Under the pieces are notes generated by a model. The model was given only the letters and a program-made list of their open reading frames with translations. It searched no databases and had not been told where the DNA came from. The translations under genes and the position numbers were made by a program. Of a stretch of 64,000 nt of DNA, positions 1 through 64,000 are shown piece by piece. The number at the start of each line of letters is the position of its first letter. The first letter of the stretch is position 1. The stretch is taken from assembly GCA_017519415.1 (NCBI GenBank), contig JAFWSI010000070.1:150841-214840 (forward strand). Reading direction: 5' to 3'. The stretch is from Ruminococcus sp. GTDB lineage: Bacteria; Bacillota; Clostridia; Oscillospirales; Ruminococcaceae.

Positions 1-894
1 TCTGAGGAGCCGGCTGACAATGGCGGAGAGTTTGCCGAATTGCAGCTCCATGAACAGAATATATGCTCAGATCGTGATGAGGCTCTGGCCCTTTACGCCA
101 AGATCGCACAGACAGCTGATGAAGGCGGATATACTTTCAAAAAGGTCGATACAGGAAAATATGCTCAGCAGATAATAGAGGCATCTTCCTTTGACGAGCT
201 CAACACTCTTGAAAACAAGAGCTTTGTTTATCATATGTTTATGAATTCGTATCGTTATTTTGATACGGCAGATGTAAGCTATACATATGACGTTGAGAGC
301 AATGAAAGTCCATATTACAGCAAAAACCGCTGCATTGCCGATAACAAGGGAAAATATTTCTATCTGGATTACGAGTACGAAAAAGGTTCTGACCATGAAA
401 TGACAACATTTTATATGTATAACAATAAGTGGATCAACGCCGACAACATGAAGAAGGTCTATTCTGAATGCGAAGCGGATGAGGTGGATTATGAGCATCG
501 CTATATCCCCGATAACGATCTGTTTATAAGATATTATGACGAAAACGGCAATATACTGTATATGGACAGCCTGAGTACAGTGGTCATGGGCGGAAAGTGT
601 TCCGACTGCTTATATCATGATACAGACGTTTTGTATGATTTTGAAAAGTGGCATATCGAAGATGTCGAGAATATACTCGGCAGGGAGTGCGTTTCGGTAA
701 CTATGCAGGACGGAGCATATTCAGAGCATATGTGCATTGATCTGTATACAGGAATAGTAATGAGTCTGACCAGGACATTTGCCGATACTAATGAGACTCA
801 TACGATGAAAGTTGCCTCGATAAAGACAGGTCAGCCGATTGATTATATATATTTCAATGCTGACGGTTATGTCAACGAAACAAATAACAGCTGA
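1..894 (+). CDS. Hypothetical protein, 5' end outside window
   Basis: The reading frame is open from base 1, so the gene starts upstream. The in-frame TTG at 40 has no ribosome binding site and is not the true start. The visible 297 residues are acidic and rich in Tyr, Asp and Glu, with several Cys and no membrane segment. The pattern of short beta-strand-like stretches, ending in a segment that speaks of cleavage into a 'TMKVASIKTGQPID'-type strand, resembles LolA/MucB-like extracytoplasmic sensor or lipoprotein folds, but this is weak. A signal peptide or lipobox, if present, would lie outside the window. The gene ends at a strong bidirectional hairpin shared with the convergent GH5 gene. 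Function unknown. Confidence 0.7.
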   Translation, partial: SEEPADNGGEFAELQLHEQNICSDRDEALALYAKIAQTADEGGYTFKKVDTGKYAQQIIEASSFDELNTLENKSFVYHMFMNSYRYFDTADVSYTYDVESNESPYYSKNRCIADNKGKYFYLDYEYEKGSDHEMTTFYMYNNKWINADNMKKVYSECEADEVDYEHRYIPDNDLFIRYYDENGNILYMDSLSTVVMGGKCSDCLYHDTDVLYDFEKWHIEDVENILGRECVSVTMQDGAYSEHMCIDLYTGIVMSLTRTFADTNETHTMKVASIKTGQPIDYIYFNADGYVNETNNS

Positions 895-907
895 CAGGAA
901 TAAGAAA

Positions 908-933
908 ATCCCCTTTGCAAAAGCAAAGGGGAT
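908..933. terminator. Bidirectional terminator
   Basis: Perfect 11-bp stem (908-918 with 923-933) around an AAAA loop, with T-rich sequence on both sides. It sits between the convergent hypothetical gene and the GH5 gene and can serve both. Confidence 0.85.
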
Positions 934-941
934 AGCTTTTA

Positions 942-1895
942 TTACAGTAATTTCAGCAGCTCTCCGCGGACGCAGTCAAGTCTCGGATCGGAAAGCCCGA
1001 AATCCATAGCTTTGTAGTTCCAAGCGGCTCGGCCTATGCCGTGCTTTCTGAACACGGAGTTTATTGTCCTGAACCATTTTACGGTATCCTCGGGGCTTAC
1101 CACGTCTATACAGCCGTATTCACCGCAGTAGAGACCGCTGCCGAATTTCTCTGCCTTTGCTATGGCTGTGGAGAAAAGGTTCTCGAAGTATTCTGGAGAG
1201 GCAACGCTCTTTTCAAAGGGAATACGTTCCTCCGGATCGATAGCGGTGGTCCAGTATGCTCCCTGATGAGTGAACTTAAGAGGCTCATAGCAGTGCATAT
1301 TGTAAATGACGTTATCGTCAAAAGGCTCGTCGAGAAACTGAACCGTATCAGCGCTGTTATTATGATAGCTGCCCACAAGTATAAGTATATCGGGAGCAGA
1401 TCTCCTTATCCTGCTTATGCACTCCTTGGCTATCATGTTCCATTTGTCGATGAATTCGGCGTCGGTGACCTCATTGAGGAGCTCAAAGGCAACATTGGGA
1501 GCCAGATGACCGTATCTTTTGGCCATTTCCTCCCATAATCTGTAAAAGCGTTCCTGATAATCCTCATTGTCGAAGAAGCCGCTCTCGTTCTCGCCGTAGT
1601 AGTCAAAGGAGAAGCCCGCCGTCTTATGAAGATCGAGGATGAGGTTAAGTCCGTATTTCTTTGAGAATTCCACCGACCTGTCAAGGTATGAGAAGCCCTC
1701 TTCATTGAATGTTCCGTCGTTGTTTTCTATGATATTATAATCAAAAGGTGCTCGTACATGGTCAGCTCCCCATGACGCGATAACCTTAAAATCTTTTTCG
1801 CCAACGAAGGTGTCAAGGTGTTCCTTTTCGTAGCTGCACTGAGAGAGCCAGCCGCCGAGATTAACCCCCTTATTGAAACCGTTAAGGTATTTCAT
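942..1895 (-). CDS. GH5 family endoglucanase, CelC-like, cytoplasmic
   Basis: A 317-residue glycoside hydrolase family 5 protein. The opening 'GVNLGGWLSQ' and 'DHVRAPFDY' segments, the acid/base motif FELLNEV and the nucleophile motif YCGEYGCID match the single-domain clan-A beta/alpha barrel of Clostridium thermocellum CelC. It has neither a signal peptide nor a dockerin or carbohydrate-binding module, so it probably hydrolyses beta-glucan oligosaccharides inside the cell rather than acting in a cellulosome. The ATG is preceded by AGGAGGCGATAT, a good ribosome binding site. It is transcribed alone, away from the tRNA-Ser genes, and ends at the shared terminator. The family call is firm; beta-1,4 versus beta-1,3 specificity cannot be read from sequence. 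Confidence 0.9.
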   Translation of the reverse strand: MKYLNGFNKGVNLGGWLSQCSYEKEHLDTFVGEKDFKVIASWGADHVRAPFDYNIIENNDGTFNEEGFSYLDRSVEFSKKYGLNLILDLHKTAGFSFDYYGENESGFFDNEDYQERFYRLWEEMAKRYGHLAPNVAFELLNEVTDAEFIDKWNMIAKECISRIRRSAPDILILVGSYHNNSADTVQFLDEPFDDNVIYNMHCYEPLKFTHQGAYWTTAIDPEERIPFEKSVASPEYFENLFSTAIAKAEKFGSGLYCGEYGCIDVVSPEDTVKWFRTINSVFRKHGIGRAAWNYKAMDFGLSDPRLDCVRGELLKLL

Positions 1896-2016
1896 ATTAT
1901 ATCGCCTCCTGTGAATAGATTTTAGCAGATATTTTAAGAATAATATACCTTTTTTATGTGAAAAATACTAAATTAATGACATATCAGTAAAAAATGAAAC
2001 ATTTTGTGTAAAATGA

Positions 2017-2041
2017 AAAGTCCTTCAATCGGAAGGACTTT
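2017..2041. terminator. Hairpin, possible terminator
   Basis: Perfect 10-bp stem (2017-2026 with 2032-2041), loop AATCG, flanked on the minus strand by TTTTCATTTT. It could act as a second stop for tRNA transcripts coming from the right. Confidence 0.5.
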
Positions 2042-2163
2042 ATGATAATGCGTATGTTCTTGGTTCTGCAGCGTGTATAAAAGAGTTCTGCGGAATTGCC
2101 GTCAAGATCGCAGCAAGCTGCTTCAATACTGCATACGCAGGAAAAAACGGAAGTGTAACAAAA

Positions 2164-2187
2164 AACCTGTATCAGAAGATACAGGTT
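2164..2187 (-). terminator. tRNA transcript terminator
   Basis: Read on the minus strand, a 10-bp stem AACCTGTATC/GATACAGGTT with a 4-base loop, followed by a T run. It starts a few bases after the CCA end of tRNA-Ser(GCU). Confidence 0.85.
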
Positions 2188-2190
2188 CAA

Positions 2191-2280
2191 TGGCGCGGAT
2201 TGAGAGATTTGAACTCTCGCGCCGGTTTCCCGACCTACTCCCTTAGCAGGGGAGCCCCTTCACCACTTGGGTAAATCCGC
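2191..2280 (-). tRNA. tRNA-Ser (anticodon GCU)
   Basis: On the minus strand the acceptor arm GCGGATT pairs with AATCCGC, the anticodon loop is CTGCTAA, the long variable arm is that of a class II serine tRNA, the T arm contains GTTCAAAT, and CCA is encoded (TGG at 2191-2193). It decodes AGC/AGU. It is cotranscribed with the tRNA-Ser(UGA) upstream. Confidence 0.95.
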
Positions 2281-2313
2281 AAACCGACGAGCGAGAAGCT
2301 CACCGATGAATAT

Positions 2314-2402
2314 TGGCGGAGAGGGTGGGATTCGAACCCACGTGACCGTTAAGTCAAACGGTTTTCAAGACCGCCTCGTTATGACCGCTTCGATACCTCT
2401 CC
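2314..2402 (-). tRNA. tRNA-Ser (anticodon UGA)
   Basis: On the minus strand the acceptor GGAGAGG pairs with CCTCTCC, the anticodon loop is CTTGAAA, there is a long class II variable arm, the T loop has GTTCGAATC, and CCA is encoded. First gene of the two-tRNA transcript. Confidence 0.95.
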
Positions 2403-2431
2403 ATTTTCCTGCCGAATTAATCAGCTTTTAT

Positions 2432-2460
2432 ATTATACCACAGCGAGGGGAAGTTGTCAA
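2432..2460 (-). promoter_or_regulatory. Consensus promoter of the tRNA-Ser pair
   Basis: On the minus strand TTGACA (2460-2455), a 17-bp spacer, then TATAAT (2437-2432), exact sigma-A consensus. It lies 30 bp upstream of tRNA-Ser(UGA). Confidence 0.9.
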
Positions 2461-2609
2461 GGAAAAATAAAATTGAACCTTGACGATAAATTGTCCACAA
2501 ATTTAGTGAATATGCTCAATAGATCGTGTTGATATTACAGGAATGGCAGAGAAAGAAAAAAGGCTTGAAAAAAACCTGTATTTTTTTTCGGCTTTTTAAG
2601 AAAATGTAC

Positions 2610-2638
2610 TTTACATATTTTAAAAATTAGTGTAAAAT
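2610..2638 (+). promoter_or_regulatory. pyrH operon promoter, extended -10
   Basis: TTTACA (2610-2615), 17-bp spacer ending in TG, TAAAAT (2633-2638). The expected start near 2645 leaves a short leader before pyrH. Confidence 0.8.
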
Positions 2639-2670
2639 AAACTATAGATAATTTTTTGTGAGGTGCTTAT

Positions 2671-3381
2671 ATGGAACCAAAGTATAAAAGAATATTATTG
2701 AAGGTCAGCGGCGAGGCTCTTGCAGGCGACAAGAAGACAGGCCTTAACTATGACGTGGTAACGGAGATATGCAAAAGCATAAAGAAGTGCATAGACGCAG
2801 GCGTACAGGTAGCGGTCGTAGTAGGCGGCGGCAACTTCTGGAGAGGCCGTTCCAGCGGAGCTATGGACAGAACCCGTGCCGATCATATCGGTATGCTGGC
2901 TACCACCATGAACGCCCTTGCCCTTGCTGACGTACTTGAGTCTCTCGGCTGTGTTGTGAGAGTACAGACAGCACTTCAGATGGCGGCGATAGCAGAGCCT
3001 TATATACGCAACAGGGCAGTAAGGCATCTCAACAAGGGAAGAGTAGTTATCTTCGGCTGCGGAACCGGAAACCCCTTCTTTTCCACGGATACGGCAGCTG
3101 CACTGCGTTCTGCGGAGATACAGGCCGATATACTGCTTAAGGCAACTCTTGTTGACGGAGTATACGATAAGGATCCTCACAAATACGAAGACGCCAAGAA
3201 GTACGACACCCTTACCTTTTCACAGGTCATCGGTGAAGAGCTCGGCGTTATGGACAGTACGGCGGCAGCAATGTGCCGTGATAACGGTATGAAAATGCTT
3301 GTATTCGATCTCAGCCGTCCGGACAATATATATGACGCTGTAATGGGCGCGGAGATCGGTACAGTGGTATGCGAAAACTGA
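2671..3381 (+). CDS. pyrH: UMP kinase
   Basis: A 236-residue hexameric bacterial UMP kinase of the amino-acid kinase family, phosphorylating UMP to UDP in pyrimidine synthesis. Diagnostic segments are [12 protein letters not shown] at the N-terminus, the glycine-rich [24 protein letters not shown], and [19 protein letters not shown]. Length is normal for the family. The ATG follows a GAGG ribosome binding site. It leads the pyrH-frr-uppS-cdsA group, a gene order conserved across Firmicutes that links nucleotide supply, ribosome recycling and envelope lipid synthesis. The family is normally activated by GTP and inhibited by UTP; nothing in the sequence suggests otherwise. Confidence 0.98.
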
Positions 3382-3408
3382 AAAAAATTACGAAAGGAAT
3401 ACACTAAA

Positions 3409-3963
3409 ATGAAAGAACAGCTTAACATCGCAAAAGAAAAAATGAACAAGAGCCTTAACGCTCTCGGCAACGAGTTTGCTTCGATCCGTGCCGGACGTGC
3501 GAACCCCGCGGTTCTCGACAAGGTCATGGTCGATTACTACGGAGCACCCACACCTGTCAATCAGATGGCTGCAATATCCGTTTCAGAGGCGAGAATACTC
3601 GTTATCCAGCCATGGGATAAGTCCACACTGAAGCTTATCGAAAAGGCTATACAGGCTTCCGACATCGGTATCCAGCCCGTAAACGACGGCAACGTTATCC
3701 GTCTTGCTTTCCCTCAGCTCACAGAAGATCGCCGTAAGGAGCTCTGTAAGAGCATAAAGAAATACGGCGAGGAGTGTAAGGTAACAGTCCGCTCTGTCAG
3801 ACGTGACACTATGGAAAAATACAAGTCAATGAAGAAGAATTCCGAGATCACAGAGGACGATCTCAAGGACTGCGAGAAGAAGGTACAGGATCTTACAGAC
3901 AAGATGTGCGACGAGATTGACAAAATGGTTGCCGACAAAGAAAAAGAGATCATGACAGTCTGA
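3409..3963 (+). CDS. frr: Ribosome recycling factor
   Basis: 184-residue RRF, which with EF-G splits post-termination ribosomes. The family signatures SIRAGRANP and 'VMVDYYGAPTPVNQMA' are intact, as is the helical C-terminal domain 'KYGEECKVTVRSVRRD'. It follows pyrH after 27 bp with an AAAGGAA ribosome binding site and is cotranscribed with it. Length is normal and nothing is unusual. Confidence 0.98.
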   Translation: MKEQLNIAKEKMNKSLNALGNEFASIRAGRANPAVLDKVMVDYYGAPTPVNQMAAISVSEARILVIQPWDKSTLKLIEKAIQASDIGIQPVNDGNVIRLAFPQLTEDRRKELCKSIKKYGEECKVTVRSVRRDTMEKYKSMKKNSEITEDDLKDCEKKVQDLTDKMCDEIDKMVADKEKEIMTV

Positions 3964-3974
3964 TTTGGTGAGAT

Positions 3975-4724
3975 ATGGCATTATTTGGAAAAAAAGACAA
4001 ATCTGAATCAAGCGGACTGGTACTTCCGGAGAAGCTCCCCGACCATGTGGCATTTATCATGGACGGCAACGGCAGATGGGCTAAGAAGCGCGGTCTGCCC
4101 CGTTCTCTCGGCCACCGCGAGGGAGCCAAGAACTTCCGTACTATAGTTCGTCACTGCAAGGACATCGGACTTAAAACTATCAGCTTCTATGCGTTCTCTA
4201 CCGAGAACTGGAAGCGCTCCCAGGAAGAAGTGGGCGCACTTATGAACCTTTTCCGTGATTATCTTGCGGATGTAAGAAACTTCCTCAGCGAGAATACAAG
4301 AATGGTATTTCTCGGTGACAAGAGTGCCTTTGCTGACGATATACGTGAAAAAATGGAAAAGCTAGAGGCTGATTCCGCCGATTACGATGAGATGACCATT
4401 CTCATGGCTGTAAACTACGGCGGACGGGACGAGATAACCCATGCCGCAAAGCTTCTTGCCGAAAGGGCGGCCAAGGGCGAGATACGTCCTGAGGATATAA
4501 CAGAGCAGACTATCTCGGATAACCTCTACACAGCGGGCTATCCCGACGTTGACCTGCTTATACGTCCAAGCGGCGAGCAGAGAATATCAAACTTCCTTAT
4601 ATGGCAGTGTGCTTATGCGGAGTTCTATTATACCGACGTTTTATGGCCGGACTTTACTCCCGAGGAGCTTGACAAGGCTCATATCGAATACGCAAACAGG
4701 AACCGCCGCTTCGGAGGTGTCTGA
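3975..4724 (+). CDS. uppS: Undecaprenyl diphosphate synthase
   Basis: 249-residue cis-prenyltransferase making the C55 carrier lipid for peptidoglycan and wall polymers from FPP and IPP. Conserved regions visible are VAFIMDGNGRWAKKRG (catalytic Asp, diphosphate binding), GHREGAKNF, FYAFSTENWKRS and the C-terminal LIRPSGEQRISNFLIWQ. It begins 12 bp after frr and its TGA overlaps the cdsA ATG, which indicates translational coupling. The MEP genes dxr and ispG in the same cluster supply its substrate. Confidence 0.98.
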   Translation: MALFGKKDKSESSGLVLPEKLPDHVAFIMDGNGRWAKKRGLPRSLGHREGAKNFRTIVRHCKDIGLKTISFYAFSTENWKRSQEEVGALMNLFRDYLADVRNFLSENTRMVFLGDKSAFADDIREKMEKLEADSADYDEMTILMAVNYGGRDEITHAAKLLAERAAKGEIRPEDITEQTISDNLYTAGYPDVDLLIRPSGEQRISNFLIWQCAYAEFYYTDVLWPDFTPEELDKAHIEYANRNRRFGGV

Positions 4725-5605
4725 TGCTTACGCGAATCATTTCGGGAGCAGTCGGCGTTGTACTGCTGGGTATAGTGCTTTACTTCCATAATACAGTATT
4801 TCTGCCCATAGCAGTTGCAGCTATCATAGCAGTAATGCTCTTTGAGCTTATCCGCGCGGTGAAGCTCCATAAGTGTATCCCGATACTTTTGGCAGCAGAA
4901 GCCTGCGGCATATCTGTTCCGCTGTTATACGGATATTACCACAAGGGCAAGGACGTTCAGTACTATCTGACAAGCTTCAGGCTTTACGGCGAGGAACCTG
5001 TACTAAACGACAGGTATGGTCTTTATGTGTTCTGCGCAGTTCTCATTGCTGCTTTTGTTATCTTCATCACATGGCTGAAAAAGCACAAGGAGATACGCTA
5101 TGAGCAGGTATTCTTTGTACTTGCAGTAATGGTGCTTGTTCCGCAGTCAATGACTACAATGGTGCGTATTGAGCGTTTTGACTCGGATAACGGACTTTTT
5201 CTGCTCATTATGGGACTCTGCGGCGCATGGATAGCAGATACTGGAGCATATTTCACAGGCGTTGCCATAGGCAAGCATAAGCTGTGCCCCGAGATAAGCC
5301 CCAAGAAGACTATCGAGGGACTTGTTGGCGGCATCGTGACTACAGCAGTTGTCTATGCAGTGGCTTTCTCTGTTTACTATGGCTTCACAGCAAAAAGAGC
5401 TGTTATCGCCTGTGTGACAGGCATAGTATGTGCTGTTATCGGCACAGTCGGCGACCTTTCCGCTTCTATGGTAAAGCGCCAGATAGGCTTCAAGGACTAC
5501 GGAAAGATAATGCCGGGACACGGCGGACTTATGGATCGCTTTGACAGCGTTCTTTTCGTGCTGCCTACTTTTTATGTATTTATCGCCTTATTCGGCGTAC
5601 AGTGA
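4724..5605 (+). CDS. cdsA: Phosphatidate cytidylyltransferase
   Basis: 293-residue multi-pass membrane protein making CDP-diacylglycerol from phosphatidate and CTP. The family signature is present near the C-terminus ('VGDLSASMVKRQIGFKDYG' and KIMPGHGGLMDRFDS), after several hydrophobic helices starting at residue 4. The loop around residues 68-90, rich in Lys, Tyr and Asp, is somewhat long for the family. It overlaps uppS by one base. Confidence 0.95.
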   Translation: MLTRIISGAVGVVLLGIVLYFHNTVFLPIAVAAIIAVMLFELIRAVKLHKCIPILLAAEACGISVPLLYGYYHKGKDVQYYLTSFRLYGEEPVLNDRYGLYVFCAVLIAAFVIFITWLKKHKEIRYEQVFFVLAVMVLVPQSMTTMVRIERFDSDNGLFLLIMGLCGAWIADTGAYFTGVAIGKHKLCPEISPKKTIEGLVGGIVTTAVVYAVAFSVYYGFTAKRAVIACVTGIVCAVIGTVGDLSASMVKRQIGFKDYGKIMPGHGGLMDRFDSVLFVLPTFYVFIALFGVQ

Positions 5606-5616
5606 TATTGCTGAAA

Positions 5617-5636
5617 GGACTATTTGCGGATAGTCC
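5617..5636 (+). terminator. Weak hairpin between cdsA and dxr
   Basis: 7-bp stem GGACTAT/ATAGTCC with a 6-base loop just after cdsA. The following T tract is poor (CCTTTCGCATTTTAT), so it is at best a partial terminator. Confidence 0.35.
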
Positions 5637-5658
5637 CTTTCGCATTTTATAAAGGACT

Positions 5659-5687
5659 TTGACAAAATAACCATTCGGAAGTTATTT
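5659..5687 (+). promoter_or_regulatory. Possible dxr promoter
   Basis: TTGACA at 5659-5664 is consensus, but the -10 (TTATTT or TATTTC) at 17-18 bp is weak. It would give dxr and downstream genes their own start. Confidence 0.35.
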
Positions 5688-5708
5688 CCGCGAAAAGGGG
5701 AAAATATA

Positions 5709-6860
5709 ATGAATAAAAAAGTGTCGATACTCGGTTCGACAGGCTCTATCGGAACTCAGTCACTGGAGGTATGCGAGAAGCATGGGCTTGAAGTTATAGC
5801 CGTTGCCGCTCACAGCAGTATTGAAGCTCTTGAGCAGCAGATAAGGAAATTCCGCCCTGCTTACGCTTGTATCTACAATGAGGAGAAGTACGGAGAGCTC
5901 AAAAGACGCATTTCCGATACAGATGTGGAGCTTTATGCGGGAATGGAAGGACTGTGCAGGCTTGCATCTCTTGACGAAGCTGACATCATACTCAATTCTG
6001 TAGTGGGCATGGTGGGACTTCTGCCCACTCTCACTGCCATAGACGCAGGTAAGGACATCGCCCTTGCAAACAAGGAGACTCTTGTTGCCGGCGGCGAGCT
6101 CGTAATGGACGCGGCAGCGAAAAAGGGCGTGAAGATATATCCCGTTGACAGTGAGCATTCCGCTATATTCCAGTGCTTGCAGGGCAACAAGCGAGAGCAG
6201 CTCAGCAAGATAATCCTCACAGCTTCGGGCGGCCCTTTCTTCGGAAGAAGCTATGAGGAGTTGAAGACCGTCACAAAGGCTCAGGCCCTCCACCACCCCA
6301 ACTGGGACATGGGGAATAAAATAACCATCGATTCTGCTACACTTATGAATAAGGGACTGGAATTCATAGAAGCGAAATGGCTCTTTGACCTTGCTCCCGA
6401 CCAGATAGAGATAGTTGTCCATCGTCAGAGTGTTGTCCATTCCGCGGTTGAGTATAACGACTATTCGGTGATAGCTCAAATGGGCGTTCCTGATATGAAG
6501 ATACCAATACAGTACGCTCTTCTTTACCCCGATCGCGTAAGCTGTCCGACGGGAAGGCTTTCGCTTACGGATTACGGTAAACTCACCTTTGAGAAGCCCG
6601 ACTATGACACCTTCAAGTGCCTGTCTGCGGCTATCGAGGCCATAAAGCAGGGCGGAGCATATCCCTGTCTTGTCAATTCCGCAAACGAAGAGGCGGTACG
6701 AGCCTTCCTCAACGACGAGATAAGCTTCATAGAGATAGGCGAAACGGTAGCTTCTGTCCTTGATGAATTCGGAAGTTCCGAGATTAACAGCTACGAGGAC
6801 GTAATGAACGCCGACAAGGCTGCAAGAAATTATGTAAGGGAGCGCATTGCAGCCAGATAA
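5709..6860 (+). CDS. dxr: 1-deoxy-D-xylulose 5-phosphate reductoisomerase
   Basis: 383 residues; the committed, NADPH-dependent step of the MEP isoprenoid pathway (DXP to MEP). The N-terminal ILGSTGSIGTQ is the nucleotide-binding loop. NKETLVAGG, YPVDSEHSAIFQCLQG (metal-binding Asp-Ser-Glu) and ASGGPFFG line the active site, and HPNWDMGNKITIDSATLMNKGLE follows in two adjoining blocks. The ribosome binding site GGGGAAAATATA precedes the ATG. The neighbouring ispG and uppS belong to the same metabolic route. Confidence 0.98.
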   Translation: MNKKVSILGSTGSIGTQSLEVCEKHGLEVIAVAAHSSIEALEQQIRKFRPAYACIYNEEKYGELKRRISDTDVELYAGMEGLCRLASLDEADIILNSVVGMVGLLPTLTAIDAGKDIALANKETLVAGGELVMDAAAKKGVKIYPVDSEHSAIFQCLQGNKREQLSKIILTASGGPFFGRSYEELKTVTKAQALHHPNWDMGNKITIDSATLMNKGLEFIEAKWLFDLAPDQIEIVVHRQSVVHSAVEYNDYSVIAQMGVPDMKIPIQYALLYPDRVSCPTGRLSLTDYGKLTFEKPDYDTFKCLSAAIEAIKQGGAYPCLVNSANEEAVRAFLNDEISFIEIGETVASVLDEFGSSEINSYEDVMNADKAARNYVRERIAAR

Positions 6861-6888
6861 GCTCCTGCATGAGAAAGGATTAACATTT

Positions 6889-7962
6889 ATGGGAATTTTG
6901 ATAGCGATACTTATATTCGGAATAATAGTAACAGTACATGAATTCGGTCATTTCATCTGTGCCAAGCTCAGCGGTATAAAGGTGCTGGAGTTTTCGGTGG
7001 GAATGGGTCCGAAGCTCATACAGAGGAAAAAAGGCGAGACAAAGTATTCGCTGAGACTTCTTCCGGTGGGCGGTTACTGCGCTATGGAGGGCGAGGACTC
7101 TACAAACGACGATCCACGGAGCTTCCGCAATGCAAAGCTGTGGAAGCGCATGATAGTTCTTGTTGCGGGAGCCTTTATGAATTTTGTTCTCGGATTTGTT
7201 ACGCTGGTGGTCCTTATGGGTCTTATGGACGAGGTGCCCACGACTGTTATCAGCGGCTTCAGCGGAGTACGCAACGAGGACGGTACAGTCACATATTATG
7301 CCGAGAGCTATGAAACAGGTCTCCGCCATGACGATAAATTCATATCTATCGACGGAACGAGGATATACAGTACCCTTGACATCAACTACGTTTTCAATGA
7401 TCTTGACGAATCTGTCGGCCACAAGGTAGTGGTAAAGAGGGGCGGAAAGAAGGTAATTCTTGATAACGTTATATTCCATGATAAGGCTGAGGGCGGCAAC
7501 GCGGTAGATTTCGGCATAGTATGCAAAAAGAAGACTCCTCTTACAGTTATGAAGGGTTCGGGGGACGTATTCATGTCAATGACTCATATAGTCAGCCTTT
7601 CACTCAAGCAGATGCTGACGGGAAAGATGCATAAGGAGGATGTTTCGGGACCTGTCGGCGTTGTCAGCACCATCAGCGAAGCTGCTAAGGATACAAAAGG
7701 TATCAAGGAAGCCGTAGAGAACATTCTTTATATGACTGCCCTTATAACTATAAATGTCGGCATATTCAATCTTCTGCCGATCCCCGGACTTGACGGCGGA
7801 CGTCTGCTGTTCTGCCTTATCGAGCTTGTAAGACGCAAGCCTGTAAAGCCCGAGCATGAGGGATACGTTCATCTGGCGGGAATGATCCTTCTCTTCGGAG
7901 TAATGATCTTCGCAACATACAACGATATAATCAAACTGATTGCAGGAGGGAAAAATGGCTGA
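6889..7962 (+). CDS. rseP: Site-2 membrane zinc protease RseP
   Basis: Intramembrane metalloprotease of the RseP/RasP family, which cleaves anti-sigma factors and signal-peptide remnants within the membrane. HEFGH at residues 17-21 is the zinc site in the first helix, a PDZ domain occupies the middle, and the third zinc ligand motif 'LLPIPGLDGGRLLF' lies in a C-terminal helix. I chose the ATG at 6889 (AAAGGA ribosome binding site); the in-frame TTG at 6847 lies inside dxr and adds non-conserved residues. Two putative sigma/anti-sigma pairs elsewhere in the window are conceivable substrates, but that is inference. Confidence 0.95.
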   Translation: MGILIAILIFGIIVTVHEFGHFICAKLSGIKVLEFSVGMGPKLIQRKKGETKYSLRLLPVGGYCAMEGEDSTNDDPRSFRNAKLWKRMIVLVAGAFMNFVLGFVTLVVLMGLMDEVPTTVISGFSGVRNEDGTVTYYAESYETGLRHDDKFISIDGTRIYSTLDINYVFNDLDESVGHKVVVKRGGKKVILDNVIFHDKAEGGNAVDFGIVCKKKTPLTVMKGSGDVFMSMTHIVSLSLKQMLTGKMHKEDVSGPVGVVSTISEAAKDTKGIKEAVENILYMTALITINVGIFNLLPIPGLDGGRLLFCLIELVRRKPVKPEHEGYVHLAGMILLFGVMIFATYNDIIKLIAGGKNG

Positions 7963-8869
7963 TATATGCCTTCTCGGCACCGGAGGAATGATGCCTCTCA
8001 AGGACAGGTTCCTCACCGGCCTCTATGCGGAATACAGCGGAAAGGCAGTCCTTATCGACTGCGGAGAGGGTATGCAGGTAGCTATTGCTGCTCACGGCCT
8101 TAAAATGAGCAGGATAGAACTTATACTCATCACCCACTGTCATGCCGATCATGTTGCGGGACTTCCCGGACTGCTGCTTTCCATCGGCAACAGCTCCCGT
8201 ACCGAGCCGTTGTATATCGCAGCAGGACGGAGCACGATGCCGGCTGTGGAAAAGCTCATCAGCATATGCGGCGGACTTCCCTATGAGATAAGGCTGACAG
8301 AGCTTGCCGAGGATCGTGCGGATACCTTTACAGCGGATATGATCGATCCGATGCTTACGGTAAATACTCTGCCACTGTCTCACAGAGTCAGCTGTCTCGG
8401 CTACAGTCTCCTCCTGAAGCGCAGACCCACCTTCCTTCCCGAAAAGGTAAGGGAACTCGGAGTCCCCGTTGAGTTCTGGAAACGGCTCCACAGCGGAGAG
8501 TCTGTAACTCTTTCCGACGGCAGGTCGATCGCATCACGGGAGGTCACAGGAGAGATCAAACCGCCCGTAAAGATAACTTATGCTACCGATACTCTTCCTA
8601 TAGCGGAGCTGACGGAATTTGCCTGCGGCTCCGACCTTTTCGTATGCGAGGGAATGTACGGACTTCCGGAAAAGAAGGAGTCTATGATCGAAAAGCGCCA
8701 TATGCTCATGCAGGACGCCTGTAATATCGCTTTAAAGGCACAGGTAAAAAGACTATGGCTCACTCATTACAGTCCCGCAGAAAAGGAGCCGTCTGTTTAT
8801 TCGGACGGGCTGAGAGGGATTTTCCCCGGTACTGTTGTATCGGAGGACGGCATAAAGATAACATTATGA
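7955..8869 (+). CDS. Ribonuclease Z-like metallo-beta-lactamase hydrolase
   Basis: 304-residue metallo-beta-lactamase-fold protein resembling tRNase Z, the tRNA 3'-end endonuclease. It has the zinc motif THCHADHVAGLPGL (HxHxDH), an RNase Z-like LSHRVSCLGY segment followed by a PTFLPEKVRELGVP stretch, a downstream ATDTLP Asp, and the late WLTHYSP histidine. The start at 7955 has a perfect AGGAGGG site inside rseP, with 8 bases of overlap. The tRNA-Ser(GGA) in this window lacks an encoded CCA and would be a natural substrate for such an enzyme; the CCA-containing tRNAs would not. Other RNA or small-molecule substrates remain possible. Confidence 0.8.
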   Translation: MADICLLGTGGMMPLKDRFLTGLYAEYSGKAVLIDCGEGMQVAIAAHGLKMSRIELILITHCHADHVAGLPGLLLSIGNSSRTEPLYIAAGRSTMPAVEKLISICGGLPYEIRLTELAEDRADTFTADMIDPMLTVNTLPLSHRVSCLGYSLLLKRRPTFLPEKVRELGVPVEFWKRLHSGESVTLSDGRSIASREVTGEIKPPVKITYATDTLPIAELTEFACGSDLFVCEGMYGLPEKKESMIEKRHMLMQDACNIALKAQVKRLWLTHYSPAEKEPSVYSDGLRGIFPGTVVSEDGIKITL

Positions 8870-8889
8870 AATATTAACGGAGGCATACC

Positions 8890-9927
8890 ATGAGAAATGT
8901 CAGACCAGTGAAGGTAGGAGACTGCGTCCTCGACGGAAAGCATATATATATCCAGTCAATGCTCAATGCCCGTTCGGACGATATTGAGGGCAGTGTAAGA
9001 CAGGCAGCCGAGCTTGAAAAGGCGGGCTGTGAGATAATAAGGGCGGCTATACCGAATATGGAAGCGGTAAGGCTTATCCCTGCAATAAAGGAAGCGGTGA
9101 AGATCCCCCTTGTTGCGGATATACATTTCGATTATAAGCTGGCTGTCGAGTCGGCTGCTGCGGGAGTTGACAAGATCCGTATAAATCCCGGAAATATAGG
9201 CGGAATGGACAGGGTAAAGGCGGTTGTTGAAGCCTGCCGTGCAAGGAATCTGCCCATACGCATAGGAGTAAACTCTGGCTCGCTGGAAAAGGATATACTG
9301 GCAAAGTACGGTTCTCCCACGCCCGAAGCTCTTGTAGAGAGCGCCATGACTCATGCCGCTATGCTGGAGCATTTCGATTTTAATGATATAGTTATTTCCA
9401 TAAAATCCTCCGACGTTAACAGAATGATAACATCCTACAGGCTGGCTGCCGAGAAGTGCAGCTATCCGCTCCACCTCGGAGTGACAGAGGCGGGAACAGA
9501 GCGCATGGGACTTATAAAGTCAGCCATAGGTATCGGTTCGCTGCTTTGTGACGGAATCGGAGAAACAATAAGAGTTTCCCTTACAGACGATCCTGTCCGT
9601 GAGATCGCAGCTGCAAAGGATATTCTCAGGAGCATCGGAAAGCGCGGCGGTGTAAGGATAGTATCATGTCCCACCTGCGGAAGAACGAGGATAGATCTTG
9701 TAAAGGCAGCCAAAATGGTAGAGGAAGCAGTGAAGGATATGGAAAAGGATATAACAGTTGCCGTCATGGGCTGTATCGTAAACGGGCCGGGAGAAGCCCG
9801 CGAAGCCGATGTGGGTATCGCAGGCGGTGACGGCTGTGCCATTATCTTCAAAAAGGACGGCACACAGCGCAAGATAAGGGAAGAGGACATTGTTCCCGAG
9901 CTGCTTGCGGAAATAGAAAAGCTTTAA
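8890..9927 (+). CDS. ispG: 4-hydroxy-3-methylbut-2-enyl diphosphate synthase
   Basis: 345-residue iron-sulfur enzyme (GcpE) converting MEcPP to HMBPP in the MEP pathway. It has the TIM-barrel start MRNVRPVKVGD, a VADIHFDYKLA core strand, RINPGNIG, and the C-terminal cluster ligands in CPTCGRT and MGCIVNGPGEA. This is the short two-domain bacterial form. It follows the RNase Z-like gene by 20 bp with an ACGGAGG site. Confidence 0.98.
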   Translation: MRNVRPVKVGDCVLDGKHIYIQSMLNARSDDIEGSVRQAAELEKAGCEIIRAAIPNMEAVRLIPAIKEAVKIPLVADIHFDYKLAVESAAAGVDKIRINPGNIGGMDRVKAVVEACRARNLPIRIGVNSGSLEKDILAKYGSPTPEALVESAMTHAAMLEHFDFNDIVISIKSSDVNRMITSYRLAAEKCSYPLHLGVTEAGTERMGLIKSAIGIGSLLCDGIGETIRVSLTDDPVREIAAAKDILRSIGKRGGVRIVSCPTCGRTRIDLVKAAKMVEEAVKDMEKDITVAVMGCIVNGPGEAREADVGIAGGDGCAIIFKKDGTQRKIREEDIVPELLAEIEKL

Positions 9928-10028
9928 GAATTGAAAATGGAGAATTATGGTATCGCTTACACGATAATATTCAGATCAGTCCGCGATGCAGGCACATTCA
10001 TTCTTAATTCTGAATTCTCAATTATAAA
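9925..10028. repeat. Palindromic intergenic element between ispG and polC
   Basis: Imperfect inverted repeats of about 19 bp (9929-9947 and 10005-10023) of AATTGA..GAATTA type enclose about 57 bp of unrelated sequence. The arms belong to the degenerate 'AATTGAGAATT' class of dispersed palindromes seen between genes in many Firmicutes. The left arm overlaps the ispG stop codon. There is no transposase and no coding capacity. Confidence 0.55.
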
Positions 10029-10046
10029 TTGGACGGGAGTTTTATA

Positions 10047-13000
10047 ATGCAGGTTAAAATATCCGAATTTCTGAGCGAATATGTATCCGAGCTTCCCGAA
10101 AGTGTGCTTTCGGGAGAGATATTCAAGCTTACATATACCGAGGATCTGCACAGTATTCGTTTTCACGCACGCTTTGACGGGATAGTACCCGCAGACGATA
10201 TATTTGCATTTGAAAAAGCAGTCGAAGCAGCCGTAAAGGTGGATCAGGCGAGACTTGAATGCCGTTATCCCGAGGACAGGTTCGGCATGGACTGCTACGG
10301 CGAGCTTCTTAAGCTTATAAAACGTGATATTCCCGTTGTGAACGGATTTCTCGACGACGCAGACGTTCAGCTCGGCAGCGGCGAGCTCCGTATCAGGATA
10401 GTACACGGCGGCAGGGATATACTTGACAAGTTCGGCTTCTGCCTGAGATTCGGGAGAATGATATATAACCAGTTCGGTGTAAGGATAAAGGTGGTCCTTG
10501 AAGGTGACAGCTCCGTAAGCAGAGAACAATACGATGAGATGATGGAGCGTATAGAAGCCGATCTTCCTGATTACAGTGAGCAGCTTATCCCCGATAAGTC
10601 GCCTGATGAGCAGAAGGCCGAGGAAATGAAAGCCGTGGTACCTACAGCTGCGGTTGATGTTTCGGCACTCAACAATGAGTTTGATCATGACTCTGCGGAG
10701 ATAATCAAGGGCAGAGCGATACGCTCCAAGCCTGTTCCTATCTGTGAAGCAGTCATGAAGATGGGCGAAAAGGTCGTGGTTGTCGGCGATGTATTCTCCA
10801 CCGATCTGAAGGAGATACGCAACGGAAAGACTGTTGTTACCTACGAAGTGACAGATTACAGCGGCTCGATCAAGCTTAAGATATTTGCGAAGAACGAAGA
10901 AGTGGAAGAACTTAAGCTGGGCTCTGTAAAGAAGGGCGCAGCCCTGCTGGCTTCGGGAAGGATCGACTACGATCAGTTTGCAAAGGATATGGTTATAACC
11001 GTTGATTCTCTCATAAAGGTAAAGCGAATACCTAAAATGGACAATTATCCTGAAAAGCGCGTAGAACTCCATTGTCATACCAATATGTCCGCTATGGACG
11101 CTGTGACCGATCCTGTTACCCTTATAAACAGAGCGGCAGCATGGGGACATCAGGCAATGGCTATAACCGATCACGGCTGTGTACAGGCTTTCCCCGACTG
11201 TATGTACAATATGCCCAAGGACTTCAAGGTCATATACGGCATGGAGGCCTATGTGGTCAATGATATAGAGCGTGAAATGGCTTTGTACGGCGATGATGAC
11301 CGCAGCTTTGAGGGCGAGATAATAATATTTGACGTTGAGACCACAGGCCTCAGCTTCCGGCATGACAGACTGACGGAGATAGGCGCTGTAAAGCTTAAAA
11401 ATCTTCAGATAGTTGACAGCTTCAATACCAAGGTAAATCCCGGAATGCATATACCCGAGCATATAACGGAGCTGACAGGCATAAGCGACGCAGATGTGGC
11501 AGATGCTCCCGATGAAAAGGAAGCTCTCCGCCTGTTTATGGAATTCTGCGGAGACAAGCCCGTGCTTGTAGCTCATAATGCACGTTACGATACGACTATG
11601 ATAGATCAGGTCTGCAAGAGGCAGGATATTGATTTTGAGTATACATGGATAGATACTCTTGTAATGTGTCAGGCCATGCTTCCCGAAATGGGACGCTATA
11701 AGCTGAATTATGTGGCAAAGCAGCTAAAGCTCGGTAAATTTGAGCATCACCGCGCTTCCGACGACGCTCTCATGCTTGCGAAGATATACATAGAGCTTAT
11801 AGGCAGACTCAAGAGCGACCGTAATTTTTCCGGAATACAGCAGCTTAACGAGCTGGTAAATGATATAGAGCTGAAAAAGCTGAAGTCATATCATCACATC
11901 ATACTTGTAAGAAATCAGGCTGGTCTGAAGAATCTGTACAGGCTCGTATCAATAAGCAACCTCGATTATTTCTATAAGAAGCCTCTTATCCCGAAATCGC
12001 TGCTTATCAAGCACCGCGAGGGGCTTATATACGGAAGCGCCTGTGAAGCGGGAGAGCTTTTTCAGGCAATTCTTGATCTGCGGCCTCAGGAGTATATTGA
12101 CAATCTTGCACAGTTCTATGATTATCTTGAGATACAGCCCATATGCAACAACGAATTCATGGTCAGGGACGGCAAAGCCCGTGACGACGAAGAGCTCCGT
12201 CAGCTTGACCGTGATATTGTGGATATAGGCGACAGACTGGGTATACCCGTATGTGCCACCTGTGACGTTCATTTCATCGATCCCAAGGACGCCATATACC
12301 GGAAGATCATACTTGCGACCTTAGGCTTTAAGGACGCGGAAAATCAGGCGCCTCTCTATTTCCGCACCACAGAGGAGATGATGAATGAATTCGGCTTCCT
12401 CGGGGAAGAAAAGGCTAAAGAGGTAGTAATAACCAATACAAATGCCATAGCCGATCAGATAGAGGTGGTACGTCCCATACCCAAGGGCACATTTACTCCC
12501 ACTATTGACGGTGCCGAGGAGGAGCTTACCCGTATCACCAACGAGAGGGCGCGCGAGATATATGGCGATCCGCTGCCCGAGATGGTGGAAAAACGCCTCA
12601 ACAGAGAGCTTTCATCTATCATCAAGCACGGTTTTTCCGTACTCTATATTATTGCTCAGAAGCTTGTGTGGAACTCGGTGGAGAATGGCTACCTTGTTGG
12701 TTCGAGAGGATCTGTCGGTTCGTCATTCGTGGCTTCCATGGCAGGAATATCGGAGGTAAATCCTCTTCCGCCCCATTACGTATGCCCGAACTGCAAGCAC
12801 AGCGAGTTCCTGCTGGACGGCGTTTACGGCTCGGGTTTTGATCTCCCGCCGAAAAACTGTCCCGACTGCGGAAAGGATATGCTGAGAGACGGACACGACA
12901 TACCCTTCGAGACCTTCCTCGGCTTTGACGGAGACAAGGCTCCCGATATAGACCTCAACTTCTCAGGCGAGTATCAGTTCTGGGCTCACCGCTATACGGA

Positions 13001-14372
13001 GCAGCTTTTCGGAAAGAGCAATGTTTTCAAGGCCGGCACTATCTCAGCCGTAGCCGATAAGACAGCCTACGGATATGTAAAGAAATACTGTGAAGAGAAG
13101 GGGATAACCCTTAACGGAGCAGAAATGGACCGGCTTGCCATAGGCTGTACCGGTATCAAGAGAACAACGGGACAGCACCCAGGAGGAATGGTCGTTGTTC
13201 CGTCAGACTACGATGTTTACGATTTCACTCCTGTCCAGCACCCTGCGGATTCGGCGGATTCAGAGGTCATAACCACTCACTTTGACTTCAATTCACTACA
13301 TGATACCATACTTAAGCTCGACGAGCTCGGACACGTTGTACCTACTCTTTACAAGCACCTTGAGGATCTCACCGGAATGAAAATAAAGGACGTTCCCACC
13401 TCCGATCCCGATGTTATACGTATGTGTACCAACTGTGACGTACTGGGAGTAACGCCCGAGGATATATACTGCAAGACCGGCAGTCTCGGTATCCCAGAAA
13501 TGGGTACGGGCTTCACTATACAGATGCTTCTTGACGCAAAGCCCACAAAGTTCAGCGACTTCCTTCAGATCTCGGGACTTTCTCACGGAACCGATGTATG
13601 GCTGGGCAATGCAAAGGACCTTATCGACAATAACGTCTGCACAATTTCCGACGTTATAGGTACCCGTGACTCCATTATGACCTACCTTTTATATAAGGGC
13701 GTCGAGCCTAAAATGGCCTTCCAGATCATGGAATGGACCCGTAAGGGCAAGGCTCCGAAGCAGTTTACTCCCGAGATAATACAGATGCTCAGGGATCATA
13801 ACGTTCCCGAGTGGTATATCGAGAGCTGTCTTAAGATAAAGTATATGTTCCCCAAGGCTCACGCGGCAGCGTACGTTATCGCAGCGATAAAGCTTGGCTG
13901 GTTCAAGCTCCATATGCCGCTGGAATATTATGCCACATATTTCTCGGTAAGAGGAGAGGACTTTGACGCTGAGCTCGCCGTAAAGGGAAGAGCTGCTGTC
14001 CGTGCCAAGATCGAGGAGATCAAGGCAATGGGCAACGACAGGACAAATAAGGACAGCTCCCTGTACGATATATTGCTCATCACCAACGAAATGCTTGCGA
14101 GAGGATACGAATTCCTGCCCATTGATCTTTTTAAGTCCCATGCTACAGATTATCTTGTTGAGGACGGAAAGCTCAGGATACCTTTTGCAGCTATGAGCGG
14201 CGTCGGAGAGAACGCAGCCAAGGGCATATATGAGGCTGTTCAGAAGGGCGGTTTCATGTCGGTAGAGGAATTTCAGCAGGAGAGCGGCGCGTCAAAAACA
14301 ACAATAGATATGTTGAAAACAATAGGAGCTTTTGGTGATTTGCCCGAATCTACACAGATGTCCTTTTTTTGA
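10047..14372 (+). CDS. polC: DNA polymerase III alpha subunit, PolC type
   Basis: 1441-residue Gram-positive replicative polymerase with built-in proofreading. In order: an N-terminal domain, an OB domain (about 215-335), the start of a PHP domain (VELHCHTNMSAMDAV, near 340), an inserted DEDD exonuclease (FDVETTGLS, Asp at 429), the remainder of PHP, then the polymerase core with GSRGSVGSSF and a zinc-binding CPNC...CPDCGKDM module. The palm motif around 'PDIDLNFSGEYQ' carries the catalytic aspartates. I chose the ATG at 10047, since the upstream TTG lacks a binding site. It ends exactly at the his operon promoter. Confidence 0.98.
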   Translation: MQVKISEFLSEYVSELPESVLSGEIFKLTYTEDLHSIRFHARFDGIVPADDIFAFEKAVEAAVKVDQARLECRYPEDRFGMDCYGELLKLIKRDIPVVNGFLDDADVQLGSGELRIRIVHGGRDILDKFGFCLRFGRMIYNQFGVRIKVVLEGDSSVSREQYDEMMERIEADLPDYSEQLIPDKSPDEQKAEEMKAVVPTAAVDVSALNNEFDHDSAEIIKGRAIRSKPVPICEAVMKMGEKVVVVGDVFSTDLKEIRNGKTVVTYEVTDYSGSIKLKIFAKNEEVEELKLGSVKKGAALLASGRIDYDQFAKDMVITVDSLIKVKRIPKMDNYPEKRVELHCHTNMSAMDAVTDPVTLINRAAAWGHQAMAITDHGCVQAFPDCMYNMPKDFKVIYGMEAYVVNDIEREMALYGDDDRSFEGEIIIFDVETTGLSFRHDRLTEIGAVKLKNLQIVDSFNTKVNPGMHIPEHITELTGISDADVADAPDEKEALRLFMEFCGDKPVLVAHNARYDTTMIDQVCKRQDIDFEYTWIDTLVMCQAMLPEMGRYKLNYVAKQLKLGKFEHHRASDDALMLAKIYIELIGRLKSDRNFSGIQQLNELVNDIELKKLKSYHHIILVRNQAGLKNLYRLVSISNLDYFYKKPLIPKSLLIKHREGLIYGSACEAGELFQAILDLRPQEYIDNLAQFYDYLEIQPICNNEFMVRDGKARDDEELRQLDRDIVDIGDRLGIPVCATCDVHFIDPKDAIYRKIILATLGFKDAENQAPLYFRTTEEMMNEFGFLGEEKAKEVVITNTNAIADQIEVVRPIPKGTFTPTIDGAEEELTRITNERAREIYGDPLPEMVEKRLNRELSSIIKHGFSVLYIIAQKLVWNSVENGYLVGSRGSVGSSFVASMAGISEVNPLPPHYVCPNCKHSEFLLDGVYGSGFDLPPKNCPDCGKDMLRDGHDIPFETFLGFDGDKAPDIDLNFSGEYQFWAHRYTEQLFGKSNVFKAGTISAVADKTAYGYVKKYCEEKGITLNGAEMDRLAIGCTGIKRTTGQHPGGMVVVPSDYDVYDFTPVQHPADSADSEVITTHFDFNSLHDTILKLDELGHVVPTLYKHLEDLTGMKIKDVPTSDPDVIRMCTNCDVLGVTPEDIYCKTGSLGIPEMGTGFTIQMLLDAKPTKFSDFLQISGLSHGTDVWLGNAKDLIDNNVCTISDVIGTRDSIMTYLLYKGVEPKMAFQIMEWTRKGKAPKQFTPEIIQMLRDHNVPEWYIESCLKIKYMFPKAHAAAYVIAAIKLGWFKLHMPLEYYATYFSVRGEDFDAELAVKGRAAVRAKIEEIKAMGNDRTNKDSSLYDILLITNEMLARGYEFLPIDLFKSHATDYLVEDGKLRIPFAAMSGVGENAAKGIYEAVQKGGFMSVEEFQQESGASKTTIDMLKTIGAFGDLPESTQMSFF

Positions 14373-14373
14373 C

Positions 14374-14402
14374 TTGACTTTTGCTTAGTAGTATGTTATC
14401 AT
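14374..14402 (+). promoter_or_regulatory. Histidine operon promoter
   Basis: TTGACT (14374-14379), 17-bp spacer, TATCAT (14397-14402). The -35 follows directly after the polC stop codon. The leader to hisZ is only about 40 nt and contains no His-codon leader peptide, T-box or attenuator. Confidence 0.8.
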
Positions 14403-14447
14403 AGTATCATGTTAGCAGACTAAAGTGATTCGGTCGAGGAGGTTAAT

Positions 14448-15644
14448 ATGAGAAATTATGATCTTATAACTCCCGAGGGAACGAAGGATCTTCTTTTCGG
14501 TGAGTGTATAGTAAGAAAAAATATTGAAAATACACTGATGGGACTTTTCAGGAGCCGCGGATACAGTGAGACCATAACGCCCGGTCTTGAGTTTTATGAT
14601 GTTTTCAATCTGAATTCACGCTATTTTCCGCAGGAAAACCTGTACAAGCTCACAGACAGCAAGGGCAGGCTCCTTGTAATGCGTCCCGATACTACCATGC
14701 CTATCGCAAGAATAGTGGCAACACGTCTGAGGGACGCCGATCTGCCTTTGAAATTCTGCTATGCTCAGGCTGTTTACTCGACGGAGCCCGCGCTGAAGGG
14801 CAGGAGCGACGAAACAGTGCAGGCAGGTATCGAGCTCATAGGCTCTCAGCTGAAGATGGCTGATCTTGAGGTGATATCCACGGCCGTTGATTCTCTCAGC
14901 TCATTTGGTATGGAGTTCTCCCTTGAGCTCGGACATATCGGTATATTCAAGGAGCTTGTGGGTAAGCTTGAAGCCTCAGATAAGGACAAGGAGAGCATAA
15001 GGAAGCTCATTGAGAGCAAGAATTTCCCTGCTCTCAACGATATGCTCGACAGCTTCGGACATTCGCCCGTAACAACAGCCCTTAAGAAGCTTCCCGCTTT
15101 ATTCGGCGGTGAGGAGGTCTTCGACAAGGCAGAGGAGCTCATGCCCGATGAGAATATAAAGAAGATACTAGGAGAGCTTAAGGAGATATATCTTGACGCT
15201 TCGGAGCTCTGCGGTGACGAGGGCTCTATAACGGTCGATCTCGGACTTGTAAACAAGACCGACTATTACACCGGTCTGATTATAAAGGGTTATCTTCAGG
15301 GCCACGGCGAAGAGGTGCTCTCGGGAGGCCGCTACGATAAGCTCATATCGGAATTCGGCTATGATGTTCCCGCGGTAGGCTTTGCCGTAAATATCAACGC
15401 AGTTGCAAAGCTTATGGAAAAGAGCGATGTACTTCCTGCCGAGCCCAGAGCTGATGTTATCGTATATGCCGAGGAAGGCTGCGAGGTAGCGGCTCTCAAG
15501 GCTGCGAAGGAGCTCCGCGAGCAGGGACTTGTAGTTGAGAATGCACTTTTTGACGATATTGAAAGCGTAAGAGAGTACGCTATGGAGAAAAAGATCTCCA
15601 AGGTTGTTGTTATAGACGGAGATAGCAGGGAGGTCACGATATGA
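14448..15644 (+). CDS. hisZ: ATP phosphoribosyltransferase regulatory subunit
   Basis: 398-residue HisZ, a histidyl-tRNA-synthetase paralogue that lacks aminoacylation and forms the hetero-octamer with short HisG. It shows class II synthetase-like motifs: LITPEGTKDLLFGE, the motif 2-like MRPDTTMPIARIVATRL, and motif 3-like LSGGRYDKLISEFG. It leads the operon and overlaps hisG by 4 bp. The C-terminal part is shorter than an anticodon-binding HisRS tail but has an alpha/beta segment (residues about 330-395). Feedback inhibition by histidine acts through this subunit in known systems. Confidence 0.93.
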   Translation: MRNYDLITPEGTKDLLFGECIVRKNIENTLMGLFRSRGYSETITPGLEFYDVFNLNSRYFPQENLYKLTDSKGRLLVMRPDTTMPIARIVATRLRDADLPLKFCYAQAVYSTEPALKGRSDETVQAGIELIGSQLKMADLEVISTAVDSLSSFGMEFSLELGHIGIFKELVGKLEASDKDKESIRKLIESKNFPALNDMLDSFGHSPVTTALKKLPALFGGEEVFDKAEELMPDENIKKILGELKEIYLDASELCGDEGSITVDLGLVNKTDYYTGLIIKGYLQGHGEEVLSGGRYDKLISEFGYDVPAVGFAVNINAVAKLMEKSDVLPAEPRADVIVYAEEGCEVAALKAAKELREQGLVVENALFDDIESVREYAMEKKISKVVVIDGDSREVTI

Positions 15645-16270
15645 ACAAGCCTATAAGAATGGCTCTTACAAAGGGCAGACTGGAAAAGGACACAGTTGGT
15701 CTCCTTGAAAATCTGGGCTTTGACTGCACAGCTGTACGCGAAAAGGGCAGAAAGCTCATACTTCCTGTACCTGACGCAAACCTTGAAGTCGTACTTGCCA
15801 AGGCAAATGACGTTATCACCTATGTTGAGCACGGCGTATGCGACATGGGAGTTGTAGGCAAGGACACTATCATGGAAATGAAGGGCAAGTTTTATGAGCT
15901 TGTAGACCTTGGCTTCGGAAAGTGCAAGTTTGCTCTTGCGACAAAGAAGGGCTACGATTTCTACAGCGGCTACGGTATAAAGACCATAGCGACAAAGTAT
16001 CCGAATGTAGCAAGGAGCTTCTTTGAGAAGAAGGGAATGGATACCGAGATCATCAAGATAGAGGGTTCTGTTGAGCTTGCACCGCTCCTTGAACTTGCCG
16101 ACGGAATAGTTGATATTGTGGAGACAGGTACAACTCTCAGGGAAAACGGACTCGAGGTCATTGAGGACGTTGCGCCTATCTCTGCAAGGCTTATCGCAAA
16201 TACGGTCAGTCTTAAAATGAGACACGCTGAAATAGACAGACTTATCACACTGATAGAGGAGAATCTCTGA
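15641..16270 (+). CDS. hisG: ATP phosphoribosyltransferase catalytic subunit, short form
   Basis: 209 residues, first step of histidine synthesis (ATP + PRPP). It lacks the C-terminal ACT-like regulatory domain of long HisG and therefore needs HisZ, encoded immediately upstream. Conserved segments are MALTKGRLEKDTVGLL, DMGVVGKDT and the PRPP loop 'ADGIVDIVETGTTLRENGL'. The stop overlaps the hisD ATG. Confidence 0.98.
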   Translation: MNKPIRMALTKGRLEKDTVGLLENLGFDCTAVREKGRKLILPVPDANLEVVLAKANDVITYVEHGVCDMGVVGKDTIMEMKGKFYELVDLGFGKCKFALATKKGYDFYSGYGIKTIATKYPNVARSFFEKKGMDTEIIKIEGSVELAPLLELADGIVDIVETGTTLRENGLEVIEDVAPISARLIANTVSLKMRHAEIDRLITLIEENL

Positions 16271-17556
16271 TGAAAAAAATATATGCAAACGGTACCGACG
16301 AGGTCGCTTTTCTTAATGATCTGAAAAAGAGAAGCGGCGAGACCAATAAGAAGGTCACGGAAGTCGTATCCGAAATAATAGAAAATGTCAGAAACAACGG
16401 TGATGAGGCCGTTAAGAATTATACACTCAAATTTGACGGCAATCTGCCACAGTATTACGAGGTGCCCCGTGAGGTCATCAACGACGCTCTTACAGAGGCA
16501 GATCAGGAGTTCGTTGACGCACTCCTCAATGCTCAGGAGAATATTGCTGATTTTCACAACAGACAGGTAGAGCAGAGCTTTATCTCTGCCAAGGATAACG
16601 GCGTTATCATGGGACAGCGTATCCGCGGACTGCACAGGGTTGGACTCTATGTTCCCGGCGGTACAGCGGCTTATCCGTCAAGTGTTCTTATGAACGCTAT
16701 CCCTGCTAAAATCGCAGGTGTCAAGGAGATAATCATGGTAACTCCTCCGCTGAAGGACGGTACTCCAAACAAGGATATCCTTGTTGCAGCAGCTATCTGC
16801 GGCGTTGACAGAGTATTCCTTTCGGGCGGCGCACAGGCTATCGCTGCTCTTGCGTACGGTACAGAGGAGATACCCAAGTGCGACAAGATAGTAGGTCCCG
16901 GAAATATCTATGTTGCTACAGCCAAGAAGCTTCTTTACGGCGTAGTTGATATAGATATGATAGCAGGCCCCAGTGAGATACTTGTTATCGCTGACGATAC
17001 CGCCGACCCTAAGTTTGCAGCAGCTGATCTTATGTCGCAGGCAGAGCACGACGTGCTTGCATCCGCTATCATGGTAACTACCAGCGAAAAGCTTGCAGAC
17101 GAGACTATCAAGGAAATAGACCGCCAGAAGGAATATCTCTCCAGAAAGAGCATTATCGAGAAGTCCCTTGAGGATTACGGCGCCATAATCATTGCTGACA
17201 GCCGTGAAAAGTGCGTAGAGCTTGCAAACGAGATAGCTCCCGAGCACCTTGAAGTCCTCATGGAGAACCCATTCGAGCTTCTCGGCAGCCTTGACAATGC
17301 AGGCTCCATATTCCTCGGCAATTACGCTTCCGAGCCACTCGGCGACTATTACGCAGGACCTAACCACGTCCTCCCAACAAGCGGTACAGCCCGTTTCTTC
17401 TCGCCTCTTGGCGTAGCAAGCTTCACAAAGCGTACAGCTTACACCTACTATACCGAGGAAGCTCTGAGACAGGCTAAGGACGATATCGTTCTTATCGCAG
17501 AGCGCGAGGGACTTACAGCTCACGCCAATGCCATAAAGGTAAGATTTGAAGACTAA
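16270..17556 (+). CDS. hisD: Histidinol dehydrogenase
   Basis: 428 residues; zinc- and NAD-dependent, oxidises histidinol to histidine in two steps. The signature GLYVPGGTAAYPSSVLMNAIP, the zinc-site region 'DLMSQAEHDVLASAIM', the base-bearing IAPEHLEV and the NHVLPTSGTARF loop are all intact. It overlaps hisG by one base. Confidence 0.98.
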   Translation: MKKIYANGTDEVAFLNDLKKRSGETNKKVTEVVSEIIENVRNNGDEAVKNYTLKFDGNLPQYYEVPREVINDALTEADQEFVDALLNAQENIADFHNRQVEQSFISAKDNGVIMGQRIRGLHRVGLYVPGGTAAYPSSVLMNAIPAKIAGVKEIIMVTPPLKDGTPNKDILVAAAICGVDRVFLSGGAQAIAALAYGTEEIPKCDKIVGPGNIYVATAKKLLYGVVDIDMIAGPSEILVIADDTADPKFAAADLMSQAEHDVLASAIMVTTSEKLADETIKEIDRQKEYLSRKSIIEKSLEDYGAIIIADSREKCVELANEIAPEHLEVLMENPFELLGSLDNAGSIFLGNYASEPLGDYYAGPNHVLPTSGTARFFSPLGVASFTKRTAYTYYTEEALRQAKDDIVLIAEREGLTAHANAIKVRFED

Positions 17557-17567
17557 ATCACGCAATG

Positions 17568-17606
17568 GGGCGGCTTGAAATACAGCTGCCCTATAGGTGT
17601 TTTTTT
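17568..17606 (+). terminator. Weak hairpin with T-run upstream of hisC
   Basis: 8-bp stem GGGCGGCT/AGCTGCCC with one G-T pair, 8-base loop, then TATAGGTG and seven Ts. Located in the only sizeable gap early in the his operon, it may lower expression of downstream genes or simply be an RNA processing structure. Confidence 0.4.
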
Positions 17607-17620
17607 GGAAAGGATAAATT

Positions 17621-18679
17621 ATGAGTTACAAACTGAATAAAAAGCTGGTAAATTTAGTGCCCTACGATCCCATAACAGGACACTATGATATAAGACTTGA
17701 CGCAAACGAGAGCTGTTTCAATCTTTCTGACAGCTTAAAGGCAAAGATCGGAAAGAGCATCTCGCAGATAGACTTCAACCGCTATCCCGACTGTCTTGCA
17801 AAGGCTCCCATAAAGGCTTTTGCTGAGCTTTACAACGTTCCCGAGGAGCTTGTCAGCGCAGGAAACGGCTCCGACGAGCTTATAAGCATAATCACCGGTT
17901 GCTTCTTTGAGGCGGGAGATACAATCGTCAACGTTTCAAACGACTTCTCCATGTATGAGTTTTACGCTCAGCTGTATGAGGTAAATGTGGAGACTTATCA
18001 GAAGGAAGCCGACCTGACAATAAACCCTGACAAGCTTATTGCTTTCTGCAAGGAAAAAGGTGCAAAAGGGCTTATCTTTTCAAATCCCTGCAATCCCACG
18101 TCTCTCGGACTTGACAAAGCTTCAGTAACAAGGATAATAGAGTCGCTTGACGATATGCTCATAATCCTTGACGAGGCATATATGGATTTCTGGGATCAGC
18201 CCATGCTGCCTGATATAGAAAAATATGATAACGTCATTATTCTCAAGACCTGCTCAAAGGCTATAGGACTTGCGGCAGTTAGATTCGGCTTTGCAGTTGC
18301 AAGCAGGACTATCACCAATGCCATAAGAGCTGCTAAGTCACCGTACAATAACGACTCTGTCGCTCAGGCTATCGTTACGGAGATACTTTCGGAAAAGAAA
18401 TATCTTAGGGAATGCCGTGACACCCTGATCGCAAATACCAAGAAGCTCTACAGCGAAATTATGGAACTCAACGAAAGATACGGCTGCTTTGAAAAGGTAT
18501 ACGATACCTGTACGAATTTTGTATTTATAAAGACTGCTGAGGCTGAAAAAATATACCAGTTCATGCTTGATAATTCCATAGCCATAAGAAAATTCAAGGG
18601 CTTTATCCGTGTAACATCGGGAAACGCTGAGGAAAACAGCCGTTTTATGCAAGCCCTTGAAAAATACTTCAGTAAATAA
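17621..18679 (+). CDS. hisC: Histidinol-phosphate aminotransferase
   Basis: 352-residue fold-type I PLP enzyme. It has RLDANESCFNLS at the N-terminus, AGNGSDELI for cofactor contact, FSNPCNPTS, the ILDEAYMDF Asp and Tyr, and the Schiff-base lysine in ILKTCSKAIGLAAVRFGFA. It produces histidinol phosphate, the substrate of the phosphatase step that no canonical gene here covers. Confidence 0.97.
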   Translation: MSYKLNKKLVNLVPYDPITGHYDIRLDANESCFNLSDSLKAKIGKSISQIDFNRYPDCLAKAPIKAFAELYNVPEELVSAGNGSDELISIITGCFFEAGDTIVNVSNDFSMYEFYAQLYEVNVETYQKEADLTINPDKLIAFCKEKGAKGLIFSNPCNPTSLGLDKASVTRIIESLDDMLIILDEAYMDFWDQPMLPDIEKYDNVIILKTCSKAIGLAAVRFGFAVASRTITNAIRAAKSPYNNDSVAQAIVTEILSEKKYLRECRDTLIANTKKLYSEIMELNERYGCFEKVYDTCTNFVFIKTAEAEKIYQFMLDNSIAIRKFKGFIRVTSGNAEENSRFMQALEKYFSK

Positions 18680-18692
18680 GGAGGAAGCGTTT

Positions 18693-19274
18693 ATGCGGAC
18701 AGCTAAAATTGAACGTATTACAAAGGAAACACAGATCAGTGTTTCCGTTGCACTCGACGGCAAGGGAAAGGCAGCTATCGATACAGGCATAGGCTTTTTT
18801 GACCATATGCTCATAGCTCTTTCCGTACACAGCGGGATCAGCATGACCGTCAAGGTCAAGGGCGATCTGCACGTTGACTGTCACCACACCATTGAGGACA
18901 CAGGTATCGCTCTCGGGCAGGCCCTGGGACAGGCTCTCGGCACAAAGTCGGGCATTGTCCGCTACGGAACGGCTTATATACCTATGGACGAGTCTCTTGC
19001 AATGGCAAGTTTAGACCTCAGCAACAGACCCTTCCTTGTATTCAACTGTGATTTCACAAATCAGAGCTGCGGCGAGTACGATCTCTGCATGACTGAGGAG
19101 TTTTTCCGCGCATTTGCTTTCAATTCGGGTATGACGCTGCATATAAACCTGCTTTACGGCAGCAATGACCACCACAAGGCAGAGGTTGTCTACAAGGCGG
19201 TGGCTCACGCTCTGAAAACAGCGGTTACCGAAAATAAGGACGGTTCCACTCTCTCCACGAAGGGAGTTCTCTGA
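18693..19274 (+). CDS. hisB: Imidazoleglycerol-phosphate dehydratase, monofunctional
   Basis: 193 residues. It contains the two metal-binding repeats typical of the family (FFDHMLIALSVHSG with DCHHTIEDTGIALGQALG, and a later NDHHKAEVVYKAVAHALK). No HAD phosphatase domain is fused, unlike enterobacterial HisB, so histidinol-phosphate must be dephosphorylated by another protein. The ATG at 18693 has an AAGGAGGAAG site; the upstream TTG is inside hisC. Confidence 0.97.
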   Translation: MRTAKIERITKETQISVSVALDGKGKAAIDTGIGFFDHMLIALSVHSGISMTVKVKGDLHVDCHHTIEDTGIALGQALGQALGTKSGIVRYGTAYIPMDESLAMASLDLSNRPFLVFNCDFTNQSCGEYDLCMTEEFFRAFAFNSGMTLHINLLYGSNDHHKAEVVYKAVAHALKTAVTENKDGSTLSTKGVL

Positions 19275-19876
19275 TGATCGCAATAATCGATTACGGCGCA
19301 GGAAATATATTCAGCGTCAAGAACGCTCTGGACTATCTCGGACTTGAAAGCAGGCTCGTCAGCGACAGGGAGTCGGTGAAGTCTGCCGATGCTGTTATAC
19401 TTCCGGGTGTAGGGGCATTTCCTGCAGCGATGAAAAAACTCGAAGCAACAGGACTTGTTGACACTATCAAGGAGGAAGCTGCAAGAAAGCCCTTCCTCGG
19501 TATCTGCCTTGGTATGCAGCTCATATTCGACAAGGGCTACGAGTTCGAGGAGTGCGACGGTCTGGGGCTTATCGGCGGCAGCGTCCGCAAAATGGAGGAG
19601 CCGGAGCTTATAATCCCTCACATGGGCTGGAACAAGCTTGAAAAGCTCAATGACTGTCCGCTGCTTGAAAATGTGGGCGATAACGAGTATGTTTACTTCG
19701 TTCACAGCTACAAGGCACACTGCGAGGATAAGGACATAGCCGCATACGTTGAGTACGGCGGAAGAGTGCCGGCGCTCGTATACGACGGAAAGTACGTCTA
19801 CGGAGCACAGTTCCACCCCGAAAAGAGCGGCGAAACAGGTCTGAAGATACTTCGCAGCTTCGGAGGACTTATATGA
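19274..19876 (+). CDS. hisH: Imidazole glycerol phosphate synthase, glutaminase subunit
   Basis: 200-residue class I glutamine amidotransferase that channels ammonia to HisF. The nucleophile motif is PFLGICLGMQLIF, with a late HPEKSG for His and Glu. It starts inside the hisB stop codon and overlaps the phosphatase gene by 4 bases, so translation is probably coupled. Confidence 0.97.
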   Translation: MIAIIDYGAGNIFSVKNALDYLGLESRLVSDRESVKSADAVILPGVGAFPAAMKKLEATGLVDTIKEEAARKPFLGICLGMQLIFDKGYEFEECDGLGLIGGSVRKMEEPELIIPHMGWNKLEKLNDCPLLENVGDNEYVYFVHSYKAHCEDKDIAAYVEYGGRVPALVYDGKYVYGAQFHPEKSGETGLKILRSFGGLI

Positions 19877-20568
19877 CATACAGGAGCCTGCTTTCATGCA
19901 CTTGTAATACAAGGGAGCTGGGCGGCATAAGAACGGCAGACGGAGGTCTTACAAATTGCGGCGTTTTCTGGCGCAGCGATGTGCCTGTGGCACCAACAGC
20001 CGAGGACATCGGGAAGCTCCGCGCTGCTCATATCACGACTATAATAGATATGCGCATGGAAGAGGAGCGTGACAGAAAGCCCTGCGGACTTGCTGATATT
20101 GAGGAATTTGAGTATCATCATTTCCCGATAACCGAGGGCAGCGGCGTTCCTGAAAGCCTTGAAGCAGTTCCTCTTTCATACATGACCATAGCGACGGCTG
20201 ATAGTATGCCAAAGGTGATGAAAACCATTGCAGAAGCCTCTGAGGGTGTTCTTTTCCACTGTACGGCAGGAAAAGACAGAACGGGAGTCGTGTCAGCTAT
20301 AATTCTTCTGCTCTGCGGCGCATCGCGTGATGATATCGTTGATAATTACGTCATCAGCCGTGAGTACAATCATAAGAATTTAGAGGCATTCCTCAGCGCA
20401 CACCCCGAGGTCGACAGGAATATCGTTCTTGCCAATCCAAAGAGCATGAACCGCTTTATTGATCTTTTCACGGAGCGTTTCGGCACTGTGGAAGGCTATT
20501 TTGAAGCCATAGGGCTCTCCGCGGAGTATATTGATATTATCAGAAACAAGCTTATGGAAGGCAGATGA
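19873..20568 (+). CDS. Cys-dependent protein-tyrosine-phosphatase-like enzyme in his operon
   Basis: 231 residues. The P-loop HCTAGKDRTG (nucleophile Cys130, Arg136) and an N-terminal NTRELGGIRTADGG segment place it in the Y_phosphatase3 (atypical tyrosine/serine or lipid phosphatase) family. DMRMEEERDRKP is the usual preceding loop. It overlaps hisH by 4 bases and is followed after one base by a PNPOx-fold gene, so it is an integral operon member. The operon lacks any HisN/HisB-N/PHP-type histidinol phosphatase, so a role in that step is a reasonable hypothesis; a role in protein or phosphoinositide-like dephosphorylation is the alternative. Family call firm, substrate unknown. Confidence 0.85.
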   Translation: MTYRSLLSCTCNTRELGGIRTADGGLTNCGVFWRSDVPVAPTAEDIGKLRAAHITTIIDMRMEEERDRKPCGLADIEEFEYHHFPITEGSGVPESLEAVPLSYMTIATADSMPKVMKTIAEASEGVLFHCTAGKDRTGVVSAIILLLCGASRDDIVDNYVISREYNHKNLEAFLSAHPEVDRNIVLANPKSMNRFIDLFTERFGTVEGYFEAIGLSAEYIDIIRNKLMEGR

Positions 20569-20569
20569 T

Positions 20570-21025
20570 ATGGTGCAGTTTTCGGAGAGATTGAAAATGT
20601 TCTTTTCGGATCTCGGGAAGGGTAGGAAAATGGTTCTTTCCACATCGGAGAACGGCAGGGTATCGTCGCGCATGATGAGCGTCGTTCAGATAAACGGAGC
20701 ATTTTACTTCCAGACGGACAGGGAACTGAGAAAGTATGGCCAGCTTATATCCAACAGCAATGTGGCACTGTGTATAGATAATATCCAGATAGAGGGTCAG
20801 TGCGAGGAGCTGGGACATCCTCTGGATAATACTGATTTTACGGAATCGTTCCGCGAGTGCTTCCGCGGCTCCTTTGACGCATATACGTCATTGAAGAATG
20901 AACGTCTGTTTATAGTGAGACCGACGTTCATAGAGCGCTGGATATACAGTGACGGTATCCCGTATATCGAAACATTTGATATAACAGCAGAGAAATACAG
21001 CTACGAGAGATACACAGGTATATAG
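20570..21025 (+). CDS. PNPOx-like FMN-binding split-barrel protein
   Basis: 151-residue protein with the split beta-barrel pattern of pyridoxamine-phosphate-oxidase-like proteins: KMVLSTSENGRVSSRMMSV as first strands, GAFYFQTDRELRKYGQL, then NVALCIDNIQIEGQCEELG. Such proteins bind flavin or heme, and the substrate here is unknown. I chose the ATG at 20570, one base after the phosphatase stop, because it gives the family N-terminus; the upstream non-ATG start would overlap the phosphatase. A link to histidine synthesis is suggested only by operon position. Confidence 0.8.
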   Translation: MVQFSERLKMFFSDLGKGRKMVLSTSENGRVSSRMMSVVQINGAFYFQTDRELRKYGQLISNSNVALCIDNIQIEGQCEELGHPLDNTDFTESFRECFRGSFDAYTSLKNERLFIVRPTFIERWIYSDGIPYIETFDITAEKYSYERYTGI

Positions 21026-21047
21026 ACTTTATTAAAGGAGATTTTTT

Positions 21048-21782
21048 ATGATAATTTTCCCTGCAATAGATATTAAGGACGGAAACTGCGTCAGACTTTT
21101 CAAGGGAGACTTTTCCACTGTTGAAAAGGTAGCTTCCGACTATCTTGAGACCGCAAGGAGTTTTGAGAAAGCAGGAGCCGAGTGGATACACATGGTAGAC
21201 CTTGACGGCGCCAAGGAAGGCAGACCGGTCAACACGAAGATATATACGGACGTCGCCGGAAAGACTAACCTAAAGGTAGAGCTGGGCGGCGGTATACGCA
21301 GCCTGAAAACTATCCGCGAATACCTTGAAATGGGTATCACGAGAGTTATACTCGGCTCCGTAGCACTGAAAGATCCCAAGCTTGTGTGTGACGCCGTTGA
21401 GAAGTTCGGCAGCGAGAAGATAGTTGTCGGGATAGACGCCATGAATGAAATGGTCGCTACCGAGGGCTGGCTGGAGAGCTCTGACGTACACTATATCGAT
21501 CTTGCAAACAAGATGATAGAGTCTGGCGTAAAGTACTTCATATTTACCGATATTTCCAAAGACGGAACTCTCTCGGGCGTTAACCGCGGTCAGCTGAAAA
21601 AGCTTGCAGACGCTACCGAAGACAGAGCCAGTATCGTTGCAAGCGGCGGAGTTCATACAATGGACGACATAATCGCCTGCAAGGAAATGGGACTTTACGG
21701 AACTATCTGCGGAAAGTCAATATACAAGGGCACATTGGACCTTAAAGAAGCAATTAAATATGCAAACAGGGAAGTGAAATAA
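21048..21782 (+). CDS. hisA: ProFAR isomerase (HisA)
   Basis: 244-residue beta/alpha barrel, Amadori isomerisation of ProFAR to PRFAR. It has [18 protein letters not shown] with the catalytic Asp, [24 protein letters not shown] and the C-terminal half motif '[16 protein letters not shown]'. The start has an AAAGGAG site. Next gene hisF begins in the stop codon. Confidence 0.97.
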
Positions 21783-22537
21783 TGCTTGCAAAGAGAATAA
21801 TCCCTTGCCTTGATGTAAGAAACGGCAAGGTCGTAAAGGGCGTAAATTTTGAGGGAGTACGCGACGTAGGCGATCCTGTTGAATGTGCGGAGGAGTACAA
21901 CAAACAGGGTGCCGACGAGATCGTATTCTACGATATAACAGCCTCATTCGAGGGCCGCGGAGTTTTTCTCGATGTAGTAAGAGATACAGCAAAAAAGGTT
22001 TTCGTACCGCTTACGGTCGGCGGCGGAATAAAGACTGTTGACGATATACGTGAGGCACTGAGAGCAGGAGCTGACAAGGTTTCCGTAAACTCACAGGCTG
22101 TGCAGAATCCACAGCTAATCAAGGACGGAGCCGATATTTTCGGAAGTCAGTGCATATGTGTCGGTATTGATGCAAAGAAGATAGCCGACAACAAGTGGAC
22201 GGTATATATAAACGGCGGACGCAAGGATATGGGCATAGACCTTATCGACTGGGTACACACCATTGAAAAACTGGGTGCAGGGGAGATATGCCTGAATTCA
22301 ATAGACGCTGACGGTACAAAGGAAGGCTTTGATATTCCGATGCTCAAGGCAGTATGCGACAACTGCTCCATACCTGTCATCGCCAGCGGCGGAGCAGGAA
22401 AGATAAATGACTTCTATGAGGTCTTTGAAAAAACTGGAGCAACTGCGGCTCTTGCGGCATCTCTTTTCCACTTCAGGGAGCTAACCGTCGGTCAGGTCAA
22501 GGATTACTGCCGCGGTAAGGGCGTAATTGTTCGCTGA
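21782..22537 (+). CDS. hisF: Imidazole glycerol phosphate synthase, cyclase subunit
   Basis: 251-residue beta/alpha barrel, partner of His[21 protein letters not shown] carries the catalytic Asp11-equivalent, [12 protein letters not shown] and VIASGGAG bind phosphate, and [13 protein letters not shown] holds the second Asp. Its stop overlaps the ATPase start by one base. Confidence 0.98.
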
Positions 22538-23274
22538 TGGATTATATCAGGAGCGTAAAGCTTGAAAAGCTTACAGATGAGCTTGGATATGCAGCCGGTC
22601 TGTCGGCGGTGAAGAGTCTTGCGGAAATTGAGGAGCTTGAACTGTATAGTCCCGTGACTTATTTTGCAGGCGAAAACGGTACAGGTAAATCCACGCTGCT
22701 TGAAGCGATAGCCGTGAAGTACGGCTTCAATGCCGAGGGAGGCTCTCTGAATTATTCCTTTTCCACAAAGGAGACCCATTCGGAGCTTCACAGTGTGATC
22801 AGGCTTATCCGCGGGATTGAACGACCAAAAACAGGCTTTTTTCTCCGTGCGGAGAGCTTCTACAATGCCGCTTCATATATTGAAGAAGCTGACGGAGGAA
22901 GCGGAAAGCTGCTCGCTGCCTACGGCGGTATCTCACTGCATGAGCAGTCTCACGGAGAGAGCTTCTTTTCGCTGGTAATGAACCGTTTTACAGGAAAGGG
23001 ACTTTATATCCTTGACGAGCCCGAGGCGGCGCTCTCACCGTCGCGGCAGATGTCACTGCTGATACGGATAAAGGAGCTTGCTGAAGAGGGCAGCCAGTTC
23101 ATAATCGCCACACATTCGCCCATAGTGCTTGCCTATCCCGATTCCGTGATATATGAACTGACAGAAAATGGTATAGTCAGGACAGTATATGAGGATACGG
23201 AGACATACGGTGTAATGAAAGCATTTATGGACAGTCCGCAGCGAATGATTAAACATTTGTTTGAAAAGGAGTAA
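22537..23274 (+). CDS. AAA/ABC-type ATPase of unknown role
   Basis: 245 residues. Walker [17 protein letters not shown] (Lys51), a signature-like [13 protein letters not shown], and Walker [14 protein letters not shown] with the D-loop ALSPSRQM; a late [14 protein letters not shown] gives the H-loop. This is the COG3910-type soluble ATPase without membrane domain, related to OLD/RecF-like ATPases. It starts in the hisF stop and ends two bases before hisI. Its role in the his operon is unknown, and a hitch-hiking gene is plausible. Confidence 0.85.
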
Positions 23275-23276
23275 CT

Positions 23277-23630
23277 ATGATAAAGATTGACATGAACGAC
23301 CTCGACAAATTCTTCGCAAAGGGAGAGCTTATCCCCGCGATATGCTACGAGGTCAATACGAAAACAGTTCTTATGCTTGCGTATATGAACAAGGAGAGCC
23401 TGAAAAAGACTTTGGAAACAGGCTATACATGGTTCTGGAGCCGTTCCCGTCAGGAGTACTGGAACAAAGGAGCCACATCGGGGCACTTACAGAAGGTAGT
23501 CTCGATATACGGAGACTGCGACAACGACACCCTGCTTGTGAATGTTGAGCAGACGGGAGTTGCCTGTCACACAGGCAGCTACAGCTGCTTTTTCAACGAA
23601 ATATATAATACCGAGGAGAATGAAGAATGA
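23277..23630 (+). CDS. hisI: Phosphoribosyl-AMP cyclohydrolase
   Basis: 117-residue zinc enzyme opening the adenine ring of [40 protein letters not shown] and the metal-binding [10 protein letters not shown] plus [12 protein letters not shown] are intact. Separate from hisE, overlapping it by 4 bp rather than being fused as in some bacteria. Confidence 0.97.
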
Positions 23631-23965
23631 CAGTTTATCAGGAAATATTTGAAGTTATCAAGGAAAGAAAAAAGCAGTTCGAGAACGGAACTGCTGCTGA
23701 AAATTCTTATACCTGCTACCTTTTTGAAAAGGGCGTGGACAAGATATGCAAGAAGGTGGGCGAGGAAGCAACCGAGACTGTTATCGCTGCAAAGAACGGC
23801 GATAATGACGAGCTTATGAACGAGATCAACGATCTGCTTTACCATGTAATGGTGCTCTGCGCAAATCAGGGACTTGACTGGTCCGAGGTGGAGAGAGTTC
23901 TTGACGAGAGAAACGAAAAGATCGGAAATCTCAAGAAATTCCATGAGGTGGACAAGAATACATGA
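23627..23965 (+). CDS. hisE: Phosphoribosyl-ATP pyrophosphatase
   Basis: 112-residue all-alpha MazG-like NTP pyrophosphohydrolase, second step of histidine synthesis. It has [20 protein letters not shown] followed by the metal-binding [16 protein letters not shown] helix. Last gene of the operon, stopped by the hairpin that follows at once. Confidence 0.97.
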
Positions 23966-23968
23966 TAA

Positions 23969-24000
23969 AAACGCCTGAGGATCTTTTTCCTCAGGCGTTT
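23969..24000. terminator. Bidirectional terminator after the his operon
   Basis: Perfect 13-bp stem (23969-23981 with 23988-24000), T-rich loop and flanks, between hisE and the convergent SGNH hydrolase gene. Confidence 0.9.
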
Positions 24001-24002
24001 GC

Positions 24003-24938
24003 TTATCCTCCGAGCTGCTTTCTGAAATCTTTGGTATCAAGAAAATCGAAAAGTGCTGTCAGAATGTCTGTATAGCATGGTATATAGAGGTGGATACCGT
24101 CGCCCGAGGTGTAGTCCTCGCGGAGCTCGCGGTTTTCATCGCAGACCACGGAATAAACGTCGAAATACACCACCTGGGGAGAATCTATCTCCTTTACCAT
24201 TTTATCGAGAGCAGCATTGTATTCGCGGATAATATCGTTTCGGACTACCGTGCAGTATGAGCAGACGGGAGTTATAGCGGCCACAATGATATTGAGATCC
24301 GGGATTCGCTTCAGAAGCTCGTCGATTATCTCACGGTATCTTTTTACATAGGGCTCTGGGTAGTTCATGTTGACATCGTTCATACCCACAGAGATATACA
24401 GCAGCATCGGATGAACATAGTCTATGGCATCGACCATGCTCAGATCGCCGGTACCCATATTGAAGGTGAAATTATCCAGATTCCACAGTGAGACCGCTTC
24501 GCCTGTTATGCTGTGAATATCAGGAATAAAGCCGTATACATTGAAGCCCAGCGCCAGGGAATCTCCCGCTACTGCAAGACGTTCCTGATAGAAGGCGCTG
24601 TTTGCCGATGTTCCCACGCAAAGCTTTGGCGTACACACTTCAAAGCGCTGTACGGTAGTCGTCGTCGTTGAAGTTGTATATGTAGTAGTGGTAGTTGTGG
24701 CTGTGGTTGTCGTAACTGTTGTCGTTTCGGTCACGGCAGTTGTAAAGCTTTTCGAAGAGGCTCTGATCTCGTCCTGTACTATATCGGCTGTTATGCCGAC
24801 TGCCTTTGCCGCAAAGCGTACTGACCCTTTTTCAAGATTATCCGGTGACGCTGTGAGCGAAAAAGAAAGCAGCAGCAAAACAGGCAGCATCAGATACAGA
24901 GCCGGCCTCCTGAAAAGGGAAAAAAGCCTGTTTAACAT
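24003..24938 (-). CDS. Secreted SGNH/GDSL hydrolase with Thr-rich linker
   Basis: 311 residues. An N-terminal signal or anchor helix (about 13-30) is followed by a linker of about 35 residues made almost wholly of Thr, with Val, Ala and Ser (about 66-100), then an SGNH-hydrolase domain. The nucleophile is in AGDSLALG, block III is SVGMNDVN, and the Asp-His pair is in TSGDGIHLY. Such enzymes deacetylate wall or plant polysaccharides or act as lipases/esterases; the extracellular placement and Ruminococcus-style linker favour a carbohydrate or cell-wall esterase. Leu-rich helix without a clear cleavage site, so it may stay membrane-tethered. Own promoter at 25007-25035. Confidence 0.85.
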   Translation of the reverse strand: MLNRLFSLFRRPALYLMLPVLLLLSFSLTASPDNLEKGSVRFAAKAVGITADIVQDEIRASSKSFTTAVTETTTVTTTTATTTTTTYTTSTTTTTVQRFEVCTPKLCVGTSANSAFYQERLAVAGDSLALGFNVYGFIPDIHSITGEAVSLWNLDNFTFNMGTGDLSMVDAIDYVHPMLLYISVGMNDVNMNYPEPYVKRYREIIDELLKRIPDLNIIVAAITPVCSYCTVVRNDIIREYNAALDKMVKEIDSPQVVYFDVYSVVCDENRELREDYTSGDGIHLYIPCYTDILTALFDFLDTKDFRKQLGG

Positions 24939-25006
24939 AAAATAACACTTCCTGAGAGAATGCGGAAAACGATCCGCAGAAAAAAGCCATTAATGACACA
25001 GGTTAT

Positions 25007-25035
25007 ATTTTACCACATTTTTACCGAAAAGTAAA
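25007..25035 (-). promoter_or_regulatory. Promoter of SGNH hydrolase gene
   Basis: On the minus strand TTTACT (25035-25030), 17-bp spacer, TAAAAT (25012-25007). A small hairpin (TGCGGA..TCCGCA) lies in the leader. Confidence 0.6.
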
Positions 25036-25073
25036 GTCCACACTTTTTGTGCATAAAATTCACACATATTTTC

Positions 25074-25102
25074 TTGACAACGTGATGTGATAAGGGTATA
25101 AT
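25074..25102 (+). promoter_or_regulatory. Exact-consensus promoter of the beta-helix gene
   Basis: TTGACA (25074-25079), 17-bp spacer, TATAAT (25097-25102). It is divergent from the SGNH hydrolase promoter. Confidence 0.92.
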
Positions 25103-25140
25103 AAAATGTGCAATATCAATAAATATCAGGAGTGGAAAAT

Positions 25141-25806
25141 ATGAACAATGTCAGAATAAGCGATCTTTACGATCTTTCGCATACAGCTGCAAGGGATTAT
25201 CTCATGCAGTTCACATATCCCTGGGAAGCACTTAAGGGAATAAGCAGCTTTATAATCGAGCTCGGCACGTCCCTCAGTCCCGATGAGTATGATAACCCTT
25301 CCGAAAACGTATGGGTGCATAAGACTGCAACGGTATTTCCCACCGCATACCTGGGAGCTCCCTGTATCATTGGTGCGGGGACAGAGGTGCGTCATGGTGC
25401 CTTTATAAGAGGCAGCGCCCTTGTCGGTGAGAACTGCGTTGTGGGAAATTCAGTGGAGCTTAAGAACGTTATCCTTTTCGACAATGTGCAGACTCCTCAT
25501 TATAACTACGTGGGGGACAGTATTCTCGGCTATAAGTCCCATATGGGAGCAGGATCCATAACCTCCAACGTCAAGTCGGACAAGACCAATGTAGTTATAA
25601 AGTCGGAGGATGAACAGCTTGAAACAGGAATAAAAAAGATAGGTGCCATGCTGGGCGATCATGTAGAGGTCGGCTGCAACAGTGTGCTAAATCCGGGAAC
25701 CATAGTCGGGAGAAATTCCAATATATACCCGACCAGCTGCGTAAGGGGCGTAATACCCGAGAGCAGCATATACAAGACAGGCGGAGTTATTGTCAAAAAG
25801 TCCTGA
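25141..25806 (+). CDS. Left-handed beta-helix sugar-nucleotide-type acyltransferase
   Basis: 221-residue protein. Imperfect hexapeptide repeats run through VWVHKTATVFPTAYLGAPCI, IGAGTEVRHGAFIRGSALVG and the C-terminal 'VEVGCNSVLNPGTIVGRNSN'. The LbH domain resembles the C-terminal acetyltransferase half of GlmU, but no nucleotidyltransferase domain precedes it, so it is a stand-alone helix protein. I chose the ATG at 25141 (CAGGAG at 25127-25132); the GTG at 25132 sits on the binding site. Substrate unknown. Followed after 14 bp by a lipoprotein gene. Confidence 0.8.
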   Translation: MNNVRISDLYDLSHTAARDYLMQFTYPWEALKGISSFIIELGTSLSPDEYDNPSENVWVHKTATVFPTAYLGAPCIIGAGTEVRHGAFIRGSALVGENCVVGNSVELKNVILFDNVQTPHYNYVGDSILGYKSHMGAGSITSNVKSDKTNVVIKSEDEQLETGIKKIGAMLGDHVEVGCNSVLNPGTIVGRNSNIYPTSCVRGVIPESSIYKTGGVIVKKS

Positions 25807-25820
25807 GGAGGTAAGTAAAG

Positions 25821-26687
25821 ATGAAAAGAAAAGTTTTAGCTTCGCTGTTTGTTTCGGCAGCTTTTGCACTTACCGTAACAGCGGCGTGTACAGACAACAA
25901 TACAGACGATTATCTTTCGGAATTGGCAACCACCGAAGCTACAACGGAAACAACTGTCACAACAGAACCTACGACGCAGACTACCACAGAATCGAGGAAG
26001 TTTTTCCCGCAGCTTGAAAATACATATTCGGGTACTTATGAAGCAGAGCAGGGACTGACAGCCCTTGATCTATCCATATTCGACTGCAGCAAAAAGGGAA
26101 AGGTACAGGCTCTTTTCTCCTTCCATGAGGATCCGTCGAACAAGGGCGTTCCCACGGGAAGTTATCTTATGGAGGGCACTGTTGAAGAATATGACGGAAA
26201 AAACATTGTCACAGTTGATTTCAGGGGCGCTGACTGGAAGAAAAAGCCCGACACATACCATATAATCGAATTTACTGCGGAAATAGATATTGAAGCGGGA
26301 ACGGTCAGGTCAAAGGATTATAATATGAAGCTCAAAAAATCAGCGGGCTCAGACCTTAGCTTCCTCCTGAACGAGTATACGGGAATATACAGACCGGATA
26401 CCGGTGATAACCGCGTTGATCTTACTGTTGAGAGGTGCGGCGACCACGGCGATCTGTATGCTTTGTTTGAATATGAACCTGAAATGGGAAAGAAAGCAAG
26501 CTTTGAGACCATGGGACAGGTGACAAATATCGCTCCCGACGGACGTGTTACCGTAATCTTCAAGGGAGTTGAGTGGGTAAAGGAATCCGAGAGCAAGGTT
26601 TTTGTGGATTTTGAAGGAGTATTTTCAGCAGACGGTAAAAGCTTTACAGAGGACGGCGGACATAATATCCTTCTTACTGTGAAATAA
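25821..26687 (+). CDS. Lipoprotein with Thr-rich linker and two related domains
   Basis: 288 residues. A signal peptide ends at the lipobox-like TAAC (Cys23), followed by a Thr/Glu-rich linker (about 35-59) and two tandem domains of roughly 100 residues. Each opens with an ENTYSGTYEAE / NEYTGIYRPD pattern, then a hydrophobic LDLSIFDC / VDLTVERC strand and a V-x-V-x-F-x-G-x-x-W segment (DFRGADW, IFKGVEW), which shows an internal duplication. Function unknown; probably a surface beta-barrel or sandwich. It shares a transcript with the beta-helix gene and stops at a strong hairpin. Confidence 0.85.
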   Translation: MKRKVLASLFVSAAFALTVTAACTDNNTDDYLSELATTEATTETTVTTEPTTQTTTESRKFFPQLENTYSGTYEAEQGLTALDLSIFDCSKKGKVQALFSFHEDPSNKGVPTGSYLMEGTVEEYDGKNIVTVDFRGADWKKKPDTYHIIEFTAEIDIEAGTVRSKDYNMKLKKSAGSDLSFLLNEYTGIYRPDTGDNRVDLTVERCGDHGDLYALFEYEPEMGKKASFETMGQVTNIAPDGRVTVIFKGVEWVKESESKVFVDFEGVFSADGKSFTEDGGHNILLTVK

Positions 26688-26691
26688 CGAT

Positions 26692-26722
26692 AAAGCTGCC
26701 TTAAAGGCAGCTTTTTATATTT
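26692..26722 (+). terminator. Terminator after lipoprotein gene
   Basis: 10-bp stem AAAGCTGCCT/AGGCAGCTTT with a 3-base loop and a long T-rich tail. Confidence 0.9.
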
Positions 26723-26737
26723 TTTCTCAGTGAAAAC

Positions 26738-26766
26738 TTGTAAAATGAGTTGAAATATGCTATTAT
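26738..26766 (+). promoter_or_regulatory. Promoter of the helicase-murT-gatD operon
   Basis: TTGTAA (26738-26743), 17-bp spacer, TATTAT (26761-26766). It lies 65 bp before the helicase ATG. Confidence 0.65.
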
Positions 26767-26831
26767 AGAAATAAGTGACAGATACTTCTGAGATCTGTAT
26801 TTTATGCCGTAAGGGCAGAATGGAGGACAGT

Positions 26832-29800
26832 ATGGAAAATAAGATAAGCTTCAGCGGGAATATGACCGCTCAGATCAATTTTGCGATGCAGCAGAACTAT
26901 GTGCCTGTGTTCAGAAATATAGTTATGACCAATACTACGGCAGAGCGTCTTGACGGGGTAAGGCTCAGGGTAAGCTTTGAGCCTGAATTTGCAAAGGTAT
27001 TCGAGTCGGCGCCTGTGGATATTGCGCCGTCTGAGTCCGTGGAAATATCTCCTGTAAATATAATAATCCTTTCGGATTATCTTTTCAGCCTTACGGAAAA
27101 GCTTGTAGGCAGCGTAACCATAGAAGCGCTCCGGGGAGAAGATGTCATTGGTTCCGAGAGCAGACAGATAGAGCTCCTTGCCTATGACCAGTGGTCGGGA
27201 ATGAACTTCATGCCGGAGACAGCTGCGGCTTTCGTCACTCCGAATCACCCGAGGGTAAAGGAGATACTTTCCGCTGCCAGCCTTTATCTTAACAAATGGT
27301 GCGGTGATCCTGCCTTTACAGGCTATCAGACAAAGAACCCGAACATAGTCAAGCAGCAGATGGGAGCCATATATGCCGCTTTGCAGGAGCAGAACATAGC
27401 ATATACAATGCCTCCTGCAAGCTATGAGCAGGCTCAGCGTATACGTATGCCCGACGCAGTTCTTGAGAGCAAGCAGGGCACCTGTCTTGACCTTGCGGTG
27501 CTTTACTGCTCATGCCTTGAGGCTGCCGGCCTGAATCCTCTTATACTCATGGTACAGGGGCACGCCTTTGCTGGCTGCTGGCTTGAAAACGAGACCTTCT
27601 CCGATTGTCTGCAATACGATATGTCTGCTGTTACAAAGCGTATCGCTCACGGAATTGACGTTATAAGTGTTGTTGAGTGTACGGATTTTGTGGCGGGCAA
27701 GAGCACTGATTTCGACAGTGCGGAAAAGCATGCTGCCTCGAATCTTGATGACGCTGAGAAATTCTGCTTTGCCATAGATATAAGCCGCACCCGTTCCAGC
27801 GGTATACGTCCGGTGCCTTCGAGAGTTTCCGAGAACGGAACCTTCAAGGCGGTTGATTACGGTGCACGTAAGAAATCCGAGATAACCTCTGCTCCAAATG
27901 AGATAGAGCAGCAGGGTATAGTCAGTGCAGAGGGCAGGGAGGTCACCAAGCAGGTGATGTGGGAGAGAAAGCTCCTTGACCTCAGTCTTCGCAACAGTCT
28001 TCTCAACTTCCGACCTACAGCTATGAGCGTACAGCTTATGATAAGCGATCTTGGCGTTCTCGAGGACGAGATAAGCAAGGGCGAGGACTTCAAGGTAATG
28101 CCCATGCCTAATGATATGACCCTACAGATGTCAGACAGCAAGATATACGAGATCGAAAATGAGCGGGATCTTATATCCACTATTTCCGAATCCGAGTTCA
28201 AAAGCCGCCGCCTGCGTACATTCATGAAGGATACTGACCTCGAAAAGACGATGAAAAAGCTTCACAGGCAGGCAAAGGTCAGTATAGAAGAGAACGGTGT
28301 AAATACAATATATCTTGCGCTGGGCTTCCTGCGCTGGTATGAGACGGACAAGAGTGATAAGCCTCGATATGCTCCTCTTGTGCTTGTACCGGTAGATATT
28401 ATCCGCAAGGTTCAGGAGAAATCCTACGTTATACGTATGCGTGACGAGGATACACAGGTAAATATAACCATACTCGAGCATATCCGTCAGATCTTCGGCA
28501 TTGATATAAAGGGCCTCGATCCTGTGCCCGAGGACGAAAACGGCGTAAATCTCCAGCTCATTATGAATACCGTAAGGCAGGGAATAATGTCGCAGCCCCG
28601 CTGGGATATAGAGGACTATGCCTTCATCGGGCAGTTCTCCTTCAACCGTTTCATCATGTGGAACGATATACGAAACCGCGCGGACGACCTTGCGAAGAAC
28701 AAGGTAGTTGCAAGTCTTATATCCGGCAAGACCGAATGGGCAGGTGACGATCTGTATATATCTCCCCTTGATCTTGACAATAAGGTTTCTCCCACAGATC
28801 TTGTTGTACCTCTTAGTGCTGACTCATCACAGCTTGCGGCTGTATATGCAGCTTCTCAGGGCAAGAGTTTCGTGCTTCACGGCCCTCCCGGAAGCGGTAA
28901 GTCGCAGACTATCACCAATATGATAGCAAGTGCTCTGTATCAGGGCAAATCAGTACTGTTCGTGGCCGAGAAAATGGCAGCTCTCTCGGTAGTTGAAAAG
29001 CGTCTTAACAAGGTTGGCCTCGGTCCATTCTGTATCGAGCTCCATTCAAACAAGGCGCAGAAGCGCGCTGTCCTCAAGCAGCTTGAGGAGACTCTCAACG
29101 TAGGCCGTATAAAGAAGCCGGCGGAGTACAAGGCTCAGGCTGATAAGATAGCCGAGATGAGAAAAGAGCTCAACGGCACTATGGAGGAGATACACAAGCA
29201 GCGCAATTACGGCTGTTCAATGTATGACGCGGCCGTAAGATATGAGAAAAACAGGCAATACGGCGGTAAATTCACATTTACGAACGAGCAGATAGATGCC
29301 ATGAGCGATACCTCCTATTCGACATGGCGCGAGACTCTTGAGAGCCTTGCTGCTGCGGGACGTGAATTCGGCGACGTTACGACAACAGCACTCGGTGTAT
29401 GCGAGCTTGCTTCATGTACTCCCGAAACAAGGAGCGCCATGGAAGCAAAGCTCGGCGAGCTGAAAACAGCCGTTTCCACTGCCGAAACAGATACCCCTCA
29501 GCTTGCGGCGTTTACCGGAAGCAGCGAGATGACATTCGATCAGTGCAGACTTGCGGCTGAGATAATGACAGCTTCTGCAAATGGCGAGCAGCTTCTGCCC
29601 GAGATCATCGCCGACAGCCGCTGGAACGGTTTTAAGGAGCCCGCTCAGGAGCTTATTGCTGCCGGCAAGGAGCTTTCACAGTCAAAGGATGAGCTGTTGG
29701 CCAAGTTTGAGCCTACCGTACTGGAATACAATGCTTCAGATGCACTTGTAAAGTGGAAGACCGCACAGGGCAAATGGTTCCTTGCAAAGAGCATGGGCAG

Positions 29801-32600
29801 CAGGAAGCTTGTTAAGGAGCTTTCCGCTCATGCGAAGTCCTCCTCAACAGTCAAGAAGGGCAATATAACCGAATATTACGATAAGATAAACCATTTCAGA
29901 CTGCTGAAGGATAAGGTGACATCTGCTCAGCCCGAGCTTCTGAAGTATTTCGGGACTCTCAGGCTTGACGAGAATACTGACTGGAACGCTGTTGAGAGCT
30001 GTGTAGCCCGTTCATCCGAGCTGGGAGAAAAGGTCTCGGCTTCCACATTCTCACCGGAGATAAAACAGAAGCTCTGCGACAGCCTTACAAAGGGTGTTAA
30101 CGCAGATGTTTCAAAGCTGACGGCGGATTATGCTGCCCTTGAAAATGTGGCTTCACAGCTTCGCAGCAGCTTCGGCATAAATACGGACAAACTCATAACA
30201 GGAGAGAACTGGGGAGATGAAACAAGGCAGAAGGCCGACGCGGTTATAGAGGCACTGCCGCAGCTCAAGGAATGGACAGGTATAGTTGCTATATGCAACA
30301 GGCTGAGAGAGCTCGGCATTGGCAATGTTGCGGAAGCCTATATTAACGGCGAAGTTCCCACAGAACAGCTCATCGGAGCCTTTGACTGCGATCTTAGCAA
30401 ATCTATGGTAACAAGCACGATCTCCCGCAGCAGCGAGCTTTCAAAGTTCCAGGGCATTCTTTTTGAGGATACTATCAGGCGTTTCGGCGAAGTTCTCGAC
30501 AACTTCTCCACACTTTCTATCAAGGAGCTTGCAGCCGAGCTGTCCGCAAAGATACCGACTCCGGGAAGCTCTGCCAACAGCTCTGAGATAGGCATACTGC
30601 AAAAGGCTATCAAGTCTAACGGCAGAATGATGTCCATAAGGAAGCTTTTTGACAGCATACCTAACCTTCTTCGCAGAATGTGTCCCGTAATGCTTATGAG
30701 CCCTATATCCGTGGCGCAGTATATAGATCCGTCTTATCCTAAGTTTGATCTTGTCATCTTCGACGAGGCTTCTCAGCTTCCTACCTGTGAGGCTGTGGGA
30801 GCTATTGCAAGAGGAGACAATGTTATTGTTGTCGGCGATCCGAAGCAGCTCCCGCCTACAAGCTTCTTTGCCTCAAATCAGATAGATGAGGAGAACTACG
30901 AAAAGGAAGATCTCGAGAGCGTGCTTGATGACTGTCTTGCACTTTCAATGCCCCAGAAGCATCTTCTCTGGCATTACCGTTCGCGTCATGAGAGCCTTAT
31001 AGCATACAGCAATTCAAAGTATTACGAGAACAAGCTGTATACCTTCCCGTCTCCCGACGATCAGGTGTCGGAGGTAAGCTGGGTACATGTTGAGGGATAC
31101 TATGACAAGAGCTCCACACGTACAAATAAAGCAGAGGCTCAGGCAGTCGTTGAGGAGATATGCCGCAGGCTTAGAGATCCCGAGCTGAGAAAGCTCAGTA
31201 TCGGCGTTGTTACATTCAGTCTGCCCCAGCAGAACCTCATAGACGATCTGCTTATGGACGCATACCGGGCGGAGCCGAAGCTTGAGGAATACGCAAACGA
31301 GATGTACGAGCCTATACTTATCAAGAACCTTGAAAACGTACAGGGCGATGAGCGCGATGTTATTATGTTCTCTATAGGCTACGGTCCTGACAAGGAGGGC
31401 AAGGTCTCGATGAACTTCGGCCCTCTCAACCGCGACGGCGGCTGGCGTCGCCTTAACGTTGCAATATCACGTTCAAAGTGCAAGATGATAGTATTTTCTG
31501 TCATCACACCTGATATGATTGATCTTTCGCGTACACGCTCCGACGGCGTTGAGGGACTTAAGGGCTTCCTTGAATTTGCTGCAAAGGGCAGGAGTGCTCT
31601 TCCCGTAAGAGCCGGTTCAAAGAGCGGCTCCGACGGCTTTGAGACAGTTGTTGCCGCAGAGCTCAGAAAAATGGGCTATGACTGCAAGTGTAGCGTAGGC
31701 TGTTCCGATTATAAGGTTGACGTAGCAGTAGTTAATCCCGACAAGCCCGAGACTTACATTATGGGCATAAACTGCGGAAACGATTCCTATTTCCATAACG
31801 GTACTGCCAGCGACAGAAGTCTTTCTCAGCCCAGTGTGCTGAAAGGTCTCGGCTGGAACGTTATGTCGGTTTATATCATTGACTGGCTGGATAACAAGGA
31901 AAAGGTGCTTTCCAAGCTGAAATCCGAGATAGACTCAGCAATAGAGCGCTTCCGCCATCCGGAGTCAGCTCCGAAGGCTGAGGAAAAGAAGAAGCAGGAG
32001 ATCGTGTTCGAGACAGAAAAGGTTGCAGAATTTGCCGATAGCTTTGACGAGTTCAAGCCTTTCAGGATAAAGGCGCTTGGCAATTCCGAGAACTTCACGG
32101 AAGCGGCCGCAGCAAAGATAACCAAGTGTATAGGAGATATACTTGCAGCCGAGGCTCCTATGAACAAGAAGACTCTTGCAAAAAAGACATTCTCCTGCTG
32201 GGGAATATCACGCCCCGGAAATAATATGAAGGCTCTATTCGATAAGGCTTTCGGCAATGCCGACGCAATAGTGACCACAGCCGGCGAAAATGAGTACGTA
32301 TGGCTCGGTACGCAGGTACCCGAGGAGTACGACAAATGCCGTACAGTTTATAAGGGAGACGAAAAGCGTGATATAGATGATGTTGCACCCGAGGAGATCG
32401 CTGTCGGAATAAGGGAGATAATGTCCCGCCAGCTGGCGATGTCCCGTGACGATCTGCTCCGCGAGGTAGCTCACCTCTTCGGATTTGCAAGGATCACGCC
32501 CACTCTTGAATCATCGGTAGCACTGGGCATAAAGGCTGCCAAGAACCGCGGCTGGGTCGGCTTCTCCGAGGACGGAAGAGTCTCATATACGGAAAAATAA
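26832..32600 (+). CDS. DUF4011 superfamily-1 helicase with Vsr-like nuclease fold and DUF3320
   Basis: 1922 residues. Order: beta-sandwich (about 1-130), transglutaminase-like domain (KQGTCLDLAVLY with Cys218, and QGHAFAGCWLE), DUF4011 (about 375-640), helicase half 1 with Walker A HGPPGSGKSQT (Lys690), a long coiled-coil-like insertion (about 750-1280), Walker B IFDEASQLPT (Asp1311, Glu1312) and VVGDPKQLPPT, motifs V/VI ENVQGDERDVI and RRLNVAISRSK, then a MTES_1575/Vsr-like PD-(D/E)xK domain (about 1590-1700) and the winged-helix DUF3320 (about 1745-1920). The architecture matches the DUF4011-helicase-Vsr (Hhe-type) antiphage proteins. The nuclease motif usually read as GIECDG is GINCGN here (Asn1647), so the nuclease is probably inactive. 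I chose the ATG at 26832 with GGAGG at 26822. It is 16 bp ahead of murT. Confidence 0.88.
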   Translation: MENKISFSGNMTAQINFAMQQNYVPVFRNIVMTNTTAERLDGVRLRVSFEPEFAKVFESAPVDIAPSESVEISPVNIIILSDYLFSLTEKLVGSVTIEALRGEDVIGSESRQIELLAYDQWSGMNFMPETAAAFVTPNHPRVKEILSAASLYLNKWCGDPAFTGYQTKNPNIVKQQMGAIYAALQEQNIAYTMPPASYEQAQRIRMPDAVLESKQGTCLDLAVLYCSCLEAAGLNPLILMVQGHAFAGCWLENETFSDCLQYDMSAVTKRIAHGIDVISVVECTDFVAGKSTDFDSAEKHAASNLDDAEKFCFAIDISRTRSSGIRPVPSRVSENGTFKAVDYGARKKSEITSAPNEIEQQGIVSAEGREVTKQVMWERKLLDLSLRNSLLNFRPTAMSVQLMISDLGVLEDEISKGEDFKVMPMPNDMTLQMSDSKIYEIENERDLISTISESEFKSRRLRTFMKDTDLEKTMKKLHRQAKVSIEENGVNTIYLALGFLRWYETDKSDKPRYAPLVLVPVDIIRKVQEKSYVIRMRDEDTQVNITILEHIRQIFGIDIKGLDPVPEDENGVNLQLIMNTVRQGIMSQPRWDIEDYAFIGQFSFNRFIMWNDIRNRADDLAKNKVVASLISGKTEWAGDDLYISPLDLDNKVSPTDLVVPLSADSSQLAAVYAASQGKSFVLHGPPGSGKSQTITNMIASALYQGKSVLFVAEKMAALSVVEKRLNKVGLGPFCIELHSNKAQKRAVLKQLEETLNVGRIKKPAEYKAQADKIAEMRKELNGTMEEIHKQRNYGCSMYDAAVRYEKNRQYGGKFTFTNEQIDAMSDTSYSTWRETLESLAAAGREFGDVTTTALGVCELASCTPETRSAMEAKLGELKTAVSTAETDTPQLAAFTGSSEMTFDQCRLAAEIMTASANGEQLLPEIIADSRWNGFKEPAQELIAAGKELSQSKDELLAKFEPTVLEYNASDALVKWKTAQGKWFLAKSMGSRKLVKELSAHAKSSSTVKKGNITEYYDKINHFRLLKDKVTSAQPELLKYFGTLRLDENTDWNAVESCVARSSELGEKVSASTFSPEIKQKLCDSLTKGVNADVSKLTADYAALENVASQLRSSFGINTDKLITGENWGDETRQKADAVIEALPQLKEWTGIVAICNRLRELGIGNVAEAYINGEVPTEQLIGAFDCDLSKSMVTSTISRSSELSKFQGILFEDTIRRFGEVLDNFSTLSIKELAAELSAKIPTPGSSANSSEIGILQKAIKSNGRMMSIRKLFDSIPNLLRRMCPVMLMSPISVAQYIDPSYPKFDLVIFDEASQLPTCEAVGAIARGDNVIVVGDPKQLPPTSFFASNQIDEENYEKEDLESVLDDCLALSMPQKHLLWHYRSRHESLIAYSNSKYYENKLYTFPSPDDQVSEVSWVHVEGYYDKSSTRTNKAEAQAVVEEICRRLRDPELRKLSIGVVTFSLPQQNLIDDLLMDAYRAEPKLEEYANEMYEPILIKNLENVQGDERDVIMFSIGYGPDKEGKVSMNFGPLNRDGGWRRLNVAISRSKCKMIVFSVITPDMIDLSRTRSDGVEGLKGFLEFAAKGRSALPVRAGSKSGSDGFETVVAAELRKMGYDCKCSVGCSDYKVDVAVVNPDKPETYIMGINCGNDSYFHNGTASDRSLSQPSVLKGLGWNVMSVYIIDWLDNKEKVLSKLKSEIDSAIERFRHPESAPKAEEKKKQEIVFETEKVAEFADSFDEFKPFRIKALGNSENFTEAAAAKITKCIGDILAAEAPMNKKTLAKKTFSCWGISRPGNNMKALFDKAFGNADAIVTTAGENEYVWLGTQVPEEYDKCRTVYKGDEKRDIDDVAPEEIAVGIREIMSRQLAMSRDDLLREVAHLFGFARITPTLESSVALGIKAAKNRGWVGFSEDGRVSYTEK

Positions 32601-32616
32601 AATACGGAGGACGAAA

Positions 32617-33954
32617 TTGAAACGACTTCTGATAATAATAGGAAAGATCATAGTTAAACTGCTCAAGCTCATGCACCGTAATGCGGGAAACCTTCCGGGT
32701 ATAGTGCTGTGGCATCTGTCACGGCACAAAGCAGTCTCCATGTTCACGGTTGAATGCCCGATAATCGCAGTTACAGGCACAAACGGAAAGACTTCCGTTA
32801 CCAACTGTATCGCTCAGCTCTTTGAACGCAGCGGCAGGAAGATAATCATCAATAAGGAGGGCAACAACCTGGATACGGGTATATGCTCCATGCTGCTCAA
32901 ATACTGCGATATGTCGGGAAAGGTCAAGGCGGACTGTCTTATCCTGGAAACCGACGAGTCCCACGTTCCTGTTGTATACTCGCAGTTAAAGCTTGATACT
33001 CTTGTGGTGCTCAATTTCTTTCGCGACCAGCTTGACAGAAACGGTGAAATGGAAACTCTCATACAGAAGATCAACGGCTTCTGCAAGACCTTTGAGGGCA
33101 ATCTCATCCTCAACGGCGACGATCCCAATACAGCTCGTCTCGGCAGGGCTAACCCGGGCAACAAGAATGTGAAATATTTCCATGCAGAGCCATATGCTTT
33201 TGCTACAAAGAAGATATTCGAGGCTTCCGAGGGACGATTCTGTCCGTTCTGCGGCGAGCCGCTGGAGTATGAGTATTACCAGTACTCTCACATAGGCAAG
33301 TTTATTTGTAAGAAGTGCGGCTTCGGAGATCATGAGCCCTATATTACTGCAAAGGACATCGATCTTGAAAAGCCTGTGTTCACTGCTGACGGTCACACCT
33401 ATTCGCCGAAGCTCAACAGTATCTACAATGTCTATAATATGACTGCTGTTGCGGCTGCGGCAAAGCTTTATAACATTGACCAGAAGGTAACGGACAGTGT
33501 TATCAACAGCTATACGGTAAAGAACGGCCGTATGGAGAATTTCATGCTCAGCGGAAATAAGGCTACGCTGAATCTTGCCAAAAACCCTGTGGGTGCTAAT
33601 ATGACGCTGCGTGTCATGAACGAGATGCAGGGCGAAAAGGAGCTTCTTTTCGTGCTCAATGACAATATCGCAGACGGTCTTGATGTTTCATGGATATATG
33701 ATATAAACTTCAGTATCTTTGAGCGTGTTACAAGAGTAGTGACCTCGGGCACAAGAGCATATGACATAGCTGTTCGTATCAAGACCGCAGGCTACGATCC
33801 GTCAAAGATAGTTGTACAACCTGATCTTGACAAGGCGGTTGAGGAGCTTGCAGGTACCGAGGGCAGAAAGTTCATAATTGCGAATTATACGGCTGTACAG
33901 CCTACAAGAAGCGCTCTCAAGCGCTATATATCAAAGCATGGAGGTAACAAATGA
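32617..33954 (+). CDS. murT: Lipid II isoglutaminyl synthase, Mur ligase subunit
   Basis: 445 residues. With GatD it amidates the alpha-carboxyl of D-Glu2 in lipid II. The Mur-ligase ATP loop is VTGTNGKTSVTN; a Cys4 zinc ribbon, CPFCGEPL...CKKCGFGD, is inserted in the central domain and is diagnostic of MurT; the C-terminal DUF1727-like domain contains the 'VLNDNIADGLDVSW' segment. TTG start at 32617 with CGGAGG six bases upstream; no ATG fits the family N-terminus. It overlaps gatD by 4 bases. Being cotranscribed with a helicase is unusual. Confidence 0.95.
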   Translation: MKRLLIIIGKIIVKLLKLMHRNAGNLPGIVLWHLSRHKAVSMFTVECPIIAVTGTNGKTSVTNCIAQLFERSGRKIIINKEGNNLDTGICSMLLKYCDMSGKVKADCLILETDESHVPVVYSQLKLDTLVVLNFFRDQLDRNGEMETLIQKINGFCKTFEGNLILNGDDPNTARLGRANPGNKNVKYFHAEPYAFATKKIFEASEGRFCPFCGEPLEYEYYQYSHIGKFICKKCGFGDHEPYITAKDIDLEKPVFTADGHTYSPKLNSIYNVYNMTAVAAAAKLYNIDQKVTDSVINSYTVKNGRMENFMLSGNKATLNLAKNPVGANMTLRVMNEMQGEKELLFVLNDNIADGLDVSWIYDINFSIFERVTRVVTSGTRAYDIAVRIKTAGYDPSKIVVQPDLDKAVEELAGTEGRKFIIANYTAVQPTRSALKRYISKHGGNK

Positions 33955-34694
33955 AAACTGTAAAAATTCTTCATATGTATGCCGATATGCTTGATCTGTA
34001 CGGCGACAGCGGAAATATGGAGGTCATATCCTTCCGCTGTAAAAAGAGAGGAATAAACTGTCAGATAGACAAGTATTCCATAGACTCGGAAATGCCTGAT
34101 TTCAGCGCCTACGATCTTATTTACATCGGCGGCGGAGCCGACCTCGAACAGCAGCATATCTCCGCAGACCTGCTGAAATGCAGGGACGGTATCGTCAGGG
34201 CCTACAAGAACGGAACATTCCTTTTCCTTATCTGCGGCGGTTATCAGCTCATGGGTAAGTACTACCGTGATGCCGACGGCAACGACATCAAGGGACTGGG
34301 ACTCTTTGAATACTTCACTGTTGCTCCCAACAGCCGCAGAAAACGCTGTATCGGCAATATCGTCATTGAGGCCAAACTCACGGGAAAGCCTGTGAAGGTT
34401 GTGGGCTTTGAGAATCACGGCGGTCAGACTCAGGGTGTAAAAGCGCCTTTCGGCAAGGTGCTTTACGGCAACGGAAACTGCTCAAAGAGCGAGGCTGAGG
34501 GTTACTGTGAAAAGAATGTCATCGCAACTTATCTGCACGGTCCGTGTCTGTCAAAAAACCCTGAAATATCTGATTACATGATAGAGTACTGCATAAACAG
34601 GGGAGAGAAGGAACATATCGCACTTGAGCCTCTTGATGATACTCTTGAAAAGGAATGCCGTCAGGTAATGCTGGACAGGCTTCTTAAAAAGTGA
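33951..34694 (+). CDS. gatD: Lipid II isoglutaminyl synthase, glutaminase subunit
   Basis: 247-residue class I glutaminase (CobB/CobQ-like) that delivers ammonia to MurT. The opening 'ILHMYADMLDLYGDSGN' is typical. The nucleophile is in FLLICGGYQLMG, the ENHGGQTQGV loop is present, and the catalytic His is in YLHGPCLSKNPE. Transcription ends at the terminator at 34939 or within the repeat cluster that follows. Confidence 0.95.
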   Translation: MKTVKILHMYADMLDLYGDSGNMEVISFRCKKRGINCQIDKYSIDSEMPDFSAYDLIYIGGGADLEQQHISADLLKCRDGIVRAYKNGTFLFLICGGYQLMGKYYRDADGNDIKGLGLFEYFTVAPNSRRKRCIGNIVIEAKLTGKPVKVVGFENHGGQTQGVKAPFGKVLYGNGNCSKSEAEGYCEKNVIATYLHGPCLSKNPEISDYMIEYCINRGEKEHIALEPLDDTLEKECRQVMLDRLLKK

Positions 34695-34696
34695 TT

Positions 34697-34912
34697 AGTT
34701 TTTAGTGGTTAGTGATTAGTAGGAGGGCGGCGTTTCGCCGACCGTGGGTTACAATGCAATTATAAAAATGATACATTGTAGGGAACGCCGCCCTCGGCGT
34801 TCCGTAAATCCCGATGAAAACACGGATAACACACTGTAGGGGACGGTGTCCTCGACGTCCCGTGTAGATACGCAATGTTATTTGGCGGGCGACGGGACGT
34901 CGCCCCTACACA
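34697..34912. repeat. Cluster of REP-like GC-rich palindromes
   Basis: After an AT-rich TTAGTG-type direct-repeat stretch (34693-34720) there are four hairpins: 34728-34740 (CGGCG/CGCCG), 34782-34803 (GGAACGCCG/CGGCGTTCC), 34840-34861 (GGGACG/CGTCCC) and 34887-34905 (GGGCGACG/CGTCGCCC). Units 2 and 3 share a TGTAGGG(G) start and a CCTCG centre, and unit 4 is the same module inverted, ending CCCCTACAC. Higher GC than the surroundings and noncoding. This accounts for the gap between gatD and the next gene. Confidence 0.75.
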
Positions 34913-34938
34913 TGGTCATTTGATGTTATTTCGTGAAG

Positions 34939-34967
34939 CAAGCAACAGACAGTTGCTTGTTTTTTTC
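34939..34967 (+). terminator. Terminator closing the helicase-murT-gatD region
   Basis: Perfect 8-bp stem CAAGCAAC/GTTGCTTG, 5-base loop, followed by seven Ts. Confidence 0.9.
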
Positions 34968-34984
34968 TCAGGGTATGTTATAAT
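34957..34984 (+). promoter_or_regulatory. Extended -10 promoter of the XRE regulator
   Basis: TTGTTT (34957-34962), 16-bp spacer, TGT-TATAAT (-10 at 34979-34984). The -35 lies in the T tract of the upstream terminator. Confidence 0.65.
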
Positions 34985-35002
34985 AAAATTAGAGGTGATG
35001 AT

Positions 35003-35761
35003 ATGGAAACCAAAAATATTATTCTTGAACTAAGAAACAGTCACGGTTTGTCACAGGAAGAGCTTGCCGAAAAGGTATTCGTTACCCGTCAGGCTGTCTC
35101 ACGCTGGGAGACAGGAGAAACAGTGCCCAATACGGAAACGCTCAAGCTCCTGTCGGGACTTTTCGGTGTGTCCATAAATACTATTTTAGGCTCGCCGAGA
35201 AAGCTTATCTGTCAGTGCTGCGGTATGCCGCTTGAAGATGCGCTTATCAGCAAGGAGCCTGACGGTTCTTTCAATGAGGATTACTGCAAATGGTGCTACG
35301 CCGACGGAAATTATACATATCATGATATGGATGACCTCATAAATGTCTGCGTTAAGCATATGGCAGCCAATGGTTTTTCGGAGGAGCAGGCGCGTTCCCA
35401 TATGAAGGATATGCTGCCGAAGCTTGACTATTGGAAGAATCATAAGGAACTGGAAGATGACGGGAAATTCGAGGAATTCAAAAAGCAGCTTATTGAAGAG
35501 TTCAACGCTCTGAATATCAATGGTATGCCAAAGGTGGATAAGCTCAATGCACTTGTGGGAGCCTACGTTAATCTTGCATATAAGCTGCCTGACGGAAATA
35601 CCGTGAAATTCCTTGATGATAATGCCACTTATCTCGGAAATCAGCTTGAAACCGGGAACGGCAGGTGTTTCGGCGTAATTGCAAACGCAGACTTCCTTAT
35701 GGTCGCTTCCTATGGAAAGGAAGGCACAGAGCCGGAATTGCTCCTGTACAAAAAAAGATAA
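35003..35761 (+). CDS. XRE-family regulator with zinc-ribbon and AraC-ligand-like C-terminus
   Basis: 252 residues. An N-terminal Cro/CI helix-turn-helix (SQEELAEKVFVTRQAVSRWE, residues about 15-36) is followed by a treble-clef-like ribbon (CQCCGMPLED and YCKWCYADG, residues about 69-98), a helical MAANGFSEEQARSHMKDMLP zinc_ribbon_2/DUF-type stretch, then a C-terminal domain. Proteins of this architecture are common in Clostridia, and their ligand is unknown. It is likely autoregulated, being monocistronic with its own promoter and terminator. Confidence 0.82.
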   Translation: METKNIILELRNSHGLSQEELAEKVFVTRQAVSRWETGETVPNTETLKLLSGLFGVSINTILGSPRKLICQCCGMPLEDALISKEPDGSFNEDYCKWCYADGNYTYHDMDDLINVCVKHMAANGFSEEQARSHMKDMLPKLDYWKNHKELEDDGKFEEFKKQLIEEFNALNINGMPKVDKLNALVGAYVNLAYKLPDGNTVKFLDDNATYLGNQLETGNGRCFGVIANADFLMVASYGKEGTEPELLLYKKR

Positions 35762-35774
35762 ATGCCTGATAACG

Positions 35775-35796
35775 ACGGACAGCCATGGCTGTCCGT
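35775..35796 (+). terminator. Terminator after XRE regulator
   Basis: Perfect palindrome ACGGACAGCC/GGCTGTCCGT with a 2-base centre, then TTGCATTTTC. Confidence 0.7.
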
Positions 35797-35827
35797 TTGC
35801 ATTTTCAGATGTTTTTCTCCATATAAT
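35797..35827 (+). promoter_or_regulatory. Possible promoter of flippase gene
   Basis: TTGCAT (35797-35802) and TATAAT (35822-35827) with a long 19-bp spacer. Confidence 0.45.
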
Positions 35828-35852
35828 GTAAAAGTACATTTCGGAGGGAAAT

Positions 35853-37400
35853 ATGATTTTTAAAAGGAAAATAGTCCGTGATACGATAACACTGACGCTT
35901 ATACAACTCTTTCTCGATTCAGCTTCGCTGTTCCTTAACGTGTTTATAACCCGAAAGATCGGAGCTTCGGCTATAGGCATACTGAGCCTGATGGGTTCGT
36001 TTATCGGACTTGCGGGAATTCTTTCAAACGGCAACGCATTCCTTTGTGCAAGCCGTCTTATTTCAGAGGAGCTCGGCAAACCTGGCGGTAATCCCGAGGG
36101 CATACTTTTTCATGGCGTGAAGCTTTGCCTGCTGCTGAGTACTTTTGTTTCGGGAGCTGTCCTTTTGCTTGCGGGCCCCATAAGCCTTCGTTTTTTCAGC
36201 GGAGCAGATATTGTACAGGCATTGCGCCTTATGCCTGTGGCTTTCATAACCGGTGCAGTCTCATCATGTCTTAAAGGGTATTTCAATGCTATACGCCGAG
36301 CAGCAATAACAGCGGCTGGAGATATAGCAGAGTTTATAACTAAAAGCGCAGTTATTGTACTGGGAACGATATTTTTCAAAACCTCAGACGAAAACGGTAT
36401 ATGTGCAATGATGATAAGCGGGATCATTGCGGGGAATATTATTTCTATGATATTTCTTCTACTTGCTTATACGAAAATCCGAAAGAAGTCAACAGGAAAA
36501 TGTTCAATTTCTTTCATGAAATATGCGTGCTGTTCATTTCCCATAATGGGCGGCAGTATCCTTACAGCAGTCCTCAGCAGTACAAACGACGCCCTTGTGC
36601 CGATATGTCTCAGACAGTATGGTGACAGTGCGGGGACTGCTCTTGGCAGTTTCGGTATATTTGAAGCAATAGTTATTCCGACGCTGTTCTTTCCTTCTGT
36701 TGTATTATGCTCGATCTCGGGCATAATAGTCAGTGAATCGGCCCGTGCAAGAGCAGGCGGAAATGCTGCGAGAGTAAAATATATTGCAGATCAGGCCAAG
36801 GACTGTACTTTGATATTCTCCGTGTTTGCAGCTGCCGTACTTATACGTTTTGGCGGAAGTATAGGTGAACTGCTCGGCGGCGGAGAGCTTGCGGGAAGAA
36901 TGATAACCATGATAGCGCCTGTAGTTCCGTTTATATATATGGAGATAGTTTTTGAAGCTATAATAAAAGGAATGGGGGAGCAGAGCTTTTCTTCGGCAAA
37001 TTACCTTGCAGAGTATGTCATAAGGATAGCCTTTGTTCTTGTATTTGTGCCGCTTATTGGACTGTATGGCGTTATCCTTTCATATTACGCCAGCAACATA
37101 TTCGGAAACTGTATGCGTTTTTACAAGGTAATAAAGCTATCGGGAGCAAATTCCGCAATAGTTCATTCGGTTATCCTGCCGGTTTTCTTTGCCGTGCTGT
37201 CAATGTGTATCTGTGAACTGATTATACGCATTTTTCAGCTTGATTGTAAAGGGCTTATTGTAATGTCGGCATACACTGTTTTATGGGGAACGGGTTATTT
37301 TATTTTGAACATGGTTTTGGGAAAACTACGTCTATTTGATAAAACAGGGGAAGAAGAATTTGTTGATAATGCACAACAAACTGTTAGCCGCGTACTATGA
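35853..37400 (+). CDS. MOP-superfamily lipid/polysaccharide flippase (SpoVB/MurJ-like)
   Basis: 515 residues with 12-14 hydrophobic helices and no large soluble domain. The pattern (N-terminal 'FITRKIGASAIGILSLMGS', then 'SSTNDALVPICLRQYGDSAG' after the sixth helix) fits the polysaccharide-transporter/SpoVB branch of the MOP superfamily rather than drug-exporting MATE proteins. It presumably flips a lipid-linked precursor across the membrane. Together with uppS and murT/gatD it belongs to envelope synthesis, but it is not in their operons. Exact substrate unknown. Confidence 0.8.
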   Translation: MIFKRKIVRDTITLTLIQLFLDSASLFLNVFITRKIGASAIGILSLMGSFIGLAGILSNGNAFLCASRLISEELGKPGGNPEGILFHGVKLCLLLSTFVSGAVLLLAGPISLRFFSGADIVQALRLMPVAFITGAVSSCLKGYFNAIRRAAITAAGDIAEFITKSAVIVLGTIFFKTSDENGICAMMISGIIAGNIISMIFLLLAYTKIRKKSTGKCSISFMKYACCSFPIMGGSILTAVLSSTNDALVPICLRQYGDSAGTALGSFGIFEAIVIPTLFFPSVVLCSISGIIVSESARARAGGNAARVKYIADQAKDCTLIFSVFAAAVLIRFGGSIGELLGGGELAGRMITMIAPVVPFIYMEIVFEAIIKGMGEQSFSSANYLAEYVIRIAFVLVFVPLIGLYGVILSYYASNIFGNCMRFYKVIKLSGANSAIVHSVILPVFFAVLSMCICELIIRIFQLDCKGLIVMSAYTVLWGTGYFILNMVLGKLRLFDKTGEEEFVDNAQQTVSRVL

Positions 37401-37424
37401 AATGTAGAAAATTTTGTGTTAGTA

Positions 37425-37453
37425 TTGCAATTTTTTTATTAATGAATTATAAT
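37425..37453 (+). promoter_or_regulatory. Promoter of EF-G-like gene
   Basis: TTGCAA (37425-37430), 17-bp spacer, TATAAT (37448-37453), 53 bp before the ATG. Confidence 0.8.
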
Positions 37454-37505
37454 ATTTGTATGCCGTGCATAAGACGGATAAACCATTTAAGAGGAGAAAC
37501 TAACC

Positions 37506-39590
37506 ATGAAAGAGTATGATGTAAACAAGGTAAAAAATATTGCATTCGCAGGCCATAACGGTTCGGGAAAAACTTCTCTTGCAGAGGCGATTCTTTATAA
37601 AGCGGGAGCTTCCGACCGTCTCGGCAAGACTGCTGACGGCACAACGGTTTGTGATTATGACCCCGAGGAAATCAAGAGACAGATCTCAATAGGAACTGCT
37701 CTTGCCTCGTTTGAATATAACGGACTTAAGATCAATCTTCTTGATACTCCGGGATTGTTTGACTTTGCGGCAGAGATGGTAGAGGGCATAAGAGCTTCTG
37801 ATACTGTCATGATCACTGTTTCTGCAAAATCAGGCGTCAAGGTCGGTGCGAAAAAGGCTTATGACGAGGCTGTTAAGCAGGGCAAGTCAAAGATGTTCGT
37901 TGTTACAAAGATTGATGACAAGGACGCAAATTTCTTCAATGTACTCACAGAGCTGAAGACTGTATTCGGTCCTACTGTTTGCCCAGTTGTCGTTCCCGTT
38001 GTCAGCAACGGAAAGATAGTTGAGTATGTTAATCTCATTGAGATGAAGTGCTATAAGTACGACGCAAAGGGCAACGCTATAGAGACAGAAATGCCTACAG
38101 CCGAGATCTCGGAGAAATTCGAGTATCGTGTAGAAGGTCTTGTTGCAGCTGTTTCGGAGGCTGTTGCAGAGACCTCCGAGGAGCTCATGGAAAAGTTCTT
38201 CGAGGGCGAGGCCTTTACTCAGAAGGAGCTTATCGACGGTATCCACGACGGTATGAACCGCGGTATCATAACTCCTGTGGTATGCACGTCGGCCGCCGAC
38301 CTTGCAGGCATAGACATGCTGCTCAAGGAGATAGAGCTTCTTCTTCCTTCACCCAATGAGGTGTATGATGCTGAGGCTTATACTCCCGCAAAGGATATAG
38401 TGGAGGTAAAGTGTGATGTGAACGAGCCTCTTTCTGCATTTGTCTTCAAGACAGTTGCCGATCCTTTCGTGGGAAAAATGTCATTCATAAGAGTAATGTC
38501 AGGCAAGCTCACTTCAAACAGTGATGTTATCAATTCATCTACAGGCGGTTCGGAAAAGATAGGAAAGCTCTATACTCTGTGCGGAAAGAAGCAGACTGAG
38601 GTATCTGCGGCGTATGCGGGTGATATTGTTGTTGCTTCAAAGATCTCCGCAAATACGGGTGACACCCTTTCCGAGTCATCAAGGATAGTGGAGTTCGGCA
38701 GCATGGAATTCCCGAGACCCTGCTACTCAATGGCTGTCAAGGCTAAGGCACAGGGTGACGAGGCCAAGATCTCAACAAGTATGCAGAGACTTATTGAAGA
38801 GGATCCTACTCTTACCTATATACAGGACGATACTACCAAGGAGCAGATACTCAGCGGCCTTGGCGAGCAGCACATCGAGGTTGCTGCTGCCAAGCTCAAG
38901 ACAAAGTTCGGCGTTGATGTAAACCTTACAGTACCCAAGATAGCATATAAGGAGACTATCCGCAAGAAGGTAAAGGTACAGGGACGTCATAAGAAGCAGT
39001 CGGGCGGACACGGACAGTTCGGTGACGTTTGGATAGAGTTTGAGCCCTGCGTAAGCGACACCCTTGTATTTGAGGAGAAGATATTCGGCGGTGCTGTACC
39101 AAAGAATTACTTCCCCGCAGTTCAGAAGGGTCTCGAGGAAAGTGTCAGAAAGGGCGTTCTTGCAGGCTGCCCAGTAGTCGGACTCAAGGCAATACTCGTT
39201 GATGGTTCTTATCATCCAGTTGATTCGTCGGAAATGGCATTCAAGACTGCCGCTTCCATAGCATATAAGGAAGGCCTCAGACAGGCTGATCCTGTAATGC
39301 TTGAGCCTATCGGCACTTTAAAGGTAACAGCTCCCGACGATAACACAGGTGATATTATGGGCGAGCTGAACAAGCGCAGAGGCAGAGTTCTCGGTATGGA
39401 GCCCGTTGGAAACGGTATAACGGTTATACAGGCAGAGGTTCCGATGCGTGAGATGCATGACTTTGCTATGTATCTCCGTCAGACAACAAGAGGTCTCGGA
39501 AGCTTCACTCTTGATTTTGAGAGATATGAGCAGCTTCCCGCAAATCTTCTTGCAGAGGTCATTTCGTCTGTAGGTGCGGAAGAGGCATAA
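37506..39590 (+). CDS. Elongation factor G-like translational GTPase paralogue
   Basis: 694 residues with the EF-G domain order (G, II, III, IV, V). G1 is AGHNGSGKT rather than GHVDAGKT, G3 is DTPGLFDF (the catalytic His of DTPGH is Leu) and G4 is TKIDDKD rather than NKMD. These differences mark the EF-G-like/FusA2 branch and not the main translocase. The later 'GLGEQHIEVAAAKLKTKFGV' and 'TTRGLGSFTLDFERYEQLP' are intact, so domains III-V look functional. Role of this branch is poorly known. Monocistronic with strong promoter and terminator. Confidence 0.92.
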   Translation: MKEYDVNKVKNIAFAGHNGSGKTSLAEAILYKAGASDRLGKTADGTTVCDYDPEEIKRQISIGTALASFEYNGLKINLLDTPGLFDFAAEMVEGIRASDTVMITVSAKSGVKVGAKKAYDEAVKQGKSKMFVVTKIDDKDANFFNVLTELKTVFGPTVCPVVVPVVSNGKIVEYVNLIEMKCYKYDAKGNAIETEMPTAEISEKFEYRVEGLVAAVSEAVAETSEELMEKFFEGEAFTQKELIDGIHDGMNRGIITPVVCTSAADLAGIDMLLKEIELLLPSPNEVYDAEAYTPAKDIVEVKCDVNEPLSAFVFKTVADPFVGKMSFIRVMSGKLTSNSDVINSSTGGSEKIGKLYTLCGKKQTEVSAAYAGDIVVASKISANTGDTLSESSRIVEFGSMEFPRPCYSMAVKAKAQGDEAKISTSMQRLIEEDPTLTYIQDDTTKEQILSGLGEQHIEVAAAKLKTKFGVDVNLTVPKIAYKETIRKKVKVQGRHKKQSGGHGQFGDVWIEFEPCVSDTLVFEEKIFGGAVPKNYFPAVQKGLEESVRKGVLAGCPVVGLKAILVDGSYHPVDSSEMAFKTAASIAYKEGLRQADPVMLEPIGTLKVTAPDDNTGDIMGELNKRRGRVLGMEPVGNGITVIQAEVPMREMHDFAMYLRQTTRGLGSFTLDFERYEQLPANLLAEVISSVGAEEA

Positions 39591-39615
39591 TACTGCGGCT
39601 TAAAAGTGATAATAT

Positions 39616-39658
39616 ACGGAGAGGCTCTGCCGGAAGAGTCTCTCCGTAATAATTTTTT
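39616..39658 (+). terminator. Terminator after EF-G-like gene
   Basis: 13-bp stem with one G-T pair (39616-39628 with 39635-39647), 6-base loop, then AATAATTTTTT. Confidence 0.9.
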
Positions 39659-39679
39659 GTACATATTCTGCGGATACTC

Positions 39680-39708
39680 TTGACATTTTTGCAGATATAT
39701 GTTAAAAT
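39680..39708 (+). promoter_or_regulatory. Promoter of leader-peptide/secreted-protein unit
   Basis: TTGACA (39680-39685), 17-bp spacer with TG one base before the -10, TAAAAT (39703-39708). Start expected near 39715, giving a leader of about 180 nt. Confidence 0.85.
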
Positions 39709-39741
39709 GTACACAAGTTCAAAGCTTAGGGGGACAAGAAA

Positions 39742-39780
39742 ATGGGAGCGGAGAGATATTTAGTTAATATATATAAGTAA
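39742..39780 (+). CDS. Putative 12-residue leader peptide
   Basis: ATG at 39742 preceded at ideal distance by AGGGGGA (39728-39734); it encodes MGAERYLVNIYK and stops at TAA 39778-39780. It sits between a consensus promoter and a terminator-like hairpin that precedes a secreted-protein gene, which is the layout of a translation-dependent attenuator. A chance ORF cannot be excluded, but the binding site is among the best in the window. A TTAGTTA/TAACTAA stem overlaps its 3' half. Confidence 0.5.
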   Translation: MGAERYLVNIYK

Positions 39781-39820
39781 AATAACTAACTGCGTCCTGT
39801 CAACAATTTCATACGGTAAT

Positions 39821-39866
39821 AAAGCGTATCACGCGGGATAACCATGTCCTGTGGGGTGCGCTTTTT
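39821..39866 (+). promoter_or_regulatory. Leader terminator/attenuator hairpin
   Basis: A long stem (39824-39838 with 39847-39861, 14 of 15 positions pair when G-T is allowed), AAA/TTTTT flanks and TTTTTATATTT after it. It lies wholly inside the leader of the secreted-protein gene and would stop transcription before the ribosome binding site AAGGAGG at 39881. Confidence 0.6.
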
Positions 39867-39892
39867 ATATTTAAATTTAAGGAGGAGAAAAA

Positions 39893-40838
39893 ATGAAAAA
39901 CAAGGTCTTGAAAAAAGCATTTGCAGCAGCCCTTGCTTCTACGCTCATAGGCGGAGAACTTCCGGCGGCTATTGGCGGAGTTTCTGTTTTGAAGCCTGCA
40001 CTTACAGCGGAAGCAGCGACGGAATACGATTTAGAAATATGCGGTACACAAGTTACAAGCAGTAACAAAAACGATATATACGGAAACGGTATATTTGTTT
40101 TTGACGAGGCGTCTAAAACTCTTACTATTACGGATTCATATGATGCAACTGCGCCTGATGAGTATCCTATGATCTATACCGATATGGATGATCTGACTAT
40201 ATTTGCGCATAACGAAGAACACAGTATTACTTTGCGTAGTAATACTGTAGTGTTAAGCATATACGGCAATGGAAGCGTAACCGTAACAGGAGACTCATAC
40301 TTTGAAATTTTTAAAGAAGATCTTGATACCGACCGTTTTACAGAGGAAGGCGCTGTGTATTTAAGGGATGAAGCAACTCTTCGTTTTAAAGATTTTATAG
40401 ATGATCCTATTTATATTGGTAAGGTAACATTTTCTCAAGAGGCTAGAAAGCCTAATAACTCGAACTTTATTGTTGATAACTCACGGGGAACGATCGTATC
40501 ATTCGATTTGGATTTAAATTTAGAAACTCCATTTTTGTTTAGCGAACATTTTAGCTTAGTTGATTGTTATATAAAACAGACAAATAATTGTGCAATAAAC
40601 GACGAAGGAAAACAAGTAGTCAGCGATAGCGTGTTAAAGTGGGGATTTGATCCCGAATATTTCCGTTGATAAGCTGACAGATGAATACAAGCTTAAAATA
40701 GGTAAAACGACATTCAATTTCAGCGCATTGTCTTATGGATACGTTGTTATGAACGGCGGAAGCACCGATGCAGCTTTGCAGACACTTATTAAGACTCTTT
40801 ATGTCTATTCACAGGCAGCGATAGCTTATAGAGCATGA
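39893..40838 (+). pseudogene. Secreted protein gene, frameshifted near its 3' end
   Basis: Residues 1-258 form one frame: a signal peptide (KKAFAAALASTLIGGELPAA, then cleavage near AEAAT) and a beta-strand-rich domain ('NGIFVFDEASKTLTITDS', 'DDLTIFAHNEEHSITL'). That frame stops at 40669. A second frame overlapping it from about 40640 continues with VDKLTDEYKLKIGKTTFNFS and ends TLIKTLYVYSQAAIAYRA at 40838; its Ala/Tyr-rich ending resembles the C-terminus of other Ruminococcus surface proteins. A one-base indel between about 40637 and 40668 (for example in the GGGG at 40643) would join them into a protein of roughly 315 residues. Either a recent mutation, a sequencing error, or deliberate frameshifting. 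Function unknown. Confidence 0.6.
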
Positions 40839-40856
40839 TAGAAAGGAGAAATCTTC

Positions 40857-40970
40857 ATGAAAGAAAAATATACAGCTCCCGAAATGGAGATCGTTGAGTT
40901 TGATGCAGAGGACGTTATTACAACAAGTAACCCTAATGGCACTCCTACAACACCAGATGTAGATATTTGA
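40857..40970 (+). CDS. 37-residue peptide with leader-like N-terminus
   Basis: ATG 40857 preceded by GAAAGGAG at 7-8 bases; stop at 40968-40970. It encodes an N-terminal half KEKYTAPEMEIVEFDAED, then VITTS and a Pro/Thr/Asn/Gly-rich tail ending TTPDVDI. The Y-x-A-P-E-M-E-I-V-E-F pattern recurs, from memory, in short peptides of Firmicutes that resemble RiPP precursors, with a constant leader and a variable tail. No maturase or transporter is adjacent in the window. It follows the secreted-protein gene by 18 bp and precedes a strong terminator, so it belongs to the same transcript. Confidence 0.65.
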   Translation: MKEKYTAPEMEIVEFDAEDVITTSNPNGTPTTPDVDI

Positions 40971-40977
40971 ACAACCA

Positions 40978-41010
40978 AAAACAGGCAGTCTTTACGGCTG
41001 CCTGTTTTGT
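40978..41010 (+). terminator. Terminator after small peptide gene
   Basis: 11-bp stem AAAACAGGCAG/CTGCCTGTTTT with a 9-base loop, then TGTTTTCC. Confidence 0.88.
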
Positions 41011-41061
41011 TTTCCTCCTTGTTTTTTGTGTTTTATGCCGCTTTTTATGTCTTTTCGGGAC

Positions 41062-41090
41062 TTGATTTATTATTATCAATGTGATATAAT
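41062..41090 (+). promoter_or_regulatory. Promoter of the CobW gene pair
   Basis: TTGATT (41062-41067), 17-bp spacer, TATAAT (41085-41090). A TTGAT-N8-ATCAA inverted repeat starts in the -35 and may be an operator; a Zur-type role is only a guess from the genes controlled. Confidence 0.75.
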
Positions 41091-41129
41091 ATTCTTTGAA
41101 TCAAAATTTATGAAAGAAGTGTTGTTCAC

Positions 41130-42269
41130 ATGACAAAGATCACTATTTTCTCGGGCTTTCTCGGTGCGGGAAAGACCACTCTTATAAAGAAGCTCATTCA
41201 GGAGGGCTACAAGGGCGAAAAGCTTGTCCTTATCGAGAACGAGTTCGGACAGATAGGCATTGACGGCGGTTTTTTGCAGGATGCAGGCATTGAGATAACC
41301 GAAATGAACTCCGGCTGTATCTGCTGTAGTCTCGTCGGCGACTTCGGCAAGGCTCTCGAAAAGGTCCTCGCCGATTATGCTCCCGACCGTATCCTTATCG
41401 AGCCCTCGGGTGTAGGCAAGCTCAGCGACGTTATCCGCGCTGTACAGAATATCAACGCTCACGATGTGGAGCTTGACGGCTTCACCACAGTTGTTGACGC
41501 CAAGAAGTACAAGATGTATATGAAGAACTTCGGCGAGTTCTTCGATAATCAGATAACCTATGCAAGCTGCCTCATACTCAGCCACACAAGCGGTCTTTCA
41601 CAGGATAAGCTTGAGGAGTGTGTAAGGAGCCTGCGCGAAAAGAATCCTGCTGCTCCTATCGTTACTACCGAGTGGAACGAGCTCACAGGAAAGCAGCTTG
41701 TTGACGCAATGACGCAGAAAAATACACTTGATGACGAGCTGAAGGAGCTCCTTGAGGAGGCTGCACATCACGATTATCATCACCATGACCATGATGAGGA
41801 GCATGAGCATCATCACCACCACGACCATGATGAGGAGCATGAACACTGCCACCATGACCATGATCATGAGGAGCACGAGCACTGTCACCACGATCATGAC
41901 CATGATGAGCACGAACATCATCACGATCACGGTCCTGACTGCACCTGCGGCTGTCACGATCACGACCACGAGCATCATCATCACCACCATGCCGACGATG
42001 TGTTCACAAGCTGGGGCAGAGAGACTACAAGGACTTATACTATGGACGAGATAAAGTCTGCTCTTGAGGCTCTTGGCAATGAGGAGAAGTACGGCATGAT
42101 ACTCCGTGCAAAGGGTATCGTAGCGGGAACTGACGGCAAGTGGATACACTATGACTATGTACCGGGAGTTCCCGATGTACGTACAGGCTCTGCAAGCACT
42201 ATCGGCAGACTCTGCGTTATCGGTTCAAAGATAAATGAGGAAGCTATCGCAGAGCTTTTCAAGGCCTGA
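41130..42269 (+). CDS. CobW/COG0523 metal-chaperone GTPase with His-rich domain
   Basis: 379 residues. The P-loop is FSGFLGAGKTT, the metal-binding motif NSGCICCSL holds the CxCC thiols, and ENEFGQIGID is the next block. A segment of about 80 residues (about 210-290) is mostly His, Asp and Glu with repeated HxHDHDEEHEH units, interrupted by CTCGCH, and would bind several metal ions. The CobW C-terminal domain follows. Members of this family deliver zinc, nickel or cobalt to client proteins. Cotranscribed with a second, divergent CobW-like gene. Confidence 0.92.
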   Translation: MTKITIFSGFLGAGKTTLIKKLIQEGYKGEKLVLIENEFGQIGIDGGFLQDAGIEITEMNSGCICCSLVGDFGKALEKVLADYAPDRILIEPSGVGKLSDVIRAVQNINAHDVELDGFTTVVDAKKYKMYMKNFGEFFDNQITYASCLILSHTSGLSQDKLEECVRSLREKNPAAPIVTTEWNELTGKQLVDAMTQKNTLDDELKELLEEAAHHDYHHHDHDEEHEHHHHHDHDEEHEHCHHDHDHEEHEHCHHDHDHDEHEHHHDHGPDCTCGCHDHDHEHHHHHHADDVFTSWGRETTRTYTMDEIKSALEALGNEEKYGMILRAKGIVAGTDGKWIHYDYVPGVPDVRTGSASTIGRLCVIGSKINEEAIAELFKA

Positions 42270-42287
42270 TTGAAAGGGGAGCTGGAC

Positions 42288-43244
42288 GTGCCTGATCAGA
42301 ATGATTATATCCCGATATACCTTTTTTTAGGCTTCCTTGAAGCGGGAAAGACCAAGTTCATACAGGAGACCCTTGAGGACAAGCGTTTCAACAAGGGTGA
42401 GAAGACGCTGCTTCTTATATGTGAGGAAGGCGTTGAGGAGTACGATATATCCCGTATGCCGAAGAAAAACGTTATTACCCATGTTTTTGATGATAAATCC
42501 GAGTTCACCAATGAGAATTTCACAAAGCTTCTTCAGGACAGCGGAGCGGAGCGTATCGTTGTTGAATATAACGGTATGTGGACCATGGATGATTTTTTCA
42601 AGGCTATGCCTGATGATACTACGATAGCTCAGGTTATGTGCTTTATCGATGCGTCGACCTTTATGAATTATAATGCAAATATGCGCAGTCTTGTTGTGGA
42701 TAAGCTTAATACGACAGAAATGGTAGTATTCAACCGCTTTGATGTAAAATATGATCCCAATGAGTTCCACAAGATCGTAAGAGGAGTTTCACGCAGAGCC
42801 GAGATAGTATATGAGTATACTGACGGAAGAGTGGCCTATGACGATATAGAGGATCCGCTTCCCTTTGATGTGGAAGCTGATGAGATAACCATAGAGGACA
42901 AAGATTTTGCACTGTGGTACCGTGATATTATGGAGGAGCCCTTCAAATATGACGGCAAAACAATGACGTTCAAGGCGCTTACCGCAAAGAATGACAGATT
43001 TCCTGTGAATACCTATGCAGTTGGCAGACACATAATGACCTGCTGTGTTGAGGATATACAGTACTGCTGGCTTGTAGCTCAGGACGACAGCGGCAATGAA
43101 CCGCCTAACAAGGAATGGATAACCGTTTCGGGCAGGATAAGTGTTCAGAAGCATAAGCTGTATAAGGGAAAAGGTCCTGTACTTTTCGTCAAGAGTATTG
43201 AAAAGGCAGAGGCTCCCGAGCAGCCTGTTGCAACATTCTATTGA
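42288..43244 (+). CDS. Divergent CobW-like GTPase fused to a YcgQ/DUF1980-like domain
   Basis: 318 residues. N-terminal half: P-loop LFLGFLEAGKTK, CobW-like fold, but the CxCC motif is missing (ICEEGVEEYD lies at the corresponding place). C-terminal third: FKYDGKTMTFKALTAKNDRF, 'NTYAVGRHIMTCCVEDIQYC' and EWITVSGRISV fit the conserved C-terminal domain of TIGR03943/YcgQ proteins, in which MTCC-x-x-D is invariant. I prefer GTG at 42288 (AAGGGGAG eight bases upstream) to the TTG at 42270, which abuts the previous stop. A GTPase-YcgQ fusion suggests that metal handling is coupled to the YcgQ/YcgR zinc-related pathway. Confidence 0.8.
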   Translation: MPDQNDYIPIYLFLGFLEAGKTKFIQETLEDKRFNKGEKTLLLICEEGVEEYDISRMPKKNVITHVFDDKSEFTNENFTKLLQDSGAERIVVEYNGMWTMDDFFKAMPDDTTIAQVMCFIDASTFMNYNANMRSLVVDKLNTTEMVVFNRFDVKYDPNEFHKIVRGVSRRAEIVYEYTDGRVAYDDIEDPLPFDVEADEITIEDKDFALWYRDIMEEPFKYDGKTMTFKALTAKNDRFPVNTYAVGRHIMTCCVEDIQYCWLVAQDDSGNEPPNKEWITVSGRISVQKHKLYKGKGPVLFVKSIEKAEAPEQPVATFY

Positions 43245-43248
43245 TAAA

Positions 43249-43280
43249 AATGCTCCCTTAGATAAGGGAGCATTACTTTT
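43249..43280. terminator. Bidirectional terminator
   Basis: Perfect 12-bp stem AATGCTCCCTTA/TAAGGGAGCATT with T-rich tails on both strands, between the CobW pair and the convergent anti-sigma gene. Confidence 0.88.
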
Positions 43281-43387
43281 AACATCTATTTCAACAATAT
43301 GTTGAAATAGAATTCCACATATTGAAAATAATTAGTGAAAACATATACCGTTCATAAATTCAGAACAACAGTTAAATATAGGGAATG

Positions 43388-44191
43388 TCAATCTTCAATT
43401 ATCAGACCGCTGAACTCATAAGGTCTGAATACGATATCCTGATCACGGCAGTGTATTGTAAGCGTTGTATCCATAGTAAGTTCTTCAAGCGGAAATTCAA
43501 AGTCCTGAGTTTTATCTTCGCTCTGTATCACCTTGTTCATATCTTGCCTGAACGGCAGACACGGACGAAATTCTGCCTCATAGTTAAATGAATAAACACT
43601 TTCGCTTGTTATTTTTTTCTTTATGGCGTTAAATGGAGTATCAATATGTACTCCGACACGTATTTTACCCCATGGGACAATTTTTCCGTCAGCGGGAACA
43701 GGATCGCCGTCTTCGTCAAGCAGTTTTTCATTGCCTACGTACACACAGTTGTTTGCTCTGTCTATTTTGATATCTTTTTCTTCCTTATCGCGTATCGGAA
43801 CAATAAACGGGTGCATTTCGTCTTCATCGGGATTGGGATATCGATATTGTACTCCGTAATTTGTTACCTCAGGTATAAATGAGATCTGGCTGGCTTTTGC
43901 AAGTCTCGGATGTATACAGAGAAGCTCATATGCTGCTGCGAGAAGTATTGCGAAAACAAGTATTGTCCCGAACAATATTTTTGTGAGCCGCATTTTTTTC
44001 TTTACTTTTTTCATGGGTTCGATATTTTTTGATGATGTATTGATTTTTATATCGCCGTTTTTCATATCCTCATACTCCTTTCTGCATTCGCTGCATTCAT
44101 TGATATGCTTTTCGACCTCTTCCTTGCTCACGTCCGAAAGGGAGTCATCACAGTAAAGTGGGAGCAGATCCTTTATTATCTCACATCTCAT
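43388..44191 (-). CDS. Zinc-finger anti-sigma factor, membrane
   Basis: 267 residues. The N-terminal ZAS/zf-HC2 motif (HINECSECR, residues about 28-36) is followed by a Lys-rich stretch, one membrane helix (ILFGTILVFAILLAAAYELL, about 70-89) and an extracytoplasmic domain. This is the classic anti-ECF sigma layout. It starts 4 bp after the end of the adjacent sigma factor gene, so the two form a pair. The extracytoplasmic ligand is unknown. Confidence 0.85.
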   Translation of the reverse strand: MRCEIIKDLLPLYCDDSLSDVSKEEVEKHINECSECRKEYEDMKNGDIKINTSSKNIEPMKKVKKKMRLTKILFGTILVFAILLAAAYELLCIHPRLAKASQISFIPEVTNYGVQYRYPNPDEDEMHPFIVPIRDKEEKDIKIDRANNCVYVGNEKLLDEDGDPVPADGKIVPWGKIRVGVHIDTPFNAIKKKITSESVYSFNYEAEFRPCLPFRQDMNKVIQSEDKTQDFEFPLEELTMDTTLTIHCRDQDIVFRPYEFSGLIIED

Positions 44192-44195
44192 ATTG

Positions 44196-44680
44196 TTACT
44201 CCTTTCTCAGCTTTTGTTTAGCCCGATAGTAGCTCACTCTTGCCCAGTTTGCGGTTTTACCGAACAGCTGACCTATCTCTTCAAATGACATAGCTCCTGT
44301 TGCTCTCAGAAGTATTATTTCTTTTTCGCGTTCGGGAAGCACGTGTATCTGTCGGAGTATGTACATTTTTGTGTCAGCGTTTTCGGTTTTTTCATCAGGG
44401 GGTATGATACTGATATCAAGAGCGTTGATATCGGGCTCCTGTGAGGCAGACGGATGATATTTGCGCCTTTTCAACTCTGTACACCAAAGATTTTTGGCTA
44501 TCTGGCAGAGCCACGTACAGACGGAGCATTTATAATTGAATTTATTAAGTGAACGAAGAGCCTGCAAAAAGGTCTCTTGTGTAAGATCTTTAGATGTTTC
44601 GGGTTCACGGGTTATACTTACAGGTAGGCATATACTTTCTGACCGTACTTTTCATAATAATCTTCTATTTCTTTTTTCAT
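44196..44680 (-). pseudogene. ECF sigma factor gene with frameshift
   Basis: Intact region 4 (LPEREKEIILLRATGAMSF and EIGQLFGKTANWARVSYYR) and most of region 2 are read in one frame from about 44620 down to 44196. The proper start, ATG at 44680 with AAAGGAGGACTGCGG upstream, reads MKKEIEDYYEKYGQKVYAYL and then hits TAA (44620-44618). Adding one base near CTGTAAGT would join it to the downstream frame SITREPETSKDLTQETFLQ. A one-base deletion therefore breaks the gene after 20 residues. The internal TTG at 44567 could only give a protein lacking region 2.1. The neighbouring anti-sigma is intact. Confidence 0.8.
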
Positions 44681-44743
44681 CCGCAGTCCTCCTTTCACTT
44701 TTTTCAGAAGCTTCTGTAGGTTAGTATCCTGAGAAGATAAAAC

Positions 44744-44785
44744 GTTACAAAAAAGATCACCGAGTCCGAAGAAAACTCGGTGATC
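44744..44785 (-). terminator. Terminator of the P-type ATPase gene
   Basis: On the minus strand an 11-bp stem GATCACCGAGT/ACTCGGTGATC with a 9-base loop, then TTTTTTGTAAC. Confidence 0.9.
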
Positions 44786-44817
44786 CTATTTAATTATAAT
44801 ATATATGTTCTTTAAGG

Positions 44818-47232
44818 TCAATATCTTTTTGTATTGAGAACTCTCACTGCGTTGAGAATGCATATCATAGCAGCTCCCGAATCGGCAAATACAGCAAACC
44901 ACATATTGGCGTGACCGATCAGACCAAGTATAAGGACAGCAGCTTTTACAGCAAGTGCGAATATGATGTTTTCGTATGAAATACGGAGTGTCTTGTCGGC
45001 AATCTTCTTGGATCTTACAACCGACTCCGGTTCTGGATTCATGAATACTGCGTCAGCTGCCTCAAGAGCAAGGTCTGAGCCGTTATGCATAGCAGCACCT
45101 ACATCGGCTCCCGCAAGAACGGGACCGTCATTGAAGCCGTCGCCTATGAACATTACCGCACCGTTTTCCTTGCGGAGGTGTTCTATCTCTGCAAGCTTTT
45201 CATCTGGAAGCAGATCGGCGGCAACTTCGTCTATGCCGATCTCCCTGGCAACTGAAAGAGCATTATCTCTTTTGTCGCCTGTGAGCATAGCAGTTTTAAG
45301 GCCCATTCTTCTGAGCTGTGACACAGCACTGACAGATGTTTCTTTTATTGTATCGGATACGATGATACGTCCCTGTATCTTTCCGTCAGCTGCGATATAG
45401 ACAACGCTTCCGAACGGAGAATCGGTATCGGGTATAGTCAGTCCGTTTTCCGACATGAGCTTTTCGTTTCCGCAGAGCAGCTCTTTGCCGCCGAGAACGG
45501 CTTTGACGCCTCTTCCTGCTATTTCTCCTGCATTTTCGGGAGAAACAAGAGATAGTTTCTTACTGTGACAGTATTCAATGATGCTTTCGGCAACAGGGTG
45601 GGTGGAGATCTGTTCGCAGCTGCCGCATATCCTGAGAAGCTCATCGGAGTCAAGTTCGCCGTATGACGTAATATCTGTAACTGTGAAGTTTCCGTTGGTA
45701 AGTGTGCCCGTTTTGTCGAAGGCTATCGTTTTGACCTTGCCGAGAGCCTCCAGTGAACTGCCGCCCTTAAAGAGTATGCCGAGCTTTGAAGCAGCTCCGA
45801 TACCGGAAAAATATGCAAGGGGAACGCTGAGCACCAGTGCGCAGGGACAGCTTATTACCAGAAATGTCAGGGCGGAATAGATCCACTTGGACCAGCTGCC
45901 TGTTATAAGCGACGGTACTATTGCGGTAAAGAGTGCTATTGCTATAACTACAGGTGTATATATCTTTGCAAAGCGTGTTATGAAACGGTCGACCTTTGGC
46001 TTTTCGGCCGAGGCGTCCTCTACAGCCTTTGCGATCTTTGAGATCATTGAGTCAGCGGCAGCGGCAGTGGCTCTGAGAGTCAGTACCTCGGACAGATTGA
46101 TACAGCCTGACATTACAGCATCGCCTTTTCTGACGGTGAGCGGAACAGGTTCTCCGTTTACAGCGGAGGTGTCAAGCCTTGAACTGCCTTCCTCTATGAT
46201 ACCGTCGGCGGCAATCCTTTCACCGGCCTTTATGCGCAGAATATCACCGGCTTTAATGCTGTCGGAGGAAACCCGTTTGAATTCTCCGTCAATCAGAACA
46301 TCTGCTTCATTTACTTTAAGCTCTGCTACGTCTGTGATAGCCTTACGGCTGCGTGAAACAGCATATTCTTCGAACAGTTCACCGATACGGAAGAAAAGCA
46401 CTACGCCGACAGCCTCAGCATATTCGCCCAGTGCAAACGCGCCTATTGTAGCAACTGTCATAAGAAAGTTTTCATCAAAGAAATTCTTTGCTTTAATGTT
46501 TTTATATGTGGACAGCAGTACATTGTGTCCGAGAATGATATAAGCTGCGGCAAAAAGAACTACAGGAACCGCTTTAACATTGAGAAGTCTGCTGCTCAGC
46601 ACAGCTGATGCAAACAAAGCCACACCGATTAACAGGGCGACAATATCCATCTTAAGAGGATTTTTTTCTGAAAAATGACGGTGATGAGCTTCATGTGCGT
46701 GCTCATGCTCTTCTTCGTGACCGTGACAGCATTCACAGCCCTCATGGTGATGATGGTGGTCATGTACAGCAGGGGAGATTACAACACCGGCTTCTATTGA
46801 TGAAGCTGTCCGGTTTATCTCTTCAAGGAGCTCGTCTGTAATATTGCCGCTGATCTTTATTTTTCGCATAGGAAAATTAAGTACCGCTGATTCAACACCG
46901 CCCAGCTTACTTATAGCTTCCTCGATCTTTGCGCCGCAGTGTGCACAGTCAAGATTTTCAATACTGAATTCATTATTATGCTTATGATGATGCTCGTGCT
47001 CGTGATGAAGTGTGTGTTCAAGAGGGGAGAGTACGACCTCTGCCTCGATCATGCGGGCTGTCTCTATGACCTTATTTATAAGCTCGTCCGTTAGCTCGCC
47101 GCTTATCCTGAGCTTTTTCAGCGGATAATTGAGACTTGCAGACTCTATGCCTTCAAGCCTGCTTATTGCTTCTTCTATTTTTGAACCGCAGTGCGCGCAG
47201 TCAAGGTTATCAACAGAAAATAGCTTTTCCAT
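44818..47232 (-). CDS. Zn/Cd/Pb-exporting P1B-type ATPase
   Basis: 804 residues, ZntA/CadA type. Two N-terminal metal-binding HMA domains (both DCAHCGxK) are each followed by a His-rich tail (HHEHEHHHKH and HDHHHHHEG-ECCHGHEEEHEHAH). The transmembrane CPC metal site is in VISCPCALVLS, the phosphorylation loop DKTGTLTNG, and GDGFNDGPVLAGADVG is the hinge. The CPC motif with His-rich tails favours Zn2+/Cd2+/Pb2+ rather than Cu+. I chose the ATG at 47232, since AAAGGA lies eight bases upstream; the ATG at 47238 is too close. It is expressed from an operator-bearing promoter. Confidence 0.93.
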   Translation of the reverse strand: MEKLFSVDNLDCAHCGSKIEEAISRLEGIESASLNYPLKKLRISGELTDELINKVIETARMIEAEVVLSPLEHTLHHEHEHHHKHNNEFSIENLDCAHCGAKIEEAISKLGGVESAVLNFPMRKIKISGNITDELLEEINRTASSIEAGVVISPAVHDHHHHHEGCECCHGHEEEHEHAHEAHHRHFSEKNPLKMDIVALLIGVALFASAVLSSRLLNVKAVPVVLFAAAYIILGHNVLLSTYKNIKAKNFFDENFLMTVATIGAFALGEYAEAVGVVLFFRIGELFEEYAVSRSRKAITDVAELKVNEADVLIDGEFKRVSSDSIKAGDILRIKAGERIAADGIIEEGSSRLDTSAVNGEPVPLTVRKGDAVMSGCINLSEVLTLRATAAAADSMISKIAKAVEDASAEKPKVDRFITRFAKIYTPVVIAIALFTAIVPSLITGSWSKWIYSALTFLVISCPCALVLSVPLAYFSGIGAASKLGILFKGGSSLEALGKVKTIAFDKTGTLTNGNFTVTDITSYGELDSDELLRICGSCEQISTHPVAESIIEYCHSKKLSLVSPENAGEIAGRGVKAVLGGKELLCGNEKLMSENGLTIPDTDSPFGSVVYIAADGKIQGRIIVSDTIKETSVSAVSQLRRMGLKTAMLTGDKRDNALSVAREIGIDEVAADLLPDEKLAEIEHLRKENGAVMFIGDGFNDGPVLAGADVGAAMHNGSDLALEAADAVFMNPEPESVVRSKKIADKTLRISYENIIFALAVKAAVLILGLIGHANMWFAVFADSGAAMICILNAVRVLNTKRY

Positions 47233-47258
47233 AGACATATTCCTTTCAGAATAAAATA

Positions 47259-47272
47259 TGAATGATTGTTCA
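47259..47272 (-). promoter_or_regulatory. ArsR/SmtB-like operator of P-type ATPase
   Basis: TGAACAATCATTCA on the minus strand, a TGAA-N6-TTCA imperfect palindrome as in SmtB/CzrA/CadC sites, placed just downstream of the -10. No arsR-type gene is in the window. Confidence 0.6.
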
Positions 47273-47275
47273 CAT

Positions 47276-47296
47276 GTTAATATATCATATATTAAC
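47276..47296. promoter_or_regulatory. 21-bp perfect palindrome over the -10
   Basis: GTTAATATAT and ATATATTAAC around one central base, covering the -10 box of the P-type ATPase promoter. A second operator half or a second regulator; symmetry is exact. Confidence 0.6.
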
Positions 47297-47307
47297 AGAT
47301 TTGTCAA
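47279..47307 (-). promoter_or_regulatory. P-type ATPase promoter
   Basis: On the minus strand TTGACA (47307-47302), 17-bp spacer, TATATT (47284-47279). Confidence 0.88.
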
Positions 47308-47325
47308 TAGAAAAATTGTTTTTTC

Positions 47326-47354
47326 TTGATTTTTTTCTTATAAAGTGGTATAAT
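47326..47354 (+). promoter_or_regulatory. Divergent promoter toward the ECF sigma gene
   Basis: TTGATT (47326-47331), 17-bp spacer, TATAAT (47349-47354). A further TATAAT at 47454-47459 has no matching -35. Confidence 0.7.
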
Positions 47355-47378
47355 TGCAGTATTATAGCTCAATCAGAT

Positions 47379-47396
47379 AGTTAACCCAGGTTAACT
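47379..47396. promoter_or_regulatory. Palindromic operator 1
   Basis: Exact 8-2-8 palindrome AGTTAACC-CA-GGTTAACT, downstream of the promoter at 47326. Confidence 0.6.
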
Positions 47397-47432
47397 GCTT
47401 GAGAATGTATATTTATTTCTTTTTGCACAGGA

Positions 47433-47448
47433 ATAAACCTTGGTTTAT
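47433..47448. promoter_or_regulatory. Palindromic operator 2
   Basis: Exact 7-2-7 palindrome ATAAACC-TT-GGTTTAT. It shares the AACC-N2-GGTT core with operator 1, 53 bp away centre to centre (five helical turns), and lies just upstream of the TATAAT at 47454. Confidence 0.6.
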
Positions 47449-47565
47449 AACGGTATAATACTGTTTTGTTAATGTCTGCTAACGATTTTTTATTATTTTT
47501 TTGAAAAACTTCGTCTTTTTTGGCTTCTGAAATCACTTATATATGAAAGCTTTCAATATAAGCTT

Positions 47566-47603
47566 CGGAGGAGCTTGCAAGCCGGACATCAAGTCCGCCT
47601 CCG
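47566..47603 (+). promoter_or_regulatory. Leader hairpin before the sigma gene
   Basis: Nested stems CGGAGG/CCTCCG and CGGAC/GTCCG. It sequesters a GGAGG close to the gene and ends 25 bases before the ATG. Confidence 0.35.
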
Positions 47604-47628
47604 TAATACTGTTACAGGAAGTGAGAAT

Positions 47629-48222
47629 ATGAACGCCGATACGAAGCTTTTCAGCGGAGGTGAAGGAGCGATTTTTACTGTCTTTAATGCTAAAGATACA
47701 ACGCCTGAAGCTGATAATACCGTAAATAGCCTGATAATCAGATGCGCTTCTTCCAAGGAATGTCTGAGAAAGCTGTACATAATGTTCAAGGACTGCGTTT
47801 TTGCGGTCGGATTCAGTATAACAGCAGACTATCATCTTGCGGAGGACTGTGTGGCCGAAACGTTTGTAAGGCTAACTCAGGTAAAGCGTTTTTCCGAGAA
47901 AAAAGGTGACGGCAAAGGCTTTATTCTCACAATAGCACGCAACGTTGCACTTGAGCTTCGCCGAAGATATAAGAAGGAAAATATTAATTATTTTATTCAG
48001 AGCTACGGTGAGGCTGAGAAGACTGTCGAGGACAGTATTTACATAAATCAGCTTCTGAAGAATCTCAATGATGTTCAGAGACAGACTGTGATACTGAAAT
48101 GCTGTGCCGAGATGACGTTCAAGCAGATCGGCAAAATAATGAAATGCCCCGAAACAACAGCAAAATCAAGGTATAAAAAAGCAATATCCATATTACAGGA
48201 AAAGGCAGGTGAGGATCAGTGA
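47629..48222 (+). CDS. ECF RNA polymerase sigma factor
   Basis: 197 residues. Region 2 includes DYHLAEDCVAETFVRLTQ and GFILTIARNVALELRRR; region 4 includes LNDVQRQTVILKCCAEMTFK and a helix-turn-helix QIGKIMKCPETTAKSRYKKA. The start at 47629 follows ACAGGAAGTGAG. An unusual N-terminal extension of about 25 residues precedes region 2. It overlaps the downstream gene by 4 bases, which is probably its anti-sigma factor. Confidence 0.88.
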   Translation: MNADTKLFSGGEGAIFTVFNAKDTTPEADNTVNSLIIRCASSKECLRKLYIMFKDCVFAVGFSITADYHLAEDCVAETFVRLTQVKRFSEKKGDGKGFILTIARNVALELRRRYKKENINYFIQSYGEAEKTVEDSIYINQLLKNLNDVQRQTVILKCCAEMTFKQIGKIMKCPETTAKSRYKKAISILQEKAGEDQ

Positions 48223-49655
48223 AAAATGACAAGTTCAACGGGGATCGTCAGTTTGAGGAAATGCTGAAAAATAAAATGAAAGAGATTTCTTCAAATGTAG
48301 ATGTTTTCGATAAGATCTCCGAAAGAGCCTTTCCTGAAAAAGATTCGGATTTTTCCGATAGCGAGTTTACCGTAAGTGACCTTGAAAATGTTACGGGCAA
48401 GCACCTGGTGTCACCGTTCTTCAAGTGGGTCGCATTGGCCGCGGTACTGGTGATATGTGTTGTAACGCTACCATTCAGTTCGTTTGGACAGCAATTCTTC
48501 ACAGATATGAGCAGACGGTATGATCCTGCGTACAACGAGCTGGTCGCTGAATTTATATCGGAGACCGCCAATGGATCGGAATATATAATCTATGACGTTT
48601 CACTGAAAGATTATGCACAAAAAGATGTTTTGGTCACTCCTCTTTACCGCTGTCCCTTTGAATATCGCGGCGGAGAAGCGGTAAGAGTCAGGATATTTAC
48701 AAAGGTTATCGGCAATCGTCTCACAAATCAGATGTACGCAGTGGAATATACTGATGAATTCAAGGCATCAAATTTTATAGCAATAGCTGAATCCAAAGCA
48801 AAATTCAAAGAAGATGAGGTTCCGGAAACGGAAGAGCCCTCATTTGATGTGGGCAATGCAGGCTTGTCGGAGGCTGTAAACCTTTATTTTGTCCGGGATG
48901 AGTTTTTTACCGTTCATGACAAAGACGGTAATAACGCTATGGTTGCTTCTTTCACGGAAAACAAGCTGTTCAAGCTTGATAACAATATACTTGATCTTTC
49001 TGTCAATACACTTTATGCGCGCAAATCAAAGGATAAAGATGAGATGTATACCTACGATATACTTGCACTTGATATAACGGATAAAGGTGCGGAAAGATAT
49101 AATTTCTCCGATAAAACTGAGCTGTGGGCAAGATCAATCAATGTTGACGGCTCATCGGCTTTCCCCGAGAAACGCGCAACGCTTTTTGAAAAGAATGGTT
49201 ATTTCAGCTTTTGGGCTGTCAATTCTTCGCAGTTCAAAAAGGACGATTACTTTTCGTACTTCATGCCCTTTGAAAAATCTAAAGAAAAAATGGCAGACAG
49301 AGGCATTTTCAGCATCGATATATCGAGCGATCAGTATCTCAGCTCCGATAAGGAGATCGGTACAATAGATGTTCCGTTAAGCGATGAAGGAAAAGCGTCG
49401 ATGAGGATCTATATAGGTAATTTCCTTGCATTATCGTCATTCAGCGATCCGACTATCAATGTAAAAGCATCCGATAATAATGAGAATATAATAATGAGAA
49501 GTAACGACGTAAAATGGATGGCCGGAACTGCTGAAGAAGGAAATGACACTGAAGATCAGGCAACACAGCAAAAAAACGAGCAGGAAGAGAACGAAGCATC
49601 ACTTGAAAGAAGACAGTCCGAGATTGAACAAACAACTGTAAATCCGACCTGGTAA
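48219..49655 (+). CDS. Putative membrane anti-sigma protein
   Basis: 478 residues. A cytoplasmic N-terminus (about 1-65) without zinc-finger motif, one membrane helix (FKWVALAAVLVICVVTLPF, about 68-86) and a large extracytoplasmic domain with DUF4179-like features, ending in a Glu/Gln-rich low-complexity tail. The 4-base overlap with the ECF sigma gene and the topology suggest an anti-sigma sensor. No similarity to the other anti-sigma in the window. Confidence 0.7.
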   Translation: MKNDKFNGDRQFEEMLKNKMKEISSNVDVFDKISERAFPEKDSDFSDSEFTVSDLENVTGKHLVSPFFKWVALAAVLVICVVTLPFSSFGQQFFTDMSRRYDPAYNELVAEFISETANGSEYIIYDVSLKDYAQKDVLVTPLYRCPFEYRGGEAVRVRIFTKVIGNRLTNQMYAVEYTDEFKASNFIAIAESKAKFKEDEVPETEEPSFDVGNAGLSEAVNLYFVRDEFFTVHDKDGNNAMVASFTENKLFKLDNNILDLSVNTLYARKSKDKDEMYTYDILALDITDKGAERYNFSDKTELWARSINVDGSSAFPEKRATLFEKNGYFSFWAVNSSQFKKDDYFSYFMPFEKSKEKMADRGIFSIDISSDQYLSSDKEIGTIDVPLSDEGKASMRIYIGNFLALSSFSDPTINVKASDNNENIIMRSNDVKWMAGTAEEGNDTEDQATQQKNEQEENEASLERRQSEIEQTTVNPTW

Positions 49656-49767
49656 AAAGCAGTTGTTTATAACAGAAAAAGTGATAACATTATTTAGCGC
49701 GGCAGAAAAATATACGGAAGCTCGCTGACGTTTAAGCTGAATTACACAAGAAGGTTCATATTTTTAG

Positions 49768-49797
49768 CCCCTCGCAGGTTCGAGGGGTTTCTTTTTT
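49768..49797 (+). terminator. Terminator of sigma/anti-sigma operon
   Basis: CCCCTCG/CGAGGGG with a 6-base loop, then TTTCTTTTTTG. Confidence 0.88.
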
Positions 49798-49800
49798 GCA

Positions 49801-49832
49801 AAAAAATGCTGCCTGCTAAGAGTACAGGCAGC
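49801..49832 (-). terminator. Terminator of MATE gene
   Basis: On the minus strand GCTGCCTG/CAGGCAGC, 9-base loop, followed by ATTTTTTTG. It sits back-to-back with the preceding plus-strand terminator. Confidence 0.85.
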
Positions 49833-49875
49833 GAAATCAGGAGTTTTTTATGAACGACTGCGAAACAGTCTTGAG

Positions 49876-51240
49876 TCATGCGACAGAGCGTATTTTTTTA
49901 TGTTGTATCTCTGTCTTGCCGAGATGCTTTCTCAGCATAGACTCGAAAGCGATCATATTGATAAGAAGTGCGCCTATCCATGCGGAGGCCTCCGCAAAGG
50001 CGGTGGCGCTGAAGCCGATAACTGGTATGAACAGAGCGATAACAGCGACTCTGAGTGCCATTTCCAGTATACCGGAGATCATCGGGAGAAGCGGTTTCCC
50101 GAATGCCTGGCAGCCGCTGCGGAACACGAACAGATAATCAACTGCGAACATAAATATGCCGCATATAGGAAGATACTGTCTTGCAAGACCTATTGGTTCG
50201 CTTCCGCTGAGCATAACCTTTGCAAGTGCTTCGGGGAAGAATATCATCAGCGAACCGAGGAAAACATAGGATAATGTTGAGATCGCAACGCATACCCGCA
50301 ATCCCTCGCGAATGCGGCCGAATTTTTTGGCACCGTAATTCTGACTTGTGAATGCTGACATTGCAAAGCCTGCGGTACAGGAAGGCTGCATGAACAGGGT
50401 TATGTACTTGCTGCAAGCGGAATATGCTGTTGTGAATGCTACGCCGAGACCGTTTACGAAGAACTGTATTACCATACAGCCAACGGCAGTTATAGAGTTC
50501 ATGGCTGCCATAGGGAGCCCGTTTTTGAAAAGCTCGGCATAGAGTGCTCCGTTGCTGCGGAAATCCTCCCTTGTAATATGGAGAACATCAATTTTTCTTA
50601 TCCTGAGCCAGCATATGAAAGCTGATACGATCTGTGATATTATAGTCGCTATGGCAGCTCCTTCAACGCCGGTTTTAAGTACAAAAATGCAGAAGCTGTC
50701 AAGGAAAAGATTTACGGCCGTTGATATGATTATTGCTATGAAGGGCGTTTTGCTGTCGCCCAGAGCCCTGAGGATACATGAGAACAGGTTATATGTAATT
50801 GTGATAACAAGCCCGCCGAAAATAAAGTAACCGTAGGTTAGACCGTCCTTTAATATTGAACTGTCCGTACGGAGCAGCTGCAATGTCGGTTTCAGGAACG
50901 AGAGACTGACAGCCGTAAGTATTATAGCTATCATCAGGCAGAGAACAGCCGATGACGCAATGGCACGCCGCAGCTTTGAGTAATTCTTTGCACCGAAGCT
51001 CTGTGCTATGATAACTGAAAAGCCGTTTGCGAGTCCCATTGAAAAGCCGAATATAAGGAAAGTGAGTGACGACATATTACCGACTGCCGCAAGTGCACGA
51101 TCACCGAGACCCTTGCCGACGATTGCTGTATCGGCTATATTATACATCTGCTGGAGCATATTTGTAAGCAGGAGCGGGAAATAGAATCTGAGGATAAGCC
51201 CTGTTACCTTTCCTTTTGTAAGATCATTTGCCTTTGCCAT
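49876..51240 (-). CDS. MATE-family efflux transporter
   Basis: 454 residues, 12 membrane helices in two homologous halves ('LQQMYNIADTAIVGKGLGD' near the start and 'LTKGKVTGLILRFYFPLLL'). This is the DinF/NorM-like Na+ or H+ coupled multidrug type. A divergent AraC gene with overlapping promoters is probably its regulator. Start ATG has a CTTAAGGAGG site. Substrate unknown. Confidence 0.9.
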   Translation of the reverse strand: MAKANDLTKGKVTGLILRFYFPLLLTNMLQQMYNIADTAIVGKGLGDRALAAVGNMSSLTFLIFGFSMGLANGFSVIIAQSFGAKNYSKLRRAIASSAVLCLMIAIILTAVSLSFLKPTLQLLRTDSSILKDGLTYGYFIFGGLVITITYNLFSCILRALGDSKTPFIAIIISTAVNLFLDSFCIFVLKTGVEGAAIATIISQIVSAFICWLRIRKIDVLHITREDFRSNGALYAELFKNGLPMAAMNSITAVGCMVIQFFVNGLGVAFTTAYSACSKYITLFMQPSCTAGFAMSAFTSQNYGAKKFGRIREGLRVCVAISTLSYVFLGSLMIFFPEALAKVMLSGSEPIGLARQYLPICGIFMFAVDYLFVFRSGCQAFGKPLLPMISGILEMALRVAVIALFIPVIGFSATAFAEASAWIGALLINMIAFESMLRKHLGKTEIQHKKIRSVA

Positions 51241-51311
51241 ATCTATGCCTCCTTAAGAAGCGATGACTTCTCCGTTTGCTTTTTGATTATTATATTCAAA
51301 AGAGCAAATAA

Positions 51312-51341
51312 ATTATATCAGAAATATTGCATTTGTATCAA
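51312..51341 (-). promoter_or_regulatory. MATE gene promoter
   Basis: On the minus strand TTGATA (51341-51336), 18-bp spacer, TATAAT (51317-51312). Its -35 region overlaps that of the AraC promoter. Confidence 0.7.
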
Positions 51342-51355
51342 AAATGAGATATAAT
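51327..51355 (+). promoter_or_regulatory. AraC regulator promoter
   Basis: TTGCAT (51327-51332), 17-bp spacer, TATAAT (51350-51355). Confidence 0.75.
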
Positions 51356-51400
51356 AAAAATATCGCAATTAATGGCTGATATTATTACGGAGGTGTTTTT

Positions 51401-52153
51401 TTGAAAACCGACAGGGATCTTAATTACAGGCTGTATATACAGCGTACCGATGGTTTTATCCGCAGTCCGTATGACCGTGAACTCAGAGTATACAGAACGA
51501 TACAGGCAGGAGACACCGAAGCTGTAAAGCAGAATTTTGAAAAGATAAGACAAAACTTCTTTGCGGGAAAGGGAACCTTATCCGATGATCCGGTTCGTAA
51601 TATAATATATCACTTCGTTACCGCCGTAGCGCTTGTGGCGCGGTTTTGCATAGAGGGCGGCCTCGGACATGATACTGCCTATACGCTCAGTGATATATAT
51701 ATCCAGCGTGCAGACAAGCTGAACGATGTTGAAACCCTGATTGACCTCTTTGAAGAAATGCAGCTTGATTTTGCCGGGAGGATGAAAGAGCTGAAGAAAG
51801 AAAATGTCATATCTCTTCATGTACGCAGATGTATCGATTATATCTATGAACATCTCCATGAGGAGCTTACGCTTTCTGTCCTTGCCGAATATGTCGGGCT
51901 TAATCCGTCATATCTTTCCAAGCTTTTTTCAAAGGAAACAGGCATGAGTATAAAGAGCTTCGTAACCAAAGCCAAGATCAGTACGGCGGAGAACCTTCTG
52001 CGCAATTCCGAATTTACCTGTCTGGATATATCTCTGGCACTTGGATTTTCGTCACAAAGCGCTTTTATAAGCGTTTTCCGGAAGATAAACGGCATAACTC
52101 CCAAAAAATTCAGAGAGCTGCATTTTATGGACGTTATAAACAGCAATAAATAA
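51401..52153 (+). CDS. AraC-family transcriptional regulator
   Basis: 250 residues. The C-terminal double helix-turn-helix runs from about 150 to 240 (LTLSVLAEYVGLNPSYLSKL, then LDISLALGFSSQSAFISVFR and the closing ITPKKFRE). The N-terminal part is helical rather than a cupin, as in YesN/YesS-type or helical-sensor regulators. TTG start at 51401 with ACGGAGGT seven bases upstream; no in-frame ATG fits. Being divergent from the MATE pump suggests it controls it. It is 17 bp upstream of the glycosyltransferase and may share its transcript. Confidence 0.85.
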   Translation: MKTDRDLNYRLYIQRTDGFIRSPYDRELRVYRTIQAGDTEAVKQNFEKIRQNFFAGKGTLSDDPVRNIIYHFVTAVALVARFCIEGGLGHDTAYTLSDIYIQRADKLNDVETLIDLFEEMQLDFAGRMKELKKENVISLHVRRCIDYIYEHLHEELTLSVLAEYVGLNPSYLSKLFSKETGMSIKSFVTKAKISTAENLLRNSEFTCLDISLALGFSSQSAFISVFRKINGITPKKFRELHFMDVINSNK

Positions 52154-52170
52154 ATATCAAGGAGTCGGAT

Positions 52171-53811
52171 ATGAAAGATATAAAAAACAAAAAGGAACTG
52201 ATTACTGGAGTGATAGTTACCGCTTTGGTCACGATAATAGCCGTATTCGGAGCGATGATACATGAACCGTGGTTTGATGAGGCTCAGGCTTATGTTATTG
52301 CAAGGGACGCCTCACTTCATGATATACTGTTTTATCTGCCTCATTATGAAGGACATCCTCCGCTCTGGCATCTGCTCCTGAAAGCCGCAGTAATGCTTGG
52401 TCTGCCCTATGAACTGACACTAAAGGGTGTACAATTCATAATATTTGAGATAGTTCTTATAATTATCGAATTCAGGTCGCCTTACAGCAAGACAGCAAAG
52501 ATACTTATACCAATGAGTTTTTTTATGCTTTATCAATACTGTATAATTGCGAGACCGTATATACTTCTGATACTTGCAGCGCTGCTTGCGGCAATGTTCT
52601 ATAAGGAAAGAAAGCAAAAACCTGTCCGCTATATGATCTCCCTTGTTTTTCTTTGCCTGACACATTCCTATGGTATAGCATTTGCGGGCGGAATCGTTAT
52701 AGGAGATATTATTGGCGAGTGCATAAGGAAAAAAAGTTTTAAAAAGACTGCTTCCGATATAATAAAAAACCGCAGACTTCTTGTATCATATGTTATCCTG
52801 CTTGCAGCAGCGGCAGCAATTATTATCGATATAGTGCCTTCTGGTGATACATTTGCTATGAACGCTGTTCAGAATAAAAAACACAGCTTTCCTGCTATAC
52901 TGTTTTTCAGCTGGTTCCTGATACCGTCCGAAAACTTTTTTACTTCATTCTCATCTGAAATGCTCAGTATGCAGCAGGAAACAAATCCCGTAAGCGAAAT
53001 AATAAGCGCAGCAGTTATTTCGCTCCTTATATGGAGCTGTCTGTTTATAATATGCAAGAAACGCAGGATGATAGCAGAAATGCTGATCCCTTATCTTTTT
53101 ATTTCGATTTTGACATCTACTTATATTTATCCTCATCATTTCGGGATCTTCCTTACCTACTTGCTGTTTATACTTTGGACTGCCGAAGATAAGGAGAAAG
53201 TCACATTTGAGAAATACAGCTCCGTAATGAAAAAAGCAGGCGTTTCAGAGAAGCTTGCGAAAATGATAGCGGTTGCAGGAGCAGCTCTTTATGTATGCAT
53301 CAATCTTTACTGGAACGGAATGAGCTATTATAATGATGTGAAGTATCCCTATGATCCTTCCCGTGAGATTGCAGAATGGATAAAGAAATATGATCTTTAT
53401 GACAAGTCCTTCCTTGCTGCGTGGACAGGAGAGGATACAAATATGTATACATTGGGCAGTACAGGTGCAAACGCATATTTTGACAATAACATATACTATA
53501 ATATGCACGACGGACTTGCATATGTAACGCATATCGTTCCTGATGAACAGGAATATGAAAAGGATATTGAAGCAATGAAAGCACATGGAGATCCTGATTT
53601 TATCCTGTGCGGTTCGGTTCTGGCTTCATCTTCTATCTGTGATACCCTTGGAATCGACGAGCACTATGTCGCTGTTGCACTTGAGGCAAGGGGAGAGCGG
53701 ATATTCAAGGATAAAAAGTGTAATGTGGACGTATGCTTGGTGTGCACCCGTGATACATATAAGGAATTATACGGCAAAGAATATGAAGTACAGACATATA
53801 AGAACAGCTGA
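52171..53811 (+). CDS. GT-C fold membrane glycosyltransferase
   Basis: 546 residues with about 10-11 membrane helices. The first extracytoplasmic loop carries HEPWFDEAQAYVIAR, whose Asp-Glu pair and adjacent HPPLWHLLL are typical of GT-C polyprenyl-phosphate-dependent mannosyl- or arabinosyltransferases (PMT/ArnT-like). Acceptor unknown. The last 200 residues are soluble. Starts after AGGAG at 52160; its 3' end overlaps sfsA by 29 bases. Confidence 0.8.
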   Translation: MKDIKNKKELITGVIVTALVTIIAVFGAMIHEPWFDEAQAYVIARDASLHDILFYLPHYEGHPPLWHLLLKAAVMLGLPYELTLKGVQFIIFEIVLIIIEFRSPYSKTAKILIPMSFFMLYQYCIIARPYILLILAALLAAMFYKERKQKPVRYMISLVFLCLTHSYGIAFAGGIVIGDIIGECIRKKSFKKTASDIIKNRRLLVSYVILLAAAAAIIIDIVPSGDTFAMNAVQNKKHSFPAILFFSWFLIPSENFFTSFSSEMLSMQQETNPVSEIISAAVISLLIWSCLFIICKKRRMIAEMLIPYLFISILTSTYIYPHHFGIFLTYLLFILWTAEDKEKVTFEKYSSVMKKAGVSEKLAKMIAVAGAALYVCINLYWNGMSYYNDVKYPYDPSREIAEWIKKYDLYDKSFLAAWTGEDTNMYTLGSTGANAYFDNNIYYNMHDGLAYVTHIVPDEQEYEKDIEAMKAHGDPDFILCGSVLASSSICDTLGIDEHYVAVALEARGERIFKDKKCNVDVCLVCTRDTYKELYGKEYEVQTYKNS

Positions 53812-54490
53812 GTTCATAGAGAGGCCGAACCGCTTCATAGCCAAGGTTATGATTGACGGGCATATTGAGACAGTACACGTCAAGAATACGGGAAGGTGCA
53901 GTGAAATATTGCGAAAAGGTGCCAAAGTATACCTTGAAGAATCGGAAAATCCAATGAGAAAAACAAGATATGATCTTGTGTCTGTTGTGAAGAAAAGAAA
54001 TGACGGATCCTTATTTCTGATCAATATTGATTCACAGATACCGAACAATGCAGTGGATGAATGGCTACGCAAAGGAGAACTGTTCGGTTCAGACGCTCTT
54101 ATACGGCGTGAATATACATACGGAAGCTCAAGATTCGACTTTATTATAGAGGAAAAGGAGAAAACCTCCTTTCTTGAAGTAAAGGGAGTAACTCTCGAAT
54201 ACGACGGCATAGCTTTCTTTCCCGACGCTCCCACAGAAAGAGGAGTAAAACACATCAGGGAGCTTATCAAAGCCCGCATGGACGGTTACGGAGCATATAT
54301 AATGTTTGTTATCCAGATGAAGGGAATACATGAATTCCGTCCGAACGAAAGTACCCATAAAGCTTTCGCCGAAGCTCTCAGAGAGGCGGAAAGAAGCGGA
54401 GTAAGACTGCTGGCCTATGACTGTATCGTTACTCCTGAAAGTATGCGTGTTGATAAACCAATAAAAATCAGAACGGAGCAGGTATTATGA
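53783..54490 (+). CDS. sfsA: SfsA-family protein
   Basis: 235 residues. A strong match to the SfsA/DUF123-type family: FIERPNRFIAKVMIDG at the start, HVKNTGRCSEILRKG, RYDLVSVVKK, and the C-terminal nuclease-like segment FIIEEKEKTSFLEVKGVTLE with FFPDAPTERGVKHIREL. SfsA proteins were named for sugar fermentation stimulation; the fold suggests nucleic-acid processing. The ATG at 53783 (no strong binding site) lies inside the glycosyltransferase end and gives the family N-terminus. 4-base overlap with dgt. Confidence 0.9.
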   Translation: MKYRHIRTAEFIERPNRFIAKVMIDGHIETVHVKNTGRCSEILRKGAKVYLEESENPMRKTRYDLVSVVKKRNDGSLFLINIDSQIPNNAVDEWLRKGELFGSDALIRREYTYGSSRFDFIIEEKEKTSFLEVKGVTLEYDGIAFFPDAPTERGVKHIRELIKARMDGYGAYIMFVIQMKGIHEFRPNESTHKAFAEALREAERSGVRLLAYDCIVTPESMRVDKPIKIRTEQVL

Positions 54491-55911
54491 ACTGGAAAAA
54501 GCTTTTATGCGAAAAGAGAAGAAGGAGTTATTCAACAACGGCGGTCAGCTCCGACATGAGAAATGAATTTCAGCGTGATTATCACAGGATAATCGGAAGC
54601 GCGTCATTCAGACGCCTTCAGGATAAGACGCAGGTATTTCCGCTTGACAGGGGAGATTTTGTGCGTACCAGACTGACGCATTCGCTTGAGGTCTCTTCCT
54701 TTGCGAAATCTCTTGGTCAGATGATATTCAGGTATATTCTGAATAATGACATGGATCCGGAGCTTGAAGCATCTGATATTGAAAAGATATGCAGCGTTCT
54801 TGAATGTGCAGGCCTTGTGCATGATATAGGAAATCCGCCTTTCGGACATTTCGGTGAGGATTATGTACGAGACTGGTTCAGAAGGAATCTTCAGGTTATG
54901 GAGTTCGGAGGTACAAAGGTCAGTGACATTCTTTCGGAGCAGATGAAAGGTGATCTGTATAATTTTGAAGGCAATGCCCAGGCTCTCAGGATTCTGACAA
55001 AGCTTCATTATCTTGTTGATGAGAACGGAATGAATCTCACCTATACCTTGCTCAATACGATCATAAAGTATCCCGTTCCGTCAACGGGAATTAATAAAAA
55101 AAGCGGAGACATACGCGAAAAGAAAATGGGCTATTACTTGGCAGATAAAGAAATATTCGAGGATATAGTCAACAGTACGGGAGCAGGCAGCTGTCGTCAT
55201 CCTCTTGCTTTTATACTTGAAGCTGCTGACGATATAGCGTATAAGACAGCTGATATAGAGGACGCAGTAAAGAAAGGTTTTATCTCGTATGAAAAGCTGC
55301 TTTCGGAGCTTAAGGAGAACTATATGCAGAAGTGCAAGGACGACGGCGAGCTTGAAGAATTCGGCCGCGCTGTCGGCAAGCTTGAGGATTACTACAAACA
55401 AGCAGTCGCCAGAAAGGTAAATTCGCCGGAGCAGAATGCAGTCCAGCGCTGGATAATCTACGTTCAGGGAGTTCTTCTCAGATGTGCTTCTTATGGTTTT
55501 ACGAGAAATTATAATAGTATAATGTCCGGATCATTCCGTACGGAAATACTTGCTTGCTCAAATGGATGTACACTTGCATACGCATTGGGAGATATTGCTT
55601 ACAGATATGTATTCTGTTCAAAGGAGATATACAGGCTGGAGATTGCAGCGGGACAGATATACGAGTTCCTGCTTAGCCGTTTTACAAGGGCTGCTCTCAC
55701 CTTTGATACCGAAAAGGAAAGTACGGCTATTGATAAACGAATAATGTCCCTTATTTCCGAGAACTATATCCGTGCTTATAAGGTCAGCACAGAGGGAAAA
55801 AACGAAGACGAAAAGCTTTATCTGCGTTTGATGCTTGTTACCGATTATATATGCGGTATGACCGACGGATACGCACAAAAAGTATACAGGGAGCTGAGCG
55901 GAATTGAGTGA
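54487..55911 (+). CDS. dgt: dGTP triphosphohydrolase (dGTPase)
   Basis: 474 residues of the HD superfamily; hydrolyses dNTPs to nucleosides and triphosphate. SASFRRLQDKTQVFPL, TRLTHSLEVSSFAKSL and the HD pair in AGLVHDIGNPPFGHFGE are diagnostic, with a second metal region near 'EAADDIAYKTADIEDAVKK'. Long form as in Dgt. Overlaps sfsA by 4 bases and the channel gene by 8. The family often limits dNTP pools and can oppose phage replication. Confidence 0.93.
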   Translation: MNWKKLLCEKRRRSYSTTAVSSDMRNEFQRDYHRIIGSASFRRLQDKTQVFPLDRGDFVRTRLTHSLEVSSFAKSLGQMIFRYILNNDMDPELEASDIEKICSVLECAGLVHDIGNPPFGHFGEDYVRDWFRRNLQVMEFGGTKVSDILSEQMKGDLYNFEGNAQALRILTKLHYLVDENGMNLTYTLLNTIIKYPVPSTGINKKSGDIREKKMGYYLADKEIFEDIVNSTGAGSCRHPLAFILEAADDIAYKTADIEDAVKKGFISYEKLLSELKENYMQKCKDDGELEEFGRAVGKLEDYYKQAVARKVNSPEQNAVQRWIIYVQGVLLRCASYGFTRNYNSIMSGSFRTEILACSNGCTLAYALGDIAYRYVFCSKEIYRLEIAAGQIYEFLLSRFTRAALTFDTEKESTAIDKRIMSLISENYIRAYKVSTEGKNEDEKLYLRLMLVTDYICGMTDGYAQKVYRELSGIE

Positions 55912-56875
55912 GGTAAAGAAAAAATCAAAAAAGCGGCGGATATTTGATATTATTCAGATCGGCAATAAAGATGATATTATAAGCCGTTCATTTGACTGGT
56001 TCATAGTTGCTGTTATAATACTGAACATTCTTACTGTCTTTCTTATGACCTTTGAGGAGCTTTCAGGGCTTTCAACACTTTTTAATATCATTGAGACAGT
56101 TACAGTCCTTGTATTCTGCGTTGAGTATGCATTAAGGATATGGACTGCCGATCTGCTTTATCCAAATAAAAGCAGATTAGCTGCAAGACTGAAATTTCTT
56201 CGATCCTTTGACGGCATTGTCGATCTTCTGACTATACTTCCTTTCTTCTTCCTGAGCGGTTTTATTGTATTCAGAATGCTCAGGGTTGTAAGAATATTCC
56301 ATTTATTCCGTGTTAATGCTCATTATGATTCATTTCATGTTATAACCTCCGTACTGACAGAAAAAAGAAATCAGATAATATCATCTGTATTCATAATTAT
56401 CGTACTTATGCTTGCTTCGTCATTGGGAATATACAGTGCCGAACATGAGGCTCAGCCTGAGGCGTTCAGAAACGCATTTTCCGGTATATGGTGGAGCGTT
56501 TCAACTCTTCTTACAGTAGGATACGGCGATATTTATCCGGTTACGGTTATCGGCAAGATAATGGCAATATGCATAGCGTTTCTCGGTGTTGGAGTTGTAG
56601 CTATCCCGACGGGTATCATCAGTGCGGGCTTTGTTGAACATTATACGAAAAATCAGCACTCTGATGTCAGGTTCAGCGATATAAACGAAGTCGGGGAGGT
56701 ACTTGTTGAAAAAGGCAACAAGCTTTGCGGAAAAACAGTTGGCGAAATATCAACGCTGTATAATATGCGTATAATTGTCATACTGCGTGCTGAAGATATG
56801 ATAGTTCCGATGGTTGATACAGTAATCAGGATAAAGGATATACTTGTGGTTAAAAGTGAAAATATAGTAAAATAA
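55904..56875 (+). CDS. Voltage-gated-type potassium channel with TrkA_C domain
   Basis: 323 residues. Six membrane helices. An S4-like Arg series lies in FRMLRVVRIFHLFRV, and the pore/filter is SVSTLLTVGYGDIYPVT (filter TVGYGD at 204-209). A C-terminal TrkA_C-like domain from about 250 (VLVEKGNKLCGKTVGEIST and later) probably senses ligand. TTG start at 55904 with a weak binding site; it overlaps dgt by 8 bases. Last gene of the AraC-to-channel run; the transcript has no strong terminator before the sRNA unit. Confidence 0.9.
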   Translation: MSEVKKKSKKRRIFDIIQIGNKDDIISRSFDWFIVAVIILNILTVFLMTFEELSGLSTLFNIIETVTVLVFCVEYALRIWTADLLYPNKSRLAARLKFLRSFDGIVDLLTILPFFFLSGFIVFRMLRVVRIFHLFRVNAHYDSFHVITSVLTEKRNQIISSVFIIIVLMLASSLGIYSAEHEAQPEAFRNAFSGIWWSVSTLLTVGYGDIYPVTVIGKIMAICIAFLGVGVVAIPTGIISAGFVEHYTKNQHSDVRFSDINEVGEVLVEKGNKLCGKTVGEISTLYNMRIIVILRAEDMIVPMVDTVIRIKDILVVKSENIVK

Positions 56876-56942
56876 CCACATACTGAAAAATGTGAAAACG
56901 GCAGTTTTTTTGTACGGTTTTTACAAATTAATCTTTCCCTGA

Positions 56943-56971
56943 TTGACATTAATGAGTATGGATGATATAAT
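56943..56971 (+). promoter_or_regulatory. Exact-consensus orphan promoter
   Basis: TTGACA (56943-56948), 17-bp spacer, TATAAT (56966-56971), with no open reading frame after it. Confidence 0.9.
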
Positions 56972-56977
56972 GATTGA

Positions 56978-57106
56978 GCGAGAATAATTGGGTTGATTAT
57001 TTGAGCATTTTCCGGCGGTATTTGCTGCACAGTATCGTATCGGGAGCATTGTCTTTGTAAGGGACAAATCAAAAAAGCTGTATTCTTAGGCGAATACAGC
57101 TTTTTT
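56978..57106 (+). ncRNA. Candidate small RNA
   Basis: Starts about 7 bases after a perfect sigma-A promoter and ends in a 15-bp stem with a run of six Ts. About 130 nt, no open frame over 20 codons with a binding site, no match I recognise to 6S, tmRNA, SRP or known riboswitches. It lies between the plus-strand K+ channel gene and the minus-strand ABC genes, and is independent of both. Confidence 0.65.
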
Positions 57107-57110
57107 CTTT
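57071..57110. terminator. Bidirectional terminator
   Basis: 15-bp stem AAAAAAGCTGTATTC/GAATACAGCTTTTTT, 6-base loop. Ends the small RNA and, read on the minus strand, can end the ABC operon. Confidence 0.9.
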
Positions 57111-57200
57111 TTTGTGTATGTAATGATTGTTTTTGCAAGGATTGAGTATCGAAGCTTTGCACGGATTATTCATACGATCTATATTTCCTTATAAATACGG

Positions 57201-57288
57201 CAGCAATACTGTTTAAAGTATACCGTAGGTAAAAATAATAGAAATCCTAACATTTCCGTGCCGTAACAATACGTAAAAGGTATTGCTG
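57201..57288. repeat. Inverted repeat downstream of the ABC operon
   Basis: CAGCAATAC (57201-57209) and GTATTGCTG (57280-57288), 70 bp apart, in the otherwise empty stretch 57111-57299. A further near-copy of the arm (ACAATACG) lies at 57265. No promoter or gene seen here. Confidence 0.4.
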
Positions 57289-57299
57289 TGATCGTTTAT

Positions 57300-59141
57300 T
57301 TATGCGATCTCAAACTGAGAATTATAAAGGTTTGCATAGAATCCGTTTCTTTCAAGCAGCTCGTCATGCCTGCCCTGTTCTATAATATCTCCGTCCTTCA
57401 TTACCAGTATCAGATCAGCGTTGCGGATAGTCGAAAGTCTGTGGGCGATAACAAAGCTTGTTCTTCCTTTCATGAGGCGATCCATGGCGTCCTGTATCAG
57501 CACTTCCGTTCTTGTGTCGACCGATGACGTTGCCTCGTCAAGTATCATTATCTTTGAATCTGAAAGAATAGCTCTTGCAATAGTTATCAGCTGTTTCTGA
57601 CCCTGAGATACGTTGGTTGCATCTTCATTCAGGATCATGTCATATCCGTTCGGCAGGGATTTGATAAAATGGTGTGCATGGGCAGCTTTGACAGCTTCGA
57701 TTACTTCTTCATCAGTAGCGTCAAGCCGTCCGTAGCGGATATTTTCCATTATGGTACCGTTGAACAGCCATGTGTCCTGTAATACCATACCGAAGCTTTT
57801 TCGGAGCTCTTTTCTCGGTATTCTTTTTATGTCGGTACCGTCAAGGAATATTGAGCCGCCGTTTACGTCGTAAAATCTAATCAGAAGTTTTACCATTGTG
57901 GTCTTTCCGGCTCCTGTCGGTCCTACTATGGCAATTTTCTGGCCTGCTTTTATATCTGCGCTGAAGTCGCCGATGACGATCTTATCGGGAGTGTATCCGA
58001 AGGATACGTGATCGAAGCGGACGTTTCCTGTTACATTTTCGGGTATTACAGCATTATCAGGAATCTGTTCCTCTTCGGTCTCATTCAGAAATTCAAATAC
58101 TCTTTCTGCCGCAGCAGTCATAGCCTGTACCTGATTTATTACCTGAGCTATCTGCTGGATAGGCTGAGTAAACTGCTTGACATACTGTATGAAAGCCTGT
58201 ATATCGCCAATTCCGATAGCGCCCTTTATAGCAAGGAGACCGCCGGATATTGCTACACCCGCATATCCCATATTTCCCACAAACTGCATTACGGGCATCA
58301 TTGTTCCCGAAAGGAACTGTGATTTCCAGGCAGATCTGTAAAGGGTATCGTTGGTCTTACAGAAATCCTCTATCATTTCCTCTTCCTTATTGAAGACCTG
58401 AACAACGGAATGTCCGCTGTAGCTTTCTTCAACGATACCGTTTATGTGTCCGAGGTACTCCTGCTGTGTACGGAAGTGCTTTTGGGATTTTTTTATGACA
58501 AAGGAAAGCAGAAAAGCAGAAATAGGCAGTATAACAAGAGAGATGAGCGTCATTATAGGCGAAATGGAAAGCATCATTACAAGTGTGCCTATAAGTGTAG
58601 CAACTGAGGTGATTATCTGAGTTATACTCTGACTAAGCGTAGTTCCGAGAGTATCCACATCATTTGTTATACGGGAGAGTACTTCACCATAGGTCCGGCT
58701 CTCGAAATAGCTCATTGGCATACGTCCGATTTTTTCGGATATATCCTTGCGCATCTTATACGAGATCTTCTGGGATATTCCTGTCATTATCCAGCCCTGT
58801 GCAAAGCTTACTGCGGAGCTGAATATATACAGTCCGAGGGTAAAGAGAAGTATTTTTCCGATGTATTTGAAATTGATACCGCCGACTCCTGCGATTTTCC
58901 TCATAAGACCGTCAAAGAGCTCATTTGTTGCTTTGGCCATTATTTTAGGACCGGCAACCGAAAATACAGTTGCTACTGCTGCAAGAATCATCACTATGAG
59001 TATGGCAATCTTATATGCTCCCAGGTAGGAAATGAGCTTTTTTACCGATCCCTTGAAATCCTTAGGCTTCTCGGTGGGTGCAAACCTGCCGCCGCCCATT
59101 CGTCCTCGTGAGCGCGGAGAAATGCCTGGAGACTTACTCAT
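57300..59141 (-). CDS. ABC exporter half, heterodimer subunit 2
   Basis: 613 residues: transmembrane domain (about 30-340, six helices) then ATPase. Walker A GPTGAGKTT, signature ATNVSQGQKQL, Walker B IMILDEATSSVD and the H-loop IAHRLST are all canonical. The start at 59141 has GGAGG eight bases upstream. It overlaps the preceding ABC gene by 8 bases. With that gene it forms a LmrCD/BmrCD-like heterodimeric exporter, lipid A/multidrug type; substrate unknown. Confidence 0.92.
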   Translation of the reverse strand: MSKSPGISPRSRGRMGGGRFAPTEKPKDFKGSVKKLISYLGAYKIAILIVMILAAVATVFSVAGPKIMAKATNELFDGLMRKIAGVGGINFKYIGKILLFTLGLYIFSSAVSFAQGWIMTGISQKISYKMRKDISEKIGRMPMSYFESRTYGEVLSRITNDVDTLGTTLSQSITQIITSVATLIGTLVMMLSISPIMTLISLVILPISAFLLSFVIKKSQKHFRTQQEYLGHINGIVEESYSGHSVVQVFNKEEEMIEDFCKTNDTLYRSAWKSQFLSGTMMPVMQFVGNMGYAGVAISGGLLAIKGAIGIGDIQAFIQYVKQFTQPIQQIAQVINQVQAMTAAAERVFEFLNETEEEQIPDNAVIPENVTGNVRFDHVSFGYTPDKIVIGDFSADIKAGQKIAIVGPTGAGKTTMVKLLIRFYDVNGGSIFLDGTDIKRIPRKELRKSFGMVLQDTWLFNGTIMENIRYGRLDATDEEVIEAVKAAHAHHFIKSLPNGYDMILNEDATNVSQGQKQLITIARAILSDSKIMILDEATSSVDTRTEVLIQDAMDRLMKGRTSFVIAHRLSTIRNADLILVMKDGDIIEQGRHDELLERNGFYANLYNSQFEIA

Positions 59142-61446
59142 CTTCATCACCTCCGACGCTTTTTTTCAATTCCTCCTCGGAGAGCTGAGAGCCTGCTATC
59201 TGCTTATAAGTGTCACATCGTTTCATGAGCTCTTTATGGGTTCCTTTACCGACTATACGTCCGCTTTCAAGTACGATTATCTGATCAGCGTTCATTATAG
59301 TGCTTATGCGCTGTGCAACAATAATAACCGCTGAGTTCCGAGTATATGCAGACAGAGCTTTTCGGAGCGAGGCATCTGTTCTCATGTCAAGTGCTGAGAA
59401 GCTGTCATCGAATATGTATACGTCAGGCTCTTTTATTATTGCTCTTGCAATTGCAAGGCGCTGTTTCTGTCCGCCTGATACATTTGATCCGCCCTGTGAT
59501 ATTGAGCGTTCAAAAGCATTATCATCTGACGTTATGAATTCCAAAGCCTGCGATATTTCAGCTGCTTTCCTCAGCTCCTCATCAGTTGCTTCCTTTTTTC
59601 CGAATCTGAGATTTGAAGCTATTGTGCCCGAGAAAAGAATGCCTTTCTGCGGAACGAGACCTATCCTGCTGCGAAGATCTGACATTTTAAAGGACCGTAT
59701 ATCTGTTCCGTCAAGTGTTATCCTTCCTGAGGTAACATCATAAAAACGGGGGATAAGATTGACGAGAGTCGTTTTTCCGCAGCCGGTACTTCCGATTATT
59801 GCCGTAGTTTTACCGGCTTCCGCTGTAAATGTGATGTCGTCGAGAGCGTTATCATCAGCATTCGGATATCTGAATGATACATTTTCAAAGCATACAGTGC
59901 CGGAAGACTTAGCTGGAGTTATCGGTGTGTCAGGATCATGAAGCGATGTATTTGTCTTAAGCACTTCGTCGATACGGTCGGCTGCAACACCTGCGCGGGG
60001 AAGCATTACGGACATTACCGTAAGCATAAGGAATGACATAACTATCTGTGTGGAATAGGTTATGAAGGCTGTCATTGAGCCTACCTGAAGTGTACCTGCG
60101 TCTATTCTGTGAGCAGATACCCAAACGATCGTAAGTGTAACGCCGTACATTACGAGCATCATTCCCGGCAGCATAAAGGTCATTACTCTTCCGGTAAAGA
60201 GCTGAGTATTCATCAGTGACCGATTGGCTTTTTCGAAGCGATCTTCCTCTTCCTTTTCGCGGCCGAAGGCTCTGATAACATTCAGACCTGTAAGTATTTC
60301 ACGGGATATAAGGTTAAGATTATCCACCAGCTTTTGCATTGCCTTGAATTTCGGCATAGCTATAATAAGAAGCACAAGCACAAGCATGAATATGATGGAA
60401 ACAGCTGCTATTATTATCCAGCTCATGTGTGCGCCGGAGCCGATCACTTTTATGATGCTTCCGATACCGAGGATAGGTGCATACATAAGAACTCTGAGCA
60501 GCAGAGCAGTGACCATCTGTATCTGTTGTACGTCATTTGTACTTCTTGTTATGAGAGAAGCAGTAGAGAATTTATCGATCTCAGTGTTGGAGTAGCTCAT
60601 AACCCTGCGGAAAATCTTTTCACGGAGGTCCTTTCCGATGCCTGCGCCTGTACGGGCTGCAAAATATCCTGTACATATTGACACAGCGAGCATCAGGGCA
60701 GCCATAAGGAACATTTTGAGTCCTTGTATCCAGAGGTATCTCTTTTGTATAGCGTCAATGTCTATTCCGGCAGCCTTGTCTGTCTCGGCAGCATAAGCTA
60801 TGCCCATTGACTTTACGGTACGCTCTCCGAGAGATGAAACCGTATTTTCAAGCTGCGAACGCATAGCTGTTATTTTTGTGCTGTCAAGGCGGCCGCTTTG
60901 TAAAAGACTGAGCATTACAGGCCTTACATCAACATATGTTGTGGTTTTGCCTTTTTCATCGGTCTTATTGCTTGTTCTCAGCTCTGTGCCGAGAAGCTTT
61001 CCTATTTCTTCAACGGAAAGGTTTTCAAGATTGGTACTTTGCGGTGAATTTTCCGTATATTCTGCAAGTGTTGCTCTGAAACGCTCCTCACTCATATTTC
61101 CGGTCTGATAGACAAGACTCAGCGGGATAAGAAACTTGTCGCTTATTGATTTGAGGTTGTTTTTATCGACTGTCCTCGTATATGCTCCGTTATTATCATG
61201 TTTGTAGTACGAACTCCATTCTGACCGCTCGTTTTCTGTCATGAACAGCATGGAATAGGCCATATCCTCTGATGTGAGTTTTTCAGGGACGGCATACTCG
61301 ATCCCGTGGTTCTGTATACCAATATCTATCATATCTGATGTATACTGCGGAAGTGCGAGATCACAGTAGGCCTGAACTCCGAGAAGAATGAAGATAATAA
61401 GAACAATATGCTTATATGGCGCTAAATTGAGTAAGATCCTTTTCAT
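59134..61446 (-). CDS. ABC exporter half, heterodimer subunit 1, with large insertion
   Basis: 770 residues, longer than its partner. Between the first two helices there is a soluble region of about 200 residues (about 30-240), outside the usual 6-helix core. Walker A GSTGCGKTT, signature GSNVSGGQKQRLAIA, Walker B 'VYIFDDSFSALDMRTD' (the usual catalytic Glu after the Walker B Asp is Asp) and IVAQRIST (His of the H-loop is Gln). The Asp/Gln changes mark the degenerate site of a heterodimeric exporter. It follows the PglX-like gene by 38 bp with GGAGGG at the start. Confidence 0.92.
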   Translation of the reverse strand: MKRILLNLAPYKHIVLIIFILLGVQAYCDLALPQYTSDMIDIGIQNHGIEYAVPEKLTSEDMAYSMLFMTENERSEWSSYYKHDNNGAYTRTVDKNNLKSISDKFLIPLSLVYQTGNMSEERFRATLAEYTENSPQSTNLENLSVEEIGKLLGTELRTSNKTDEKGKTTTYVDVRPVMLSLLQSGRLDSTKITAMRSQLENTVSSLGERTVKSMGIAYAAETDKAAGIDIDAIQKRYLWIQGLKMFLMAALMLAVSICTGYFAARTGAGIGKDLREKIFRRVMSYSNTEIDKFSTASLITRSTNDVQQIQMVTALLLRVLMYAPILGIGSIIKVIGSGAHMSWIIIAAVSIIFMLVLVLLIIAMPKFKAMQKLVDNLNLISREILTGLNVIRAFGREKEEEDRFEKANRSLMNTQLFTGRVMTFMLPGMMLVMYGVTLTIVWVSAHRIDAGTLQVGSMTAFITYSTQIVMSFLMLTVMSVMLPRAGVAADRIDEVLKTNTSLHDPDTPITPAKSSGTVCFENVSFRYPNADDNALDDITFTAEAGKTTAIIGSTGCGKTTLVNLIPRFYDVTSGRITLDGTDIRSFKMSDLRSRIGLVPQKGILFSGTIASNLRFGKKEATDEELRKAAEISQALEFITSDDNAFERSISQGGSNVSGGQKQRLAIARAIIKEPDVYIFDDSFSALDMRTDASLRKALSAYTRNSAVIIVAQRISTIMNADQIIVLESGRIVGKGTHKELMKRCDTYKQIAGSQLSEEELKKSVGGDEDE

Positions 61447-61484
61447 TTTCCCTCCATATGCAATTAAGTTTTGCAGAATAATTG

Positions 61485-62354
61485 CTATTGCAGTATATCC
61501 TTGAGCTTTGAATAGTTTATCTTTACTCCGTCGTCAAGGTCAAGCTGAATATTCTGAGCGGCCGTTTTTTCAAGTCTTTGAAGGAAATCCTCCATTTCGG
61601 AAATGAGCGACTGTACTCTGTTTATTTCACGCCTGATCCGGCTTTTGGCCGTACCGGTTGAGGCGGTAAGCATATCGTTCAGCATTGCAGCTTCTTTTTT
61701 GAGCTGCTCGTATCTCGGAAATGCATAGTTTTCCTTTATGATAAGCGGCAGCTCCGGAGTAAATCTGTGCATATACATAAGTCCGCGAAATGCTCCCTTT
61801 TTTCCTGAAAAAATTTGCCAGTATACAGGACGGTTCTTATACATCTTTGCGTGATCGATATAGAAGCTTTTTTGCAGATAACCGTGCAGTATATCACGGG
61901 GCTCTCCGGTTCCGCCTATTGCTGAGGCTATGAAAGAAAGATTTTCTTCAAGTGTTTCGCTGCCGTACACTGTTTCTATGAAATCTATTACTGCTCTGGT
62001 TAAGCCGTTATCTATATCGTTTATTGGCATTACATTGTCGCGGCATGGGATTATTGTTCTGTACAGTGACTCATCCCATTTTCCGCCCGCATAGCACAGT
62101 CCGTCACAGTCGAGAGAATAACGGCCGAAAATACAGCCGATTGCATAGCTTATAAGACTTTTTATGTCACGCGAAAGATCTGCGCGCCGTATAGTTATTT
62201 TCGATTCTTCGACTTCGGGAGATAACTCTTCCTCCATACCGTAGAGACTGATGAAGAAGCGGTTGAGCTCTTCCTCGTTATTTTTTAGTCTCTGAAAGCG
62301 ATTTTCGCAAATTTTTTCCCATTCCGTATATTTATCTGAAATTAATGATGACAT
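61485..62354 (-). CDS. Stand-alone PglX C-terminal-domain protein
   Basis: 289 residues matching, end to end, the C-terminal part of BREX PglX: RLKNNEEELNRFFISLYGME, ESKITIRRADLSRDIKSLIS, IGCIFGRYSLDCDGLCYAGG, DFIETVYGSETLEENLSF, DHAKMYKNRPVYWQIF and the closing IQLDLDDGVKINYSKL. The DNA methyltransferase half (SAM loop, NPPY) is absent. It has its own ATG with CAGGAG at seven bases and its own consensus promoter, so it is not an ORF left over from a broken long gene in this reading. First gene of an operon with the ABC exporter. No other BREX gene (brxA, brxB, brxC, pglZ, brxL) is in the window. Homology is firm; function unknown. Confidence 0.88.
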   Translation of the reverse strand: MSSLISDKYTEWEKICENRFQRLKNNEEELNRFFISLYGMEEELSPEVEESKITIRRADLSRDIKSLISYAIGCIFGRYSLDCDGLCYAGGKWDESLYRTIIPCRDNVMPINDIDNGLTRAVIDFIETVYGSETLEENLSFIASAIGGTGEPRDILHGYLQKSFYIDHAKMYKNRPVYWQIFSGKKGAFRGLMYMHRFTPELPLIIKENYAFPRYEQLKKEAAMLNDMLTASTGTAKSRIRREINRVQSLISEMEDFLQRLEKTAAQNIQLDLDDGVKINYSKLKDILQ

Positions 62355-62383
62355 TGTTTTTCTCCTGAACGTTTTATATTATA

Positions 62384-62412
62384 ATTATAACACATAGAGT
62401 CATACACGTCAA
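62384..62412 (-). promoter_or_regulatory. Promoter of the PglX-C/ABC operon
   Basis: On the minus strand TTGACG (62412-62407), 17-bp spacer, TATAAT (62389-62384), about 30 bp before the ATG. No terminator lies between the PglX-like gene and the ABC genes. Confidence 0.88.
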
Positions 62413-62457
62413 ATATCAATCATTCTTGCAGCGCTTTCGATTAATCGCACATTATAA

Positions 62458-62484
62458 AAAAGCCCGTATGGTATACGGGCTTTT
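62458..62484. terminator. Terminator of spo0A
   Basis: 12-bp stem AAAAGCCCGTAT paired to ATACGGGCTTTT around GGT; T-rich on both strands. Ends spo0A on the minus strand. Confidence 0.9.
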
Positions 62485-62488
62485 AGTG

Positions 62489-63241
62489 TCAATGGTTGTA
62501 TTTTTTGAGTTTAAGTCTTATTTTATCAGTAACAAGAGCAATAAACTCAGAGTTTGTAGGCCTTGTCCTGTAAATGTCGATAGAGTTTCCGAAAAAATCC
62601 GCAAATGTTTCTGTTGAACCGCGGTTCCATGCTGTTTCTATAGCGTGTCTGATCGCTCTTTCAACTCGTGAAGCGGTCGTGTCATAATACTTGGCAACAC
62701 AAGGATAAAGGCCTTTTGTGATACAGTCCATAAGCTTAATGTTGTCGATCGAGCTCAGTATAGCCGTTCTAAGGTAATTATAGCCTTTGATATGAGCTGG
62801 TATCCCAAGCTTTTGTATGACATCGGTCACTATCAGCTCCTTGTCATCGCAGTCTTTTGGCAGGGGAGTACGGTATACAGATCTTATAGCTGAGATAAGA
62901 TTTGTGGGTTCCACTGGACGTGTAAAAAGATGTGAAGCACCATTTTCGATGACCTGCCGTCGTATAAAGCTGTTTTCAATATCAGCGATAACAATAAAAG
63001 CAGGTGGTTCGGCAATTGATTCCTTTGCCTTTTTCATTAGTAGGACTGCGTCTGTGTCTGTCAAAGTTAGGTCTATTACAACTACGTCGGGTTTGTCGCT
63101 GAGGATCGAATCAAGTATCGCTCTGCCGTTTTTCTTGCGTGTATAAGCATATATACCGTTTTCACGCAAGGTGGCTGCCGCTCTTACTCCGTTTAATGCT
63201 GAATCGTCTCCGATCAATACATTGATTCTTTGATTTTCCAT
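62489..63241 (-). CDS. spo0A: Spo0A-like response regulator
   Basis: 250 residues. C-terminal Spo0A DNA-binding domain intact: QKLGIPAHIKGYNYLRTAI, DCITKGLYPCVAKYYDTTAS and RVERAIRHAIETAWNRG (recognition helix). N-terminal receiver has the acidic pair (LIGDDS) and the phosphoacceptor Asp in VVVIDLTLTDTDA, but the Thr/Ser of the switch and the invariant Lys are not seen (FIVIADIEN and LFTRPVEP with Arg where Lys is expected). This is also the sporulation master regulator in spore-formers; Ruminococci often keep it without forming spores. I chose the ATG at 63241 with AAGGAGATC. Confidence 0.9.
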   Translation of the reverse strand: MENQRINVLIGDDSALNGVRAAATLRENGIYAYTRKKNGRAILDSILSDKPDVVVIDLTLTDTDAVLLMKKAKESIAEPPAFIVIADIENSFIRRQVIENGASHLFTRPVEPTNLISAIRSVYRTPLPKDCDDKELIVTDVIQKLGIPAHIKGYNYLRTAILSSIDNIKLMDCITKGLYPCVAKYYDTTASRVERAIRHAIETAWNRGSTETFADFFGNSIDIYRTRPTNSEFIALVTDKIRLKLKKYNH

Positions 63242-63274
63242 TATAAGATCTCCTTTGCTATATTCTACGTTTTT

Positions 63275-63303
63275 ATTGTACACTTACAGAAGAATTTTGA
63301 CAA
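63275..63303 (-). promoter_or_regulatory. spo0A promoter
   Basis: On the minus strand TTGTCA (63303-63298), 17-bp spacer, TACAAT (63280-63275). Confidence 0.75.
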
Positions 63304-63445
63304 GTACATTTTTAAGCGCAAAATGTCGTATAATCAGATAGAATGATATTTTTTGTGTGATAGTGAGTATGTTTCTTGAAAAACATCTGATTTAGTTATA
63401 ACAATATAAATAAAATGTTATAAAATAAATATATATTAAATGTGC

Positions 63446-63474
63446 TTGACATAATATTCATTTTGATGTATAAT
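63446..63474 (+). promoter_or_regulatory. Exact-consensus promoter of tRNA pair
   Basis: TTGACA (63446-63451), 17-bp spacer, TATAAT (63469-63474), 15 bp before tRNA-Leu. Confidence 0.92.
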
Positions 63475-63488
63475 AATTATCGTACTTT

Positions 63489-63573
63489 GCGAGTGTGCTG
63501 GAATAGGCAGACAGGCACGTTTGAGGGGCGTGTGTCGAAAGACGTATGGGTTCAAGTCCCATTACTCGCACCA
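63489..63573 (+). tRNA. tRNA-Leu (anticodon GAG)
   Basis: Acceptor GCGAGTG pairs with TACTCGC, anticodon loop TTTGAGG, long variable arm (class II), T loop GGTTCAAGTCC, CCA encoded. Decodes CUC/CUU. Confidence 0.93.
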
Positions 63574-63579
63574 TATTGT

Positions 63580-63668
63580 GGACAGATGGCTGAGCTGGTC
63601 TAAGGCGCACGACTGGAACTCGTGTATACGTTAATAACGTATCGAGGGTTCGAATCCCTCTCTGTCCG
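63580..63668 (+). tRNA. tRNA-Ser (anticodon GGA)
   Basis: Acceptor GGACAGA pairs with TCTGTCC, anticodon loop CTGGAAC, long variable arm, T loop GGTTCGAATCC. CCA is not encoded; the discriminator base is G at 63668. It shares the promoter with tRNA-Leu, 6 bp downstream. Confidence 0.93.
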
Positions 63669-63679
63669 CTCTTTTAAAG

Positions 63680-63717
63680 AAGCCTGTATTTCGAGGGAAA
63701 CACCGAAATACAGGCTT
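63680..63717 (+). terminator. tRNA operon terminator
   Basis: 14-bp stem AAGCCTGTATTTCG/CGAAATACAGGCTT, 10-base loop, then TTCTC. Confidence 0.88.
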
Positions 63718-63762
63718 TTCTCTTGCCTGTAGAAAACAGTTTTTAATGCATTTTTGCAGTCG

Positions 63763-63814
63763 CGTGTGAAGAAAAACAGTTGTTTTTCACACGCTTTCAC
63801 ACGAAATTCACACG
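63763..63814. repeat. TTCACACG iterons next to tRNA-Ser
   Basis: Three direct copies of TTCACACG (63786-63793, 63796-63803, 63807-63814), spaced 10 and 11 bp, plus an inverted copy CGTGTGAA at 63763-63770. Outer CAGTCG (63757-63762) and CGACTG (63813-63818) bracket them. Helical-phase spacing suggests protein binding sites. Confidence 0.6.
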
Positions 63815-63847
63815 ACTGAAAGGCAGTATAACGATAAGAAAAGAAGC

Positions 63848-63876
63848 CAGTTCCCGTCAGGGAGCTGTTGTTTTTG
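63848..63876 (+). terminator. Hairpin with T-run
   Basis: 8-bp stem CAGTTCCC/GGGAGCTG with one G-T pair, loop GTCA, then TTGTTTTTG. What it terminates is not clear from the window. Confidence 0.5.
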
Positions 63877-63886
63877 TAAGTAATAA

Positions 63887-63958
63887 ATTTATTGCTTCCA
63901 CTCCGACTATATGGAGTTCCGTTTCAAATCCGGCGTGACGATCAGCATTGAAAAGTGA
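63887..63958 (+). pseudogene. Possible C-terminal remnant of a recombinase
   Basis: A short open stretch after two stop codons encodes YCFHSDYMEFRFKSGVTISIEK and then stops. The EFRFKSGVTIxxEK ending resembles, from memory, the ends of serine-recombinase family proteins in Clostridia. No start codon or binding site belongs to it. Weak: it could be chance. Confidence 0.25.
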
Positions 63959-64000
63959 ATATGATCCCCCTCATCAGGTAGGAAGCTGAGATGCTCCTTG

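Follow-up and report, generated by a model that had tools for sequence, protein, structure and literature searches.

We report here that PX, a 289-residue protein encoded in a 64,000-nucleotide stretch of Ruminococcus sp. DNA (the window), is probably (at roughly 0.8) a separately encoded DNA-clamp subunit that completes, in trans, one or two orphan PglX-like adenine methyltransferases of fixed specificity and BREX descent. The first-pass annotation had seen in PX a stand-alone PglX C-terminal domain leading an ABC-exporter operon; its options did not include a split, non-BREX methyltransferase with PX as a subunit. The features concerned are the following.

61485..62354, minus strand: PX (P0001), stand-alone PglX/BrxX C-terminal region, 289 aa
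62362..62366, minus strand: PX ribosome binding site, AGGAG, read directly from the sequence
62384..62412, minus strand: PX promoter-like site, TTGACG, 17 nt, TATAAT, with TG before the -10
62455..62480, minus strand: hairpin and T-run 3′ of the upstream spo0A-like gene (by eye; absent from the terminator scan's list)
62244..62342, minus strand: PX residues 5-37, the second spacer helix as predicted from the model's secondary structure
62025..62054, minus strand: PX residues 101-110, matching the metal-site loop of BrxX (D997/D999/I1001; alignment columns)
61557..61751, minus strand: PX residues 202-266, two long C-terminal helices (model and alignment)
59134..61446, minus strand: ABC exporter subunit, first downstream of PX, judged not part of the system
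57300..59150, minus strand: second ABC exporter subunit, likewise outside the system in our judgement

The PX gene and its surroundings

PX has the clean start first described for it: an ATG opens the 289-aa frame at 61485-62354(-), preceded by AGGAG and by a promoter-like site of its own with 11 of 12 consensus matches. A scan returned 3 promoter-like sites where shuffled sequence would give 3.2, so that the PX promoter is credible through its quality and position only; comparable sites lie upstream of PX in several relatives (by eye). The hairpin and T-run at 62455..62480 is probably the terminator of the spo0A-like gene.

The surroundings comprise this spo0A-like gene, the ABC pair, an ion channel and an HD-domain gene, and neither a methyltransferase nor a BREX gene adjoins PX among the open reading frames and profile matches at the locus. 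The earlier statement that no BREX gene lies nearby is thus borne out, and its companion, that the methyltransferase half is missing, is right for the locus and wrong for the genome, where that half sits on another contig (C75).

Two complementary parts of a PglX-like protein

The homology of PX to PglX is far beyond chance, and its identification as a stand-alone C-terminal region is genuine: it matches NCBIfam NF033452 (E 1.9e-87, 294 bits, profile positions 906-1209 of 1210), the PADLOC PglX profile (E 6.4e-95, positions 877-1167 of 1174) and the PDB chain of BrxX, 9ewz (E 2e-41, residues 942-1191). NF033452 is a full-length model with a cut-off of 500 bits, below which PX falls, and a Pfam search of PX returned nothing significant (best E 0.12). 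PX resembles the PglX/BrxX family in sequence and fold over the part that it covers, and departs from it in having no methyltransferase and target-recognition domain (TRD) on the same chain. On BrxX it covers residues 872-1192, and in 8c45 it starts at 890. The TRD of BrxX is placed at 651-837 (PMC11842806), ahead of the covered part, and the TRDs here are carried by tailless methyltransferases; PX is not the orphan target-recognition domain that had been suggested.

Contig C75 of the same genome encodes one such tailless PglX-like methyltransferase, M1, which ends where PX begins: M1 stops at position 899 of NF033452 and PX starts at 906, the break falling between the two long spacer helices of PglX. 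Tailless M1 and M2 proteins terminate in ..HPL(I/V/L) at the PX start point. M1 scores above the NF033452 cut-off ("BREX-1 PglX"), matches Eco57I and N6_Mtase in Pfam and has the intact catalytic motifs expected of an orphan methyltransferase (DPCMGGG and NPPY); its model has low confidence over the TRD and the C-terminal helix. Most relatives have M2 besides M1, and the own genome, 75% complete, yielded M1 and no M2 among the best matches listed.

The tailless proteins differ from BREX type 1 PglX in more than the missing tail. Their N-terminal region is shorter by about 90 residues, the FTPxW motif lying at 133-170 in 29 of the 30 measured versus 196-267 in BREX type 1 PglX, and motif I is separated from NPPY by 107-134 residues versus 152-162 in the long PglX of the genus (127-134 in M2, little under the 137-140 of some full-length PglX elsewhere). 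The recognition domain is the most conserved domain of M1 and M2, unlike in BREX-type PglX, a comparison of identity only with 10 long PglX, 5 of them from genomes without detected PglZ and not all proven parts of BREX. By this measure of TRD identity, M1 and M2 show the conserved specificity of orphan methyltransferases.

The BrxX metal ligands are D997, D999 and I1001 (PMC11842806); the D997 position is Cys in PX and in 14 of 14 close rows of alignment A1, a substitution that may mark a changed function. The position of the DNA-contacting BrxX R1145 lies within PX 202-266 and is R in 18, K in 7 and a gap in 2 of 27 rows.

A proposed clamp supplied in trans

In the mechanism that we propose, the catalytic and target-recognition part would come from one or two unlinked tailless genes, M1 and M2, and the last helix of the methyltransferase would pair with the first helix of PX, so rebuilding the spacer; residues 5-37 of the PX model are our candidate for the docking helix. 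PX would then contribute the C-terminal wall of a positively charged groove that grips DNA 3′ of the target site, a feature that BrxX needs for stable binding, and the methyltransferase would flip and methylate an adenine within its own motif. One PX common to M1 and M2 would give two fixed specificities, a sharing that we draw from relatives, since the own genome yielded M1 only. BrxX by itself is reported to be inactive without further BREX proteins (PMC11842806), so activity of the pair without them is an assumption. The enzyme would have left BREX and would likely mark the genome constitutively, for epigenetic regulation or housekeeping, like CamA.

PX might instead dock on the tailless methyltransferases as a regulator or inhibitor, a decoy that switches methylation on or off. 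Its own promoter-like site and its separation from M1 and M2 would suit such a role, and an inhibitory effect of the C- or N-terminal domain on the methylation-competent state is a speculation of the BrxX structure's authors (PMC11842806); against this, full-length PglX holds the same piece in cis, and DNA binding is reported to depend on charged residues in the C-terminal half of PglX (PMC11341690). Joint presence and absence of the genes suits a required part, though it would also suit a dedicated regulator, and on balance we consider regulation an unlikely role.

Distribution and descent

PX and the tailless genes occur in the same 26 of 72 genus genomes. One carrier is R. flavefaciens 007c (L031), which matches G071 without a difference across the 3 kb compared; G071 encodes PX, M1 and M2. 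The PX set and the M set being identical, the co-occurrence contrasts use one presence vector for both traits; they leave out G085 and G405, and the rpoB tree lacks 3 of 24 carriers (G000, G015 and G403), which offered no usable rpoB. A sign test on supported branches gave p 0.125 from few independent events. Co-occurrence is trivial in the BREX-linked carriers, because there PX and M adjoin each other. In G046 PX is intact and both M1 and M2 are interrupted, which may reflect assembly error or decay.

The sequences point clearly to descent of M1, M2 and PX from a BREX PglX, and some relatives retain a split PglX inside BREX loci. Two marks of BREX type 1 membership are missing here: no PglZ was found in the own genome at 75% completeness, and PX has no BREX genes as locus neighbours. 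PglZ, the BREX gene searched for genome-wide, turned up in 6 of 100 genomes of the genus. The 26 stand-alone-PX carriers in that sample account for 5 of these; it went undetected in the other 21, so most carriers are not BREX genomes and the idea that PX regulates BREX elsewhere in the genome is unsupported. In one of these 21, G005, the locus that holds PX is BREX-like and is truncated where its contig ends.

Such descent, and the split PglX kept within BREX loci, might suggest a reduced BREX-like defence, in which an unlinked and unrecognised restriction partner would read marks that M1, M2 and PX place on self DNA. Besides the scarcity of PglZ, however, the recognition domains are frozen, not diversified, and the scanned loci are without defence genes: M1 and M2 are placed at conserved non-defence loci, and PADLOC on one M1 and one M2 neighbourhood returned no defence family except one weak match. 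We rate defence a little below regulation.

In wider surveys, 7 of 294 genomes matched in the order survey and 39 of 392 in the class survey, the own genome not counted in either. The seven were split BREX-like loci (G224, G112), an apparently rearranged locus (G238), a full-length gene (G364), one cut by a contig end (G377) and weak matches inside longer frames (G234, G267). Class-survey frames under 400 aa came from G112, G650 (partial, 200 aa), G723 (weak, 288 aa) and G633 (second fragment, 129 aa), and the G718 frame has 598 aa. With G650, G723, G633 and G718 set aside, unlinked stand-alone PX was seen in these surveys only in the genus Ruminococcus.

PX is kept across genomes and is under purifying selection. 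True remnants of this type do exist, as fragments in G405 and G067, but that PX is likewise a relic of a BREX pglX that has decayed is very improbable given identical length in 14 close orthologues, a dN/dS of 0.05-0.15 (14 closest of 91 pairs) and its own start and promoter-like site.

The neighbouring exporter pair

In this species no terminator separates PX from the ABC pair, as first noted, and the gap is about 38 bp; the pair lies 3′ of PX at 11 of the 17 loci of close orthologues. The "ABC-exporter operon", and the proposed module pairing PX with export, nevertheless break down in relatives, where PX and the pair occur apart, and we give the module practically no credence: the pair is absent beside PX in the other 6 of the 17 and at 12 of 12 more distant stand-alone loci, of which some lie on short contigs; G040, G098, G402 and (broken) G395 have the exporter and no PX, and in G045 the two are unlinked; and a promoter-like site precedes the ABC gene in 9 of the 10 PX-ABC loci read, several with a hairpin (by eye). 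The pair beside PX is incidental.

Comparison with known systems

Taken together, PX and M1 match the catalytic motifs, TRD and C-terminal region of BREX type 1 PglX/BrxX (8C45, 9EWZ). Unlike that protein, they are encoded by two or three unlinked genes in genomes where PglZ is mostly undetected, with a shorter N-terminal region and catalytic insert and a frozen TRD. Type I and type IIB enzymes have separate HsdS-type specificity subunits, their chains joined via helical spacers. The arrangement proposed here would likewise have separate chains meeting through helical spacers and one subunit for several partners; there, however, the TRDs sit on the separate chain, whereas here the catalytic chain keeps the TRD and the shared subunit would be a DNA clamp.

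CamA of Clostridioides difficile, the second-best fold match of M1, is similarly a solitary conserved adenine methyltransferase; to our knowledge it is a single chain without such a tail subunit. CamA is reported to promote sporulation (PMC13395437). In Ca. Regnicoccus frigidus MAGs, truncated or interrupted pglX is described inside BREX, two partial genes being jointly full-length as here (PMC9716671); that split gene belongs to BREX, whereas in Ruminococcus the halves are unlinked and M is duplicated with one tail.

Significance

One report calls the function of the last part of PglX unknown, and in that group's hands the C-terminal half (TRD included) could not be expressed alone (PMC11341690); another calls the C-terminal domain specific to type I BREX (PMC11842806). 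PX is a natural stand-alone version, making the role testable by adding or withholding a second protein. The proposed clamp, if real, would trace a path from a defence methyltransferase to an orphan epigenetic one. We consider it an even proposition that these Ruminococcus gut bacteria have domesticated a BREX methyltransferase as a three-gene, BREX-independent epigenetic system, with two unlinked chains, each of a fixed and different motif, plugging into a shared clamp via a split spacer. Sites of the PglX type are non-palindromic and carry methylation on a single strand only, so replication would leave one daughter duplex unmarked, which, if true, could serve as a cell-lineage signal. The database name "BREX-1 PglX" for M1, in a genome without detected PglZ, is a warning for annotation.

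A phage-borne decoy was also considered and rejected, no stand-alone decoy being seen among the 26 loci of a viral-contig scan. The PX region lay inside a frame of at least 902 aa in 25 of these 26, and some loci contained a further frame of 763-821 aa that ran off the end of the locus. In one locus (L150) a 264-aa ORF separated a split copy from a nearby tailless PglX.

PX and its neighbours

61485..62354, minus strand: PX, the stand-alone PglX/BrxX C-terminal region (289 aa)
59134..61446, minus strand: ABC exporter gene 3' of PX
57300..59150, minus strand: second gene of the ABC pair

Here we report that PX is a conserved gene. The stand-alone form noted in the first-pass annotation recurs: 29 of 100 genus genomes (our own included) have matches, as a stand-alone open frame of up to 352 aa in 26, only as a longer PglX in two and as broken pieces in one, and PX is also present in R. 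flavefaciens 007c and a Ruminococcus MAG. All 14 closest orthologues, ours among them, measure 289 aa from a common M-S-x-L-I start, and the remaining 13 share 56-62% identity with our own. dN/dS is 0.05-0.15 in 13 of the 14 closest pairs (best 14 of 91) and undefined in one, values that are rough because most dS approach or exceed 0.7.

The ABC exporter is incidental to PX. Of the 14 closest loci, 10 have the ABC pair after PX, as does one of three further ones (11/17; absent in L034, L035, L039, L041, L266 and L268). None of the 12 more distantly related stand-alone loci, several of them on short contigs, has it. Among 15 selected genomes, a full-length exporter orthologue (64-70%) was found in G045, G040, G402 and G098 and a broken one in G395; of these five, only G045 has PX, on a different contig. 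Of 10 PX-ABC loci inspected by eye, 9 have a TTGACT..TATAAT-like promoter between PX and the ABC gene, several have a hairpin there too, and the short gap is confined to our own species. With PX lacking the pair in six of 17 close loci, and the exporter lacking PX in G040, G402 and G098, the earlier suggestion of a module pairing this domain with export has next to no chance of being right.

The missing methyltransferase half

The earlier statement that PX has no methyltransferase half does not extend to its genome, where a tailless PglX-like methyltransferase gene, M1 (684 aa), lies unlinked to PX on contig C75; most relatives also have a second tailless gene, M2. In a PglX model search against the 29 matching genomes, PX covers profile positions ~905-1209 and other genes end at ~900-904. 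M1 ends in ..SWDFTKHPLI, and full-length genus PglX runs on directly into the sequence that opens PX; 45 of the 48 tailless ORFs examined end exactly at HPL[I/V/L], the exceptions being two with 1 or 7 extra residues and one frameshifted. The break falls within the stretch occupied by the two long helices of the spacer (850-960 in 8C45, according to an excerpt of PMC11341690). A helix is predicted on each side of it, one that is the last of M1 (652-672, low confidence) and one that is the first of PX (5-37).

Independent searches for PX and for M (M1 or M2) covered 72 genomes of the genus: our own, which is 75% complete, and 71 with a completeness of at least 90%. Each search returned 26 genomes, and the sets are identical: 24 carry stand-alone PX and tailless M, G085 a fused PglX, and G405 remnants of both inside a broken BREX-like locus; 46 have neither. 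G393, G394 and G403, first met in this sample, each have PX, M1 and M2. The association (Fisher p 2.9e-19) takes no account of ancestry; on an rpoB tree covering 67 of the genomes it requires 7 changes, and four independent contrasts on supported branches are all concordant (sign test p 0.125). Three incomplete genomes of the 100 (G094, G036, G047) have a tailless-length M with PX undetected. In G046, PX is intact while M1 is frameshifted and M2 broken (L129, L130), which may be assembly error or decay.

Recognition and a possible mechanism

Mean pairwise identity in the target-recognition domain (TRD) versus the catalytic domain is 75% versus 63% for 13 M1, 65% versus 59% for six more distant M1, and 78.5% versus 59% for 14 M2, as against 42% versus 59.5% for 10 long genus PglX (five from PglZ-positive genomes). 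The TRD is described as the most variable part of BrxX in excerpts of PMC11842806. Judged from these identities, M1 and M2 specificity appears frozen, and the just 37.5% TRD identity between them makes two different motifs likely.

The region before FTPxW, which rests on predicted starts, is 133-170 in 29 of 30 M1/M2 and 202 in one (long genus PglX 196-267, n=10). Motif I to NPPY spans 107-134 in M1/M2 versus 152-162 in long genus PglX and 137-192 in full-length PglX elsewhere; this shortened stretch is where PMC11842806 places the BREX-specific insert.

The same excerpts place the BrxX C-terminal domain along a positively charged groove holding DNA 3' of the site, with R1145 and K1152 contacting DNA; the R1145 position is Arg in 13 of 14 close PX rows and Lys in the other. 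We propose that PX would dock on M through the spacer helix and so complete DNA binding by M. BrxX alone is reportedly inactive as a methyltransferase (PMC11842806), and methylation by M and PX without any BREX protein is the main assumption of this proposal. Separately, all 14 close PX rows have Cys in place of the BrxX metal ligand D997 (window 62025-62054; same columns in L034-L045 and L063), and the metal there has possibly been changed or lost.

BREX context and origin of the split

Stand-alone-PX carriers are mostly not BREX. PglZ was found in six of 100 genus genomes, five of them carriers (G032, G035, G039, G046, G059) and the sixth the fused G085, and was undetected in 21 of 26 carriers. 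Among these 21, G005 carries PX flanked by an L046-type large gene and, at the contig end, the start of a pglZ-like gene (by eye). With this BREX-like locus set aside, 20 carriers show no sign of BREX within the scope of the analysis, in which size and position were the sole grounds for naming brxA, brxB, brxC and brxL. M1 follows an FGGY sugar-kinase gene, directly or one small ORF apart, in 18 of 20 loci, and in 11 of 14 loci M2 adjoins a gene of the GGDEF-EAL type (each Pfam name taken from one locus). PADLOC found no defence family among nine neighbours of our M1, bar a weak MkoB match to a DtxR-type repressor, or among five of one M2. In L093, a GC-rich hairpin 5' of the M1 start (near 8648) overlaps a possible earlier ATG and might be a terminator or attenuator.

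No such split or stand-alone system was evident from titles or abstract starts in the openly licensed literature, which is weak evidence, and the main text of PMC12839542 lacks 'split', 'orphan' and 'Ruminococc'; an excerpt of PMC9716671 describes cyanobacterial MAGs in which two truncated pglX genes together make up a whole one.

A tree of the C-terminal region places most stand-alone copies from the genus in one weakly supported group (77/96) that also takes in the fused L059 and L062; L055, L150 and L167/L168 are placed elsewhere. Because the split copies are scattered in this tree, PglX has likely split several times. Split PglX also recurs in BREX or BREX-like loci (L046, L049, L055, L167, L168, and L150 on a viral contig), the halves separated by one or more varying ORFs; PADLOC matched none of those in L046, L049, L055 and L168, and the 264-aa ORF of L150 is a PDC-S15 match. 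In L046 (5983-12244, G032), two tailless PglX genes of 840 and 847 aa surround a single 295-aa tail gene and a 104-aa ORF, with pglZ downstream.
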